NCBI RefSeq assembly: GCF_018140925.1
Contig: NZ_CP073315.1
Coordinates: 2,170,001-2,234,000 of the forward strand
Length of the DNA: 64,000 nucleotides
From: Psychrobacillus sp. INOP01
GTDB taxonomy: Bacteria; Bacillota; Bacilli; Bacillales_A; Planococcaceae
Direction: 5' to 3'
Shown: positions 1 to 64,000 of the stretch, piece by piece
Position numbering within the stretch: the first letter of the stretch is position 1
Layout of the letters: each line of letters opens with the position of its first letter
The notes under the pieces: model-generated
What the model saw: the letters and a program-made list of their open reading frames with translations, nothing else
Told to the model about the DNA's origin: nothing
Database searches by the model: none
Position numbers and translations under genes: made by a program

Positions 1-336
1 CCAGTAGATCATGAAACGTATACGAGTTTATTTGAAGCAATGGTAATGACACCATATTTTCCACATCCAAACTTACTTATTTATTTAGAAGGATCAATGG
101 ATGACATTATTGATCGAATTCATGATAGAGGTCGACCAATGGAGCAGCAAACACCTATCTCTTATTGGGAGGAAATGCATGGGCGTTATGAGAAATGGAT
201 TGACGCATTTAATGGTTGCCCAGTACTTCGTTTAAATATTAATGATTACGATATTTTGGCAAATCCAGATGATGTGGAAGCAATCTTAGAACGTATTGGT
301 CATTTCATGGAGCAAACTGCTATTATTCGTAAATAA
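1..336 (+). CDS. dck: Deoxynucleoside kinase, C-terminal part (likely deoxycytidine/deoxyadenosine kinase)
   Basis: The reading frame is open from the first base of the window, so the gene begins upstream; an internal ATG at 40 is not its start. The visible part carries SLFEAMVMTPYFPHP, a conserved block of the Dck/Dgk family, followed by the LID-type arginines (RIHDRGRPME) and a YWEEMHGRYEKW segment. From memory this matches B. subtilis Dck better than its paralogue Dgk. The enzyme phosphorylates deoxynucleosides for dNTP salvage in the cytosol. The P-loop lies outside the window. A strong terminator follows directly. Confidence 0.85.
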   Translation, partial: PVDHETYTSLFEAMVMTPYFPHPNLLIYLEGSMDDIIDRIHDRGRPMEQQTPISYWEEMHGRYEKWIDAFNGCPVLRLNINDYDILANPDDVEAILERIGHFMEQTAIIRK

Positions 337-339
337 ATA

Positions 340-373
340 AAATCCTCCTGTATCTTATACAGGAGGATTTTTA
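340..373 (+). terminator. Intrinsic terminator of dck
   Basis: A 14-bp perfect stem (AATCCTCCTGTAT paired with ATACAGGAGGATT) with a three-base loop is followed by a T-run. It directly follows the dck stop codon. Confidence 0.9.
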
Positions 374-393
374 TATAAAGTATTTAACATGGC

Positions 394-422
394 ATAAAAA
401 AAGTTAGCGAAATTCGCTAACT
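394..422 (-). terminator. Intrinsic terminator of tRNA-Ser (minus strand)
   Basis: The hairpin AGTTAGCGA/TCGCTAACT (402-422) is followed, read on the minus strand, by a T-run (AAAAAAA on the plus strand at 395-401). It lies about 90 bases downstream of the minus-strand tRNA-Ser. Confidence 0.75.
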
Positions 423-511
423 TCTTAATATTCTGAACACACTATTGTAAGAAAAATTCGTTACCAACGTAACGAATTCAATCTCAAATTTATGCGTGTG
501 TGTATTTAAAA

Positions 512-604
512 TGGAGGAGGAAGAGGGATTCGAACCCCCGCGCGGTATGACCCGCCTGTCGGTTTTCAAGACCGATCCCTTCAGCCAGACTTGGGTATTC
601 CTCC
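512..604 (-). tRNA. tRNA-Ser (anticodon TGA)
   Basis: Read on the minus strand it starts GGAGGAATACCC, has the D-arm, the anticodon loop CTTGAAA (anticodon TGA), a long variable arm (CAGGCGGGTCATACCGCGCG) as expected for class II serine tRNA, the T-loop GGTTCGAATCC, and ends with the acceptor strand and an encoded CCA (plus strand TGG at 512-514). It is transcribed against the flanking genes and has its own promoter and terminator. Confidence 0.95.
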
Positions 605-618
605 GAAGTACAAGAACT

Positions 619-647
619 AATTTATCATGGATAAAAATGAAAGTCAA
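619..647 (-). promoter_or_regulatory. SigA promoter of tRNA-Ser
   Basis: On the minus strand there is a -35 TTGACT (642-647) and a -10 TAAATT (619-624) separated by 17 bp. The tRNA 5' end is at 604, about 15 bases after the -10 box. Confidence 0.7.
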
Positions 648-808
648 CATATTTTTATTAATTTTCTGTTGTTTTAATCATATATCTTTGTGTGACATTT
701 AAGCAGTTACCTTGAAAAAGCAATCAAATTTACCGCAAATATTTTAAATAGTTTTCCTGTCAGTTACAATAAATAGTAATGTAGATAAAATTTATATATG
801 CGTTATCG

Positions 809-837
809 TTGATTTTTGTCTCTAAAAAAAGTATACT
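809..837 (+). promoter_or_regulatory. SigA promoter of the SRP RNA gene
   Basis: -35 TTGATT (809-814), a 17-bp spacer, and -10 TATACT (832-837). The predicted start is near 844, where the RNA's terminal stem begins. Confidence 0.8.
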
Positions 838-843
838 AGTAAA

Positions 844-1115
844 TGCCGTGCTAGGTGGGAAGGTAGCGGTGTCTTGTAACTCGCAATCCGCTCTAGCGAG
901 ACTGAACTCCTTCTCTGAGGTTGAATACATGTAGGGTCTGGTATTTGCACGTGATGTTGACGTTTGGGTCCTGCGCAATGGGTACCCATGAACCATGTCA
1001 GGTCCGGAAGGAAGCAGCATTAAGTGGTGTTTTCTCATGTGCCGCGGGGCAGCCTAAACCGAGTTAACGACAAAGGTGCCGCTTATGTGTTTCAATCGAA
1101 GGAAGGTGCACGGCT
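844..1115 (+). ncRNA. scr: Signal recognition particle RNA (large Bacillus type, scRNA/6S-like SRP RNA)
   Basis: The RNA of the signal recognition particle binds Ffh and targets nascent membrane proteins. The universal domain IV core is present (CATGTCAGGTCCGGAAGGAAG at 994-1014, shortened here: GTCAGGTCC...GGAAGCAGCA). The Alu-domain 5' part is also seen (GCTAGGTGGGAAGGTAGCGG), so this is the long Bacillus form of about 270 nt rather than the short 4.5S form. TGCCGTG near 844 pairs with GCACGGC near 1114 as the terminal stem. It sits just upstream of dnaX as in B. subtilis. Confidence 0.95.
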
Positions 1116-1130
1116 TTAATTTTACACTTC

Positions 1131-1163
1131 AACTCACTTGTCTAATAGACAAGTGAGTTTTTT
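1131..1163 (+). terminator. Intrinsic terminator of the SRP RNA
   Basis: A 13-bp perfect stem (AACTCACTTGTCT/AGACAAGTGAGTT) with an AAT loop is followed by TTTTT. Confidence 0.9.
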
Positions 1164-1262
1164 ATTTGAAAAAAAACTACTATATATAAATAAGCGAAGT
1201 CTAGTTGGCTTTATGATATAATAGAAATCATTAACAGTTAGAAATGAGAAGGAGGGAAACTA

Positions 1263-3011
1263 GTGTCGTATCAAGCTTTTTACCGTGCTTATCGGCCACA
1301 ATCGTTTGCAGAAGTGTCTGGTCAAACTCATATTAAGCAAACCCTTCAAAATGCCCTCCTTTATAACAAAACAACACATGCGTATTTATTTTCAGGGCCA
1401 CGTGGAACAGGTAAAACAAGTGCAGCAAAAATTTTTGCGAAAGCTTTGAACTGTGAAAATGGTCCAGCAAAAGAACCGTGCAATTCATGTGAAACGTGTA
1501 AAAGTATAACAGAAGGCTCGAATACAGATGTGATTGAGTTTGACGCAGCTTCTAACTCTCGAGTAGAAGAAATGCGTGATATTATTGAAAAAGTTCGATT
1601 TGCTCCTTCTAATGCTAAATATAAAGTGTATATTATCGATGAAGTGCATATGCTCTCAACGAGTGCATTCAACGCATTATTGAAAACATTAGAAGAACCA
1701 CCTGCACATGCCGTGTTCATATTGGCAACAACGGAGCCACATAAAATTCCCTTAACTATTATTTCTAGATGTCAGCGTTTCGATTTTAAACGAATTACAT
1801 CTGCTGATATCGTTTCTCGTATGGAAGAAGTATTAACAGATGCTAAAATTGAATACGATGAAAATGTACTAAAAATTATTGCACAAGCTGCTGCGGGTGG
1901 TATGCGTGATGCACTTAGTATGCTGGATCAAGTTGTGTCATTTAGTGTAGATAAAATGACGATTGAAGATGCATTACTTGTAACTGGTTCTATTGGACAG
2001 GATGTCTTTTTTCAATTAGCAGATGCTTTGATAGACAAAGATATAGCGAAGGCATTAGCATGCATAGAAAAGTTAATAGAAGATGGAAAGGATCCTGTTC
2101 GATTAACGGAGGATTTTATAACCTTCTATAGAGACTTACTTGTTTTACTTGTTGCTCCAGAACAAACTGAATTACTAGAAATAGCAACAGGTGACTCTAT
2201 GTTTTTAAAGCTTGCTTCTAAGTTTCAGGTAGACGCCTTATATAAAGGCATCTCCATCTTGACGAATACTCAACAAGAAATGCGTTTTTCTAATCATGCG
2301 AAAGTGTATCTAGAAACTGCGATAATTCGATTGGCACATGTGCCAGTAGAAGGAACGTTCTCAAATGGGAGTAACTCGGAGCTAGAAACAAAGGTAAAAG
2401 TACTAGAAACTCAATTACAACAGTTGCAACAACAATTAAGTCAAGGGATGATTCCGCAGGTAAACGCAGGAACACAAGACCAACCGAAGCGCCAAAGACA
2501 AAAGTCATCTGGTGGCGTTAAAGTATCAAGCGGTCGAATACAAGAAATTTTGAAAACAGCCACGAAAATGGATCTCCAATCGATTAAATCTCAGTGGGCA
2601 AATATTTTACAACAATTACAAAAATCACATGCAGCATTATTAAATGATGCTGAGCCAGTAGCAGCATCTTCTAATGCATTTGTGTTAAAATTCAAGTATG
2701 ATATACATTGCCAAATGGCTATGGAGAACAAAACATTTTCCACTTCATTTCCCCAGTTAATTGCTAACTTGACGGGGACGATGTATGAAGTTTTATACGT
2801 ACCAGAGGAAAATTGGTTGAAGATCCGAGAAGATTTTATTAGACAAAATGGTTTAAAACAAGGTGCTCAAGAGACCGAGGAAGAAAATTTTTCTGAACCA
2901 ACTGAATCGATGGAATTATTACAATCGATGGAACAGGTGTCAGAGGATCCGCTGGTAGTGGAAGCAGAGAAATTGTTTGGTAAAGAATTTGTAGAAGTAC
3001 AAGATGACTAA
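1263..3011 (+). CDS. dnaX: DNA polymerase III subunit tau (clamp loader)
   Basis: This is the clamp-loader ATPase that loads the beta clamp and links polymerase and helicase in the replisome. The protein has 582 residues. Walker A GPRGTGKT lies at residues 45-52, a zinc module at C64/C73/C76/C79, the DEVH Walker B-type motif in YIIDEVHML, and the SRC arginine-finger motif in [10 protein letters not shown] Gln-rich linker near residues 390-405 precedes the tau-specific C-terminus. The start is GTG with an AAGGAGGG ribosome binding site just upstream. A -10-like TATAAT lies at 1217-1222 without a clear -35. It begins the dnaX-ebfC-recR operon. Confidence 0.97.
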
Positions 3012-3025
3012 GGAGGAAAACAATT

Positions 3026-3346
3026 ATGCGTGGAATGGGAAATATGCAAGGTATGATGAAACAAATGCAAAAAATGCAAAAGAAGATGGCAGAGGCTCAA
3101 GAAGAGTTAGCAACTCAACGATTCGAAGCAGTTGCTGGTGGTGGTATGGTGAAAGTCGTAGTTTCTGGACAAAAAGAAGTGCTTGAAGTAGAACTAGATC
3201 CTGCCGTAATAGATCCAGATGATATTGAAATGCTTCAAGATTTAATCGTTATTGCTACAAATGAAGCGATAAAAAAAGCAGAAGAAACAGCGAACTCCAC
3301 AATGGGTCAATTCACGAAAGGATTGAACCTTCCTGGCATGTTCTAG
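3026..3346 (+). CDS. ebfC: Nucleoid-associated protein, YbaB/EbfC family
   Basis: A small DNA-binding protein of 106 residues (YaaK in B. subtilis), a dimer that coats the nucleoid. The sequence shows a Met/Gln/Lys-rich N-terminal helix ([20 protein letters not shown]), the central [11 protein letters not shown] strand region and the [11 protein letters not shown] segment typical of the family. It lies 14 bases after dnaX and 12 before recR, the common dnaX-ebfC-recR arrangement. A short overlapping frame at 3004-3186 is only its shadow. Confidence 0.95.
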
Positions 3347-3358
3347 GAGGAATATTAG

Positions 3359-3955
3359 ATGCATTATCCTGAACCGATATCAAAACTAATAGATAGTTTT
3401 ATGAAATTGCCAGGAATAGGGCCGAAAACAGCGGCCCGTCTGGCTTTTTTTGTCTTAACAATGAAAGAAGATACTGTTTTAGATTTTGCGAAAGCTTTAG
3501 TTGATGCCAAACGAAATTTAAGCTTTTGTTCTGTGTGTGGGCATATAACAGATATTGATCCTTGCCATATATGTCAGGATCAGCAAAGAGATGGCTCTTT
3601 GATCTGTGTGGTTCAAGACACAAAAGATGTAATTGCGTTGGAAAAGATGAGAGATTACAACGGACGATACCACGTACTTCACGGGGCTATTTCTCCGATG
3701 GATGGAATTGGTCCAGAAGATATAAATGTACCTTCACTTTTGAAAAGGTTACAAGATACAGAAATAGAAGAACTAATACTAGCTACTAATCCTACAATAG
3801 AAGGAGAAGCAACGGCGATGTATATTTCACGCCTTGTCAAACCGTCTGGTATTAAAACAACAAGAATTGCTCATGGATTACCTGTAGGTGGAGATTTAGA
3901 GTATGCAGATGAAGTAACTCTATCTAAAGCTCTTGAAGGTCGCCGAGAGTTGTAA
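3359..3955 (+). CDS. recR: Recombination mediator RecR
   Basis: RecR works with RecO (and RecF) to load RecA on SSB-coated gaps. The 198-residue protein has the N-terminal helix-hairpin-helix ([15 protein letters not shown]), a C4 zinc finger ([16 protein letters not shown]) and the Toprim domain starting ICVVQDTKD with a downstream [16 protein letters not shown]. The length matches the family. The start ATG follows AGGAGGAATATT. It is third in the dnaX operon. Confidence 0.97.
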
Positions 3956-3969
3956 GGGGCTGGGATAGT

Positions 3970-4185
3970 GTGATGTTTTCTAAAAAAGGAAAACTGAAAA
4001 AAGAATTTGATGAGCAATTTGTGGCGCTCATGAAAGAAACGAAAAAAGAGTGGCAACAAGCTCAGATAATAGAAGATTATTTAAACGACTATGATTTAGA
4101 TGCAGTTGCTAAAAGGAAAATGGCAGAAAGTATCCACTTCTATCTATATAAAGAAGCTAGGATTCGAAATGTCATTCTAAAATAG
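3970..4185 (+). CDS. yaaL: DUF2508 family protein (YaaL-like)
   Basis: A 71-residue charged, helical protein of unknown function. It begins FSKKGKLKKEFDEQF and ends FYLYKEARIRNVILK, which resembles B. subtilis YaaL in length, position (recR-yaaL-bofA) and the C-terminal LxxEARxRN segment. The start is GTG at 3970, with ATG at 3973 as an alternative; AAGGGG at 3954-3959 supports either. No membrane segment is visible. Confidence 0.8.
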   Translation: MMFSKKGKLKKEFDEQFVALMKETKKEWQQAQIIEDYLNDYDLDAVAKRKMAESIHFYLYKEARIRNVILK

Positions 4186-4244
4186 AATAATAGATGTACT
4201 AGCTACATATAATGATAGATATGATTTTATGGAGGGTGTAACTC

Positions 4245-4502
4245 ATGAAGTTTATTATCATTATATGTTCGCTATTACTTTTATCTTTTTTATTATTTCG
4301 AAATTCATTTCCGAAGTTTTTTGAAGGCGTATCTATTTTATTGTTTCGTTTAGGTTTTTCTATACTTTTGTTATATGGAGTTCATTTATTGCTTGGTTCA
4401 ATGGGTTATGTAATACCAGTAAATTTGTTTACAGGCACTGTCGCAGCTACGTTGGGCATACCGGGAGTAATCTCTGTTATAGCAATTTCTATACTAATAT
4501 AA
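4245..4502 (+). CDS. bofA: Pro-sigma-K processing inhibitor BofA
   Basis: BofA is an integral membrane protein of the outer forespore membrane that holds the SpoIVFB protease inactive until the SpoIVB signal arrives. The 85-residue product has hydrophobic segments at about 1-15, 25-48 and 60-85, with the conserved LLGSMGYVIPVNLFTGTVAATLGIPG block. GGAGGGTGTAACTC precedes the ATG. It sits in the canonical recR-yaaL-bofA context just before the rRNA operon. Confidence 0.93.
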   Translation: MKFIIIICSLLLLSFLLFRNSFPKFFEGVSILLFRLGFSILLLYGVHLLLGSMGYVIPVNLFTGTVAATLGIPGVISVIAISILI

Positions 4503-4520
4503 AAAAGTTTTGAAAAAGTG

Positions 4521-4549
4521 TTGACTTTATAATACAAAGCAAGTAATAT
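4521..4549 (+). promoter_or_regulatory. SigA promoter of the rRNA operon
   Basis: -35 TTGACT (4521-4526), 17-bp spacer, -10 TAATAT (4544-4549). An A-rich stretch upstream (AAAAAAGTTTTGAAAAAG) could act as an UP element, and GGAGTCGCC after the -10 box is typical of Bacillus rrn start regions. The promoter begins only 19 bases after the bofA stop codon. Confidence 0.85.
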
Positions 4550-4603
4550 TATAGGAGTCGCCAAGAGGTAAAGCATTCTGGTAGACAACATGAACATTGA
4601 AAA

Positions 4604-4624
4604 CTGAACATGCAAAACGTTAAG
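4604..4624 (+). other. 16S rRNA processing stem, 5' arm
   Basis: CTGAACATGCAAAACGTTAAG is complementary (with one bulge) to CTTAACGTTTTGCAGTTCAG at 6317-6336, downstream of the 16S. Together they enclose the 16S rRNA in the long stem that RNase III cuts. Confidence 0.8.
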
Positions 4625-4724
4625 ACATACAGCTTATCAACTAACTTAGTTAGTTTGATAGCAAAACAATTTTGACATCATTTAATGATGATGCCAGCAA
4701 AACAAATGAGCTTTTTAAGTTCTC

Positions 4725-6285
<1,561 letters not shown>

Positions 6286-6316
6286 ATAATATCGGAATAC
6301 AGATTTTTATCTGTAT

Positions 6317-6336
6317 CTTAACGTTTTGCAGTTCAG
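6317..6336 (+). other. 16S rRNA processing stem, 3' arm
   Basis: The sequence pairs with 4604-4624. The whole 16S-23S spacer (6282-6476) contains this arm and the 5' arm of the 23S stem, but no tRNA gene. Confidence 0.8.
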
Positions 6337-6381
6337 TTTTGAATGTTCATTTTTATATGAAGATTCGATACTTGTTCTTTG

Positions 6382-6403
6382 AAAACTGGATAAAACGACA
6401 TTG
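6382..6403 (+). other. 23S rRNA processing stem, 5' arm
   Basis: AAAACTGGATAAAACGACATTG pairs with CAATGTCGTTTATCCAGTTTT at 9421-9441 (one bulged A), enclosing the 23S rRNA. Confidence 0.8.
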
Positions 6404-6476
6404 AAACAATAAACAACAAGAAATTCAAGTTGTGATTACTTCGGTAATCATGATGTGTAAGACTTTTTAACTTTTA

Positions 6477-9404
<2,928 letters not shown>

Positions 9405-9420
9405 AATTTGTTTAACGTAA

Positions 9421-9441
9421 CAATGTCGTTTATCCAGTTTT
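9421..9441 (+). other. 23S rRNA processing stem, 3' arm
   Basis: Complementary to 6382-6403, closing the long stem around the 23S rRNA. Confidence 0.8.
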
Positions 9442-9585
9442 GAGTGAACAAGCACTCTGTTAAGGGTTTCAAGACACGAGTAATTCGAGGAAACAATTGA
9501 GAGAGGAAAGGAACGTACTAACGTACGTGACTGACCGAACGAATGAAGTTGACGAAGAAGTACGATGTGTATTGGAAGCCGTAGA

Positions 9586-9702
9586 GTCTAGTGATGATGG
9601 CGAAGAGGTCACACCCGTTCCCATACCGAACACGGAAGTTAAGCTCTTCAGCGCCGATGGTAGTTGGGGGTCTCCCCCTGTGAGAGTAGGACGTCGCTGG
9701 GC
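9586..9702 (+). rRNA. rrf: 5S ribosomal RNA
   Basis: About 117 nt. Helix I is formed by GTCTAGTGAT (9586-9595) and GTCGCTGGGC (9693-9702), ten pairs counting G-T. The conserved loop sequences CACACCCGTTCCCATACCGA and CACGGAAGTTAAGCTC are intact. It is followed by an intrinsic terminator. Confidence 0.96.
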
Positions 9703-9711
9703 ATCAAAGTA

Positions 9712-9747
9712 AAGTCATTACCGAGTAAATCGGTAATGACTTTTTTG
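9712..9747 (+). terminator. Intrinsic terminator of the rRNA operon
   Basis: 13-bp stem AAGTCATTACCGA/TCGGTAATGACTT, then TTTTTT. A near copy of this hairpin with compensatory changes lies 300 bases downstream. Confidence 0.92.
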
Positions 9748-9835
9748 TTTATACTAAAATAGAATAAATAAAGGCGTAGGCAGTCTTTCTCTATAAGATA
9801 GTATGCGAGAAAGTAGAGGGGCAAAGAGTTCAAGG

Positions 9836-10002
9836 AAGCAATGGAGAATGGCTCGGAGCGTATAACATACGCGAGAATCGAACGATGCAGCTGACGAAGA
9901 AATCTGCAGTCCATCTGCTTTCGCAGCTCTGGACACGGAAGTTAAGCTCTTGCACCGATGGTAGTTGGGGGTCTCCCCTGTGAGAGTAGGACGTCGCTGG
10001 GC
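9836..10002 (+). pseudogene. Second, damaged 5S rRNA unit (spacer plus 3' part of 5S)
   Basis: From about 9932 to 10002 the sequence repeats the 3' two thirds of 5S (GGACACGGAAGTTAAGCTC onward to GACGTCGCTGGGC) with small deletions. The 5' part, including the helix I strand and the first loop, is missing or replaced. Upstream (9836-9900) it also matches the spacer before the intact 5S (for example CGAACGA...GCTGACGAAGAA). So this is a tandem copy of spacer-5S-terminator that has decayed. Because helix I cannot form, a functional 5S is unlikely. Confidence 0.85.
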
Positions 10003-10012
10003 ACCAAAGAAA

Positions 10013-10047
10013 AAGTTGTTACCGAATTATCGGTAACAACTTTTTTG
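10013..10047 (+). terminator. Terminator of the second 5S unit
   Basis: AAGTTGTTACCGA/TCGGTAACAACTT stem, then TTTTTT. Two stem positions differ from the first terminator (9712-9747), and both changes are compensated, so pairing is kept. Confidence 0.85.
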
Positions 10048-10213
10048 TATAATTTTTTCATTATTGTTTGTTAAAAAGTCTTGATTAGGTATAACTTATT
10101 GTTAATAGATATTCCAAGAAAAACCTGACAGAAATAAGTTGCCTACCGTCTTTACAGCGAACTATTCATGTATAATAGAAGAAAGAAATTAGAACATATA
10201 GTGAGGTAATATA

Positions 10214-11635
10214 ATGCAAGAGAAAAGACCGTTGGTTGAGGCGTTGGAGCAATTTCATAAGAAAAAGCCGCTTTCTTTTCATGTGCCTGGTCATAAACAT
10301 GGACTTTTATCCAATTTACCACAACTTATTAGGGATTCGATGCAGTATGACTTGACTGAATTAAATGGATTGGATGATTATCATCATCCAGAGGAAGCTA
10401 TTAAAGAAGCAGAGCAATTACTGACCAAACTATATAACACAGATAAAAGTTTCTTTTTAGTGAATGGCACAACTATTGGAAACCTAGCTATGATTTATGC
10501 AACTTGTCAGTATGGAGAACAAATTATTGTACAACGAAATGCTCATAAATCTATATTTCATGCTATTGAATTGGTTGGAGCAGAGCCTATTTTTGTATCC
10601 CCTGAATGGGATGAACAATCGAAAACAGCGTCCTATGTATCATTTGAGGTAATGGAGGAAGCAATTCAACAATATCCTTTTGCCAAAGCAGTTGTCTTAA
10701 CCTATCCAAACTATTATGGGGTTTCCTCTCCGGATTTAGAAAATATCATCAGACTATGTCATAGTCTACAAATGCCTGTATTAGTAGATGAAGCACATGG
10801 TGCACATTTCCAAACACATAAGGAATTTCCAAAGTCAGCGTTATTATATGGAGCTGATGTAGTTGTTCAGTCAGCGCATAAAACGTTACCGGCGTTAACA
10901 ATGGGTTCATTTTTACATATTCGTTCTCAATTGATTGATAGCAATAAAGTAAATAAATACTTAAGAATGCTGCAATCGAGTAGTCCTTCCTATTTAATCT
11001 TAGCCTCTCTTGATGATGCAAGAAGTTATGTGGAAAGATATAGTCCAATGGATTTTAAACAATTGATGAGTCGAAGAGAAGTGTTTATAGAAGCTTTAGA
11101 AACTATTCCACTAATTGAAGTAGTTCAAGTAGACGATCCATTAAAACTATTAATACGCGTTGCAAAGTATTCTGGGTTTCAGGTACAGAAAGCTTTAGAA
11201 AAACAAAATATATATGTGGAACTAGCGGATATATATCAAGTCTTACTTATTCTCCCATTACTAAAAGTGGAGCATGAATATGCATTTGCAGAGATTAGAA
11301 AGCGAATAAAATATGCCGTAGATAGCTTAAAAAAAGAGAGTCCAGATCATACGAATAATATGTTTCATATAGAACGAAAGTCTGTTTCTACTTTGCAGAT
11401 GAATATGGAGCTACTTAGTGAGAAACAAGGGGAATGGATTCCTTATGTACGGGGGATTGGAAGGATATCTAAGGGGATGATTGTTCCTTACCCTCCAGGT
11501 ATTCCGTTAATCTTACCAGGGGAAAAAATTACGGTTCCCATTCTTACAGAATTAGAAGAGTGGATTGAAAAAGGCACCTTGTTTCAAGGAGAGCATCGAT
11601 TAGAAGAAAAGTTAATATATGTAGTGGAGGAGTAA
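10214..11635 (+). CDS. yaaO: Aminotransferase-fold Orn/Lys/Arg decarboxylase (YaaO-like)
   Basis: A PLP-dependent fold I decarboxylase of 473 residues. The N-terminus has FHVPGHKHG, then the major domain with DEAHGAHF and the Schiff-base lysine in [14 protein letters not shown], followed by the C-terminal domain with [19 protein letters not shown]. The family includes arginine and lysine decarboxylases; substrate cannot be read from sequence. The gene lies three bases before tmk, as in B. subtilis. TATAAT at 10171-10176 is a likely -10 box without a good -35. Confidence 0.88.
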
Positions 11636-11637
11636 CT

Positions 11638-12279
11638 GTGCAAAAAAGAGGGTATTTTATAACAAGTGAGGGTCCAGAAGGTGCAGGGAAAACAACTGTT
11701 ATGAATTTATTAGGAAAACGATTAATGGAAGAAGGCTACGATGTTGTAATGACAAGAGAGCCTGGAGGAATTATGATTTCCGAAAAGATTCGTAACATAA
11801 TTTTAAATAATGAGCATACAATGATGGAAAGCCGTACTGAAGCATTATTATATGCTGCTGCTAGAAGACAACATTTAGTAGAGAAGATTCTACCTGCGTT
11901 AGAAGCTGGAAAAATTGTGATTTGTGATAGATTTATTGATAGCTCATTAGCATATCAAGGTTTTGCTCGTGGTATTGGAGTAGAGGAAATATGGGCAATT
12001 AATAAGTTTGCTATTGGAGACACAATGCCGGAAAAAACAGTTCTATTTGATGTGGACCCTGAGGTAGGTTTATCTAGAATTAACGCACATAAGAATCGAG
12101 AAAAGAACCGATTAGATGTTGAAAATTTGGCATTTCATCAAAAAGTACGAGCTGGTTATTTAGCGTTAGTAGAAAAATATCCGGAACGTATACAAGTAAT
12201 AGATGCCTCTCAATCGGTAGAGAAGGTATTAGAAGAAACATATACAGTCATCAAACGGGAATTAGAAATTATTAGATAA
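11638..12279 (+). CDS. tmk: Thymidylate kinase
   Basis: Converts dTMP to dTDP. 213 residues with P-loop GPEGAGKTT, the TREPGG motif, the [16 protein letters not shown] substrate segment, and a LID region with [13 protein letters not shown] start; the ribosome binding site GGAGGAG lies inside the end of yaaO, so the two genes are probably translated from one message. Confidence 0.97.
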
Positions 12280-12283
12280 TTCA

Positions 12284-12292
12284 TGGTATAAT
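12284..12292 (+). promoter_or_regulatory. Extended -10 promoter before darA
   Basis: TGGTATAAT (TGn plus consensus TATAAT at 12287-12292), just after the tmk stop codon. The -35 region is weak. Confidence 0.5.
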
Positions 12293-12318
12293 AAAAGAAA
12301 AAATACTAATAGGGGTGA

Positions 12319-12654
<336 letters not shown>

Positions 12655-12678
12655 TAATGAAGGAAGGAGTAGTAAACA

Positions 12679-13119
12679 GTGAAGATTAACCAAGATATGC
12701 GTGTTGGTATAGATAATATTAGAAAAGACGCCATGCAGAATGGAAATCAGTCTGTCAAATTTGGTCAAATGATTACAAAACAAGAACAGCGCATGCAGAC
12801 GGATACTATGACAAGACTTCTCGGAGACATCTCCACCGCTGGGGATCGTCTAGCACGTTCTCGAAACTTACGCGATATGGCAAAGTTTAAAATGCTTATC
12901 CGAAAGTTCTTACACGAAGCTGTTGATTTTGGAATGGGATTAAAACAGTCTCATACATGGAACCGGTTTGGTGAAGGAAGAAAGTTGAAACTTGTTGAAA
13001 CAATTGATGAAAAATTAGTTGAATTAGCGGAAGAAATTTTAAACCAAGAAAAAAGCTCTATAGACTTGTTAGATAAAATTGGAGAGATAAAAGGCTTACT
13101 TATCAATTTATACACGTAA
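12679..13119 (+). CDS. yaaR: DUF327 family protein (YaaR)
   Basis: 146 residues, mostly helical, no signal or membrane segment. The pattern (RLARSRNLRDMAKFKMLIRKFLHEAVDFG and a following HTWNRFGEGRKLKLVETID) is that of the DUF327/YaaR family, whose function I do not know. GTG start behind AAGGAAGGAG. The gene is 24 bases after darA and is followed by a hairpin. Confidence 0.85.
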   Translation: MKINQDMRVGIDNIRKDAMQNGNQSVKFGQMITKQEQRMQTDTMTRLLGDISTAGDRLARSRNLRDMAKFKMLIRKFLHEAVDFGMGLKQSHTWNRFGEGRKLKLVETIDEKLVELAEEILNQEKSSIDLLDKIGEIKGLLINLYT

Positions 13120-13122
13120 GTT

Positions 13123-13159
13123 TCCCGTGTTTTCGCATAATGTGAAACGCGGGATTTTT
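13123..13159 (+). terminator. Likely terminator of yaaR
   Basis: TCCCGTGTTT (13123-13132) pairs with AAACGCGGGA (13145-13154), one G-T pair, then TTTTT. Confidence 0.7.
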
Positions 13160-13189
13160 CACAAGAAAGTATTTGTTTATAACTCGTAT

Positions 13190-13245
13190 CTACCTAACTC
13201 CAGCGACTATCAGAGCTGACGTAGGCGCCAGAGCTTTTCTAAAAA
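13190..13245. repeat. Short dispersed intergenic repeat (GCGCC family), copy 1
   Basis: On the minus strand it reads AAAAGCTCTGGCGCC...TCGCTGGAGTTAGG, which resembles the 'AAGCGCC...AGCGCTGGA' intergenic repeats that I recall from many Bacillaceae genomes. Related stretches occur at 37900-38035 and 48344-48456. Function unknown. Confidence 0.4.
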
Positions 13246-13258
13246 AGAGGTGAAAATG

Positions 13259-14266
13259 ATGGAAAACTGGTCGATTGTGGACGTAGAAAAAATACAGCCA
13301 AAGGTAGTCAAACAAATTCAGAAGATTATATCCAAAAATCGTATTGGACATGCCTATATTTTGGAAGGGGCTAAAGGAACTGGGAAAGAAAAAGTTATGC
13401 AATTTTTTGTTCAGCTCATATTTTGTGAAGACCCAGTAAATAATGTTCCATGTGAAACATGTCGATCATGTAAAAGATTAAAATCCTTCAATCACCTTAA
13501 CTTTATGCAACTAGAACCTGATGGTCAGTTTATAAAAAAAGGACAAGTAGATGAATTGGTTCATGCATTAAGTAAGACTACTATTGAAAAGCAACGAAAA
13601 ATATATGTAATACATCATGCAGACCAATTAAATGCAAGTGCAGCAAACACGCTATTAAAGTTTTTAGAAGAACCTCAAAGCGAGATAACGGCCATTTTAT
13701 TAACTGATAGAATGCATGCTTTACTTCCAACTATTCGGTCCAGATGCCAGCATTTAAGTTTATCTTCAATCCCTACTTCTATCTTAAAGCAGAAGTTAAT
13801 ACAAGAGGGAATCACTGATTCTATGGCTTCTACTGTTTGTAAAATGACGAATCAAGTAGAAGAAGCTATAAATTTAGCGAAAGATGAGCAGTTTGGACTT
13901 GTAAGGAAATCAGTGTTAAAATTGGTTGAAGCGAATGGAAGAAGTATTCAGGACGCATTGATGTGTATTCATGAAGATTTTGGATCATTGCTTAAAGAGA
14001 AAGAGCAGGCCGAACAAGCATTAGATTTACTACTATTTGCATATCGTGATATAGTAGCTATAAAAGCAAGTCCCATCGCAGAATGTACTTTCCCAGATAT
14101 GATTTCTTATTGGAAACAAGTTGCCCTGCAGACAACGTATGAGCAATTATCAAAGCAATTAGAAATGATTTTACATGCAAAACAAAACTTGCATAAAAAT
14201 ATGAATCGGACACTGATGATGGAGCAGTTAATGCTTAACCTGCAGGAGGGATTTACTTTTGTATAA
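13259..14266 (+). CDS. holB: DNA polymerase III subunit delta'
   Basis: Clamp-loader subunit that works with DnaX and HolA. It has the RFC-like fold: HAYILEGAKGTGKEKVM in the P-loop position, a zinc module (CEDPVNNVPCETCRSC), an SRCQHLSL motif and a C-terminal helical collar. The frame opens at a GTG at 13250, but that codon lies inside the Shine-Dalgarno AAGAGGTGA (13245-13253), so ATG 13259 (or 13256) is the better start. It overlaps ricT by eight bases. Confidence 0.92.
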   Translation: MENWSIVDVEKIQPKVVKQIQKIISKNRIGHAYILEGAKGTGKEKVMQFFVQLIFCEDPVNNVPCETCRSCKRLKSFNHLNFMQLEPDGQFIKKGQVDELVHALSKTTIEKQRKIYVIHHADQLNASAANTLLKFLEEPQSEITAILLTDRMHALLPTIRSRCQHLSLSSIPTSILKQKLIQEGITDSMASTVCKMTNQVEEAINLAKDEQFGLVRKSVLKLVEANGRSIQDALMCIHEDFGSLLKEKEQAEQALDLLLFAYRDIVAIKASPIAECTFPDMISYWKQVALQTTYEQLSKQLEMILHAKQNLHKNMNRTLMMEQLMLNLQEGFTFV

Positions 14267-15089
14267 TGTGGTAGGAGTCCGTTTTAAAAAAGCGGGTAAA
14301 ATATATTATTTTGATCCAGTGGATTTTGCTTTAGAGAAAGACGATTATGTAATCGTCGAAACAGCTAGAGGGGTAGAGTACGGTAAAGTTGTAGTCCCGA
14401 TTAAGCAAGTCGGAGAACATGACGTTGTCCTTCCTCTAAGACAAGTAGTAAGACCTTCTTCGGATAAAGATCGTATCCAAGTAGAAGAAAATAGATTAGA
14501 ATCAGCTCAAGCTCTTGCGCTAGGGACTGAAAAGATTATCGAAAGAAATCTTGAAATGAAGTTGGTAGACGTTGAATATACATTCGACCGAAACAAAATT
14601 ATTTTTTATTTTACCGCAGAAGGTCGCGTAGACTTCCGGGATTTGGTAAAAGATTTAGCATCAGTATTTAGAACTCGTATTGAACTTAGACAAATTGGAG
14701 TTCGTGATGAAGCAAAGATGTTAGGCGGTATTGGCCCTTGTGGTCGTATGCTTTGCTGTTCTACATTTTTAGGAGATTTTGAGCCGGTTTCTATAAAGAT
14801 GGCGAAAGATCAAAACTTATCATTGAATCCATCTAAAATTTCTGGACTTTGTGGCCGACTCATGTGCTGCTTAAAGTACGAGAACGATGAATACGAAACT
14901 GCTAGAGAACAAATGCCGGATATTGGAGACAAGGTTGAAACACCTGATGGGTTAGGTAGAGTAGTGAGTATGAATATTTTGGAGCGAGTTTTACGTATAG
15001 AGTTACCTGATCCACAACGTGTTCTAGATTATACGTTAGAAGAAATTACAAACCATGCAACAAATCAGGTGCAATGGTCGGGGCAATGA
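14259..15089 (+). CDS. ricT: PSP1-domain protein RicT (YaaT), Y-complex subunit
   Basis: RicT forms the Ric/Y complex with RicA and RicF (YmcA, YlbF), which carries Fe-S clusters, affects RNase Y-dependent RNA processing and promotes sporulation. 276 residues, PSP1 domain. The cysteines in GPCGRMLCCSTF and GLCGRLMCCLKY are the conserved ones. The start is TTG at 14259, giving MYNVVGVRFKKAGK, which fits the family N-terminus; CAGGAGGG precedes it. It overlaps the end of holB. Confidence 0.95.
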   Translation: MYNVVGVRFKKAGKIYYFDPVDFALEKDDYVIVETARGVEYGKVVVPIKQVGEHDVVLPLRQVVRPSSDKDRIQVEENRLESAQALALGTEKIIERNLEMKLVDVEYTFDRNKIIFYFTAEGRVDFRDLVKDLASVFRTRIELRQIGVRDEAKMLGGIGPCGRMLCCSTFLGDFEPVSIKMAKDQNLSLNPSKISGLCGRLMCCLKYENDEYETAREQMPDIGDKVETPDGLGRVVSMNILERVLRIELPDPQRVLDYTLEEITNHATNQVQWSGQ

Positions 15090-15101
15090 GGTGAATGTGT
15101 G

Positions 15102-15455
15102 ATGGACCGCAATTTTTTTGATACAATTATAGATTTTGAAAAACAATTAGAGTCCACGCAGCTGCAATTTCGCGCTTTAAAAGAATTTGTGGCGATAATG
15201 GTTGAAGAACGTGAAGCGCTACAACAAGAAAATAATCATTTAAGACAACGACTCGATGAAATGCATGAAAAAGAAGCAATGATTGAGAAAATGCGAGAAG
15301 AACGATTGAACAAGTTTGATGTAGGAGAGGGCTATGATAATCTAGCTCGACTTTATCAAGAAGGCTTCCATGTGTGTCATGTTCACTTTGGAAGTTCTCG
15401 TAAAGAAGAAGATTGTCTATTTTGTCTTTCATTTTTAAACAAACAAAACAACTAA
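15102..15455 (+). CDS. yabA: Replication initiation control protein YabA
   Basis: YabA binds DnaA and DnaN and limits initiation of replication. The N-terminal half is a leucine-zipper-like coiled coil ([21 protein letters not shown]), and the C-terminus has the zinc-binding pattern [18 protein letters not shown]. The ATG at 15102 is well placed behind GAGGTGA; a GTG one codon earlier (15099) is possible. It is 12 bases after ricT. Confidence 0.95.
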
Positions 15456-15461
15456 TCAATT

Positions 15462-15500
15462 GACTGATGCCACTCCTTAGGTGGGTGTCAGTCTTTTATT
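15462..15500 (+). terminator. Possible terminator between yabA and trmN6
   Basis: GACTGATGCCAC and GTGGGTGTCAGTC can pair (one mismatch region), followed by TTTTATTTT. Weaker than the other terminators listed. Confidence 0.55.
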
Positions 15501-15519
15501 TTGCTTGGGGGTAAAAATT

Positions 15520-16266
15520 ATGGAACAATGGTTAAAGGGTGACGAACGACTCGATTATTTATTGGCAGAGGATCTACGCATTATTCAAAGTCCTTCTGTC
15601 TTCTCCTTTTCTTTGGATGCAGTATTACTATCAAGATTTACATATGTACCGATCAAGAAGGGAAAAATTGTAGATATTTGTTCAGGAAATGGGGCAATCC
15701 CATTATTTCTAAGCGCTCGAACAAAAGCTGAAATCATAGGAGTGGAATTACAAGAAAGATTAGCAGATATGGCTACAAGAAGTGTTCAGTTCAATAATCT
15801 TACTGATCAAATTACAATTACAGAAGCGGATGTAAAGGGTATTGCTAAAGAGCTTGGTTCCGAAAAATTTGATGTTGTTACTTGTAACCCACCCTATTTT
15901 CCAGCGCATGAGGCAAGTGAGAAAAACTTAAAAGAGCATTTAGCAATTGCCCGACATGAGATTTATCTTACATTGGATCAAGCAGTTCAATCTGCCAGTG
16001 AATTATTAAAACAGGGTGGAAAAGCTTCCTTTGTTCATCGACCTGGGAGACTTCTCGATATCGTAACTGCGATGAGAGCTAATCGTTTAGAGCCAAAAAG
16101 AATTCGATTTGTTTATCCAAAAGAAGGAAAAGAAGCAAATACATTGCTAATCGAAGGTATAAAAGATGGAAAGCCTGATTTAAAAATATTACCGCCTTTA
16201 TATGTATATGGAGATGACGGGAAATATACGCAAGAAGTAAAAGAGATGCTGTATGGAAAAGAGTGA
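15520..16266 (+). CDS. trmN6: tRNA(Val) N6-adenine methyltransferase-like protein (YabB/TrmN6 family)
   Basis: Class I SAM-dependent methyltransferase. It shows the SAM-binding motif [15 protein letters not shown] and the N6-adenine catalytic motif NPPYF (in [15 protein letters not shown]). The frame extends upstream to 15481, but ATG 15520 behind TTGGGGG gives the family N-terminus [15 protein letters not shown]. The E. coli relative methylates A37 of tRNA-Val; the substrate here is inferred. It overlaps yazA by 14 bases. Confidence 0.9.
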
Positions 16267-16516
16267 AAAACAGCATACTTTTTACGTGTTAGAATGTAAG
16301 GACGGTTCTTATTATGCTGGTTATACGAATGATTTAGTGAAAAGAATAAAGGTACATAATGAAGGTAAGGGAGCAAAGTATACACGCGCCAAGCGGCCAG
16401 TTAGTTGTATATATAGTGAACTATACGAAACGAAGCAAGAGGCTATGCAAGCAGAGTATGCTTTTAAGCAGCTAACGCGGAAACAAAAAATAAATTATAT
16501 GGGGGCAAGTAAATAA
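16253..16516 (+). CDS. yazA: GIY-YIG nuclease domain protein (YazA)
   Basis: 87 residues forming one GIY-YIG domain: [35 protein letters not shown] has the Y...YAG motif and the conserved Arg, and [12 protein letters not shown] follows. This is the UPF0213 family, stand-alone, without proven substrate. It overlaps trmN6 at its start and shares ATAATG with rsmI at its end, so the three are translationally coupled. Confidence 0.92.
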
Positions 16517-17391
16517 TGAAATCTCAGAAATCGACCGAGCATGAACAAAGTAGCTGCTTGTATTTAGTTGCAACACCCATTGGAAACTTAGAAGATATGA
16601 CGATGAGAGCTATTCGAATATTAAAAGAAGTAGATATTATTGCAGCAGAGGATACAAGAAATACGAAAAAACTGTGTAACTACTTTGAGATATCTACACC
16701 ACTTATAAGCTATCACGACCATAACCTACAAGCTGGTGGAGAAAAACTATTGGAATTATTGAGAGAGGGCAAACGTATAGCATTGGTAAGTGATGCAGGT
16801 CTTCCTTGTATTTCTGATCCTGGTGCAGATATTGCTGCTAAAGCAGTAAAAGAAGGCTTTGCCGTTGTGCCTGTCCCTGGAGCAAATGCTGCACTTAGTG
16901 CTCTAATTGCATCGGGACTGACGACACAGCCCTTTTTCTTTTATGGTTTTTTAAGTCGCAATAAAAAAGAAAGAAAAGTAGAGATCGAAAAGTTACAAAA
17001 AAGACAAGAGTCCGTTATTTTATATGAGTCACCACATCGTTTGAAAGAATCATTACGGGATATGCAGTCTGTTATGGATGGAAAACGCAAAATTGTATTG
17101 GCACGAGAGTTAACAAAAAAGTTTGAAGAGTTTTTAAGAGGTACGATTGACGAAGCTGTTGAGTGGGTGGAACAGGCAGAGATTCGAGGAGAATTCTGTA
17201 TTGTGTTAGAGGGAAATGAAGATGCAGTAGAAATTGAAGAAACACCGTGGTGGTCAAAACTAACACTGGAAGAGCATGTGGACCAACTAATAGAAGAGAA
17301 AAATTGTACTTCAAAGGAAGCTATTAAAGAAGTGGCGATCCAAAGAGGTCTATCTAAAAGAGAAGTCTACCAAAATTATCATGTAGAGTAA
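16516..17391 (+). CDS. rsmI: 16S rRNA (cytidine-1402 2'-O)-methyltransferase
   Basis: Tetrapyrrole-methylase-fold rRNA methyltransferase, 291 residues. LYLVATPIGNLEDMT is the N-terminal SAM motif, AAEDTRNTKKL and VSDAGLPCISDPGA follow, then VPGANAALSALIASGL and FYGFL. The C-terminal extension after LEGNE contains a predicted helical region. The start codon overlaps the yazA stop. Confidence 0.96.
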   Translation: MKSQKSTEHEQSSCLYLVATPIGNLEDMTMRAIRILKEVDIIAAEDTRNTKKLCNYFEISTPLISYHDHNLQAGGEKLLELLREGKRIALVSDAGLPCISDPGADIAAKAVKEGFAVVPVPGANAALSALIASGLTTQPFFFYGFLSRNKKERKVEIEKLQKRQESVILYESPHRLKESLRDMQSVMDGKRKIVLARELTKKFEEFLRGTIDEAVEWVEQAEIRGEFCIVLEGNEDAVEIEETPWWSKLTLEEHVDQLIEEKNCTSKEAIKEVAIQRGLSKREVYQNYHVE

Positions 17392-17430
17392 AAAGAACCG
17401 TAAACTTAAAAAGTTTACGGTTCTTTTTAT
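17392..17430. terminator. Bidirectional terminator, rsmI (+) / abrB (-)
   Basis: AAAGAACCGTAAACTT/AAGTTTACGGTTCTTT with A-run on the left and T-run on the right, so it can stop both converging transcripts. Confidence 0.9.
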
Positions 17431-17433
17431 TAA

Positions 17434-17709
17434 TTATTTTAGGTTACTTTGAATCTCTTTAATTAGTAATTCTGCACCTTCTGGGCTTAGAATCAGTTTT
17501 CCACCAACTAGACGTAGGTTATCATCTGAAACTTCACCAGTTACAGCACAAGTCATATTTGGCATATATTTTTTTAGGATGATTTTATCATCATCTACGT
17601 AAATCTCTAATGCATCTTTTTCAGCAATACCTAACGTGCGACGTAATTCAATTGGAATAACTACACGACCTAATTCATCAACTTTACGTACAATACCTGT
17701 AGATTTCAT
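17434..17709 (-). CDS. abrB: Transition state regulator AbrB
   Basis: DNA-binding repressor of post-exponential genes. The N-terminal swapped-hairpin domain is nearly the B. subtilis sequence (MKSTGIVRKVDELGRVVIPI), with R and K basic residues of the DNA-binding face and the conserved cysteine in NMTCAVTGE. The frame extends to 17760, but the ATG at 17709 follows GAGAGGAG and gives the known N-terminus. It is the only protein gene on the minus strand in the first 55 kb. It has a SigA promoter and a Spo0A box just downstream of it. Confidence 0.96.
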   Translation of the reverse strand: MKSTGIVRKVDELGRVVIPIELRRTLGIAEKDALEIYVDDDKIILKKYMPNMTCAVTGEVSDDNLRLVGGKLILSPEGAELLIKEIQSNLK

Positions 17710-17752
17710 AAAAAATTGTTCTCCTCTCAAGAGTGCATATTTTTCGCCAAGA

Positions 17753-17761
17753 TTCGACATA
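17753..17761 (-). promoter_or_regulatory. Spo0A box in the abrB leader
   Basis: On the minus strand TATGTCGAA, containing the 0A-box core TGTCGAA, lies about 15-20 bases after the predicted transcription start. In B. subtilis, Spo0A~P represses abrB from sites downstream of the promoter, the same geometry. Confidence 0.7.
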
Positions 17762-17780
17762 AACCTCTTTTATGTAATAT

Positions 17781-17809
17781 ATCATACCAAGTACTACCAT
17801 TTACGTCAA
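17781..17809 (-). promoter_or_regulatory. SigA promoter of abrB
   Basis: -35 TTGACG (17804-17809), 17 bp, -10 TATGAT (17781-17786), read on the minus strand. Confidence 0.8.
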
Positions 17810-17984
17810 TAATTAATGCTTTAGCGAAAGAGAGTAATATAATAGTATTTTGATATTTAAATCACTTTTTATTAAAAAAACGATTCTTTATAAGGAAAAT
17901 AGGAATTATTTTGATATATTATCTAGTTTTTTGAAATTTATCGATTAACCAATTTCATTCGACAAACATGAATAAATGAATTGA

Positions 17985-18013
17985 TTGAAACAAAGTCTTC
18001 ATTTCGATAGAAT
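17985..18013 (+). promoter_or_regulatory. SigA promoter of metG
   Basis: -35 TTGAAA (17985-17990), 17 bp, -10 TAGAAT (18008-18013). The leader is short (about 30 bases) and cannot hold a T-box. Confidence 0.65.
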
Positions 18014-18015
18014 AA

Positions 18016-20007
<1,992 letters not shown>

Positions 20008-20103
20008 AAAAATCATATTATTTACGTTGAAAATTTCTAGGTTCGATCAGAAATAAAGAAAAATCTATTGGCAACAATATAATTTAACAGCACTAACTTT
20101 TGA

Positions 20104-20141
20104 AATAGACCTGTTGCAGTTGGAACAGGTCTATTATTTTT
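20104..20141 (+). terminator. Terminator of metG
   Basis: AATAGACCTGTT/AACAGGTCTATT stem, eight-base loop, then ATTTTT. Confidence 0.85.
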
Positions 20142-20278
20142 AAATACTATTCAGAAATACTTTATAGTGGCAAGCGCTTATGTTTGCACTATAGTATCTT
20201 ATACTGTAGTTAGAAAACGTAAAAAAATAGTATTGATACAAAAGTAATAGTATTAATAATTAATTAGGAGGAAGTAAA

Positions 20279-21058
20279 ATGTTTATCGATACACATGTAC
20301 ATTTAAATGCAGATCAGTATGAGGACGATTTGCAGGAAGTAATTAATCGTGCGTTAGAAGCTAATGTAAAAAAAATGGTGGTTATTGGATTTGATCGTAT
20401 CACGATTGAAAGAGCTATGAAGCTGGTGGAGGAGTATTCTTTTCTTTACGCTGTAGTTGGATGGCATCCTGTAGATGCGATTGATTGTACAGAAGAGGAT
20501 TTGAAGTGGATTGAAGAACTTGCAGAGCATGAAAAGGTTGTTGGAATAGGTGAAATGGGATTAGATTATCATTGGGATAAGTCTCCTAAAGACGTTCAAC
20601 AAGCATTGTTTCGACAACAAATACGTTTAGCTCAGAAGGTAAATTTGCCGATTATTATCCATAATCGTGACGCAACAGAAGATGTGATACGTATTTTACA
20701 AGAGGAAGAGGCACATCTTACAGGTGGTATCATGCATTGTTATGGAGGAAGTGTTGAAACAGCTAAACAATGTATAGAGATGAATTTTATGATCTCACTT
20801 GGAGGACCTGTTACATTTAAAAATGCAAAGAAACCGAAAGAGGTAGCAACAGAAATTCCATTAGAATATTTATTGATTGAAACAGATGCACCCTATTTAG
20901 CTCCACATCCACATCGAGGAAAAAGAAATGAGCCCGCTCTTGTGACACTTGTAGCAGAAGAAATAGCTCGTCTAAAAGGAATTACAGTAGAAGAGGTAGC
21001 AGAAGCAACCACTAAAAATGCGGAAAAATTCTTTGATATAAAGGAACAAAAAATGTAA
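20279..21058 (+). CDS. tatD: TatD family metal-dependent DNase
   Basis: TIM-barrel hydrolase (YabD) of 259 residues. Metal ligands are visible in FIDTHVHLN (HxH), GIGEMGLDYHW (Glu), IIHNRDA (His), MHCYGG (His) and LLIETDAPYLAP (Asp). Relatives are 3'-5' nucleases acting on DNA; the cellular substrate is unknown. TAGGAGG precedes ATG. It lies between metG and the G5/3D protein gene as in B. subtilis. Confidence 0.95.
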   Translation: MFIDTHVHLNADQYEDDLQEVINRALEANVKKMVVIGFDRITIERAMKLVEEYSFLYAVVGWHPVDAIDCTEEDLKWIEELAEHEKVVGIGEMGLDYHWDKSPKDVQQALFRQQIRLAQKVNLPIIIHNRDATEDVIRILQEEEAHLTGGIMHCYGGSVETAKQCIEMNFMISLGGPVTFKNAKKPKEVATEIPLEYLLIETDAPYLAPHPHRGKRNEPALVTLVAEEIARLKGITVEEVAEATTKNAEKFFDIKEQKM

Positions 21059-21109
21059 AAAAAGAGGTATATATTTTACATTTTTTAATTTCAGGAGAAA
21101 CGTAAACTG

Positions 21110-21138
21110 TTGACAAGCTCTTTAGGACTCTATATAAT
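21110..21138 (+). promoter_or_regulatory. SigA promoter of the yabE-like gene
   Basis: Full consensus TTGACA (21110-21115), 17 bp, TATAAT (21133-21138). It falls inside the longest open frame, which proves that frame's upstream TTG at 21110 is not the start. Confidence 0.9.
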
Positions 21139-21166
21139 CACACGAGTGAACAAGGAGGCGTTTTTC

Positions 21167-22378
21167 ATGTCAAATAATTCCATGAAAAACCTGTTCTTTC
21201 ATTCATTGAGGAGCAAGCAAACCTTAGTAACTGTAGTATCCTTACTATTGTTTCTTGCAGTCGTTTCTTTCGTTTTATTCGAAGGAACAAAGAAAACTGT
21301 TGCTTTAACAGTTAATGGTGAACAACAAGAAATATTAACGCATGCAAATACAGTTGGTGAATTATTAGATGATCATCAAATAGTAGTAGCCAATGAAGAC
21401 TTTTTATATCCCTCAGTGAACACATCAATCGAAAATAATTTGTCGATTGAGTGGGAGCAGGCAAGACAAATAGAAATCACGGTAGATGGAGAAATTCAAA
21501 CTCTTATAGCTACTGATGACTTAGTTTCAGAAATACTCGCAAAGGCAAATGTTGCAGTTACTGAACATGATGCTATAACACCTGCTGCAAATGCAGAGGT
21601 TGGACCCGATAACAAAATTGCTATTGAAAAAGCATTTGGAGTAAAGCTTTTAGATGGCGGTGAAGTGAAGAAGGTATGGTCCACTTCGACTACGGTCGCT
21701 GACTTTTTAAAACAACATAACATTCAATTGAGTGAATTCGACCGAGTAGAACAGAAAATGGATGAAGTAGTAGTCCCGAATTCTGAAATACAAGTAGTGC
21801 GAGTAGAAAAGGTCACCGATGTAGTTGAAGAAGAAACAAAATTTGCTGTAGAAACGAAAAAAGAAGACTCGCTACTAAAAGGGAAAGAAAAAGTAGTACA
21901 AACCGGTGTAAATGGAACTGTCTCACGGACTTATGAAGTAGTGAAAGAAAATGGTAAAGAGGTCTCTCGTAATATGGTGAGCGAGAAGACGATTAAAGAA
22001 CCAACTAAAAAAGTAGTGGCAGTCGGAACGAAAGTAGTGACTGCTAGTGTTTCACGTGGAGCAAATTCATCAGCAGCTCCATCTGGAGGAAAAGAATTTT
22101 ATGCGACTGCGACTGCTTATACCGCTTATTGTAATGGATGTTCTGGCATAACTGCGACAGGAGTTAATTTGAAATCTAATCCTAACTTGAAGGTTATTGC
22201 TGTAGATCCTAGTGTTATTCCACTGGGTTCAAAAGTATGGGTAGAAGGCTATGGTTATGCGGTAGCTGGAGATACTGGTGGAGCTATCAAAGGAAACAAA
22301 ATAGACTTATTCATGCCTTCTAAATCGCAGGCATATGACTTCGGTCGCAAAAAAGTACTTGTGAAAGTTTTGAACTAA
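21167..22378 (+). CDS. yabE: Cell-wall protein with DUF348 repeats, G5 and 3D domains (YabE-like)
   Basis: A 403-residue membrane-anchored or secreted cell-wall enzyme of the Rpf-like stationary-phase survival family. A hydrophobic segment near residues 19-40 (VVSLLLFLAVVSFVLF) precedes three DUF348 repeats (the first with VALTVNGEQQEI). A G5 domain and a C-terminal 3D domain follow (FYATATAYTAYCNGCSGITATG...VAGDTGGAIKGNKIDLF), with the three aspartates of the lytic-transglycosylase-like fold. ATG at 21167 follows CAAGGAGGCG. The activity on peptidoglycan is inferred from the family. Confidence 0.92.
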   Translation: MSNNSMKNLFFHSLRSKQTLVTVVSLLLFLAVVSFVLFEGTKKTVALTVNGEQQEILTHANTVGELLDDHQIVVANEDFLYPSVNTSIENNLSIEWEQARQIEITVDGEIQTLIATDDLVSEILAKANVAVTEHDAITPAANAEVGPDNKIAIEKAFGVKLLDGGEVKKVWSTSTTVADFLKQHNIQLSEFDRVEQKMDEVVVPNSEIQVVRVEKVTDVVEEETKFAVETKKEDSLLKGKEKVVQTGVNGTVSRTYEVVKENGKEVSRNMVSEKTIKEPTKKVVAVGTKVVTASVSRGANSSAAPSGGKEFYATATAYTAYCNGCSGITATGVNLKSNPNLKVIAVDPSVIPLGSKVWVEGYGYAVAGDTGGAIKGNKIDLFMPSKSQAYDFGRKKVLVKVLN

Positions 22379-22465
22379 TCATTAGCTGCTTTCCCTTTCG
22401 TTGATTGGGAGAGCTTTTTTGCGTTATGATAGATATAGCAGAAAGACAGAAAAGAGGAAAACCGG

Positions 22466-23026
22466 TTGCAAATAAAAGAAATAATAGTTGTTGAAGGAAA
22501 AGATGATACAACAGCCATAAAACGTTCTGTAGAAGCCGATACTATTGAAACCAATGGTTCAGCCATTTCTAAAGAAACACTAATGAAAATCCAACATGCA
22601 CAAGATAAACGAGGAGTCATTGTTTTTACTGATCCAGATTATCCAGGAAGACGGATCCGTGCTATTATCGAAGAACAAGTTCCAGGTGTGAAACACGCAT
22701 TTTTGTCCAAAGAAAAAACAATTGCAAAAAATGGAAAGGGTTTAGGGATCGAACACGCAAAGGACGAAGATATTCGCATTGCTCTTTCTAATGTTTATAC
22801 CCCGAAATCGGACAAAGAAACGTTTTCCGAAATACCACTATCGATATTAGTTGATGGACAATTAATAGGTCATCCTCATTCGAAGGAAAGAAGGACCAGA
22901 TTGGGAGAGCTATTGAAGATTGGCTACACCAATGGAAAACAGTTACAGAAACGGCTATCCATTTTTCAAATTAGTCAGCAGCAAGTTGAAGAAGCGATTG
23001 CACAACTCAATATGGAGGAAAAATAA
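22466..23026 (+). CDS. rnmV: Ribonuclease M5
   Basis: Matures 5S rRNA from its precursor with help from ribosomal protein uL18. 186 residues with a Toprim domain: EIIVVEGKDD (Glu) and VIVFTDPDYPGRRIR (DxD-type). The start is TTG at 22466, giving MQIKEIIVVEGKD, with AAGAGG upstream. It is three bases before rsmA, the usual pairing. Relevant here because the window also holds an intact and a broken 5S unit. Confidence 0.95.
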   Translation: MQIKEIIVVEGKDDTTAIKRSVEADTIETNGSAISKETLMKIQHAQDKRGVIVFTDPDYPGRRIRAIIEEQVPGVKHAFLSKEKTIAKNGKGLGIEHAKDEDIRIALSNVYTPKSDKETFSEIPLSILVDGQLIGHPHSKERRTRLGELLKIGYTNGKQLQKRLSIFQISQQQVEEAIAQLNMEEK

Positions 23027-23908
<882 letters not shown>

Positions 23909-23972
23909 TCATACTTGTTACAAAATAAGTAATATTTATAAAAAAAATAAGTATGGCTGACAAATAAAAACG

Positions 23973-24002
23973 TTGACAACTATATAGGATGATTGTTAAA
24001 AT
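23973..24002 (+). promoter_or_regulatory. Upstream SigA promoter of veg
   Basis: -35 TTGACA (23973-23978), 18 bp, -10 TAAAAT (23997-24002). First of two tandem promoters. Confidence 0.65.
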
Positions 24003-24009
24003 ATTTTGT

Positions 24010-24038
24010 TTGACAAAATTTTAAAACGGTGGTAAGAT
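24010..24038 (+). promoter_or_regulatory. Downstream SigA promoter of veg
   Basis: -35 TTGACA (24010-24015), 17 bp, -10 TAAGAT (24033-24038). The start point would be about 18 bases before the veg ATG. Confidence 0.8.
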
Positions 24039-24062
24039 AGTAATCAGTGAGGTGTATGCGAA

Positions 24063-24326
24063 ATGCCAAAAACTTTAGCTGATATTAAGAAGTCATTAGA
24101 TCATCATTTAGGCAAACGTTTGCAATTAAAAGCAAACGGAGGACGTAAGAAAACAATTGAGCGTGCGGGTGTACTTAGAGAGACATATCATGCAGTATTT
24201 GTTATCGATTTGGATCAAGATGAAAACTCTTTTGAACGTGTATCTTATAGTTATGCAGATGTTTTGACCGAAGCAGTAGAAATCACTATTTTTGACGAAG
24301 CAAATAATTTAATTGTTGTAAAATGA
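24063..24326 (+). CDS. veg: Veg family protein
   Basis: 87 residues, highly expressed small protein linked in B. subtilis to biofilm matrix gene expression. The sequence [20 protein letters not shown], then [15 protein letters not shown] and FSYADVLTE-like segment ([13 protein letters not shown]), is the Veg/DUF1021 signature. It has tandem consensus promoters and its own terminator. Confidence 0.96.
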
Positions 24327-24362
24327 TTTTTTAGAACTTTTATCTTTTATTTTTATAATTTT

Positions 24363-24402
24363 AAAAACCCCTTTTCTATTTTATTAGAAAAGGGGTTTTC
24401 TT
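24363..24402 (+). terminator. Terminator of veg
   Basis: AAAACCCCTTTTCT/AGAAAAGGGGTTTT, loop of about seven bases, then TTCTTTT. Confidence 0.9.
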
Positions 24403-24414
24403 TTGGTTTGCGGA

Positions 24415-24421
24415 CATACTA
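24415..24421 (+). promoter_or_regulatory. Possible SigG -10 element before sspF
   Basis: CATACTA fits the SigG -10 consensus and lies 33 bases before the sspF ATG. No good GHATR -35 box was found at the expected distance, so the call is tentative. Confidence 0.4.
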
Positions 24422-24454
24422 AAAAAGCTAGTTGTTCCAAAGGAGGATTCACCT

Positions 24455-24631
24455 ATGTCTAGAAAAGGGATAATGTCTAAAGAATTAAAAGAAGAGATAG
24501 CCAAGGATCTTGGATTTTATGAGGTAGTCAAAACCGAGGGCTGGGGAGGAATTAAATCACGTGATGCAGGTAATATGGTGAAGCGAGCAATTGAAATGGC
24601 AGAACAGCAAATGAAATCACCAAGTAAATAA
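24455..24631 (+). CDS. sspF: Small acid-soluble spore protein, alpha/beta family (SspF)
   Basis: A 58-residue gene that is short enough to miss in ORF scans. It starts [20 protein letters not shown] and contains [19 protein letters not shown], the conserved alpha/beta-type SASP core with GWGxIxxRDAGxMVKRAI. AAAGGAGG lies 11 bases before ATG. SASPs coat spore DNA; this one is in the B. subtilis place between veg and ispE. A SigG-like CATACTA lies upstream and a terminator downstream. Confidence 0.93.
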
Positions 24632-24699
24632 GCATGTGCCATAGTATTCATAGTACTAATGCACACGAGGGACAAAACTAAAGAACAACTAGCACATAG

Positions 24700-24727
24700 A
24701 AAAGACGGAGCAATCCGTCTTTTCTTT
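24700..24727 (+). terminator. Terminator of sspF
   Basis: AAAAGACGGA/TCCGTCTTTT with a GCAA tetraloop, then a short T-rich tail. Confidence 0.8.
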
Positions 24728-24808
24728 AAATAAAAGTACAAATTTTTGGGTGCCAAGAATTCGGTTTTCTGTATGTATTTTAACTAATAGGTTTATGAAA
24801 TAATGTCA

Positions 24809-24860
24809 CTGATTTCCGCAGGCGGACGCTTCCCGCGGGCGAGAACCGAGCCTCTTGGAA
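24809..24860 (+). repeat. GC-rich dispersed repeat, copy A
   Basis: CTGATTTCCGCAGGCGGACG...CCCGCGGGCGAG matches copies at 41594-41630 (inverted) and 58389-58505. The shared core is GGCGGACGCTTTCCGCGGGC. It sits in an otherwise AT-rich gap of 440 bases between sspF and ispE in which I see no gene. Similar elements are, from memory, common between genes in Bacillaceae. Confidence 0.75.
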
Positions 24861-25071
24861 GTGTGAAAGTAGAAACCCACCATTGTTTTGTCAGAGATTA
24901 TAGAAAAACAATCTCATAGATTATTAATATAGATTATAAATAAGTCTTTGCTTTATTTCTGCTTATAACCTATGTTTTTTACCAATTAGGGGCTACTGTA
25001 TCTCACTTCCGCATTCCTTATGCATTGTGTTAAAATAGGGGACAACATATTTGGGAAAAGGAGCAGATGAA

Positions 25072-25938
25072 ATGTATTACGTAAAAGCACCTGCTAAAAT
25101 AAATCTAACACTAGATGTACTACATAAGCGTCCAGACGGTTACCATGAAGTAGAAATGATTATGACAACAGTGGATTTAGCTGACCGTATAGGATTAGAG
25201 GTAAGAGAAGATGGAGCAATACATATATTATCCGTGGACCGCTTTGTTCCAAATGATCATCGGAATCTAGCATATCAGGCCGCAAAGATTCTGAAGGACA
25301 TCTATCGAGTGAAAAAGGGAGTTTCTATTACAATCGAAAAGAATATTCCTGTAGCGGCTGGACTAGCTGGCGGTAGTAGTGACGCAGCAGCAACTTTAAA
25401 AGGATTAAATATTATTTGGGAATTAGGTCTTTCTTTAGATGAACTTGCTGAGATAGGAACAAAAATTGGCTCCGATGTGGCATTTTGCGTTTACGGAGGA
25501 ACTGCTTTAGCAACAGGTAGAGGAGAGAGGATACAAGAACTTCCTTCTCCAGCCAATTGTTGGATCATCCTTGCGAAGCCGACACTCGGGGTATCGACTG
25601 CAGATATTTATGGTAATCTAAAAGTAAACGAAATAAAACATCCGAACACTGCTCAAATGATCGAATCTATTCAGCAGAAGGACTTTGATCTAATGTGTGC
25701 TTCTGTTGGAAACGTGTTGGAGGATGTAACACTCAAACTATACCCAGAGGTTGCTGGTTTAAAAGAGCAGATGAAAAAATTCGGAGCCGATGCTGTTTTG
25801 ATGAGTGGAAGTGGACCAACTGTGTTTGGGATAGTCGATCAGGAGACGAGAGTACATAGAATATATAATGGTCTCCGTGGATTCTGCGACGAAGTATATG
25901 CAGTCCGTTTAATGGGTGATCGGGAACCGCTTGCTTAA
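25072..25938 (+). CDS. ispE: 4-diphosphocytidyl-2-C-methyl-D-erythritol kinase
   Basis: GHMP kinase of the MEP isoprenoid pathway. [23 protein letters not shown] is the conserved N-terminus (quoted in part: APAKINL, RPDGYHE), [16 protein letters not shown] the ATP loop, and [11 protein letters not shown] the third motif. 288 residues from ATG 25072, which follows AAAAGGAG; the frame runs upstream to a TTG at 25051 that lies over the ribosome binding site. It is followed by purR. Confidence 0.95.
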
Positions 25939-25993
25939 ATCCGGATGTTTGTGGTAAGTTTTCTATAAAACATTCGTCTTTGGAGGTGAAGGT

Positions 25994-26845
25994 ATGAAAT
26001 GGAAAAGAAGTGAACGACTTGTAGATATGACACAATATCTTATGGAGCATCCGCATAAATTAATCCCTTTAACATTCTTTGCTTCTTTATATCAATCTGC
26101 TAAATCTTCCATAAGTGAGGATTTGACCATTGTGAAAGAAACATTTGAAGAAAGAGGCAGAGGTGTACTTGTTACTGTTCCAGGTGCAGCCGGTGGAGTC
26201 AAGTTCATTCCAACGATGACAGAAGTAGATGTCTTAGAAATAGCGGAAGATTTGATGGAGCAGCTTTCTAAAGTGGATCGATTATTACCTGGCGGGTATT
26301 TGTATATGACGGACCTGTTAGGAAACCCATCATTGATGAATAAAATCGGTAAAGTATTCGCATCCGCATTTGCTAATGCAAAAATTGATGCCATTATGAC
26401 GGTAGCTACTAAGGGTATACCAATTGCCCATGCTATAGCGAGACATTTAAATGTACCTGTAGTCATTGTGCGAAGAGATAGTAAAGTAACGGAGGGTCCG
26501 ACAGTAAGTATAAATTATGTATCGGGCTCGGCACGACGCATCCAAACGATGGTTCTTTCCAAAAGAAGCATGGAAAAGGGACAACGTGTTTTAATCACTG
26601 ATGACTTCATGAAAGTCGGAGGAACGATTAATGGGATGAAGAGTTTATTAGGGGAATTCAATTGTGAGTTAGCTGGAATTGCTGTATTGGTAGAAGCAGA
26701 GCATCAAGGGGAACAATTGGTAGAAGATTATTTATCTCTAGTTAAGCTTCATGAAGTCAATGAAAAAGATGGTACAATTGCTTTAACACAAGGTAATTAC
26801 TTTGAGAAAGGTGGAAAATTAGATGAAAGCAGTATCAACAACTAA
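25994..26845 (+). CDS. purR: Purine operon repressor
   Basis: PurR of the Bacillus type, not a LacI protein. An N-terminal winged helix ([20 protein letters not shown]) precedes a phosphoribosyltransferase-like domain with the PRPP loop [17 protein letters not shown]. It represses purine genes and releases DNA when PRPP is bound. 283 residues. GGAGGTGAAGGT precedes ATG. It overlaps ridA by 23 bases. Confidence 0.96.
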
Positions 26846-27194
26846 TGCACCTGCAGCAATCGGTCCATACGTACAAGGAATGATTGTGAATGGAATGTTT
26901 TATAGTTCAGGTCAAATTCCGTTAACTCCTGCAGGAGAAGTAGTGGAAGGCTCTATTACAGAACAGACTGCACAGGTTTTTGCTAATTTAGAGGCAGTAC
27001 TTACAGAAGCAGGCTCGTCATTATCTCAAGTAGTAAAAACATTAGTCTTTTTAAAAGACATGAATGATTTTACTGAATTTAACGAAGCTTATGATAAACA
27101 TTTTGCAGGCCACAAGCCCGCACGTTCTGCAGTAGAAGTTGCAAGACTACCAAAAGATGTAAAGGTAGAAATTGAAGTAATCGCAGTAGTGTAA
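26823..27194 (+). CDS. ridA: RidA family enamine/imine deaminase
   Basis: YabJ, 123 residues. The RidA signature is seen: [16 protein letters not shown], the catalytic-site arginine in [13 protein letters not shown]. It hydrolyses reactive enamines released by PLP enzymes such as IlvA. Its start lies within the end of purR, so expression is coupled; the B. subtilis protein is linked to PurR regulation. Confidence 0.96.
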
Positions 27195-27310
27195 AAGTTA
27201 GATTAAAGGTGTTTTCTTCGGAGAACGCTTTTTTTATTTGTCTATTTAAAAGATAAAGTTGAAACAAGTAAAATATATTATTAAAATATTAAAAATATTC
27301 TTATTTGAAA

Positions 27311-27337
27311 GAAGGATTTAGGAAGTTTTTGTGGAAT
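27311..27337 (+). promoter_or_regulatory. SigH promoter of spoVG
   Basis: GAAGGATTT (27311-27319) matches RnAGGAWWW at every position, an 11-base spacer follows, and GTGGAAT (27331-27337) matches RnnGAAT at every position. spoVG is the classical SigH-dependent gene in B. subtilis. Confidence 0.85.
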
Positions 27338-27385
27338 AACAAATAGATAGAGATATTTGTAACTTAGAAAAAGGGTGGTGAGAGA

Positions 27386-27673
27386 ATGGAAGTAACGGAC
27401 GTAAGATTACGTAAAGTAGTGACTGATGGCCGTATGAGGGCTATCGCTTCCATTACGTTGGATAACGAGTTTGTTGTGCATGATATTCGAGTAATAGATG
27501 GAAATAATGGTTTGTTTGTAGCGATGCCAAGTAAAAGAACGACAGAAGGTGAATTTAGAGATATTGCTCACCCGATTAACGTGGGAACGCGCACGAAAAT
27601 CCAAGAAGCTATCCTTTATGCTTATCATTTAAGTAGTGAGGTTGAAGAAAAAATTGGTGAGCCAACTGTATAA
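27386..27673 (+). CDS. spoVG: Septation/RNA-binding regulator SpoVG
   Basis: 95 residues. [20 protein letters not shown], then [20 protein letters not shown], is the SpoVG core; the protein is very conserved across Bacillota. In B. subtilis it acts at the asymmetric septum stage; in Listeria and Staphylococcus it binds nucleic acid. GGTGGTGAGAGA precedes the ATG. A SigH promoter lies about 50 bases upstream and a terminator follows. Confidence 0.97.
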
Positions 27674-27682
27674 CGGGAAAGT

Positions 27683-27716
27683 AAAAACCATTTCTTAAAG
27701 GGAGATGGTTTTTTTG
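27683..27716 (+). terminator. Terminator of spoVG
   Basis: AAAACCATTTC pairs with GAGATGGTTTT (one mismatch region), then TTTTT. Confidence 0.75.
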
Positions 27717-27857
27717 TTGTGTAATAAAAGGGAAATTTTAACACCTGAAAAACATCGTTTTCCTTGAACTTCAGAAAAACAAGGATAATTTAGCCGATTC
27801 TTCAAGAAATTCACCTATATTACTTGTTTTGTCATGTATTTGTCAAGAGATATTTCC

Positions 27858-27886
27858 TTGAAATCTCGCCTCATTTCGGCTATAGT
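27858..27886 (+). promoter_or_regulatory. SigA promoter of glmU
   Basis: -35 TTGAAA (27858-27863), 17 bp, -10 TATAGT (27881-27886). Confidence 0.7.
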
Positions 27887-27924
27887 CAAAAGAGTAAATT
27901 AGCCCACTGGAGGGAACTTGAAAA

Positions 27925-29295
27925 ATGACAAATACTTATGCGGTTGTATTAGCTGCCGGTAAAGGTACACGTATGAAGTCTAGTTTATATAAAGTATTAC
28001 ATCCTGTATGTGGGAAGCCAATGGTAGAACATGTTGTAGCAAACATGGAACAACTTGGCGTAGAAAAAATCGTTACAATCGTAGGACACGGAGCAGAAGA
28101 TGTACAACGTGGACTGGGAACGAGAAGTGAATATGCTCTTCAAGAAGAACAGTTAGGAACAGCTCATGCTGTTTTACAGGCGGAAGAAGTGCTGAAAAAC
28201 TTAACTGGAACGACTATTGTTATCTGTGGAGATACCCCACTTATAACGCCAAAAACAATGAATGATTTGTTAGAACACCATAACTCAACGGGGGCAAAAG
28301 CGACAATTTTAACAGCAATTGCCGAGAATCCAACTGGTTACGGTAGAGTTATTCGTTCTATAGGTGGTAGTGTTCAAAGTATTGTAGAACAAAAAGATGC
28401 TTCTGCAGAGGAACAACTTGTACGTGAGATTAACTCAGGGACATATTGTTTTGACAATGAAGCACTATTTAAATCATTAAAGCTAGTTAATAATAATAAT
28501 GCACAAGGCGAATACTATTTGCCAGATGTTATTGAAATCTTACAAAAAGAAAACGAAATTATCTCAGCATATGCTGCAAATGACTTCGAAGAAATATTAG
28601 GCGTGAATGATCGCATTGCTTTATCTCAAGCAGAAGAGACTATGCGTTTTCGTATTGCAAGGCACCATATGCGTGAAGGCGTTTCAATCATTGATCCTAG
28701 AAATACATATATCAGTAGTGAAGCTGTAATTGGAGCAGATACAGTTATTCAACCTGGAGTTATCATTGAAGGCAAAACAATAATTGGCATGAACTGTACG
28801 ATTGGTCCGAATAGCCACATCGTATCTAGTATTATTGGTGATGAAACAACCATACACTCGTCAGTTATATTATCCAGCGAAGTTGGTAATCATACCTCAA
28901 TTGGTCCGTTTGCCCATATTCGACCACAATCTGATGTTGGAGATGACGTGAAGATCGGTAACTTTGTAGAAGTGAAAAAGTCAACAGTAGGCAACGGAAG
29001 TAAAATCTCTCACTTAAGCTATATGGGTGATGCTTCGATTGGAACTAATGTCAATGTTGGTTGTGGAACAATTACAGTGAATTATGATGGAAAAAATAAA
29101 TTTATCACAACAATCGAGGACGATGCATTTGTCGGTTGTAATTCTAACTTAATAGCACCAGTAACTATTGGTAAAAAAGCTTATGTGGCAGCTGGGTCAA
29201 CTATTACAAAAGATGTACCTGGTGAAGCACTTGCAATTGCAAGAGCGCGACAAGAGAACAAAGATGGCTACGTGAACAAACTAAATATAAAATAA
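27925..29295 (+). CDS. glmU: Bifunctional GlcNAc-1-P uridyltransferase / GlcN-1-P acetyltransferase
   Basis: Makes UDP-GlcNAc for peptidoglycan and teichoic acids. The N-terminal pyrophosphorylase has [19 protein letters not shown] and the C-terminal left-handed beta helix shows hexapeptide repeats from about residue 250 ([20 protein letters not shown]) to [11 protein letters not shown]. 456 residues, normal for the family. GGAGGGAACTTG precedes ATG. It is 22 bases before prs, with which it likely shares a message. Confidence 0.97.
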
Positions 29296-29317
29296 CCTAT
29301 TATCCAGGAGGACTATC

Positions 29318-30277
29318 ATGCCAGAACAATATGCAAATTCGAAGTTGAAAATCTTTACACTAAATTCCAATAAGGAATTAGCAGAAGAAATCGCAAAAGA
29401 AGTAGGAGTACCTCTAGGTAAAAGTACAGTTACTAGATTTAGTGATGGTGAAGTACAGATCAATATCGAAGAAAGTATTCGTGGATGCGATGTATTCATT
29501 GTTCAATCAACTTCAGGTCCTGTAAACGAACATATTATGGAATTATTAATAATGCTTGATGCACTAAAACGTGCCTCAGCTCGTACAATTAGTGTAGTAA
29601 TCCCTTATTACGGATATGCACGTCAAGACAGAAAAGCACGTGCTCGTGAACCAATCACAGCTAAACTTGTAGCAGACTTATTAACAACTGCGGGTGCAAC
29701 TCGTGCAATCGTTCTTGATCTACATGCTCCTCAAATTCAAGGATTCTTTAATATTCCAATAGATCATTTAGTTGCTGCTCCAATATTATCCGATTACTTC
29801 TTAGGTAAAAACTTTGATCCTGCCGAGTTAGTTATAGTTTCTCCTGATCATGGTGGAGTAACACGTGCCCGTAAAATGGCAGATCGTTTAAAAGCACCAA
29901 TCGCAATTATTGATAAACGTCGTCCACGTCCAAATGTGGCAGAGGTTATGAACATCGTAGGTAACGTAGAAGGAAAAACGGCTATTTTAATCGACGATAT
30001 TATTGATACAGCTGGAACAATCTCCATCGCAGCAGCGGCATTGATGGAAAGTGGAGCAAAAGAAGTTTATGCTTGCTGTACGCACCCAGTGTTATCTGGT
30101 CCGGCAATTGAACGTATTGATAACTCAGTTATTAAAGAGCTAGTGATTACAAACTCTATTCAATTAGCTGACGATAAAATGTCACCAAAGATTAAAGAAT
30201 TGTCTGTTGCTAAATTATTGGGTGATGCAATTGTACGAGTTTTCGAAGAGAAATCAGTTAGTACATTATTTGATTGA
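29318..30277 (+). CDS. prs: Ribose-phosphate pyrophosphokinase
   Basis: Makes PRPP for nucleotides, His and Trp. 319 residues, class I. The start [20 protein letters not shown], the [10 protein letters not shown] segment, the catalytic RQDRKAR loop and the PRPP-binding [13 protein letters not shown] are all present. CAGGAGGACTATC precedes ATG. PRPP is also the ligand of PurR encoded nearby. Confidence 0.98.
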
Positions 30278-30287
30278 TCTTTAAAAT

Positions 30288-30313
30288 GTTTGAATTCTTC
30301 TGAAGATGGGTAT
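30288..30313 (+). promoter_or_regulatory. SigB promoter of rplY/ctc
   Basis: GTTTGA (30288-30293) differs from the SigB -35 GTTTAA at one position; a 14-base spacer precedes GGGTAT (30308-30313), the full SigB -10 consensus. ctc is the classical SigB gene in B. subtilis. The box covers the first ATG-like codon of the long frame (30306), so translation must begin later. Confidence 0.8.
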
Positions 30314-30353
30314 TTATATTTATAGAACGCACTTCGGGAGGATGGAGAATATT

Positions 30354-30956
30354 ATGAGCACAGTTGTAAAAACACAAAAACGTGATAAAAAAGAGAATGC
30401 AAAACTTCGAAACAGTGGGTTTATCCCAGCGATTGTATACGGCTTTGAAATAGAATCCCAGTCCATTGCAGTTAATGAAAAGGATTTTACAAAAACACTT
30501 CGCGAGGTCGGTCGTAATGGTGTCATGAAGCTTGATGTTGATGGTAAATCAGTAAACGTTGTGTTGAGTGATTATCAGATGAATATTCTAAAAGGACAAA
30601 TGATTCATGCTGACTTTTTAGCGATCAATATGAAGGAAGAGTTAGAAGTAAATGTTGCAGTTAACGTGATGGGAGATTCAGTTGGCGTTTCAGAGGGCGG
30701 CATGCTACAACAGCCAAATCGTGAAGTTACTATTACAGTGAAACCTTCAGATATCCCTGATAGTATTGATATTGATGTATCTGGCATGGCTATCGGAGAT
30801 ACATTGACCGTAGCAGATGTTCGAGACAAAGTTAATTATCCAATAACGAACGAAGATGACTATACATTGGTTACAGTATCAGCACCTCGAGTGGAAGAAG
30901 AAACTGAGGAGTCTGAGTCTGAGTCAGAGACTGAAGAAACAACAACAGAAGAATAA
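30354..30956 (+). CDS. rplY: 50S ribosomal protein L25/general stress protein Ctc
   Basis: Binds 5S rRNA; stress-induced in Bacillus. 200 residues: L25 domain (QKRDKKENAKLRNSGFIPAIVYG) and a C-terminal TL5-like domain with ISKPSDIPDSIDIDV-type sequence (VKPSDIPDSIDIDV), ending in a very acidic tail rich in ESE/EET repeats. The frame extends to 30306, but that lies in the SigB promoter; ATG 30354 behind GGGAGGATGGAG is chosen. Confidence 0.94.
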   Translation: MSTVVKTQKRDKKENAKLRNSGFIPAIVYGFEIESQSIAVNEKDFTKTLREVGRNGVMKLDVDGKSVNVVLSDYQMNILKGQMIHADFLAINMKEELEVNVAVNVMGDSVGVSEGGMLQQPNREVTITVKPSDIPDSIDIDVSGMAIGDTLTVADVRDKVNYPITNEDDYTLVTVSAPRVEEETEESESESETEETTTEE

Positions 30957-30960
30957 TAAA

Positions 30961-30998
30961 ACAAAAGAGGTTGTCCTAAGGCAACCTCTTTTGTTTTG
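30961..30998 (+). terminator. Terminator of rplY
   Basis: ACAAAAGAGGTTG/CAACCTCTTTTGT stem, then TTTTG. Confidence 0.88.
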
Positions 30999-31045
30999 AA
31001 TATGGTAAAATTAATAAAAAATTGTAATAAAGGAATGGAACGAAA

Positions 31046-31609
31046 ATGAAAATTATCGTTGGTCTTGGAAATCCTGGAAAACAATATGAAGCTACTCGCC
31101 ATAATATTGGGTTTCATGTAATTGATGAACTTTCTAAACGATTAAATATACCACTTACACAGTCTAAATTTAATGGAATGTACGGCATTGGTCATATTGG
31201 TGCTGAAAAGGTTATGCTTTTAAAACCATTAACGTATATGAACCTTTCTGGTGAATGTATTATACCTCTGATGGATTACTACGATGTGAATGATGATGAA
31301 ATAGTCGTTATTTATGATGATTTAGACTTACAGGTCGGTAAATTACGTCTACGTCAAAAAGGTAGTGCAGGTGGACATAATGGTATTAAATCGATCATCC
31401 AACACTTAGGTTCGCAGGAATTTAATCGAATCCGTATTGGCGTGGATCGTCCTAACAATGGGATGAAGGTTCCCGACTATGTTCTATCCAAATTTAATGA
31501 TGATGAAAAAATAGAAATCATACAAGCGGTGAAAAATAGTGCTGACGCTTGCGAAGATTGGTTTGTAAAAAAATTTTTAGATGTAATGAATACATACAAT
31601 GGTGCATAA
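31046..31609 (+). CDS. pth: Peptidyl-tRNA hydrolase
   Basis: Recycles peptidyl-tRNA (SpoVC in B. subtilis). 187 residues. [18 protein letters not shown] contains the catalytic His and the Asn and Tyr of the site; [16 protein letters not shown] (catalytic Asp) and [11 protein letters not shown] follow. A -10-like TGGTAAAAT lies upstream at about 31004-31012. It is three bases before the fin frame. Confidence 0.97.
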
Positions 31610-31651
31610 AAAGTGAAGAAAAGGTCTATACTTCCTAAAAAGGAGGTTTTA

Positions 31652-31888
31652 ATGGCCATGCCAATTCGTTATAAATGTCGCCATTGTGAAACAGAGATTG
31701 GGCAGTTGCCATTTGATCGCATAGATGACCAGTTTTTACAAAAACATGAGATTACCCAAGAAGAACAACATATATATATTGAAAATGGAGCAGAAGGAGA
31801 CTACACTGTGCAGTGTATTTGTGAAGAGTGTCAGGATTCCCTTCAAAAGTTTCCAAATTACTATGCGTTAAAAAAGTGGATACAGTAA
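31652..31888 (+). CDS. fin: Anti-sigma-F factor Fin
   Basis: Fin (YabK) inhibits SigF and helps the switch to SigG in the forespore. 78 residues with two zinc-binding pairs: YKCRHCETEIG and CICEECQ. ATG 31652 follows AAAAAGGAGG; the frame runs upstream to 31613 but without a better start. GCATA at 31604 and GGTCTATACT at 31623 are a weak SigF/SigG-like pair. The pth-fin-mfd-spoVT order is conserved. Confidence 0.9.
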   Translation: MAMPIRYKCRHCETEIGQLPFDRIDDQFLQKHEITQEEQHIYIENGAEGDYTVQCICEECQDSLQKFPNYYALKKWIQ

Positions 31889-31890
31889 AT

Positions 31891-31923
31891 GCTTTGGCAC
31901 GTTTTCGTGCACAAAGCCTTTTT
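31891..31923 (+). terminator. Terminator of fin
   Basis: GCTTTGGCACG/CGTGCACAAAGC imperfect stem, TTTT loop region, then CTTTTTC. Confidence 0.7.
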
Positions 31924-31946
31924 CTATTTAGATTGGGGGTACACAG

Positions 31947-34900
31947 ATGGAACCTTTAAGTAATTTATTGCTCGAAGATACACAAATACAAAAGCTAGTA
32001 AAAGAGTTGGAGAGTGGTAGTGACCAACAGCTAATAACCGGCCTTACTTCTAGTGCAAGAGCTGTATTTACCAACATGCTATATAAAACACGACAGCGAG
32101 CTATACTGATTGTAACGCCTAACCTACTACATGCTCAAAAACTGACCGAGGATTTAGTAAAACTAATTGGTGAGGACCTTGTCCGTCTATATCCCGCTGA
32201 TGAGCTAATTGCAGCTGATATATCTATTACTAGTCCAGAACTTCGCGCACAAAGACTAGAAGCATTAGATCACATGTTAACGCATGATAATGGTGTTTAT
32301 ATTGTTCCAATTGCAGGTCTTAAAAAACATATGCCGACTAAAAAGGACTGGCAAGCTAGCAGCATTTCTATTACGGAAGGTGAAGAAGTTAGCTTAGATT
32401 CTTTTTTACAAAGACTAGTGAATATGGGATATGTACGCCAGCCAATGGTTACTGCCCCTGGAGAATTCGCTTTGCGAGGCGGAATTATCGATATCTATCC
32501 ACTATATCTAGAAAACCCTATTCGTATAGAACTATTTGATACAGAAGTGGACTCTATTCGTACATTTTCTGCAGAAGATCAGCGTTCGTTAGAAAAACGG
32601 AAAGATATACGAATTCTACCGGCAACCGAATACGTGCTAACTGAAGAAAAGAAACTTCTATTAGCTCATAAATTGGAAGAAGCATTAGCGGAGAGTTTAG
32701 AAAAAGTTAAAATTCCGGAAGTGAAGGATCTTTTCTATCAAAATATTCAACAAGATATCGAGCTTTTAAAGCAAGGCGAGCAACCAAAAGAATATATGAA
32801 GTATGTCTCTTTATTGGAAGAGAATAATAGTTTTTTAGGAAACTATTTTAACGAAAATGGAATGGTTTTATTTGACGAGCTTGGAAGAATTCAAGAAGTG
32901 ACAGAAACTTTGGAAAGAGAAGAAAATGATTGGATCCTTTCTTTGTTAGAAGAAGGAAAAACTGTACATCGTGTAAAACCTTCTTTTAGTCTGAAAGAAA
33001 TTATTCAGATGTTTTCCAATGAAAAGCTGTATTTTTCGTTGTTTTCTCGTACTTTTTCTGGAATTACGATTAAAAAGAATATTAGTTTTTCTTGTAAACC
33101 GATGCAAAACTTCCATGGCCAAATGCATTTATTGAAAAATGAAATAGAACGATTTACCCAAGGAAAGTTTCGCTTATTTATACTTGCAGATGGCAAAGAC
33201 CGTATCCAAAAAATACATGCAGTATTAGAAGATTACGAGATTACTTCGCAAATTGGTGCTTCTGCTAGTGATATGAAATCACCTGGTATTTTTATCGTGG
33301 AGGGTGATTTAGAAGCTGGTTTTGAACTTCCATTACAACGAATAGCTGTTATTACCGATTCCGAGCTGTTTAAACAAAGGCATAAGAAAAAAGCGAGAGC
33401 CCAGAAGGTAACGAATGCTGAGCGTATTAAAAGTTACTCCGAGATTAAACCTGGAGATAATGTTGTACATATACACCATGGTATTGGGAAATATATTGGA
33501 ATTGAAACGTTGCATGTTAATGGAATTCATAAAGACTATCTTCATATTCGGTATCGTGGCGAGGATAAATTATTTGTTCCCGTCGATCAAATAGATCTCA
33601 TTCAAAAATATGTTGCGTCTGGTGAAAAAGATCCAAAGCTACACAAACTGGGCGGAGCAGATTGGAAGAAGACCAAAACAAAGGTTTCAGCAGCAGTTCA
33701 AGATATTGCTGATGAGTTAATAAAGTTATACGCAAAAAGAGAAGCGGAAGTCGGATATGCGTTTGAACCAGATAGTGAAATGCAGCAGTCCTTTGAAGCG
33801 GCATTTCCATATGAGGAAACGGATGATCAGCTCCGGACTATTCAAGAAGTGAAAAAAGATATGGAAAAGGCTAGACCTATGGATCGTCTTGTATGTGGAG
33901 ACGTAGGTTACGGTAAAACCGAAGTAGCAATACGTGCAGCATTTAAAGCTGTCATGGAAGGAAAGCAAGTGGCCTTTCTCTGTCCGACAACTATATTGGC
34001 ACAGCAACATTATGAAACAATGATAGAGCGCTTTCAAGATTTTCCGATTGAAGTAGGCCTACTAAGCCGTTTTCGTAACAAAAAACAACAAAGTGAAACG
34101 ATTAATGGGTTGAAAAAAGGATTAGTTGATGTAGTAGTAGGTACACATCGAATTCTATCCAAAGATGTGGAGTACCATGATTTAGGTCTTCTCGTTGTGG
34201 ATGAGGAACAACGATTTGGTGTAAAACATAAAGAACGGATCAAGCAGCTAAAGACAAATGTAGATGTCATGACTTTAACAGCTACACCTATCCCTCGTAC
34301 ATTGCATATGTCGATGATTGGAGTACGTGACTTATCTGTCATTGAAACCCCTCCTAAAAACCGTTTTCCAGTACAAACCTATGTGATGGAACATAATGGT
34401 GCACTTGTCCGTGAAGCAATTGAAAGAGAACTAGCACGTGGAGGACAGGCATTTTATCTATACAATCGGGTGGAAGACATTACGAGAAAAGTGGATGAAA
34501 TACAAATGTTAGTTCCGACTGCTAGAGTGGGGTTTGCGCATGGTCAAATGAGTGAAACGGAGTTAGAGTCCATTATTATCAGCTTTATAGAAGGAGAATA
34601 CGATGTTTTAGTGACTACGACTATTATCGAAACAGGTATCGATATTCCAAATGTAAACACACTTATAATTCAAGATGCAGATAAAATGGGACTATCACAA
34701 TTATATCAATTACGAGGTCGTGTAGGACGTTCCAATCGTGTTGCTTATGCTTATTTAATGCATCAAAGAGACAAGGTGTTGACAGATGTTGCAGAAAAAA
34801 GATTGCAGGCCGTTAAAGAATTTACAGAGCTTGGCTCTGGATTTAAGATCGCCATGCGAGACTTGTCTATACGAGGTGCCGGAAACTTATTGGGCTCCCA

Positions 34901-35480
34901 ACAACATGGATTTATAGACTCAGTTGGATTTGATCTTTATACGCAAATGCTGGAAGACGCAATTGCAGAAAAACGTACTGGTATTAAAAAAGAGGATTTA
35001 CCAGACATAGAAATTGCACTCTCTACGGATGCTTATATTTCTGACGAATATATTCCAGATGGATATCAAAAGATTCAAATGTATAAACGTGTCAAAGGAA
35101 TGGAAAAAGAAGAGGAGTACTTAGACCTCATAGATGAATTACAAGACCGGTTCGGAGATATTCCTCTCGAAGCAGAAAAATTACTTCGTATTGCACGTAT
35201 GAAAATTTGGGGTATAGAGGTAGGTGTTCAGTCTATTAAGGAAATAAATAAAATTGTTTCGATTTCTTTAAGTACTGAAGGAACTAAGGCTATTAATGGG
35301 GCAAAACTTGTAGAGGAATCTATGAAATACGGACGTGCGGTTGGTTTTAATATGGACAATGGCAGTCTTGTACTGACAATTGATGAACGTAAAACAGGAA
35401 AGTTCAATCCATTTGATGTATTAGAAGAAATGATGAGACTGTTACCCGAATCTAAAAAAGAAATAGAAGAGGTTAAATAG
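31947..35480 (+). CDS. mfd: Transcription-repair coupling factor
   Basis: 1177 residues. UvrB-like N-terminus with PGEFALRGGIIDIYP; RNA polymerase-interacting CarD/RID domain (GDNVVHIHHGIGKYIGIE, about residue 500); translocase motor with Walker A DVGYGKTEVAIRAA, DEEQRFG box, TATPIPRTL and the RGRVGRSNR motif; C-terminal TRCF domain. It displaces stalled RNA polymerase and recruits UvrA. Full length, no frameshift seen. GATTGGGGGTACACAG precedes ATG. Confidence 0.98.
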   Translation: MEPLSNLLLEDTQIQKLVKELESGSDQQLITGLTSSARAVFTNMLYKTRQRAILIVTPNLLHAQKLTEDLVKLIGEDLVRLYPADELIAADISITSPELRAQRLEALDHMLTHDNGVYIVPIAGLKKHMPTKKDWQASSISITEGEEVSLDSFLQRLVNMGYVRQPMVTAPGEFALRGGIIDIYPLYLENPIRIELFDTEVDSIRTFSAEDQRSLEKRKDIRILPATEYVLTEEKKLLLAHKLEEALAESLEKVKIPEVKDLFYQNIQQDIELLKQGEQPKEYMKYVSLLEENNSFLGNYFNENGMVLFDELGRIQEVTETLEREENDWILSLLEEGKTVHRVKPSFSLKEIIQMFSNEKLYFSLFSRTFSGITIKKNISFSCKPMQNFHGQMHLLKNEIERFTQGKFRLFILADGKDRIQKIHAVLEDYEITSQIGASASDMKSPGIFIVEGDLEAGFELPLQRIAVITDSELFKQRHKKKARAQKVTNAERIKSYSEIKPGDNVVHIHHGIGKYIGIETLHVNGIHKDYLHIRYRGEDKLFVPVDQIDLIQKYVASGEKDPKLHKLGGADWKKTKTKVSAAVQDIADELIKLYAKREAEVGYAFEPDSEMQQSFEAAFPYEETDDQLRTIQEVKKDMEKARPMDRLVCGDVGYGKTEVAIRAAFKAVMEGKQVAFLCPTTILAQQHYETMIERFQDFPIEVGLLSRFRNKKQQSETINGLKKGLVDVVVGTHRILSKDVEYHDLGLLVVDEEQRFGVKHKERIKQLKTNVDVMTLTATPIPRTLHMSMIGVRDLSVIETPPKNRFPVQTYVMEHNGALVREAIERELARGGQAFYLYNRVEDITRKVDEIQMLVPTARVGFAHGQMSETELESIIISFIEGEYDVLVTTTIIETGIDIPNVNTLIIQDADKMGLSQLYQLRGRVGRSNRVAYAYLMHQRDKVLTDVAEKRLQAVKEFTELGSGFKIAMRDLSIRGAGNLLGSQQHGFIDSVGFDLYTQMLEDAIAEKRTGIKKEDLPDIEIALSTDAYISDEYIPDGYQKIQMYKRVKGMEKEEEYLDLIDELQDRFGDIPLEAEKLLRIARMKIWGIEVGVQSIKEINKIVSISLSTEGTKAINGAKLVEESMKYGRAVGFNMDNGSLVLTIDERKTGKFNPFDVLEEMMRLLPESKKEIEEVK

Positions 35481-35486
35481 CTCTTT

Positions 35487-35516
35487 GCATATTTTTTGGT
35501 AATATGATGCATACTA
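35487..35516 (+). promoter_or_regulatory. SigG promoter of spoVT
   Basis: GCATA (35487-35491) matches -35 GHATR; 18 bases later CATACTA (35510-35516) matches -10 CATnhTA in full. spoVT is SigG-dependent in B. subtilis. The promoter starts seven bases after the mfd stop codon. Confidence 0.85.
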
Positions 35517-35566
35517 TGGCAGAAATGAACTTTAATTTCCAATCTGTCGAAAGTGAGGCATATTAC

Positions 35567-36103
35567 ATGAAAGCAACTGGCATCGTACGTCGTATTGATG
35601 ATTTAGGTAGAGTAGTAATTCCGAAAGAAATACGTCGAACCCTTCGAATCCGAGAAGGAGATCCATTGGAAATTTTTACGGATAGAGAAGGAGAAGTAAT
35701 CTTAAAAAAATATTCACCAATCAGTGAGCTTGGAGATTTTGCGAAGGAATACGCGGAAACCATATATGAAACTTTAGGAACTCCCGTATTAATAAGTGAC
35801 CGCGATGAGATGATTGCTGCAGCAGGACTCTCAAAGAAGGATTACTTAAATCGCAGACTAAGCCCAGGTGTAGAAGACATTATTGGTAAGCGCTCTATTG
35901 TAATAGAAAAACATGAAAATTCGGTTGAATGGATTCCAGGAGTAACCGAAACAGTTAAATCTTATTGCATTGCACCCATTATCGCTTCAGGAGATCCAAT
36001 TGGAGCTGTATTCATCATTTCGAAAGTACATTTTATTGGAGAATCCGAACTAAAGTCAATTGAAACTGCTGCAAACTTTCTAGCAAAACAAATGGAAAGT
36101 TAA
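35567..36103 (+). CDS. spoVT: Stage V sporulation transcription factor SpoVT
   Basis: Forespore regulator that modulates SigG genes. 178 residues, the known length. The N-terminus is an AbrB-type swapped hairpin (MKATGIVRRIDDLGRVVIPK), closely resembling AbrB encoded at 17434; the C-terminus is a GAF-like domain. The open frame begins at 35504, but that is inside the SigG promoter; ATG 35567 gives the family start. Confidence 0.96.
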   Translation: MKATGIVRRIDDLGRVVIPKEIRRTLRIREGDPLEIFTDREGEVILKKYSPISELGDFAKEYAETIYETLGTPVLISDRDEMIAAAGLSKKDYLNRRLSPGVEDIIGKRSIVIEKHENSVEWIPGVTETVKSYCIAPIIASGDPIGAVFIISKVHFIGESELKSIETAANFLAKQMES

Positions 36104-36142
36104 AAAAGTCTTCCTCTTCTACAAAAGAGGAAGACTTTTTTT
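36104..36142 (+). terminator. Terminator of spoVT
   Basis: AAAAGTCTTCCTCTT/AAGAGGAAGACTTTT, then T-run of eight. Confidence 0.92.
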
Positions 36143-36342
36143 TAGAATTTTGTGTGCCTTGAACTAGAGATAGTTTCTAGTAAGCGATGCAGCTGGTTTC
36201 GGTCGGCGTCGCAGATTTTATTTAAGTGAATAGTACCCAGAAATAAAAGGACACGACCTGTTAATTCAGCTACATATTAACCTAGAAAAGAACGTATATT
36301 CGTGTTATGGTTATATTATGTTAATAAGGACAGGGGTGTCGT

Positions 36343-37377
36343 ATGGAATTAACAAATATAAACATTAAAGAGCGTATGAAGCATTATAATGTACTAGGCT
36401 TAAGCATTACATTAATCAATAAACGTCAAATTTACCTTACAGATAACTACGGTTTGCTAGAGACAGGAACAAATAGAAGCGTAAACAGAAATTCTATTTT
36501 TAGTGCTTGCTCCATTAGCAAGTTCCTAACAGCAATGTTGGTTCTAAAGTTAACAGAGCAAGGACTTCTAGATTTAGATGAGGATGTAAACAAAAAGCTA
36601 GTTTCGTGGAAAATACCTGAATCTAAATTAACAATCAGTAATAAAGTGACATTACGAAATTTACTTAGTCATCAATCAGGTATTAAAGATCCTGAAGATA
36701 GTTTTTCTGAACTCAATACCAATAAAGTTCCATCAATGGTTGAACTATTGGAGGGAAATACCCCTTTTTGTAAAGAGTCTATTGAAGTAAAGTATGAGCC
36801 TGAAAGTGAATTCCATTACTCGGATGCAGGTTTTTGTATTATTCAGCTATTAATAGAAGATTTGACTGGAAAACCGTTTAATGTTGTTATGTACGAACAA
36901 ATTTTTAGACCACTAAAAATGAAAAATAGTACATTAGACAAAGCAATTTTGGAAGTGAATAGAGAAGATATATCTTGTGGTCATAACAAAAACGGTGAAT
37001 TAGTAGATGGTAAATATCCTATATATCCTTACCCAGCTGCTTCAGGTTTATGGACAACTTCTTTAGATTTAGCTTACGTGGTCCTGGAGTTAATGGATGC
37101 AATAAGAGGAGAAAGTAAGATTGGAATCTCTGCAAGCAAAGCAAAAGAAATGATAGCTCCCCAAGGAGGAAAGGCTTGGACTGGACTTGGTGTATTTCTA
37201 GAAGGTACAGAAAAAGAAATTGAAATTACATCATTAGGTTGGGGAGTAGGTTTCCAATGTATGTTGGTGGCACTTCCATATGAAGAGAAAGGCGCGGTTA
37301 TAATGACGAATGCAGAATTGGGTGTTCACCAATTAGAGGGAATTATAGGAGAAATATATAAATCTCTAATAATTTAA
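36343..37377 (+). CDS. Serine hydrolase, beta-lactamase class C / DD-peptidase-like (family S12)
   Basis: 344 residues without a signal peptide or membrane segment, so probably cytosolic. The S-x-x-K motif is SISK (S57, K60), the second motif is YSD (Y159) instead of the usual YxN, and in place of the KTG/HxG motif there is GWGVGF (299-304). This suggests an esterase or peptidase of the ABC-transporter-adjacent 'EstB-like' type rather than a penicillin-resistance enzyme; substrate unknown. It is not in this place in B. subtilis and lies between spoVT and spoVB, so it is likely an insertion. Confidence 0.85.
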   Translation: MELTNINIKERMKHYNVLGLSITLINKRQIYLTDNYGLLETGTNRSVNRNSIFSACSISKFLTAMLVLKLTEQGLLDLDEDVNKKLVSWKIPESKLTISNKVTLRNLLSHQSGIKDPEDSFSELNTNKVPSMVELLEGNTPFCKESIEVKYEPESEFHYSDAGFCIIQLLIEDLTGKPFNVVMYEQIFRPLKMKNSTLDKAILEVNREDISCGHNKNGELVDGKYPIYPYPAASGLWTTSLDLAYVVLELMDAIRGESKIGISASKAKEMIAPQGGKAWTGLGVFLEGTEKEIEITSLGWGVGFQCMLVALPYEEKGAVIMTNAELGVHQLEGIIGEIYKSLII

Positions 37378-37470
37378 GAAGTATAGTGTTGTTAAAGGGC
37401 GAGAAACGGATAGCATTTTATGTGAAATTAACTAATTATTCTATTAATTTTATGCTAATATTATAAGATT

Positions 37471-37535
37471 AGGAGGTGTTTTTTTCATGGGAATCCGCAA
37501 CTTAGTGATTTCTCTGTAATGATAAAAAATTACAG
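37471..37535 (+). promoter_or_regulatory. Leader region with hairpin before the methyltransferase remnant
   Basis: A strong ribosome binding site AGGAGGTG (37471-37478) serves a ten-codon ORF. Its last codons overlap the left arm of a hairpin, CTGTAAT (37514-37520) with ATTACAG (37529-37535), and the right arm covers the first bases of the next ribosome binding site AGGAGG (37534-37539). The layout resembles translational attenuation, but the hairpin is weak (seven pairs). TGCTAATAT at 37453-37461 could be an extended -10. Confidence 0.4.
37487..37519 (+). CDS. Possible ten-residue leader peptide
   Basis: ATG at 37487 to TAA at 37519 encodes MGIRNLVISL. It has a near-perfect Shine-Dalgarno at the right distance (eight bases). 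It ends 27 bases before the methyltransferase start. Such short ORFs also occur by chance, so only the ribosome binding site and position speak for it. Confidence 0.4.
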   Translation: MGIRNLVISL

Positions 37536-37546
37536 GAGGAATGAAA

Positions 37547-37834
37547 ATGGAATCAAATTGGGTAAAGCCTTTCTATAAACGACAGTTCGAATTATATTCT
37601 CCATCTCATAAAATAAGTGAATACGATACGTCTCTATCAGCTGAAATCATTGAACAAGTTGGAAAGACGTTTCAATCTGTATTGGAATTAGGTGCTGGAA
37701 ACGGGCGATTTGCAAGAGCGCTTGCAACACCTGCCGTATTAAAATCAGGAAAAAATAAAACAAATCGCCCTAACAAAGACAAATTTGTTGGGGCGATTTT
37801 TACTCTATCATTTGGATATCAATCGGTTCCGTAA
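37547..37834 (+). pseudogene. Truncated SAM-dependent methyltransferase
   Basis: The N-terminal 60 residues look like a class I methyltransferase: FYKRQFELYSP leader and motif I SVLELGAGNGRFARALA. Right after motif I the homology-like sequence ends and the frame runs through a Lys/Asn-rich tail into a transcription terminator. Motifs II onward are absent, so an internal deletion is likely. ATG 37547 follows CAGGAGG; the frame opens at 37541. Enzyme activity is not expected. Confidence 0.7.
37762..37804 (+). terminator. Terminator inside the end of the methyltransferase remnant
   Basis: AAATCGCCCTAACAAA/TTTGTTGGGGCGATTT, one G-T pair, then TTTT. That it lies within the open frame supports loss of the original 3' part of the gene. 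Confidence 0.88.
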
Positions 37835-37899
37835 ATAAAGTTAATTTGGAACAAGTAACCCTTTAAGCCAGTAAGTAAGCCACAGATGGAAGCAAGTAA

Positions 37900-38035
37900 A
37901 CATGCGACGAGCTTTGCGCAGGAGCACCACGATGTAGCGATTTTAGAATGACTTGCCCTCAGCAAAGGACGCCTTTCCTCGAAGACCTTCCAGCGCTAGT
38001 CGGGGCTAACATAGGCGCTTGCAATTTTCTGGGTT
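37900..38035. repeat. Dispersed intergenic repeat (GCGCC family), copy 2
   Basis: Read on the minus strand: CAAGCGCCTATGTTAGCCCC, then GACTAGCGCTGGAAGG. It resembles the common Bacillaceae intergenic repeat with 'AGCCCCGAC-AGCGCTGGA'. GC content is well above the flanks. No coding frame fits. Confidence 0.55.
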
Positions 38036-38072
38036 ATAATATTCCTATCGTATTATGGAAGTAGGATTAGTT

Positions 38073-39683
38073 ATGGGTAATGAATGGAATATGAAAACTT
38101 ATATGAAGGGTGCAGCTATGCTGACGATTGCCGCTATTATCGTCAAGCTACTTAGTGCTGTTTACCGGGTGCCTTTTCAAAATTTAGTGGGGGATGAAGG
38201 ATTTTATATTTATCAACAAGTATATCCGTTCATTGGCATTATCACTACTTGGACTTCGTTTGGTTTTGCGGTAGCGTTGTCTAAAATTTTATCGGATTAT
38301 AAAGCGCTTGGGAATGACTACGCCGTACCAAGGGTAAAGCAGATTGCTTTTTATTATATTGCTTTTATTTCTATTATATTTTTTATTTTATTGTTTATGG
38401 GTGCTGACTTTTTAGCTGAAACTATGGGCGATGCAAATCTCGCTCAGTTATTAAAAGCTGGTTCTTACGTAATTTTACTGATGCCAATGCTTGCTGTATT
38501 AAAGGGGGACTTTCAATCGGATGGCCACATGCAGCCGGTTGCTTATGCGCAGGTAGTGGAGCAGGTGGTTCGTGTATTTGTCATTTTATTTGGAACATGG
38601 CTCATAGTTTCCAACAGTTTTGATCTGTATAGAGCTGGAAGTATGGCTATGTACGGTGCCGTGGCAGGAGAACTTGCGGGTGTCATACTACTTTCCTCTA
38701 TTTATTGGAAAACAATGAAGCAAACAAAGAAAGAAAAGATAAAACAAGATGTACCTGTATGGCCAATCGTGAAGTCTTTAACACTCATTAGTATTAGTGC
38801 TAGTATAAGTGCCCTATTATTCTTACTGTTTCAGCTGGTCGATTCGTTTACGGTTTTCCAAGCCCTTATAGATAGTGGCATGGACAGACACAGAGCAATG
38901 GAGAAAAAAGGAGTCTATGATCGAGGGCAACCACTTGTCCAATTAGGAATTGTTATAGCTTCTACACTTTCCTTGGCTATCGTTCCGCTAGTGGCGCATC
39001 GGATGAATAAAGGTTCAGGGAGAACTTCAGTTCCATTTATGCAACTTACATACCGTGTGGCCTTTACCTTCGGGGTTGCCGCAGCGATGGGACTTATCGT
39101 CGTTCTTCCATATGTCAATGAAATGCTATTTCAAACAAAAGAGGAATCCACGACTTTAATGGTTTTTTCTTTTCAAATTATATGGATGTCTTTAATCCTT
39201 ACCTTAATGGCTATGCTACAGGGAAGTGGAATGGTGAAGGTTCCAACGCTTTTCTTATTGCTTGGGGTTCTGTGTAAGTGGCTGTTAAATAGTTTGCTAG
39301 TCCCTATGTATGGGGTATTAGGGGCGGCTATCTCAGGGAATGTTAGTTTAGCGATTATCTACGTGTTGATGTGTTATTATTTTAAAAAGACTTGGCATAT
39401 CCAATTTGCTCCTGCAGCTTTCTATAAAGGAATTACAAAAGCCACCATTTTGATGATAGTTTGTGTCATTGTATATGTAATATTGGGAGATGCTGTGTTA
39501 TTTGATAATCTTTCTAGTAGACTTCAATCGATCGTAATTTCGTTAACATCGGTTACGTTAGGAGCCGCGATTTTTTTAGTAAGCATAGCAAAAAGACGTG
39601 TAATAGCAGAGAAAGAGTGGTTTCTATTGCCATTTGGTAGAAGGATGGCCACTTTTCAGCTTTGGTTAAATAAAGAAAAGTAA
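38073..39683 (+). CDS. spoVB: Polysaccharide flippase-type protein SpoVB
   Basis: MOP/MATE-like integral membrane protein needed for spore cortex synthesis; thought to flip lipid II in the mother cell. About 14 hydrophobic segments are visible over 536 residues, beginning GAAMLTIAAIIVKLLSAVYRVPFQ, with VGDEGFYIYQQVYPF typical for the family. ATG 38073 follows GTAGGA; the frame extends to an ATG at 38055 without a ribosome binding site. In B. subtilis it follows spoVT directly. Confidence 0.93.
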   Translation: MGNEWNMKTYMKGAAMLTIAAIIVKLLSAVYRVPFQNLVGDEGFYIYQQVYPFIGIITTWTSFGFAVALSKILSDYKALGNDYAVPRVKQIAFYYIAFISIIFFILLFMGADFLAETMGDANLAQLLKAGSYVILLMPMLAVLKGDFQSDGHMQPVAYAQVVEQVVRVFVILFGTWLIVSNSFDLYRAGSMAMYGAVAGELAGVILLSSIYWKTMKQTKKEKIKQDVPVWPIVKSLTLISISASISALLFLLFQLVDSFTVFQALIDSGMDRHRAMEKKGVYDRGQPLVQLGIVIASTLSLAIVPLVAHRMNKGSGRTSVPFMQLTYRVAFTFGVAAAMGLIVVLPYVNEMLFQTKEESTTLMVFSFQIIWMSLILTLMAMLQGSGMVKVPTLFLLLGVLCKWLLNSLLVPMYGVLGAAISGNVSLAIIYVLMCYYFKKTWHIQFAPAAFYKGITKATILMIVCVIVYVILGDAVLFDNLSSRLQSIVISLTSVTLGAAIFLVSIAKRRVIAEKEWFLLPFGRRMATFQLWLNKEK

Positions 39684-39696
39684 GGTTGTGAGCAAA

Positions 39697-41154
39697 ATGA
39701 ATGAAATTACGATAATTGGTCTTGGAGCAAGTGATTTAGACCAGCTGCCATTAGGTATATATAAAAAGTTGAAGACAGCCGAGTATTTGTATGTTCGAAC
39801 GGAGCAGCACCCAGTTTTGGAGGAATTAAGAGCAGAAGGCCTTTTCTTCACAAGTTTCGATGCTGTGTATGAAAAAAATGATCAATTCGAAGGTGTCTAT
39901 GAAGAAATTGTACGACAGCTTCTAGAATTGGCTGAGGAACATTCGATTATGTATGCCGTACCTGGGCATCCGTTAGTTGCCGAACAAACGGTTCAGCTTT
40001 TAATCGAAGCAGAAAAGCAAGGGAAGGTTAAAATCCATATAGAAGGTGGACAAAGTTTCCTTGATCCGATTTTTGGCGCATTACGAATTGATCCAATTGA
40101 AGGATTTCAATTACTAGACGGAACTAGCTTCAAGCGTGATGAAGTTCAAATGAATGCGCATGTGTTAATTGGACAAGTATATGATGCATTTAGTGCTTCC
40201 GAGGTAAAGTTAACTCTTATGGAAAAATATCCAGATGATTATGAGGTAACGATCGTCACTGCTGCTGGGTCTTCCGCTGAAAGTTTAACAAAGGTTCCGC
40301 TATTCGAATTGGACCGAGTGATGAAGTTAGATAATTTAACTACATTATACGTTCCGCCAATTTATGAAAAAGAAAATCGTTTAAAAGAGTGGCAAACACT
40401 TCGTCAAATTGTAGCTGAACTACGCAGTCCTAACGGGTGTCCTTGGGATAAGGAACAAACACATACAACCTTAAAGAAATACGCCGTAGAAGAGGTTTAT
40501 GAGCTTCTACAAGCGATTGACGAGGAAGATGATGATCATATTGTAGAAGAGTTAGGGGATGTCCTGTTACAAGTGTTTTTACATGCTCAAATAGGGGAAG
40601 ATAACGGATACTTTAGTATGGAAGATGTATTAAACTCTATTGCAGACAAAATGATTCGGAGACACCCACATGTATTTGGTAGCGTAAAAGCAGATAGCAC
40701 GGAGGAAGTTCTACGTAATTGGCAGCAAATAAAGTCCGAAGAAAATAGAGATTCTGGGGATTCCTTATTAGAAGGAGAAATGCGAGCAGATTCATCCCTA
40801 CTTACTTCTTTTAATTATCAAAAGAAAGTTGCGAAGGTTGGTTTTGATTGGCCAGACGTTTCTGGAGCTTGGGAAAAGTTCGAGGAAGAATTAGGCGAAT
40901 TTAAGACAGAATTAGCAGAGGGTACGAAGGACTCCCAAGTAGATGAATTAGGTGATTTGTTATTTACCATTGTAAATTTAGCCCGTTTTTATAATTTATC
41001 TCCAGAACAGGCAATGATTCAAGCAAATAAGAAATTTAAAAGCAGGTTTCAATTTGTAGAGGAGAGTGTAAAGAATGGAAAAGGGGACTTTTCTAATTAC
41101 ACTTTAGAAGAGCTAGACCAATATTGGAAAGATGCAAAAAAATTAGAGAGGTAG
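39697..41154 (+). CDS. yabN: Tetrapyrrole methylase-like / MazG nucleotide pyrophosphohydrolase fusion (YabN)
   Basis: The N-terminal half (ITIIGLGASDLDQLPLG, VYAVPGHPLVAEQ-like AVPGHPLVAE) is a SAM-type tetrapyrrole methylase fold. The C-terminal half from about residue 230 is MazG (LRSPNGCPWDKEQTH, EEVYELLQAID, EELGDVLLQVFLHAQIG, and a second EELGEF...DELGDLLF block). MazG removes non-canonical NTPs. A GTG at 39688 is an alternative start. It is seven bases before rqcP. Confidence 0.93.
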   Translation: MNEITIIGLGASDLDQLPLGIYKKLKTAEYLYVRTEQHPVLEELRAEGLFFTSFDAVYEKNDQFEGVYEEIVRQLLELAEEHSIMYAVPGHPLVAEQTVQLLIEAEKQGKVKIHIEGGQSFLDPIFGALRIDPIEGFQLLDGTSFKRDEVQMNAHVLIGQVYDAFSASEVKLTLMEKYPDDYEVTIVTAAGSSAESLTKVPLFELDRVMKLDNLTTLYVPPIYEKENRLKEWQTLRQIVAELRSPNGCPWDKEQTHTTLKKYAVEEVYELLQAIDEEDDDHIVEELGDVLLQVFLHAQIGEDNGYFSMEDVLNSIADKMIRRHPHVFGSVKADSTEEVLRNWQQIKSEENRDSGDSLLEGEMRADSSLLTSFNYQKKVAKVGFDWPDVSGAWEKFEEELGEFKTELAEGTKDSQVDELGDLLFTIVNLARFYNLSPEQAMIQANKKFKSRFQFVEESVKNGKGDFSNYTLEELDQYWKDAKKLER

Positions 41155-41161
41155 TGACCAA

Positions 41162-41452
41162 ATGAGATTAGATAAATATTTAAAGGTTTCAAGACTTATT
41201 AAGCGTAGAACATTAGCGAAAGAAGTAGCGGACCAAGGTAGAATAACGATTAATGGGAAAGTAGCAAAAGCGAGCTCAGATGTAAAAGCTGGAGACGAAC
41301 TGTCGATCAGATTCGGACAAAAAGTAGTAACTGCAACAGTTGATGCGGTTAGAGACTCTGCGAAAAAAGATGAGGCCTCATTGATGTTCACGATTACAAA
41401 AGAAGAGAGATTAGAAAAAGTGGATCCAGAATTTATTGATGATGAAGATTAA
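41162..41452 (+). CDS. rqcP: S4-domain ribosome quality control protein RqcP (YabO)
   Basis: 96 residues. MRLDKYLKVSRLIKRRTLAKE is the S4 RNA-binding motif; VKAGDELSIRFGQKV follows. RqcP stabilises the P-site tRNA on 50S subunits during RqcH-driven alanine tailing. The C-terminus is acidic. It is coupled to yabN, and is followed by a 351-base gap that carries repeats and a terminator but no gene. Confidence 0.95.
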   Translation: MRLDKYLKVSRLIKRRTLAKEVADQGRITINGKVAKASSDVKAGDELSIRFGQKVVTATVDAVRDSAKKDEASLMFTITKEERLEKVDPEFIDDED

Positions 41453-41464
41453 TAAGAAAAATCG

Positions 41465-41576
41465 AGCAAAAGACATGCCTGGCCCTTTAAGATCAAAACT
41501 TGTTTCTATCGTTTTCGAAGGAATTTGGACAGACAGGTAGCAATATTATTGCCGAGTGAATTTTTAGTGATATTGG
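41465..41576 (+). repeat. AT-rich dispersed repeat of about 112 bp, copy 1
   Basis: By eye this aligns almost end to end with the reverse complement of 58722-58832. Shared blocks include AGCAAAAGAC, CCTTTAAG, TCAAAAC, TGTTTC, TTTGGAC and GTGAATTTTTAGTGATATT. In both places a GC-rich repeat lies on the same side. No frame is conserved. Confidence 0.8.
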
Positions 41577-41593
41577 TTGTGACGGACATCACA

Positions 41594-41630
41594 CCGCCCG
41601 CGGAAAGCGTCCGCCTGAAACGAAAATCAG
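41594..41630 (-). repeat. GC-rich dispersed repeat, copy B (inverted)
   Basis: On the minus strand CTGATTTTCGTTTCAGGCGG, then ACGCTTTCCGCGGGCG, matching copies A and C. It is 18 bases after the AT-rich repeat. Confidence 0.78.
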
Positions 41631-41726
41631 TAGTGTTATTTAGTAAATCTAATTTTTCAAAATACCAGAAACGCTGGAATCTGGCTAAATACTAACTAGA
41701 AATTCTATATTCTCTTATAAATTAAG

Positions 41727-41762
41727 AAAAAAAGCATGGTAGTTGTCATGCTTTTTTTTTAT
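41727..41762 (+). terminator. Terminator after yabN-rqcP
   Basis: AAAAAAAGCATG/CATGCTTTTTTT with an eight-base loop; A-run and T-run make it usable in both directions. Confidence 0.8.
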
Positions 41763-41773
41763 ACGCATACAAT
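41746..41773 (+). promoter_or_regulatory. Candidate SigE promoter of yabPQ
   Basis: CATACAAT (41766-41773) fits the SigE -10 CATAnnnT; TCATGCT (41746-41752) is a two-mismatch -35 with a 13-base spacer, one base short of the norm. The -35 would overlap the terminator stem. yabP and yabQ are SigE genes in B. subtilis. Confidence 0.45.
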
Positions 41774-41803
41774 AAAGTAGGACAAGGAGAGGAGAGAGTA
41801 TAT

Positions 41804-42106
41804 ATGCAATATCAAGCAGAAAACCAAACTATTACAATTCCATCGGGGGACCACTTGATTTCACTTAGAAATCGCAAGCGTATGGACCTGACATCTGTAA
41901 AATCTATTGAACGATTCGATCAACAAGAATTTTATGTGAGAACTTCTCAAGGTATACTTCACATCAAAGGAGAAGACTTAAAAATTGTCCATCTGGATGT
42001 TGATAAAGGATTACTAACATTGGAAGGAATCGTTCGGGCATTGCAATATGATGAAGAGCAAAGTTTAGACGGCGCTAGAGGATTACTTCATAAATTATTC
42101 GGATGA
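41804..42106 (+). CDS. yabP: Spore coat/cortex assembly protein YabP
   Basis: 100 residues, YabP/YqfC family, made in the mother cell and needed for sporulation through YabQ expression. HLISLRNRKRMDLTSVKSIERFDQQEF shows the family core in part (LRNRKRMDLTSVKS); GDLKI-type sequence follows (KGEDLKIVHLDVDKGLLTLEG). GGAGAGGAGAG precedes ATG. It shares ATGA with yabQ. Confidence 0.92.
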   Translation: MQYQAENQTITIPSGDHLISLRNRKRMDLTSVKSIERFDQQEFYVRTSQGILHIKGEDLKIVHLDVDKGLLTLEGIVRALQYDEEQSLDGARGLLHKLFG

Positions 42107-42606
42107 CGCTCTCATTACAATTCTTTAGTCTGTTACTAATGGTCTTTAGTGGGATATTGGTAGGGGCAATAATCGAAGGGGCGCGCTTTGTAACGGGAAG
42201 TTTCCCTAGGCGTTCCTACGTTTATAAATATCGTATAGTTCTTGAAATATTTGTTTGGATCATGCTTGGACTAGGTTCTTTTTATATACTTTTTGAAGTA
42301 CGAGATGGCGTATGGAGAATTTATGATCCGCTTGCACAAATAGTAGGTATTCTCTTATACGATCAATTATTTCAGCCAGTGTTTCGGCTAATGGGTAGAA
42401 TCTTTTTACATTTGATCATCCAACCGATTTGGTGGATAATTCGCTTCATTTGGATGGTAGTTAATAAAATTATTTATCTTATATGGATGCTCATCTCATT
42501 TATTTTCAAACCATTTCATTTTTTATTTCAAAAAACGTGGCATTTGGCCCTTCAGAAAAAGCCGAACTTCCGTTATAATGGAAAGTACACAAAAAAATTG
42601 AAATAG
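42103..42606 (+). CDS. yabQ: Spore cortex biosynthesis membrane protein YabQ
   Basis: Membrane protein needed for cortex formation, located in the mother-cell membrane around the forespore. 167 residues with hydrophobic segments at about 5-27, 42-65, 75-95 and 105-135, then a basic tail. The start overlaps the yabP stop, so translation is coupled. In B. subtilis divIC follows as here. Confidence 0.9.
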   Translation: MTLSLQFFSLLLMVFSGILVGAIIEGARFVTGSFPRRSYVYKYRIVLEIFVWIMLGLGSFYILFEVRDGVWRIYDPLAQIVGILLYDQLFQPVFRLMGRIFLHLIIQPIWWIIRFIWMVVNKIIYLIWMLISFIFKPFHFLFQKTWHLALQKKPNFRYNGKYTKKLK

Positions 42607-42624
42607 TTTGATAGGAGAGGGCAA

Positions 42625-43020
42625 ATGGGAGAGAAGCAAAGAAACATACATGTAAAGAAACAAATTGCATCGATTAATACTGATTATGTTCGCTCTATCG
42701 AACGCCAAGAAAATCGAAACAAAGCAAAAAAAGTTCGCTTAGCGAGACGATTAGTATTATTTACAATTTTATCTGTTGCATTAGTTGGATTATTAATATC
42801 TACCTTGCTGAGCAGCAAAAGTGCATATGAAGAAAAACAATTGCAAAAAGAGCAAGTGGCTCAAGAGTTGGAGCAAGTGAAGGAAGAGCAAGAAATTCTT
42901 AAAGTGCAAATTTCAAAGCTGAATGACGATGAGTACATTGGCAAACTATTAAGAAAGCAATATTTCCTTTCCGAAGAGGGTGAAATTATATTTACTTTAC
43001 CAGGAAAAGAGGAAAAATAA
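42625..43020 (+). CDS. divIC: Cell division protein DivIC/FtsB
   Basis: Bitopic divisome protein that forms the DivIB-DivIC-FtsL complex. 131 residues: basic cytoplasmic N-terminus to about 45, membrane segment LVLFTILSVALVGLLIST, then a coiled coil (EEKQLQKEQVAQELEQVKEE) and the C-terminal YIGKLLRKQYFLSEEGEIIF motif of the family. GATAGGAGAGGG precedes ATG. Confidence 0.95.
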   Translation: MGEKQRNIHVKKQIASINTDYVRSIERQENRNKAKKVRLARRLVLFTILSVALVGLLISTLLSSKSAYEEKQLQKEQVAQELEQVKEEQEILKVQISKLNDDEYIGKLLRKQYFLSEEGEIIFTLPGKEEK

Positions 43021-43040
43021 TTTAAAAAAATCAAAAGCGA

Positions 43041-43069
43041 AAGAGTAGTCTTATTGACACTCTTTTTTT
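43041..43069 (+). terminator. Weak terminator of divIC
   Basis: AAAGAGT and ACTCTTT can pair around a long loop, followed by seven Ts. The right arm overlaps the -35 box of yabR, so divIC termination and yabR initiation share DNA. Confidence 0.5.
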
Positions 43070-43081
43070 GTTAGCTATAAT
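43054..43081 (+). promoter_or_regulatory. SigA promoter of yabR
   Basis: TTGACA (43054-43059), 16 bp, TATAAT (43076-43081); both boxes are consensus. Confidence 0.8.
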
Positions 43082-43159
43082 GAAGGTAGGGATTTGTATG
43101 TAAAAACCATATAAATTCGAAAAAGAGTCGCTTAAATTTTAAGGAGGAGCATTTTTTTT

Positions 43160-43594
43160 ATGTCAATTGAAGTAGGCAGCAAGGTAGAAGGTAAAGTAAC
43201 AGGAATCACAAATTTCGGAGCATTCGTCGAACTACCAGGAGGCTCAACAGGTCTTGTTCACATTAGTGAAGTGGCAGACAATTATGTAAAAGATATTAAT
43301 GAGCATCTGAAGGTTGGAGATGTTGTTGAAGTTAAGGTGATGAATGTTGAAGCGGATGGCAAAATCGGATTATCTATTCGAAAAGCAAAGCCTCAAGCGG
43401 AAAGACCAGAGAGACCCGAACGTCCTCAACGTCCACGTGGTGGCAATAATCGCCCAAATGATCGCGATCGTCCAATGAAAGAGAATTTTGAGCAAAAAAT
43501 GACTAGATTCTTGAAGGATAGCGAAGATCGTTTGTCTACGTTAAAGCGCGCGACAGAATCTAAGCGCGGTGGCAGAGGCGCTAAAAGAGGATAA
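43160..43594 (+). CDS. yabR: S1-domain RNA-binding protein (YabR)
   Basis: 144 residues. One S1 domain at 1-75 (GSKVEGKVTGITNFGAFVEL, GLVHISEVADNYV, VKVMNVEADGKIGLSIRKA), then an Arg/Pro/Gly-rich linker (ERPERPERPQRPRGGNNR, quoted in part) and a basic tail. Likely RNA or ribosome binding; the exact role is not settled. AAGGAGGAGC precedes ATG. It has its own promoter and terminator. Confidence 0.93.
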   Translation: MSIEVGSKVEGKVTGITNFGAFVELPGGSTGLVHISEVADNYVKDINEHLKVGDVVEVKVMNVEADGKIGLSIRKAKPQAERPERPERPQRPRGGNNRPNDRDRPMKENFEQKMTRFLKDSEDRLSTLKRATESKRGGRGAKRG

Positions 43595-43635
43595 TTTGCT
43601 GTCTGTTTTATAGGTAGAAAAAATGTCATATAGAT

Positions 43636-43671
43636 AAAAAGGTGTTTGGCTTTGCTAACACCTTTTTTTTG
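43636..43671 (+). terminator. Terminator of yabR
   Basis: AAAAAGGTGTT/AACACCTTTTT, ten-base loop, T-run of eight. Confidence 0.9.
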
Positions 43672-43777
43672 TACACAAAATAATGCAAAAGAACATATTC
43701 TTAAGGTAAGGTATACTGATTTTTATTTTTAATAACGTATGTATTATTTTAGTTTTGATCTTTTAGGAGGTTTTTTG

Positions 43778-44983
43778 ATGGATGCAATGGATGTACTAAC
43801 GAACATAGAACATGTAAAAGCATATTATCAACCAATTTTTAGTGCGGACGAACATACTGTGGTTGCTTATGAGGTTTTAGGAAAGCTTGTAAATGGAGAA
43901 AAGCTTATCAACTTAAACACTTTTGCATATGATGAGGATATTCCAGTAGAATATCGATTAGAAGTCGAACATAAAATTCTTCGCCTAGCCCTCTCAGAGT
44001 TAACGGAAAAGGAAAAAGACTATGATATATACTTATCATGTAATGCAAATTTACTCATACTAGATTATGGGGAGAGTTACTTCGATATTATTAATGAATA
44101 CGTCACTGAAGATTCACTTTCACGAATTGTACTAGTCCTGTCAGAGCATGATTATAAAGGTGATTTTAGCCAACTTAGTAATATACTCAGATATTATCGT
44201 ACATACGGTATGAAAATAGCTATAAATCAAGTGGGTTCGGAAAGTCATATAGATTATATAAAGATGTTGTCACCAAATATATTAAAAGTAAATATAGAAA
44301 AACTGAGCTATGAGTCTTGGAGTGCACAAAATGACTTATTTACATCCCTAGGATCGCTGGCTCGTAAAATAGGAGCAAATATGTTATTTGAAGGAATCGA
44401 TAGTGTGCACCAACTTCAATTTGCTTGGAAAAATGGAGGGCGATATTATCAGGGGAAGTATCTAGCAGATGCTCAAACAGATACAATTTCAAGAGATTTA
44501 TTAAAAGATCATTTCAAAGAAAAGTGCCAGCAATTTATTACGACAGAAAAGCGGTTACTTGAAGAAAAATACAATGAATTGAAAAACCTGCAGAATATGT
44601 TAGAAAAAGCAGTGGAACATATAAATCCAATTAGCGACAATGTAGCGCAATTATTATTACTTGCAGAGAAGTTAGATGATTGTTCTTTCCGTATATATAT
44701 TTGTGATGAAGATGGATTCCAACTTTCACCCAATATTATTCGTGTCAACAAAAAATGGGAGATCCAAGAAGATGCGATCCAGAAAAACTGGAGTTGGCGT
44801 CCTTATTTTTTAAAAACGATTATAAAAATGCGTAATGACCAAAGTGGTGAGTTTTCGGACATGTACAGCGATATTGTTACGGGGGAAATGATGCGTACAT
44901 TTTCCATTCCTCTAAATAATAGTGAGTATTTGTTTATTGATATATCGTATGATTATTTGTTTACACATAATATATTTAGGTAG
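43778..44983 (+). CDS. ykuI: Degenerate EAL-domain protein (YkuI-like)
   Basis: 401 residues. The N-terminal domain follows the EAL fold (YYQPIFSADEHTVVAYEVLG, EVL instead of EAL, E32; N89/N91; E123; K170; E205), but the DDxG metal loop is NQVG (150-153), so both aspartates are lost. The C-terminus (SWRPYFLKTI, MYSDIVTGEMMRTFSIP) is the YkuI-type PAS/Cache-like domain. It probably binds or senses c-di-GMP rather than cleaving it. ATG 43778 follows TAGGAGG; the frame opens at 43739. In B. subtilis ykuI is elsewhere, so the position is unusual. Confidence 0.88.
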   Translation: MDAMDVLTNIEHVKAYYQPIFSADEHTVVAYEVLGKLVNGEKLINLNTFAYDEDIPVEYRLEVEHKILRLALSELTEKEKDYDIYLSCNANLLILDYGESYFDIINEYVTEDSLSRIVLVLSEHDYKGDFSQLSNILRYYRTYGMKIAINQVGSESHIDYIKMLSPNILKVNIEKLSYESWSAQNDLFTSLGSLARKIGANMLFEGIDSVHQLQFAWKNGGRYYQGKYLADAQTDTISRDLLKDHFKEKCQQFITTEKRLLEEKYNELKNLQNMLEKAVEHINPISDNVAQLLLLAEKLDDCSFRIYICDEDGFQLSPNIIRVNKKWEIQEDAIQKNWSWRPYFLKTIIKMRNDQSGEFSDMYSDIVTGEMMRTFSIPLNNSEYLFIDISYDYLFTHNIFR

Positions 44984-45010
44984 GGTATTTAAATATAAGG
45001 GGGTTATCCT

Positions 45011-45460
45011 GTGACGAAAGAAGAACTACTTAAAGCACATGTTGAATATATCAATTGGTTGGACTCTCTGACTACATTAGACGAAACGAGAGCAACTGCT
45101 CCTTATGCAGAAGGAAAGTGGTCACCAAATGAAATAATGATGCATCTTGGGGAATGGGATCGATTTACGGTTGAACAACGTTTGCCACATATGAAAGAAG
45201 GTGAAAAGCTTGAAAGGTTTCCAGACTTCGAAACATTTAACACAAAAGCCGCAGCCCTTGCTCATGAACAAACATTTAAAGAAACCATTTCTTATGCAAA
45301 AAAGCAACGACAACATATTATTGAAAAGCTTCAGCAAACGGATGAAGTAGAATGGGACAAAGCGTTTTACATTGGACAGAGTAAATCCACTATCCGTAGT
45401 TATTTTATGGGTTTTTTAGAGCATGACGAGCATCATAGGAAACAAATCTCCTCTATATAA
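45011..45460 (+). CDS. DinB/YfiT-like four-helix protein
   Basis: 149 residues. The family pattern is a four-helix bundle with three metal-binding His: H45 (NEIMMHLGEWDRF) and H138/H142 in FLEHDEHHRKQI. Members include thiol transferases (bacillithiol-dependent) and putative hydrolases; this one's substrate is unknown. GTG start behind AAGGGGG. It lies 27 bases after the EAL gene and may be cotranscribed with it. It is not in this place in B. subtilis. Confidence 0.85.
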   Translation: MTKEELLKAHVEYINWLDSLTTLDETRATAPYAEGKWSPNEIMMHLGEWDRFTVEQRLPHMKEGEKLERFPDFETFNTKAAALAHEQTFKETISYAKKQRQHIIEKLQQTDEVEWDKAFYIGQSKSTIRSYFMGFLEHDEHHRKQISSI

Positions 45461-45541
45461 ATAATTTTCCGGACTGCTTAGTTTCTGTTATGAATCGCGT
45501 TCTTGCATGAACTTCGACAAATTGTTAATTTCCAAAACATA

Positions 45542-45579
45542 TAAAAAGCAGTTCCTAAAAAATAGGAACTGCTTTTTAT
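45542..45579. terminator. Bidirectional terminator, DinB-like gene (+) / tRNA-Met-Glu (-)
   Basis: AAAAAGCAGTTCCTA/TAGGAACTGCTTTTT with an A-rich loop. Confidence 0.9.
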
Positions 45580-45583
45580 TAGA

Positions 45584-45655
45584 TGACCCCTACGGGATTC
45601 GAACCCGTGTTACCGCCGTGAAAGGGCGGTGTCTTAACCGCTTGACCAAGGGGCC
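45584..45655 (-). tRNA. tRNA-Glu (anticodon TTC)
   Basis: Minus strand: starts GGCCCCTTGGTCAAGCGG, anticodon loop CTTTCAC (TTC), T-arm CGGGTTCGAATCCCG, ends AGGGGTCA. CCA is not encoded (TCT follows). 72 nt. Eight bases after tRNA-Met. Confidence 0.96.
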
Positions 45656-45663
45656 GTAAAATA

Positions 45664-45737
45664 TGGCGGCCGAGGGGATCGAACCCCCGACCTCACGGGT
45701 ATGAACCGTACGCTCTAGCCAGCTGAGCTAGGCCGCC
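45664..45737 (-). tRNA. tRNA-Met (elongator, anticodon CAT)
   Basis: Minus strand: starts GGCGGCCTAGCTCAGCTGGC, anticodon loop TTCATAC (CAT), T-arm GGGGGTTCGATCCCC, ends GGCCGCCA; CCA is not encoded. The perfectly paired acceptor stem (G1-C72) excludes the initiator tRNA; tRNA-Ile2 (lysidine) is a less likely alternative. The Met-Glu pair before spoIIE is conserved in Bacillus. Confidence 0.93.
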
Positions 45738-45757
45738 GTTTTTAACGAACAAATTAT

Positions 45758-45786
45758 ATATTACAAGCGTTTTGCCAAAGTGTCAA
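45758..45786 (-). promoter_or_regulatory. SigA promoter of the tRNA-Met-Glu unit
   Basis: Minus strand: TTGACA (45781-45786), 17 bp, TAATAT (45758-45763), about 20 bases before the tRNA-Met 5' end. Confidence 0.85.
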
Positions 45787-45865
45787 TGCTTCTTTAAGAG
45801 AATTTTAAAAAGATTAAAAGAAAGTTTGTTTTAAATATTTAAACTTTTTAGATTATTAGCTGATG

Positions 45866-45933
45866 TCGTCGAAAAGTTATTTAAAGTACATGTCAGAAAC
45901 AGACATACTTTTTGAGGTGATACTAGGTATACT
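45866..45933 (+). promoter_or_regulatory. Candidate Spo0A-activated SigA promoter of spoIIE
   Basis: TCGTCGAA (45866-45873) is one mismatch from the 0A box TTGTCGAA. CAGACA (45900-45905) and TATACT (45928-45933) would be -35 and -10 with a 22-bp spacer. The long spacer is the hallmark of Spo0A-activated SigA promoters such as spoIIG and spoIIE of B. subtilis. Confidence 0.45.
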
Positions 45934-45964
45934 TCCATCAATAGTTGAATAGGGGGTATTCGCT

Positions 45965-48340
45965 TTGAAGACGGTTTATGAACAGGAACAAAAACGCAGT
46001 ATATCGTTGAGAAGGATCACGGGGGGTTTGAAGGCCAAGAGGATTACGCTTTTATTTTCCGTAATTTTCCTACTGCTCTCATTTTTTCTAGCACAAGTTG
46101 TATTGTTCGAGGCCTCGGTTCCATTTTTCCTTCCTCTTTGGGCTCTAGTAAATCTAAGGTTTCAACGCTTTGTACCTTGGGCAGTTGCAGGAGCAATACT
46201 AGGTAGCTTTACCCTAGGGTTTGGACAAGTCATTATTCATGCAATACAGGCATTAATATTTCCGTTTTATCAAAATCGATTTATTAATAAAATTCCCTTA
46301 CCAGTATTTGTACTGATAGATGTCGTATGTATACAGATAGCTTGGCAGTTTGTTTCGTATGGCGGAGAGATTCCAGTTTCTATTTGGCTAGCCATTGCAT
46401 ATGAAGGTGTATTAAGTTTGTTTATGACAATATTTTTGTTTCAGTTATTCCTGCCATTTCCAGACTTGTTGCATAAAAGGTGGACGGCAGAAAGAATGGG
46501 TGCTGCATTACTCATAGGAGCACTTGTGTTAACTGGAATGTCCTCGTATATATTTGGATATGTTTCGATTCCGCTTATGGCAGCACATCTAGTAATTGCG
46601 GTGTCAGCGGCTATTGGTGGTGTCCAACTTGCCACAGTGGTTGCAGTACTTTCTGGAACAATATTAAGTATTTCTAAACTTAGCTTTAGCGGAATGATTG
46701 CAGTCTACGCGGTAACGGGCTTCTTAGCGGGACTTCATAAGCCTTTTGGGAGACTGTGGCAAGCCTTTAGTATGCTAGGGGCCACGTTTTTCTTTATTTT
46801 ATATGATCGTACATTGCCACTAGACTCTGTTTATATAGGATCCCTTGTTATTGCATCTCTATTGTTTTTCATTGTTCCTTCTACATGGATTAAGGAATTG
46901 AAGGATCAATTATATCCTGATACAACGAGTGTTCTGTTAAGAAGACAAAAGTGGATGACGGAAAAAGTAAATCATCAGCTCCAAGAGTTTCAGCATTTTG
47001 TCGATTTTATCACACGGTTTATATCGGAGAAATTTGATACGAAGGGGTTGAGAAAAGAAGAGAAAACAGAGCCGCTACCTATTTGTCGTTCGTGTTTTCA
47101 ATACGAAAAGTGTTGGGGAGAGAAATCTAATGGAATGCCTGTATTGATAAAGGAGTGGGAGGAACAACCAAAAAAATCCAGAATGCAAACAGAAACTAGA
47201 ATTCAGTATAAATGCGTAAAACCAATTCAAGTGATGCATGAGCTGAAGGAAAAAGAGGCTAAACAACAGCTCACATATGAATTACAACATGGAAAAAAGA
47301 TGTTTGCACTCAAATTAAAAGATATGGGTAATCACATGAGTGAGCTGATGAGCAACTTAGAAAACAATATAACTATGTACTCCTCTCATGAAGAAGTGAT
47401 TAAACAAAGATTCCAGCAAGCGAATATTCCTTTCTTTCAAATAGATGTTTTAAATGTAGAAATTGGACAAATGGAGATTGTTTGTTGTTTACCAATTGAA
47501 GCAAGAGCAAAAATGATAGGGGAACGTTTGATAGTTCCGCTTTTATATGAACTTTGGAATGAACCGTTTGAGATCACGGCAATGAAAGAAATCCATCATC
47601 CATATGAACATATTCAACTGACCTGTAAATCATCTGTTCGCTTTCAAATTACGCATGATGTATATACATCATCCAGTAAAAATACAATCTATTCGGGTGA
47701 TGCGCACGCAGTGTTTCCATTACACCCAGGTTTGATGGCAGTTATCTTATCGGATGGAATGGGGAATGATGTGGAGGCACACCGAGAAAGTAGACGAGTT
47801 ATGCAATTCATGAGGGAATGTTTAAATAAAAAAATGGATCCCGAAACAACGATGCATACACTCCATTACATGATGAGTCTCCAAAATGATAATGACAGCT
47901 ATGCAACAGTAGATCTGGCGTTGATAGACTTACAAAAAGGGGAGTTGTGGTCTTGGAAGGCCGGCAGTATGTCGACATATCTCGTACGTGGGAATGAAAT
48001 GAGAAAAATAGAAAGCAAACATGTGCCATTCGGATTCCTGCCGACCTTCTCGATTGAAGCGAGAAAAATGGACTTGAAAGACGGGGATGTATTGGTCATG
48101 TTATCAGACGGTGTATTCTCAGGTAACACAACTGTCGAAAAACAGGAGCAATATTATCAAAAAATATTACAGGACCCAACAATGAATGCAGAGCGTTTTG
48201 TGAAAATGTTAGAAGAAACATACTCACTACCAGGAGATGATCGAACCGTTATTTTCATGCAAGTAGAGCATGTAGTACCAGAATGGTCCCTCTTCACACC
48301 ACGTCAAACAGCCAAATACCAAGAAAAAATGGTACACTAA
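45965..48340 (+). CDS. spoIIE: Stage II sporulation protein E (PP2C phosphatase)
   Basis: Bitopic septal phosphatase that dephosphorylates SpoIIAA-P to activate SigF and interacts with FtsZ. 791 residues: about ten membrane segments in residues 28-310, a linker/oligomerisation region (cysteine pairs CRSCFQYEKCWG), then the C-terminal PP2C domain with metal aspartates in ILSDGMGND and VMLSDGVFSG. TTG start behind AGGGGGT. Unlike B. subtilis, tilS follows without yabS and yabT. Confidence 0.96.
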   Translation: MKTVYEQEQKRSISLRRITGGLKAKRITLLFSVIFLLLSFFLAQVVLFEASVPFFLPLWALVNLRFQRFVPWAVAGAILGSFTLGFGQVIIHAIQALIFPFYQNRFINKIPLPVFVLIDVVCIQIAWQFVSYGGEIPVSIWLAIAYEGVLSLFMTIFLFQLFLPFPDLLHKRWTAERMGAALLIGALVLTGMSSYIFGYVSIPLMAAHLVIAVSAAIGGVQLATVVAVLSGTILSISKLSFSGMIAVYAVTGFLAGLHKPFGRLWQAFSMLGATFFFILYDRTLPLDSVYIGSLVIASLLFFIVPSTWIKELKDQLYPDTTSVLLRRQKWMTEKVNHQLQEFQHFVDFITRFISEKFDTKGLRKEEKTEPLPICRSCFQYEKCWGEKSNGMPVLIKEWEEQPKKSRMQTETRIQYKCVKPIQVMHELKEKEAKQQLTYELQHGKKMFALKLKDMGNHMSELMSNLENNITMYSSHEEVIKQRFQQANIPFFQIDVLNVEIGQMEIVCCLPIEARAKMIGERLIVPLLYELWNEPFEITAMKEIHHPYEHIQLTCKSSVRFQITHDVYTSSSKNTIYSGDAHAVFPLHPGLMAVILSDGMGNDVEAHRESRRVMQFMRECLNKKMDPETTMHTLHYMMSLQNDNDSYATVDLALIDLQKGELWSWKAGSMSTYLVRGNEMRKIESKHVPFGFLPTFSIEARKMDLKDGDVLVMLSDGVFSGNTTVEKQEQYYQKILQDPTMNAERFVKMLEETYSLPGDDRTVIFMQVEHVVPEWSLFTPRQTAKYQEKMVH

Positions 48341-48343
48341 AAG

Positions 48344-48456
48344 AAAAGCGGAAGGTGCCCGTTAGACTTTCACGAAATACTGAAGTTCTTGAAGAGTAAA
48401 AGGTATAGGCATTTGCAAGTAAATGTCCGCCGAGACTTGCGGGCGATTAGAATGAT
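48344..48456. repeat. Possible degenerate dispersed repeat (GCGCC family), copy 3
   Basis: AAAAGCGGAAGGTGCCCGTTAG at the left end (quoted in part: AGCGGAAGGTGCCCG) resembles the start of the Bacillaceae 'AAGCGGAAGCGCC' intergenic repeat; GACTTGCGGGCGATTAGAATG at the right resembles part of copy 2. Match is poor. It fills the spoIIE-tilS gap. Confidence 0.35.
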
Positions 48457-48475
48457 CAATAATTGAGGTGGAAAA

Positions 48476-49867
48476 ATGCATCCTTTCATTATGAAAGTAA
48501 AAAAATATATAGATAAGCATCAGCTGATTCAAGGTGGGGATCGTCTTCTTCTAGCTTGTTCTGGAGGAGTGGACTCTGTTGCTGTGGTACTCACATTTCA
48601 AGAGCTTAAGAAATTATATAACGTACAGCTTGGGATTGTTCACACGGACCACCAGCTTCGCGGAGAAGAGTCGGCTGAAGATATGCATTTCGTAGAACAA
48701 CTGGCCAATAGATTAGACGTACCTTTTTATGGAACTACACTTGAAGTACCTTCTAGAGTGGAGGCAGAGGGTGGAAATGTTCAGGTGATATGCCGTGAGG
48801 AACGGTACGCTTACTTTGATACTGTTATGAAACAAGAGCATTTTGAAAAGCTGGTATTCGGGCATCATGCAGATGATCAAATAGAAACAATAGTTATGTC
48901 ATTAGTGAGAGGGTCTTTAGCTTCCTCTCTCACGGGCATACCGATAACAAGACCTTTTTCCAAGGGTAGCATCATTCGTCCATTCTTATGTGTAACGAAG
49001 GAAGAAATTTTGGATTTTGTTCTGTTTAAAGAGCAGTCCTTTAGACATGATCCAAGTAACGATAAACATACATATACAAGAAATCGTTTACGTCATACTG
49101 TGGTGCCTCTTCTACGCCAAGAAAATTTGCATGTGGCAGAGAGTATCCGGATGTTTGTAGAAAAACAACAACAAGATGATACCTTTTTACAGACGCTTGC
49201 TAAAGAAAAATTTGACCAGCTTGTTACAGTTAAAAGTGACTCAAGCTTTTGTTTGGATACAAAACAGTTTAGTAAAATTGCTGTTGCTTTACAAAGAAGA
49301 GTGATTCTAATACTATTAAAGTATCTGTATGATAGCTCCAATACGCTATTAAATAATCGTTTAATTGAATCTATTTTAACTGCTTGTAATGAGCAAGATG
49401 GTAATACGGTGATTCATTTGCCAAAAGATTTTTTCCTCATACGTCACTATAGTCAAGTTCAGTTTTCCTCTTATCCGCTACAAACTCTACCAATTCAAGG
49501 TCAAATAATTGATGAAGATTGTTGGAGGGCAGTTGGTGCTGGTTATTCTATATACCTGACTAGAAACTTAAACGAGCAGGTTCCTTCCGATGAAAAATGG
49601 TTTATCCAACTGGAAAATGATTCACTACCTCTTTCTATAAGACCGAAGATGGAAGGAGATCGGATACATTTAAAAGGGATGTCTACTCCGAAAAAAGTTT
49701 CGCGATTATTTATTGATGAAAAAGTTTCGACCGAGGAACGAGTGGTTTGGCCAATACTTGTATCGGCTAAAAATGATATAATGGCTGTAATAGGCCTTCG
49801 TTACGGGCAGCAATTTGAAAAGAAAAGAAATACGCAAAATTTTGTATTATACGTAAAGAGTTATTAA
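48476..49867 (+). CDS. tilS: tRNA(Ile)-lysidine synthetase
   Basis: Modifies C34 of tRNA-Ile(CAT) to lysidine so that it reads AUA. 463 residues. PP-loop SGGVDS at 29-34; HTDHQLRGEESAEDMHFV, GHHADDQIET, and the FRHDPSNDKHTYTRNRLRH substrate segment (quoted in part) are present; the C-terminal TilS domain ends the protein. It is 18 bases before hpt, the conserved tilS-hpt-ftsH order. Confidence 0.97.
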   Translation: MHPFIMKVKKYIDKHQLIQGGDRLLLACSGGVDSVAVVLTFQELKKLYNVQLGIVHTDHQLRGEESAEDMHFVEQLANRLDVPFYGTTLEVPSRVEAEGGNVQVICREERYAYFDTVMKQEHFEKLVFGHHADDQIETIVMSLVRGSLASSLTGIPITRPFSKGSIIRPFLCVTKEEILDFVLFKEQSFRHDPSNDKHTYTRNRLRHTVVPLLRQENLHVAESIRMFVEKQQQDDTFLQTLAKEKFDQLVTVKSDSSFCLDTKQFSKIAVALQRRVILILLKYLYDSSNTLLNNRLIESILTACNEQDGNTVIHLPKDFFLIRHYSQVQFSSYPLQTLPIQGQIIDEDCWRAVGAGYSIYLTRNLNEQVPSDEKWFIQLENDSLPLSIRPKMEGDRIHLKGMSTPKKVSRLFIDEKVSTEERVVWPILVSAKNDIMAVIGLRYGQQFEKKRNTQNFVLYVKSY

Positions 49868-49885
49868 CCCATAGGAGGATTAACC

Positions 49886-50428
49886 ATGTTAGAAAAGGAT
49901 ATTTTAGAAGTCTTGTTATCTGAGGAACAAATCAATCAAAAAACGCGTGAATTGGGAGCCTTGTTAACGGAAGAGTACAAAGATCAGTACCCACTTGCAA
50001 TTGGGATTTTAAAAGGTGCAATGCCTTTCATGTCCGATTTGATGAAACGTGTAGATACATACATTGAAATGGATTATATGGATGTATCAAGCTATGGAAA
50101 TGCGACAGTTTCTTCTGGAGAAGTTAAAATCGTAAAAGATTTAAACACAAGTGTTGAAGGGCGAGATATTTTAATAATTGAGGATATCATCGATAGTGGG
50201 ATGACATTAAGTTACTTAGTAGATCTTTTCAAATATCGTAAAGCAAAATCGATTAAGATCGTTACATTATTAGATAAACCAACTGGTAGAAAAGTAGACT
50301 TAAAAGCAGATTTTGTTGGCTTTGAAGTACCAGATGCATTTGTAGTTGGATACGGTTTAGATTATGCAGAAAAATATCGTAACTTACCGTATGTGGGTGT
50401 ATTGAAGAAAGAAGTTTACAGTTTTTAG
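49886..50428 (+). CDS. hpt: Hypoxanthine-guanine phosphoribosyltransferase
   Basis: Purine salvage enzyme, 180 residues. [16 protein letters not shown], the active loop region [12 protein letters not shown] motif [16 protein letters not shown] and [20 protein letters not shown] are all present. TAGGAGGATTAACC precedes ATG. It lies between tilS and ftsH. In B. subtilis Hpt interacts with TilS and FtsH expression; that link is not testable here. Confidence 0.97.
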
Positions 50429-50525
50429 TTTTAAGCCTAGTTAGAAGGCTTTTCATTGTACGTCCAAAAATTCGTATGATAAGATAATCATTAGTTTTTC
50501 TGTTTACCTTGTGAGGAGGCTGGGA

Positions 50526-52526
50526 ATGAATCGAGCATTGCGCTACGCCATATTATACTTATTAATATTTTTTGTAATCGTTGGGATTTTTGCTACATTC
50601 AATACGAGCAATACAACTACAAAAAATATTAAGTTTAACGACTTTATGACTGCTTTAGAAAAAGGAGAAGTAACAAGTGTTACGTTACAACCTGAATCGG
50701 GTGTCTATTACGCTGAAGGTGAAATGAAAGGCTATAAAAAAGGAGAGAAATATTTAGCGATTCTCCCTTATAATAGCGAAGATTTGCAAACGAAAATTTA
50801 TACATTGGCAACATCCAATTCGGTAGACGTGGAATATAAAGAAACGCCTAAAACAAGTGGTTGGGTTCAATTCTTCACAGGATTATTGCCGTTCTTAATT
50901 ATTATCATTTTATTCTTCTTCTTATTAAGCCAATCACAGGGCGGTGGTAACCGTGTGATGAACTTCGGTAAGAGTAAAGCGAAGTTGTACGATAATGACA
51001 AGAAAAAAGTTAGATTTAATGATGTTGCTGGTGCAGATGAAGAAAAAGCTGAACTAGTGGAAGTAGTAGATTTCTTAAAGGATCCGCGTAAATTCGTGGA
51101 AATTGGAGCTCGTATACCTAAAGGGATTCTATTAGTTGGTCCTCCGGGTACTGGTAAAACGTTGCTTGCTCGTGCAGTTGCGGGTGAATCTGGCGTGCCG
51201 TTCTTCTCTATAAGTGGTTCGGACTTCGTTGAAATGTTTGTCGGAGTAGGGGCTTCTCGTGTACGTGATTTATTTGAAAATGCGAAGAAAAATGCACCAT
51301 GTATCATCTTTATAGATGAAATTGATGCAGTAGGTCGTCAACGTGGAGCTGGACTTGGTGGAGGTCACGATGAACGTGAGCAAACACTAAACCAATTACT
51401 TGTTGAAATGGATGGTTTCGGTGCAAACGAAGGTATTATTATCGTCGCTGCAACAAATAGACCAGACGTATTAGACCCAGCACTTCTTCGTCCAGGTCGT
51501 TTTGACCGTCAAATTACTGTAGGTCGTCCGGACGTTAAAGGTCGTGAAGCAGTACTTCAAGTACATGCTCGTAATAAGCCGCTTGATGAATCAGTTGACT
51601 TAAAAGCGATTGCACAACGCACACCAGGATTCTCTGGAGCAGACTTAGAAAACTTATTAAACGAGGCAGCTTTAGTTGCGGCTAGACGAGATAAGAAGAA
51701 AGTTGATATGCGAGATATTGATGAAGCTACTGACAGAGTTATTGCAGGTCCGGCTAAATCAGGAAAAGTTATCTCTGAAAAAGAACGAAATATTGTTGCT
51801 TTCCATGAAGCAGGACATGTGGTTGTTGGATTAACTTTAGACGATGCTGAAATCGTACATAAAGTAACAATCGTTCCGCGTGGTCAAGCAGGTGGTTACG
51901 CAGTAATGCTTCCTAAAGAAGATCGCTATTTCATGACAAAACCAGAATTACTAGATAAGATTTCTGGATTACTTGGTGGTCGTGTAGCAGAAGATATTAT
52001 TTTCGGTGAAGTTTCTACCGGAGCTCATAATGACTTCCAACGCGCGACGGGCATTGCTAGAAAAATGGTTACAGAATATGGGATGAGTGACAAGCTTGGG
52101 CCAATGCAATTCGGTCAAGCACAAGGAGGCAATGTCTTCTTAGGTCGTGATTTTAACTCAGAACAAAACTATTCGGATGCAATTGCTTATGAAATTGACC
52201 AAGAAATGCAAACAATGATTAAAGATCAATATGCTCGTACGAAACAAATATTAACGGAAAAACGTGAATTATTAACATTAATCGCAAAAACGTTATTAGA
52301 GGTAGAAACACTAGATGCTGCTCAGATTAAGCATTTAGAAGAACATGGTACACTCCCTGATCGCTCCTATGAGGAGTTAGATCAAAAAGCAGCTATTGAG
52401 CTTAAAAAGGAAGAAGTATCGGATGCAGTAGGTGCTCCGGCTGATCCATCTATTAGTGACTTGCCCAAAGAAGAGGGTTCGCTAAGAGAAACAGAAAGCC
52501 CGGTTCAAGAAGAACGTAGAGATTAA
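50526..52526 (+). CDS. ftsH: ATP-dependent zinc metalloprotease FtsH
   Basis: Membrane AAA protease for quality control, also needed in sporulation. 666 residues from ATG 50526 (AGGAGG at 50514-50519); the frame opens at GTG 50511, which lies against the ribosome binding site. Two membrane segments (about 5-25 and 105-128), Walker A GPPGTGKT, Walker B FIDEIDA, second region of homology [10 protein letters not shown], and zinc site HEAGH. The C-terminus is acidic. Confidence 0.97.
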
Positions 52527-52534
52527 TAGATAAG

Positions 52535-52582
52535 AAAAAAAGCTGATTGCCTCCTTTACACTTGAGGCAATCAGCTTTTTTC
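52535..52582 (+). terminator. Terminator of ftsH
   Basis: AAAAGCTGATTGCCTC/GAGGCAATCAGCTTTT, ten-base loop, T-run. Confidence 0.93.
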
Positions 52583-52596
52583 TTCGCCTATATATA

Positions 52597-52605
52597 TGGT
52601 ATGAT
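52597..52605 (+). promoter_or_regulatory. Extended -10 promoter of coaX
   Basis: TGGTATGAT (extended TGn plus TATGAT at 52600-52605), right after the ftsH terminator; the -35 region is not clear. Confidence 0.55.
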
Positions 52606-52641
52606 GTGTGGGAAACTCAAGAAAAAGTGAGGAAAAGCTAG

Positions 52642-53424
52642 ATGATACTTGTCTTAGATACAGGAAATACTAATATTGTGTTAGGGGTTTACGAAAATGA
52701 TAAGCTTATCCATCATTGGCGGATGGAGACTGATCGTTTAAAAACAGAAGATGAATATGGAATGCAGGTGAAGGCACTCTTTTCTCACGCTAACATCACT
52801 TTTGCTCAAATAGAGGGTATTATTATTTCTTCGGTAGTTCCACCTATCATGTTTTCATTAGAAGCGATGTGCAAAAAATACTTTGGCATCAAACCACTTG
52901 TGGTAGGCCCTGGAGTAAAAACTGGACTAAATATTAAGTATGAGAATCCACGCGAGGTTGGCGCAGATCGTATAGTAAATGCAGTAGCTGCCATTCATGA
53001 ATATGGAAGTCCACTAATCATTGTAGATTTCGGAACTGCTACAACCTATTGCTTTGTCAATGAATGCGGAGAGTATATGGGTGGGGCGATTGCTCCAGGT
53101 ATCGGTATCTCAACAGAAGCCCTTTTTAATAGAGCTAGTAAGCTTCCACGTATAGAGTTGACAAGACCTGAGAATGTCATTGGAAAAAATACGGTTTCCG
53201 CAATGCAAGCGGGAATAGTATACGGCTATGTGGGGCAAGTTGAGGGTATTGTGAATCGTATGAAAAAAGTATCAAAACAAAATCCAAAAGTAATTGCCAC
53301 AGGTGGTATGGCTTCCTTAATCGGGGGCGAAACAACTATAATAGATGTTATTGATCCGTTCTTAACGTTGAAGGGTTTATATTTAATTTATCAACGAAAT
53401 AATGATGAAAGAGGTAATAAATAA
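52642..53424 (+). CDS. coaX: Type III pantothenate kinase
   Basis: First step of CoA synthesis. 260 residues, ASKHA fold: [17 protein letters not shown] (phosphate 1), [37 protein letters not shown] (adenosine/phosphate 2, quoted in part: DFGTATTY), [12 protein letters not shown]. This family needs a monovalent cation and is not inhibited by CoA. The ATG of hslO follows the stop codon directly. Confidence 0.96.
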
Positions 53425-54306
53425 ATGAGTGATTATTTAGTAAGAGCTTTAGCTTTTGAAGGAAGTGTACGTGCATTTGCAGCTCGTACAACTGATACGG
53501 TAGGGGAAGGACAAAGACGTCATGGGACTTGGCCGACTGCATCTGCTGCACTTGGTAGGTCGATGACTGCGGCACTTATGATGGGTGCTATGCTAAAAGG
53601 CGAAGATAAGATAACGGTAAAAGTAGAAGGCGATGGTCCAATTGGTCCAATGATTATTGACAGTAATGCAAAAGGGGAAGTGCGTGGCTATGTGACTAAT
53701 CCTCAAACCCATTTTGATTTAAATGAGCATGGAAAATTAGATGTTCGTCGCGCAGTAGGAACTGAAGGCACGCTTACGATTGTAAAAGATTTGGGCATGA
53801 GAGACTTTTTTACTGGACAAGTGCCAATTGTTTCGGGTGAAATAGGCGAAGACTTCACCTATTATTTTGCTGTTTCTGAACAGGTTCCTTCTTCTGTTGG
53901 ACTAGGAGTGCTTGTGAACCCAGACAACTCAATTCTGGCGGCAGGAGGGTTTATAATCCAACTAATGCCTGGAACAGATGATGAAACGATTACAGTGATT
54001 GAAGAACACTTGTCTAATATGGAGCCTGTTTCTAAACTAATCGAAAGAGGCTTGACACCGGAAGAAATCCTATTTGAAATTTTAGGTAAAGATAATGTGC
54101 AAATTTTAGATTCTGCTCCTGTTTCGTTTGAATGTAATTGCTCCAAAGAAAGATTTGGGAATACCATTATTACACTGGGTGAAAAAGAAATTCGTGAAAT
54201 GATCGAAGAGGATGGGGGAGCAGAAGCACACTGTCATTTCTGTATGGAGAAATACCATTATTCAGTAGATGAATTGGAGTCATTTATCGATGAAATCAAC
54301 GCGTGA
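53425..54306 (+). CDS. hslO: Redox-regulated chaperone Hsp33
   Basis: Holdase chaperone activated by oxidation. 293 residues; the C-terminal zinc/redox switch shows CNC ([10 protein letters not shown]) and CHFC ([11 protein letters not shown]), the four conserved cysteines. The N-terminal dimerisation domain carries [22 protein letters not shown] (quoted in part: EGDGPIGPM). It begins right at the coaX stop and overlaps yacD by 17 bases. Confidence 0.97.
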
Positions 54307-55213
54307 CTATGATAATGCCCCGTCTAAAAGACGTTTAAAAACTAAACCGGTACTAGTTGCTCTGAGTGTTCTGCTAGTAGGTAATTTGCTATGGTTCATC
54401 GCATGGTTAATACCGAATGATACTAATAAGAACAATGATTCAGAAGAAGTGGCTTCCGTAGCGGGCAAAGTTATCACGAAAGAACAATGGATGGCTTCTA
54501 TGGAGTCGGTTTATGGAAAAGAAGTATTGTTAGATATGGTGAATGCAGAGGTTATGGAAGCGGCGGCTAAAGAATATAAGATTAAAGTAACAGATGCGGA
54601 AGTGGATTTAGAGCTCGCTTTAATCCGTTCTACACAAGAGGGTGCTTCCTTGCAAGCCTATGACGAAGAGGTTGTGCGTAAGGATGTTCGCTCTCGCTTA
54701 ATCTTAGAAAAAGTATTAGCCAAAGATATTGTCATTGAAGATGATGCGATCAAAGAATTCTATGACAATAACAAAAATCTGTACAATACTTCCACCTCTT
54801 ATCGAACAAGTGTCATTTATGTCAGTACGGATGCTGAAGCAAACGAAGTTGTGAAAGAGTTGGAAAATGGTTCGTCCTTTGAAGGGCTAGCCAGGGAACG
54901 ATCTGCTGATGCAAGTTCAGCTAGTCTTGGTGGAGATATCGGATATGTATCAGAAGGAAATGAATCGGTGGATGAAGCTTTAGTTAGTGCAGTGAAGAAT
55001 ATCGATAAAGGTAAATGGAGTAACCCAATTGCTTTAGGTGATGGTAGATTTGCCGTGTTGATGGTGAAAAGTGTATTTGAAGGTCAATCCTTTTCATATG
55101 CTGATGTAAAAGGCCATATTCGTAGAGAACTTGCACTTGATCAGTTACCACAATCAGTTACCCAGGAAGCTTTTTGGAAAGAGTTTGATGCAGACTGGGT
55201 TTATAGTGAGTGA
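54290..55213 (+). CDS. yacD: Membrane-anchored parvulin-type peptidyl-prolyl isomerase (YacD/PrsA-like)
   Basis: 307 residues. A basic N-terminus and one membrane segment ([20 protein letters not shown]), no lipobox, then a SurA-like helical region and a parvulin domain ([36 protein letters not shown], quoted in part). Probably acts outside the membrane on secreted proteins. The open frame starts at 54269, but ATG 54290 fits the family and overlaps hslO less. Last gene of the coaX unit. Confidence 0.88.
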
Positions 55214-55220
55214 TTAATAT

Positions 55221-55260
55221 TAAAAGAGACCATCTTCAATTATAAAGATGGTCTTTTTTA
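55221..55260 (+). terminator. Terminator of yacD
   Basis: AAAAGAGACCATCTT/AAGATGGTCTTTTTT, eight-base loop, T-run. It lies between the converging yacD and PAS-GGDEF genes; the A-run makes it potentially bidirectional. Confidence 0.9.
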
Positions 55261-55292
55261 ACTTAGATTATCAGAACAATTTAATGTGTCAT

Positions 55293-56264
55293 TTATTTTA
55301 AAGTAGCGTGTGTCACTTTATTCCTTCCGTTATCCTTCGAAAAATAGAGTGCTTTATCTGCCTGAGCTAAAATAGAGATTGTTGTTTCGTTAGGATTACT
55401 AGTAGTCGCTACCCCAATACTTACGGTAATCTTAGGTATCTCCCATTTGGCTGTTTGAATTGTACTTCTTAAAAGCTCTGCTTCATTTAAAGACTTTTCC
55501 TCATTTGTGAATGGCATAATTACAACGAATTCTTCTCCGCCGTATCGAGCGATAATATGTTCTTTTGGGAAAAATTCGGTTAAAATTTTTGCTAATCGGA
55601 TTAATACTTTATCGCCAATAAGATGACCTTGTGTATCATTGACTGATTTAAAATGATCAATATCGAGTATTAAAAGCGAAAAGGGGCTATTGGTTTGTGT
55701 ATATTGCAGTAAATATTCACGCAGTTTTTCAATGAAGAATCTGCGGTTTTTTAAACCAGTAAGTCCGTCAGTAGTGGAAAGTGTTTCGAGCTTATCATTC
55801 AATTTTAGTAATTCTGTTTGCTTTTGTTCTAGTTCAAGATGTAGTTGTTCCATTTTTGCCAAAGCGGCATCTTTCTCCCGATACGCTTCCTCTAATAATA
55901 TTTTAGCGTTACGTATTTCCTGTTCATAATCTATTCGTTTACCCATATGTACAAAAATACAGTCTACCACTTCAGTTTGCTCGTAATATTTTCCATTAAA
56001 TAGTACAGGAATATCTGTACCATTACTTCCTTTTAAGTTGAAATATATCTCATCAACATATCCATTTAACTGTATAAAAGGATAAAAGCATGAGTGGAAC
56101 AATAATTTATTGGCAAGGGACATAATAGATTCAATATGATTGGAGATTAAATTGGCTCGTGTGTAGTTCCCCATCTCAAGGAATTTATCATTTACATCTA
56201 AAATTACTCCTTGTGGCGTCATGGAAAGGTAACCACACGGCAAACTTTCCCATCTCTTATCCAT
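55293..56264 (-). CDS. PAS-GGDEF diguanylate cyclase with an RsbP-like sensor domain
   Basis: 323 residues, no membrane segment. A PAS domain at 1-110 starts MDKRWESLPCGYLSMTPQG and continues with DEIYFNLKGSNGTDIPVLFN; this closely resembles the RsbP PAS domain as I recall it. A coiled coil follows (about 112-160), then a GGDEF domain at 162-320 with metal residues D201/D203 (LILDIDHFK) and an intact GGEEF signature (242-246). No RxxD inhibitory site precedes it. RsbP has a PP2C phosphatase here instead. ATG 56264 follows AAAGGATG; the in-frame ATG 56282 lies before that site. It follows rsbQ by 28 bases. Confidence 0.9.
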   Translation of the reverse strand: MDKRWESLPCGYLSMTPQGVILDVNDKFLEMGNYTRANLISNHIESIMSLANKLLFHSCFYPFIQLNGYVDEIYFNLKGSNGTDIPVLFNGKYYEQTEVVDCIFVHMGKRIDYEQEIRNAKILLEEAYREKDAALAKMEQLHLELEQKQTELLKLNDKLETLSTTDGLTGLKNRRFFIEKLREYLLQYTQTNSPFSLLILDIDHFKSVNDTQGHLIGDKVLIRLAKILTEFFPKEHIIARYGGEEFVVIMPFTNEEKSLNEAELLRSTIQTAKWEIPKITVSIGVATTSNPNETTISILAQADKALYFSKDNGRNKVTHATLK

Positions 56265-56292
56265 CAAATTACATCCTTTCAATTCAAATAAT

Positions 56293-57093
56293 TTAAGCTA
56301 ATAGAAAATCGTTCAAACAACTAATCGTTTCTTGAGGATGACTTAAGTGTGGGTAATGTCCTTTTGCCTCCATTAAATAAAGCGTACTATTCTTCATATG
56401 CTCGTGTAAATAGTTACCTACCACTAAAGGTACGATACTATCATCGCTACATTGCATTATTAACGTAGGTACACTAGCCTTACCTAAATCTGCACGATGA
56501 TCGGATAGAAAGGTAGTTTCAGCGAATTGCCTAGTTATTAAAGGATTTGATCGCGTAAAGCTCTTTTCTAATTCTGTAGTGAGTGCAGGTACTTCAGGAT
56601 TATTCATGCCAAGAGGCGCCATAAAGCTAGCCCAGCTAAGATAATTCATTTCCATCATAGTGAGTAATTCTAGTACATCGTTTTTTTCGAATCCACCATG
56701 ATATGTGTCTCCATCATTAATATAACGAGGAGAAGGACCAATCATTATCAATTTATGAAAGTAGTCTGGACGTTCAATCGATGCAAGCATGCCAATCATG
56801 GAACTGACCGAATGTCCGACAAATATAACATCCTTAAGTTTAAGTGTTTTAATAATATCTAAAACATCTTGAGCATACCCATGAAGAGTACTATATTTTT
56901 TAAAATCATATGCTGTTAAATCTGAATTTCCTGAACCTACATGATCAAACAAAACTACTCGATAATTCTTTTCAAAAAATGGTACAACATATCTCCACAT
57001 ATTTTGATCACATCCAAAACCATGTGCAAATATGATAGTACTGTCGCCCTCACCTATAACTTTTACGTTATTCCTAACTAATACATTACTCAT
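56293..57093 (-). CDS. rsbQ: RsbQ-type alpha/beta hydrolase (signal sensor)
   Basis: 266 residues, one alpha/beta-hydrolase domain, no signal peptide. The triad is complete and in RsbQ register: S95 in VGHSVSSMIG, D218 in MQCSDDSIVP, H246 in AKGHYPHLSHP. RsbQ belongs to the group that includes the plant receptors D14 and KAI2; in B. subtilis it works with RsbP to activate SigB under energy stress. Here its operon partner is a PAS-GGDEF protein. GGAG lies eight bases before ATG. The pair interrupts the usual yacD-cysK order, on the opposite strand. Confidence 0.92.
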   Translation of the reverse strand: MSNVLVRNNVKVIGEGDSTIIFAHGFGCDQNMWRYVVPFFEKNYRVVLFDHVGSGNSDLTAYDFKKYSTLHGYAQDVLDIIKTLKLKDVIFVGHSVSSMIGMLASIERPDYFHKLIMIGPSPRYINDGDTYHGGFEKNDVLELLTMMEMNYLSWASFMAPLGMNNPEVPALTTELEKSFTRSNPLITRQFAETTFLSDHRADLGKASVPTLIMQCSDDSIVPLVVGNYLHEHMKNSTLYLMEAKGHYPHLSHPQETISCLNDFLLA

Positions 57094-57293
57094 AAAAAAA
57101 CTCCATTCTAATATCTATTATTATTTTGATATTTACTAAATATGAGTTAAAAATCTATGTGGAAATTCTCTGAATCAATAATCTTTTCAATTCATTAATC
57201 ATACACGCTTTGCTTGTGGTTATCTATATATCAACCATTAATACTGGATGGAATTGTTTGACGAAATATTTAAAATAATTGAATGTAATTTTA

Positions 57294-57323
57294 TTGACAA
57301 TTCTTCTGTTTCATTGGTATGAT
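57294..57323 (+). promoter_or_regulatory. SigA promoter of cysK
   Basis: TTGACA (57294-57299), 18 bp, TATGAT (57318-57323). Confidence 0.75.
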
Positions 57324-57368
57324 TAAAAAATAAAACCTATTAAAAGAGTAGGAATTGGGAGTGGGAAA

Positions 57369-58292
57369 ATGACGAAGTTAGCGCAATCTGTATTGGATTT
57401 AATCGGAAAAACACCAATCGTAAAATTAAACCGTGTAGGAAACCCTGAGGATGCAGAAGTATATGTTAAACTTGAATACTTTAATCCAGGTAGCAGCGTT
57501 AAAGATCGTATTGCACTTGCCATGATTCAAGCAGCTGAAAAAGAAGGTAAATTAACGGAAAATGGTACAATTATAGAACCTACAAGTGGAAATACAGGTA
57601 TTGGTCTTGCAATGATAGCAGCAGCAAAAGGATATAACGCTGTATTAGTAATGCCGGATACTATGAGCTTAGAGCGCAGAAACTTACTTCGTGCATATGG
57701 AGCAGATCTTGTATTAACTCCTGGGGCTGACGGCATGAAAGGTGCTATTGCAAAAGCGGAGGAGCTTGCAAACGAAAACGGATGGTTTATGCCACAGCAA
57801 TTTAACAACGAAGCGAATCCAGAAATCCACCGTTTAACAACAGGTCCAGAAATCGTGGAGGCATTCGATCAATTGGATGGATTTGTATCAGGTATTGGTA
57901 CTGGTGGAACAATCACTGGAGCGGGTGGCGTGTTAAAAGAGAAATTCCCAGACATCCACATTGCAGCGGTAGAGCCAACAGATTCAAATATTTTATCCGG
58001 CGGTAAACCAGGTCCTCACAAAATTCAAGGTATTGGTGCAGGATTTATACCAAAAGTTCTAGATACAAAGCTCTATGACTCCATTATCCAAGTATCTAAT
58101 GATGATGCATATGCAACTTCCCGTGAAGTAGCGAAATCAGAAGGTATTCTTGGAGGGGTTTCTGCGGGAGCAGCAATTTACGCGGCTCTTCAACTTGCTA
58201 AAGAACTCGGAAAAGGTAAAAAAGTATTAGCGATTATTCCAGATAACGGAGAACGCTACTTAAGCACACCTTTATACCAATTCGAAGATTAA
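57369..58292 (+). CDS. cysK: Cysteine synthase A (O-acetylserine sulfhydrylase)
   Basis: PLP enzyme making cysteine from O-acetylserine and sulfide; in B. subtilis it also acts with CymR. 307 residues. The PLP lysine is in [12 protein letters not shown], the substrate loop [12 protein letters not shown], the phosphate loop [12 protein letters not shown], and the C-terminus [23 protein letters not shown] precedes ATG. It is in its B. subtilis place before pabB. Confidence 0.97.
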
Positions 58293-58314
58293 ACGTAAGC
58301 GAATAGAAAATACG

Positions 58315-58347
58315 AAGGAGGGAGCAGCCGGTGCTTCCTCCTTTTTG
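58315..58347 (+). terminator. Terminator of cysK
   Basis: AAGGAGGGAGC with GTGCTTCCTCCTT forms an imperfect stem, then TTTTT. Confidence 0.75.
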
Positions 58348-58388
58348 TAGAATAAAAAAGTATATAAAAAATAATAATAATACCGCTA

Positions 58389-58505
58389 TGATTTGCGTTT
58401 CAGGTGGACGCTTTCCGTGGGCGAGGCCGAGCCTCCTCAGGCGGCACTATGCTTCTTCCTGAGAGGTCTCGACTTTCTCGCTTTTCCTACTGGAGTCGCC
58501 ACCTT
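58389..58505 (+). repeat. GC-rich dispersed repeat, copy C (longest)
   Basis: ATTTGCGTTTCAGGTGGACG, then CTTTCCGTGGGCGAGGCCGA, and a right end GGAGTCGCCACCTTAAACTA. The core matches copies A (24809) and B (41594, inverted). Ends GATT...AATCA look like the complete unit of a repeat family I recall from Bacillaceae intergenic DNA. It lies in the 652-base cysK-pabB gap, where I see no gene. Confidence 0.78.
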
Positions 58506-58721
58506 AAACTACAATCAATTAAGTGTGTAGTACTTCATTAAAAGATTTAGCATAGCTTATTGCTTAGATGATAAGATTGGTCAAATTTTAGAGAGTGATA
58601 AAATTATTTGTAATCGCTTTTGAGTTAGAAATGCTAATATCCAATGATAAATGAAGAAAATAGATTTCTTTTTTGCTAGTGGAAATACAGATAAATAGTA
58701 GGTATTCTCTATATAAAGAAG

Positions 58722-58832
58722 CCAAATATCACTAAAAATTCACGCAGTAATAATATAGACAGAATTCAGTCCAAAGCACTTCGGAAACATTGGAAACAGG
58801 TTTTGAACTTAAAGGACTGGGCGTCTTTTGCT
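58722..58832 (-). repeat. AT-rich dispersed repeat of about 112 bp, copy 2 (inverted)
   Basis: The reverse complement aligns with 41465-41576 along its length, about three quarters identical by eye. Placed on the same strand as copy 1, both are followed by the inverted GC-rich element, at 18 bases in copy 1 and about 217 bases here. Confidence 0.8.
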
Positions 58833-58944
58833 TAGTTTTTTCTTATAGGACAGTCATGTTGAGCAAATTCCTCTTTTCTAGTAGCGAAAAGTAGTAGTTT
58901 CAAGTTAAGATGAAGTCAAATCGTTTTTAGGGGGATTTGAGAAA

Positions 58945-60360
58945 GTGAATATCAAACTGGAAACACATGCTTTTCATATGTCGAAAGAAGCTTTTTTCTA
59001 TGCATATAAAGCCTTAACAAAAAAGGAACCGTATAATATATTTTTAGAGAGTGGCAGAGGTGGTCATTTATCTGTTGCAGCATGGAATCCAATAGCTGTG
59101 GCTAAATCCATCGAAAATGGCTTGCAAATTCATTGGAGAAGTGGAGAGCGAGAAGCTCGTGCAGGAGAAGCGCTAGAGGAGTTAGAAAAGCTTGTTTCTG
59201 AATATAAATTACCTTTTCAGCAGGATTTGCCAGACTTTCAAGGTGGAGCTATTGGTTTTATTAGCTATGATTATGCAAGAAAAATAGAAGTTTTACCGAA
59301 TCTTGCAGAAGGTGATTTACATATACCGGATATCTATTTCCATATATATGATTGCTGGGCTGTATTAGATATAAAAACAGAAGTAGTCACGTTAATGAAG
59401 TTATCTACATGTGATATTGATTTAATGGAACTAGAGAAAGAATATGAAGAGGCAGCTAAAAGTGGGCTTGACTTAAGAATGTTCCAGCCTGCATCTGCAA
59501 TGGAAGTAGCCGAAGATCCTGCTGAATTGCATGTGTCGGTAAGCTCAAGTGAATTTGAGGCGGCCGTACTGAAAGTTCAACAATATATAGCTGAGGGTGA
59601 TGTCTTCCAGGTTAATTTATCTGTCAGACAATCAAAGCAATTGAAAGTAAGTCCGATAGCAATGTATGAGGCGCTGCGTGCATTCAATCCTTCTCCTTAT
59701 ATGGCATATATACAAGCGCCGGAATTTTCGGTTGTCTCTGGATCACCTGAGTTATTAGTAAAGAAAAAAGGAACTGAATTATCTACGAGACCAATTGCTG
59801 GGACAAGACCGCGTGGTAAAAATGATGCGGAAGATATGTTATTGGCAAATGAACTGATAGAAAACGAAAAAGAGCGTGCAGAGCATGTCATGCTTGTCGA
59901 TTTAGAGCGAAATGACCTTGGTCGTGTTTCATCCTATGGAACAGTGGAAGTGGACGAGTTCATGGTTATTGAAAGGTACTCCCATGTGATGCATATCGTC
60001 TCTAATGTAAAAGGGACACTTCGATCTGGAACAACTAATACAGAGATCATCCGAGCAATGTTCCCTGGAGGTACGATTACTGGTGCGCCTAAAATTAGGA
60101 CAATGGAAATAATTGAAGAGCTAGAGCCAGTTCGTAGAGGGTTATATACAGGGGCAATTGGTTGGTTAGGATTTTCGGGCGATTTAGAGTTTAATATTGT
60201 GATCCGCACCGCGTTTATTCAAAATGGGATGGCTCATATTCAAGCAGGGGCTGGCATCGTCATTGACTCGGTACCGAGTGCGGAATATGTGGAATCTTTA
60301 AACAAAGCAAAAGCAGTATGGCAGGCGAAGGCTATGGCAGAAGAAGGAGTGCACAAATGA
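58945..60360 (+). CDS. pabB: Aminodeoxychorismate synthase component I
   Basis: Converts chorismate plus ammonia (from PabA) to 4-amino-4-deoxychorismate. 471 residues of the chorismate-binding family: [15 protein letters not shown] in the N-terminal part, [19 protein letters not shown], the PIAGTRPRG block, [19 protein letters not shown] (quoted in part) and [14 protein letters not shown] start behind TAGGGGGATTTG. It shares ATGA with pabA. Confidence 0.94.
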
Positions 60361-60947
60361 TATTAATGATTGATAACTATGATTCCTTTACGTACAATCT
60401 CGTTCAATATATTGGAGAGCTAGGAATCGAGGTGAAGGTTGTTCGCAATGACGAACTAACCATAGAGACTATTCAAGCGATACATCCTCAAGTCATCGTA
60501 GTATCGCCTGGTCCATGTACACCAAACGAAGCTGGTATTAGCTTAGAAGTAATCACACACTTTGCGGGAAAAATTCCTATTTTGGGAGTTTGTTTAGGTC
60601 ATCAGGCTATTGGACAAGCATTTGGTGGAAAGGTTATCCGCGCTGATAGATTAATGCATGGGAAAGTCTCTCCAGTTTTCCATGACAGTAGAGGTGTAAA
60701 TACCGATATGCCAAATCCTTTTCGGGCAACAAGATATCATTCCTTACTTGTGGAAAGAGAATCTTTACCCGATTGTTTGGAGATAACTGCTTGGACTGAA
60801 GAGGGAGAAATAATGGGGCTTCGCCATAAAAAGTATGCTGTAGAGGGCGTTCAATACCACCCTGAGTCGATTATGACGGAGGAAGGCAAAAAGATCATCC
60901 GTAATTTTGTTGAAACGTATAGTTTTATTGGCGGGGAGAGTAGATAA
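60357..60947 (+). CDS. pabA: Aminodeoxychorismate/anthranilate synthase glutamine amidotransferase
   Basis: Supplies ammonia to PabB and, in Bacillus, also to TrpE. 196 residues: [20 protein letters not shown] start, [12 protein letters not shown], catalytic Cys in [16 protein letters not shown], and His/Glu in GVQYHPESI. The frame opens at 60318 inside pabB, but ATG 60357 overlapping the pabB stop fits the family and has GAAGGAG upstream. Confidence 0.96.
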
Positions 60948-61799
60948 ATGGATGCATGGAAGGATGGAAGGCTTTACCGGGCAGACGAATTAATGGTATC
61001 GGCATATGACCATGGTTTTTTATATGGACTTGGCTTTTTTGAAACGTTCCGAACATACAGTGGAAAGGTGTTTTTATGGGACGCTCACTGGAATCGTTTG
61101 TGTCAGGCACTTTCTGATTTTCGAATTGCAATGCCTTATGAAGAACATGAGCTATTATCTGCGATAGAAGCACTCACAGAAGCGAATAATATGGAGGATG
61201 GCTATTTTCGTTTGAATATTTCGGCTGGCATCCATGATGTTGGTCTGCAACCGTCGAGTTATAAGAAGCCAACTGTAATTTTATATCGGAAGGAATTATA
61301 TATAGCGCCTAGAGGAACAGAGAAAAATGCTGTCTGGCTAGATACAGTCAGAAATACTCCAGAAAGTGGTATGCGCCATAAATCTCACCACTATGCCAAT
61401 AACGTACATGCTAGATTCGAAGTAGAATCGCTAGCTTCTTATGAAGGTTTTTTCCTAACGGCGGAAGGATTTATAGCAGAAGGTATAACTTCGAATATCT
61501 TTTGGTCGATTAATGGGAAGGTGTATACTCCATCCTTGGAGACAGGTATTTTAGCAGGTACGACTCGTGAGTGGGTGATGAATTGTTCTTTATTTGATAT
61601 AGAAGAGGGCTTCTTCAATATAGAAGTATTGGAAAAGGCGGATGAGGTATTTATTACAAATGCGGTACAGGAAATCACCCCCATTAAACAATTAGGGTCG
61701 ATCCGGTTTTTGGGTAAAACCGGGCCTGTTTATAATACACTGCACGATGCCTATACAAATGCATACAGCAAGAAAGGATTGAATGATGAATTTACATAA
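60948..61799 (+). CDS. pabC: Aminodeoxychorismate lyase
   Basis: PLP enzyme that releases pyruvate from aminodeoxychorismate to give p-aminobenzoate. 283 residues, fold IV: SAYDHGFLYGLGFFETFRTY, the PLP lysine in MRHKSHHYANN, AEGITSNIFW, and EVFITNAVQEITPI. It follows the pabA stop with no gap and overlaps folP by 17 bases. A D-amino acid transaminase is the alternative but context decides. Confidence 0.94.
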   Translation: MDAWKDGRLYRADELMVSAYDHGFLYGLGFFETFRTYSGKVFLWDAHWNRLCQALSDFRIAMPYEEHELLSAIEALTEANNMEDGYFRLNISAGIHDVGLQPSSYKKPTVILYRKELYIAPRGTEKNAVWLDTVRNTPESGMRHKSHHYANNVHARFEVESLASYEGFFLTAEGFIAEGITSNIFWSINGKVYTPSLETGILAGTTREWVMNCSLFDIEEGFFNIEVLEKADEVFITNAVQEITPIKQLGSIRFLGKTGPVYNTLHDAYTNAYSKKGLNDEFT

Positions 61800-62643
61800 T
61801 AATAGCGGTAGATTTGAAGTGGGTGGAGTTATTTTAGACTTCCGCAAAGAAACGATAGTGATGGGCATATTAAATGTTACGCCAGATTCTTTTTCAGACG
61901 GCGGTAAATTTAATGAAATAGAAACAGCTGTTGCAAGAGCAAAACAAATGGTAGCGGATGGAGCGAAAATTATAGATGTGGGCGGTGAGTCTACTAGACC
62001 TGGTTATACGCTTATTTCGGATGAAGAGGAAATCTCTCGTGTTGTACCTGTCATTAAAGCGATAAGAGCAGAGGTAGATGCAGTAATCTCGATCGATACA
62101 TATAAAGCAGGAGTTGCAAAGGCAGCGGTACTTGCTGGTGCTCATGTGATAAATGATATTTGGGGGGCGAAGAGAGACCCTGAAATAGCGAAGGTTGCCG
62201 CAGAGCATGGAGTTCCTATAATATTGATGCACAATAGAGATAACGAAGAGTATACAGATTTTTGGTCAGATGCAAAACAAGATTTAGAAGAAAGTATTCG
62301 AATAGCGAAAGAAGCAGGCGTTCCTAATGAGTGTATATGGCTAGATCCAGGTATTGGTTTTGCCAAATCAACCACTCAAAATATTTGGATGATGCAGCAT
62401 TTGAATGACATAGTGGAGATGGGCTATCCTGTATTATTGGCAACATCTCGTAAACGATTAATCGGCAATGTCTTGAATCTTCCTGTCGATGAACGGATGG
62501 AAGGGACTGGAGCAACGGTTTGTTATGGTGTTCAGCATGGATGTCATATGGTACGTGTGCATGATGTAAAAGAAATGACGCGTATGACGAAAATGATGGA
62601 TGTCTTGACCGGAAAAGTTGACTATGATGAAAGCGAGGAATGA
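61783..62643 (+). CDS. folP: Dihydropteroate synthase
   Basis: Target of sulfonamides; joins p-aminobenzoate to the pterin. 286 residues, TIM barrel: MGILNVTPDSFSDGGKF, DVGGESTRPGY, SIDTYKAGVA, NDIWG, WLDPGIGFAKS and LATSRKRLIG. Starts with two ATGs (61783, 61786) behind AAGAAAGGATTG. Coupled to pabC and five bases from folB. Confidence 0.96.
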   Translation: MMNLHNNSGRFEVGGVILDFRKETIVMGILNVTPDSFSDGGKFNEIETAVARAKQMVADGAKIIDVGGESTRPGYTLISDEEEISRVVPVIKAIRAEVDAVISIDTYKAGVAKAAVLAGAHVINDIWGAKRDPEIAKVAAEHGVPIILMHNRDNEEYTDFWSDAKQDLEESIRIAKEAGVPNECIWLDPGIGFAKSTTQNIWMMQHLNDIVEMGYPVLLATSRKRLIGNVLNLPVDERMEGTGATVCYGVQHGCHMVRVHDVKEMTRMTKMMDVLTGKVDYDESEE

Positions 62644-62648
62644 CCTAA

Positions 62649-63014
62649 ATGGATTATATACATTTGAATGACTTAGAATTTTACGGATTTCACGGAGCAT
62701 TACCAGAGGAAACGAAGCTAGGTCAAATATTTCGAGTGACAATCACCTTAGCGTGCGATTTAAAAAAAGCTGGAGAAACCGATAATTTAGATGAAACCGT
62801 AAATTATGCAGAGGTCTTTGAGCTATGCAAAGGAATTGTAGAAGGTAAACCCTATTTATTAATAGAAGCAGTTGCAGAAAAAATTGCTTCGTCTATTTTG
62901 GAGGCATATTCAGCTAAGGTTAGTGGCTGCCGTATACAATTGGTGAAACCAAACCCGCCGATTGTCGGACACTATGCTTCTGTAGCTGTCGATATCACAA
63001 GAGGCACATTATGA
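62649..63014 (+). CDS. folB: Dihydroneopterin aldolase
   Basis: Cleaves dihydroneopterin to 6-hydroxymethyl-dihydropterin. 121 residues, tunnel fold: MDYIHLNDLEFYGFHGALPEE with the Y/FHG motif (quoted in part: FYGFHGALPEE), NYAEVFELC, and LLIEAVAEKIA with the catalytic Glu; KPNPPIVG near the end. It shares four bases with folK. Confidence 0.96.
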   Translation: MDYIHLNDLEFYGFHGALPEETKLGQIFRVTITLACDLKKAGETDNLDETVNYAEVFELCKGIVEGKPYLLIEAVAEKIASSILEAYSAKVSGCRIQLVKPNPPIVGHYASVAVDITRGTL

Positions 63015-63532
63015 TTAACATTGCTTTTATATCACTAGGGTCTAATATAGGAAATCGTCTTGAATATCTTCAGCAGGCGGTACGTTTGCTACAACAGATC
63101 GAACAGGTCAAAGTGGTGAATATGTCTTCGGTTTATGAAACAGACCCAGTGGGATATGAAGATCAAGCAGCATTTTTGAATATGGTAGTGGAAATCGAAA
63201 CTATATTGACTCCGCATGAATTATTGAAAAAATGCAATGAAATCGAGGCGGAGCTAGGCCGCAAGAGAGATATTCGTTGGGGTCCTCGAACCGTAGACCT
63301 TGACATTTTGTTGTATAATGAAGAGAATATGAAAACGCAGGACCTTATAATCCCACATCCTCGGATGATGGAAAGAGGCTTCGTGCTTATACCACTTGTG
63401 GAGTTACAAGCAAGTTTAGTAGATCCAGAGTCTAAGCAGTTATTAGCAGATGTTGCGCATGTTCAGAAAGAAGGCGTCCATTTATGGAAAACATTCGATG
63501 GGGTCGGCGCATTCGTGCATTTCGCAGGTTAA
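63011..63532 (+). CDS. folK: 2-amino-4-hydroxy-6-hydroxymethyldihydropteridine pyrophosphokinase
   Basis: Activates hydroxymethyl-dihydropterin with ATP. 173 residues: SLGSNIGNRLEYLQQAV, VYETDPVGYEDQAAFLNMV (quoted in part), and the RKRDIRWGPRTVDLDILLY-type motif (RDIRWGPRTVDLDILLYN) followed by IPHPRMMERGFVLIPL. Its end overlaps yazB by 49 bases. Confidence 0.96.
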   Translation: MINIAFISLGSNIGNRLEYLQQAVRLLQQIEQVKVVNMSSVYETDPVGYEDQAAFLNMVVEIETILTPHELLKKCNEIEAELGRKRDIRWGPRTVDLDILLYNEENMKTQDLIIPHPRMMERGFVLIPLVELQASLVDPESKQLLADVAHVQKEGVHLWKTFDGVGAFVHFAG

Positions 63533-63702
63533 AAATGGTGAAGCAAGTTGAACTTGCAAAAGAAATGGATATGTCTGTGTCTATACTTGGTCAAATAGAG
63601 CAAGGTAAGCGAGTTCCCAGTGATGAGCAATTAGAAAAAATTGCCTCTATACTTCATATACAAGTAGAAGAGTTAAAAGGTGAAACAAAGGTAGGTGAAT
63701 AA
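63484..63702 (+). CDS. yazB: Small XRE-family helix-turn-helix protein (YazB-like)
   Basis: 72 residues with one HTH: RIRAFRRLKMVKQVELAKEM, then SVSILGQIEQGKRVPSDEQL. Helix 1 needs the residues encoded in the folK overlap, so ATG 63484 (AGAAAGAAGGC upstream) is preferred over ATG 63535. Target unknown. The folK-yazB-dusB order matches B. subtilis. Confidence 0.88.
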   Translation: MENIRWGRRIRAFRRLKMVKQVELAKEMDMSVSILGQIEQGKRVPSDEQLEKIASILHIQVEELKGETKVGE

Positions 63703-64000
63703 TGATGACAATTGCATCAACAAAACCATTTAAAATAGGTAATCACATAATGGATAATCGAGTAGTATTAGCGCCAATGGCTGGAATTTGTAATTCTGCG
63801 TTCCGATTGACAGTAAAAGAATTCGGAGCAGGTTTAGTATATGCGGAGATGATCTCGGATAAAGGGATTGTACAGAAAAACGAAAAAACATTGAGTATGC
63901 TTTATATTGACGAGCGTGAAAATCCACTGTCCCTTCAAATTTTCGGTGGAGAAAAAGAAACACTTGTGGAAGCTGCTAAATATGTAGATCAACATACATC
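63702..64000 (+). CDS. dusB: tRNA-dihydrouridine synthase (DusB), 5' part
   Basis: The frame is open to the window edge, so the gene is cut at residue 99. VLAPMAGICNSAFRLTVKEFG is the FMN-binding N-terminus of Dus enzymes (quoted in part: LAPMAGICNSAFR), followed by YAEMISDKGI and LQIFGGEKETLVEAA. It reduces uridines in tRNA with NADPH via FMN. The first ATG overlaps the yazB stop; a second ATG at 63705 is equally possible. Confidence 0.93.
   Translation, partial: MMTIASTKPFKIGNHIMDNRVVLAPMAGICNSAFRLTVKEFGAGLVYAEMISDKGIVQKNEKTLSMLYIDERENPLSLQIFGGEKETLVEAAKYVDQHT

Follow-up and report, generated by a model that had tools for sequence, protein, structure and literature searches.

The window analysed here is a stretch of 64,000 nucleotides from Psychrobacillus sp. 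INOP01. It carries an rsbQ-type gene directly followed by a gene whose product joins a PAS domain and a coiled coil to a GGDEF domain, and thus raises the question of what this hydrolase controls, and where the arrangement came from. The first-pass annotation had read the locus as a rewiring of the SigB energy-stress switch, in which the same hydrolase-PAS input controls c-di-GMP synthesis. Our analysis confirms the pair, finds it strictly conserved and assigns it to a kind already published; the two genes probably constitute a signalling module in which RsbQ and the PAS feed a diguanylate cyclase.

The pairing itself has been published before. In 2011, Nadezhdin, Brody and Price listed 45 cases in which homologues of RsbQ and of the RsbP PAS are encoded side by side, the output being PP2C, a histidine kinase or a diguanylate cyclase; RsbQ-linked cyclases were reported there in both Gram lineages, and the RsbQ-PAS module was proposed to be one input feeding different outputs (PMC3183031). 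A 2025 eLife paper repeats this account (PMC12143880). The central idea, an RsbQ-PAS input to a cyclase, was therefore already established as a proposal in 2011. To that account we add the constancy of the linker, a single Bacillota GGDEF clade and effector-less members of the family, which are not mentioned in the accessible sections of the 2011 paper; we also add how tightly the RsbQ and cyclase genes stay together. Among the accessible texts that the literature search returned, we found no report of RsbQ acting on any cyclase.

The gene pair and its products

As listed in Table 1, both genes lie on the minus strand, and 28 bases separate the stop codon of rsbQ from the ATG of the cyclase gene. 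The two-gene unit is flanked by a convergent gene for a peptidyl-prolyl isomerase-like protein and by a divergent cysK; its gene order is conserved in two named Psychrobacillus genomes. A sigmaB-type promoter was sought 5′ of the window rsbQ, and none was found. The window RsbQ aligns with B. subtilis RsbQ (1wom) without gaps (phmmer E 1.3e-102), and its Ser95 (in GHSV), Asp218 and His246 are in register with those of the B. subtilis protein. Alignment and coordinates thus confirm the complete RsbQ-type hydrolase, and its spacing from the PAS-GGDEF gene, that the first-pass annotation had described.

Table 1. Features of the RsbQ-cyclase unit, in window coordinates
Feature	Position	Strand	Basis or remark
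PAS-coiled coil-GGDEF diguanylate cyclase, 323 aa	55293..56264	-	ATG start
RsbP-type PAS, residues 1-109	55938..56264	-	Phosphatase-linked-PAS profile; PAS fold in model
Coiled-coil linker, residues 110-165	55770..55937	-	56 residues from Arg110 to DGLT, 8 heptads
GGDEF domain, residues 166-323	55296..55769	-	Pfam; motif check; GGEEF at 242-246
rsbQ-type alpha/beta hydrolase, 266 aa	56293..57093	-	Ser95, Asp218, His246; phmmer against 1wom
Terminator-like hairpin 3′ of the operon	55227..55254	-	Consensus scan; such sites are no commoner than chance

The cyclase gene may alternatively start at a TTG at 56282; the alignment of its relatives begins at the equivalent of the ATG. Like the PAS of other RsbQ-PAS modules, the window PAS is the most N-terminal domain of the protein. 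It has the PCGYL start and the DEIYFNLK...DIPVLFN core quoted in the first-pass annotation, terminates with HMGKRIDYEQE, where the DIT motif is absent, and is followed by a helix (residues 110–164) that exceeds the 21-residue minimum set for the coil to output in the RsbQ-PAS class. The Pfam family PAS_9 scores 26.2 on this domain, slightly below the cut-off of 27, and matches 29 of 40 relatives. The C-terminal PP2C phosphatase of RsbP is absent; the effector found by Pfam is GGDEF (142.7 bits), and its intact GGEEF bears out the earlier reading. The motifs DGLT (166), LDIDHFK (200), NDTQGH (209) and GGEEF (242) are all present and supply the DxLT, metal-binding Asp and GG[DE]EF expected of a diguanylate cyclase; a motif check found no RxxD I-site in this domain. 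The catalytic motifs are therefore intact, and cyclase activity is predicted. In the AlphaFold2 model (mean pLDDT 92.6), the protein has the strand and helix order of a PAS domain, an unbroken helix 110–164 and a GGDEF fold; the closest solved structures are cyclases linked to PAS, LOV or phytochrome domains.

PAS and coil are shared with RsbP

A profile built from ten phosphatase-linked PAS domains only gave the window PAS 95.3 bits, and its next-best reading was 17.2. With a profile of 42 kinase-linked domains, the corresponding values were 99.8 and 16.3. The rival readings are the searched regions of the window genome, including its other GGDEF proteins; within these regions the window PAS stands far above any other as an RsbP-type match, as had been anticipated. 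Compared to the PAS of a close RsbP relative, it is identical at 29 of 91 residues, gap-free. The coils of the phosphatase- and cyclase-linked proteins are 31% identical in register, 18% identical at a shift of seven, and mostly about 10% identical at other shifts. Taken together, the PAS match and the in-register coil match indicate that PAS plus coil is a single unit common to both families, which diverge about 48 residues past Arg110. By these comparisons the first ~155 residues of the window protein are homologous to the PAS and coiled coil of RsbP, as originally supposed.

The linker is fixed in heptads

The length of the coil is fixed in heptads. The distance from Arg110, which is invariant, to DxLT is 56 residues, or 8 heptads, in 101 of the 103 direct fusions, and 49 and 42 residues in the other two; seven cyclases with extra sequence and three left unscored fall outside this set. 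Eight phosphatase-linked proteins have a spacing of 93 and one has 86; an actinobacterial one stands at 59. Kinase spacings to the H-box of 30, 44, 51, 65, 100 and 247 residues (17 proteins) leave an identical remainder modulo seven. A further 17 kinases, of Bacteroidota type, have a spacing of 61, and the misfits to the heptad rule are two proteins at 157 and one at 203. The final two heptads of the window coil follow axxdexx, a pattern that has been put forward for cyclases that switch register (PMC8041772), and the pattern stops at –3 from DxLT. Heptad spacing of cyclase linkers is a known principle (PMC8041772); what is new here is the near-absolute constancy of the PAS-GGDEF linker, for part of which common descent accounts.

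RsbQ and PAS are inherited together

We surveyed 261 genomes of the window's family, using thresholds of E ≤ 1e-40 for RsbQ and E ≤ 1e-13 for the PAS. RsbQ is present in 136 and the PAS in 132; four genomes have RsbQ only, and none has the PAS only (Fisher p 8e-71, uncorrected for kinship). The pairing is thus far beyond chance, and rsbQ and the cyclase gene stay closely linked and are inherited as a pair; the recurrence in other genomes that the first-pass annotation called for is plain in these counts. Three genomes (G055, G073 and G071) have stops within the PAS and look like decaying pairs.

RsbQ might instead be a metabolic hydrolase that adjoins the cyclase by happenstance, without any signalling between the two. 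RsbQ-like hydrolases that have no PAS neighbour do exist, in four family genomes and as extra copies, but the PAS is wholly co-inherited with RsbQ across the family and the RsbQ-PAS pairing spans several phyla, and we consider a chance neighbourhood very improbable.

Sorted by partner, 201 catalogued RsbQ places comprise 128 with PAS-GGDEF, 43 with PAS-histidine kinase, 12 with PAS-PP2C, 12 with a PAS lacking a recognised output and 6 without PAS; the list contains some duplicates between collections, and the output classes were assigned from few seed sequences, so that truncated or frameshifted genes (L079, L196, L100, L125 and L134) are counted among the PAS-only rows.

Several variants of the arrangement were observed. 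In Paenibacillus and relatives, RsbQ is followed by a short PAS or PAS-coil protein of ~120–180 aa without effector (L099:4833-5306 and L137:4812-5183; further cases are L112, L149, L151, L152 and L224). The six effector-less rows placed on the joint tree cluster there (support 88), and at least two such genomes have a second RsbQ; these short proteins are possibly trans-acting partners of full-length ones. In one genus of the family, RsbQ copies that have no recognised PAS neighbour form a clade (L202:1935, L217:1920, L216:1911, L225 and L227), and three of them lie ~1.9 kb from an RsbQ-PAS-GGDEF pair. In Sporosarcina gallistercoris (L079:4001-8795), a stretch of 4.3 kb contains two RsbQ-PAS modules that belong to different lineages. 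In two genomes of the window's class (L147 and L148), RsbQ adjoins a PAS-histidine kinase; the accessible text of the 2011 paper reports this output for Gram-negatives only (PMC3183031).

An old cyclase lineage

In the RsbQ tree, the window sequence groups with cyclase-linked sequences from Lysinibacillus and Paenibacillus, and the RsbQ and PAS-coil trees both give a cyclase-only lineage that extends over Psychrobacillus, Lysinibacillus and Paenibacillus. The GGDEF domains from 81 Q-linked proteins of Bacillota fall into a single clade (SH-aLRT 97), to which neither 40 other GGDEF domains nor those of the cyanobacterial Q-linked proteins belong; L212 and L223, two rows with long branches, lie outside it. 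This single clade argues for one old fusion.

These trees bear on a recent rewiring, in which an RsbP of the window lineage would have swapped its phosphatase for GGDEF. Such a swap would agree with a PAS and coil held in common with RsbP as far as the point of divergence past Arg110. However, both the cyclase-only lineage and the single GGDEF clade speak against it, and we give it almost no credence. The rewiring of the SigB switch put forward in the first-pass annotation is likewise not supported, because the window RsbQ belongs to an old lineage that is dedicated to cyclases and distinct from the one linked to RsbP.

The order in which the outputs arose is a separate matter. The phosphatase-linked rows form one clade in the joint tree of RsbQ, PAS and coil, and in the RsbQ tree the RsbP-linked rows are placed among the cyclase-linked ones. 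An AU test did not reject a single clade of all Bacillota cyclase-linked rows (p = 0.49). As neither the joint tree nor this test decides the matter, we claim no direction for the output swap. One history, somewhat less likely than not, is that the cyclase is the older RsbQ-PAS output in Bacillota and that RsbQ-RsbP-SigB arose when a phosphatase replaced GGDEF behind the coil; the window lineage would then have kept the old output, with a partly re-shaped docking helix of its own.

Residues of the docking helix

In RsbP, the F55A and Y59A substitutions abolish both signalling and RsbQ binding (PMC3183031). The window PAS has Leu and Cys at these positions and so differs from RsbP at both binding-critical sites, a point that speaks against control of the cyclase by RsbQ. 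Compared to the nine class residues of the RsbQ-PAS module (C10, L13, L48, Q53, F55, C56, Y59, E72 and P86), it keeps C10, L13, E72 and P86, and has M at 48, a basic K at 53, L at 55, F at 56 and C at 59. Each of the 17 members sampled from the window's cyclase lineage has I, L or M at position 55. Two other cyclase lineages have F there and a third has Y or F; every kinase- or phosphatase-linked row carries F or Y. The tree shows few changes at this position, too few for a covariation analysis against RsbQ. Among the rows compared, C59 is confined to the window and one close relative; most relatives retain Y59. We predict that either an aliphatic residue at position 55 suffices for docking, or the window lineage has its own fit to RsbQ.

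SigB and c-di-GMP in the window genome

The genome has a single RsbQ and keeps sigB, whose locus includes RsbU and rsb genes of the stressosome type. No PAS-PP2C was found in it, and a profile search returned no second RsbP-type PAS (next best E 5.5e-5). A receiver-PP2C gene lies beside CheR-like and receiver genes (L232:934-3535), a set that resembles the RsbY/RsbM/RsbK input to SigB in the B. cereus group; two more PP2C matches correspond to SpoIIE and RsbX in position and size. With 19 GGDEF, 13 EAL and two PilZ matches, c-di-GMP signalling is plausible in this genome. Within the window, a 415 aa frame gave a weak match to the EAL domain (70 bits) at 43808-44467, and one GGDEF gene with an in-frame TAG (G000:C1:1287856-1288335, L028) is probably a pseudogene. 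Four family genomes (G059, G084, G087 and G154) contain phosphatase-linked and cyclase-lineage pairs together, which indicates that the two kinds of module can coexist; the second partner in G154 stops after the coil and looks broken.

Proposed mechanism

In B. subtilis, RsbQ binds the RsbP PAS directly and catalytic-triad mutants are null (PMC3183031); an AlphaFold2 model of the 2RsbP/2RsbQ complex sets RsbQ against the PAS and linker (PMC12143880). By homology and coil anatomy, a similar route may be followed here. RsbQ would bind or turn over some small molecule at its Ser-His-Asp site and dock onto the F-alpha helix of the PAS dimer. The change would travel along the 8-heptad coil as a register or rotation shift and let the two GGDEF domains dimerise productively, raising c-di-GMP. 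Energy stress, which had been named as the input, is only an analogy, as Nadezhdin et al. state, in the accessible part of their paper, that experimental support is lacking for the module itself sensing energy (PMC3183031).

RsbQ may also act as a brake, its docking keeping the cyclase off until the signal releases it. The sign of control, activation or inhibition, is unreadable from sequence, and the module is coupled to outputs that differ in their chemistry, both of which points leave room for a brake. However, RsbQ of B. subtilis is an activator (PMC3183031), and the window coil is homologous to the RsbP coil in the same register; we regard a brake as unlikely and favor activation by RsbQ. 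Because further inputs also feed into SigB, the SigB output is difficult to interpret. A genome whose sole RsbQ partner is a cyclase would offer a cleaner read-out of the RsbQ signal, and the fixed coil and the shared PAS-coil unit make simple effector-swap tests feasible.

Comparison with known systems

The plant receptors D14 and KAI2 have the RsbQ-family hydrolase sequence and triad in common with the window RsbQ (phmmer E about 1e-66); different from RsbQ, which works with PAS domains, they signal via F-box proteins. The cyclase modules of the 2011 study share with the window an RsbQ gene directly upstream, an N-terminal PAS, a coiled coil, a GGDEF domain and the absence of a DIT motif, as far as the accessible text describes them, whereas the window PAS deviates at F55 and Y59 (PMC3183031). 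The B. subtilis RsbQ-RsbP system is alike in its RsbQ (55% identical), its similar PAS and its coil, which is in register with that of the window; the window protein has GGDEF where RsbP has the PP2C phosphatase, and therefore has no direct route to RsbV and SigB. In Moorella thermoacetica, according to the accessible text of the 2025 paper, RsbT is paired with a GGDEF protein carrying an RsbU N-domain (cited in PMC12143880). Although that partner and its sensor domain are unrelated to the RsbQ and PAS of the window, there too the input module of a stress phosphatase, together with its partner, drives a cyclase through a coil.
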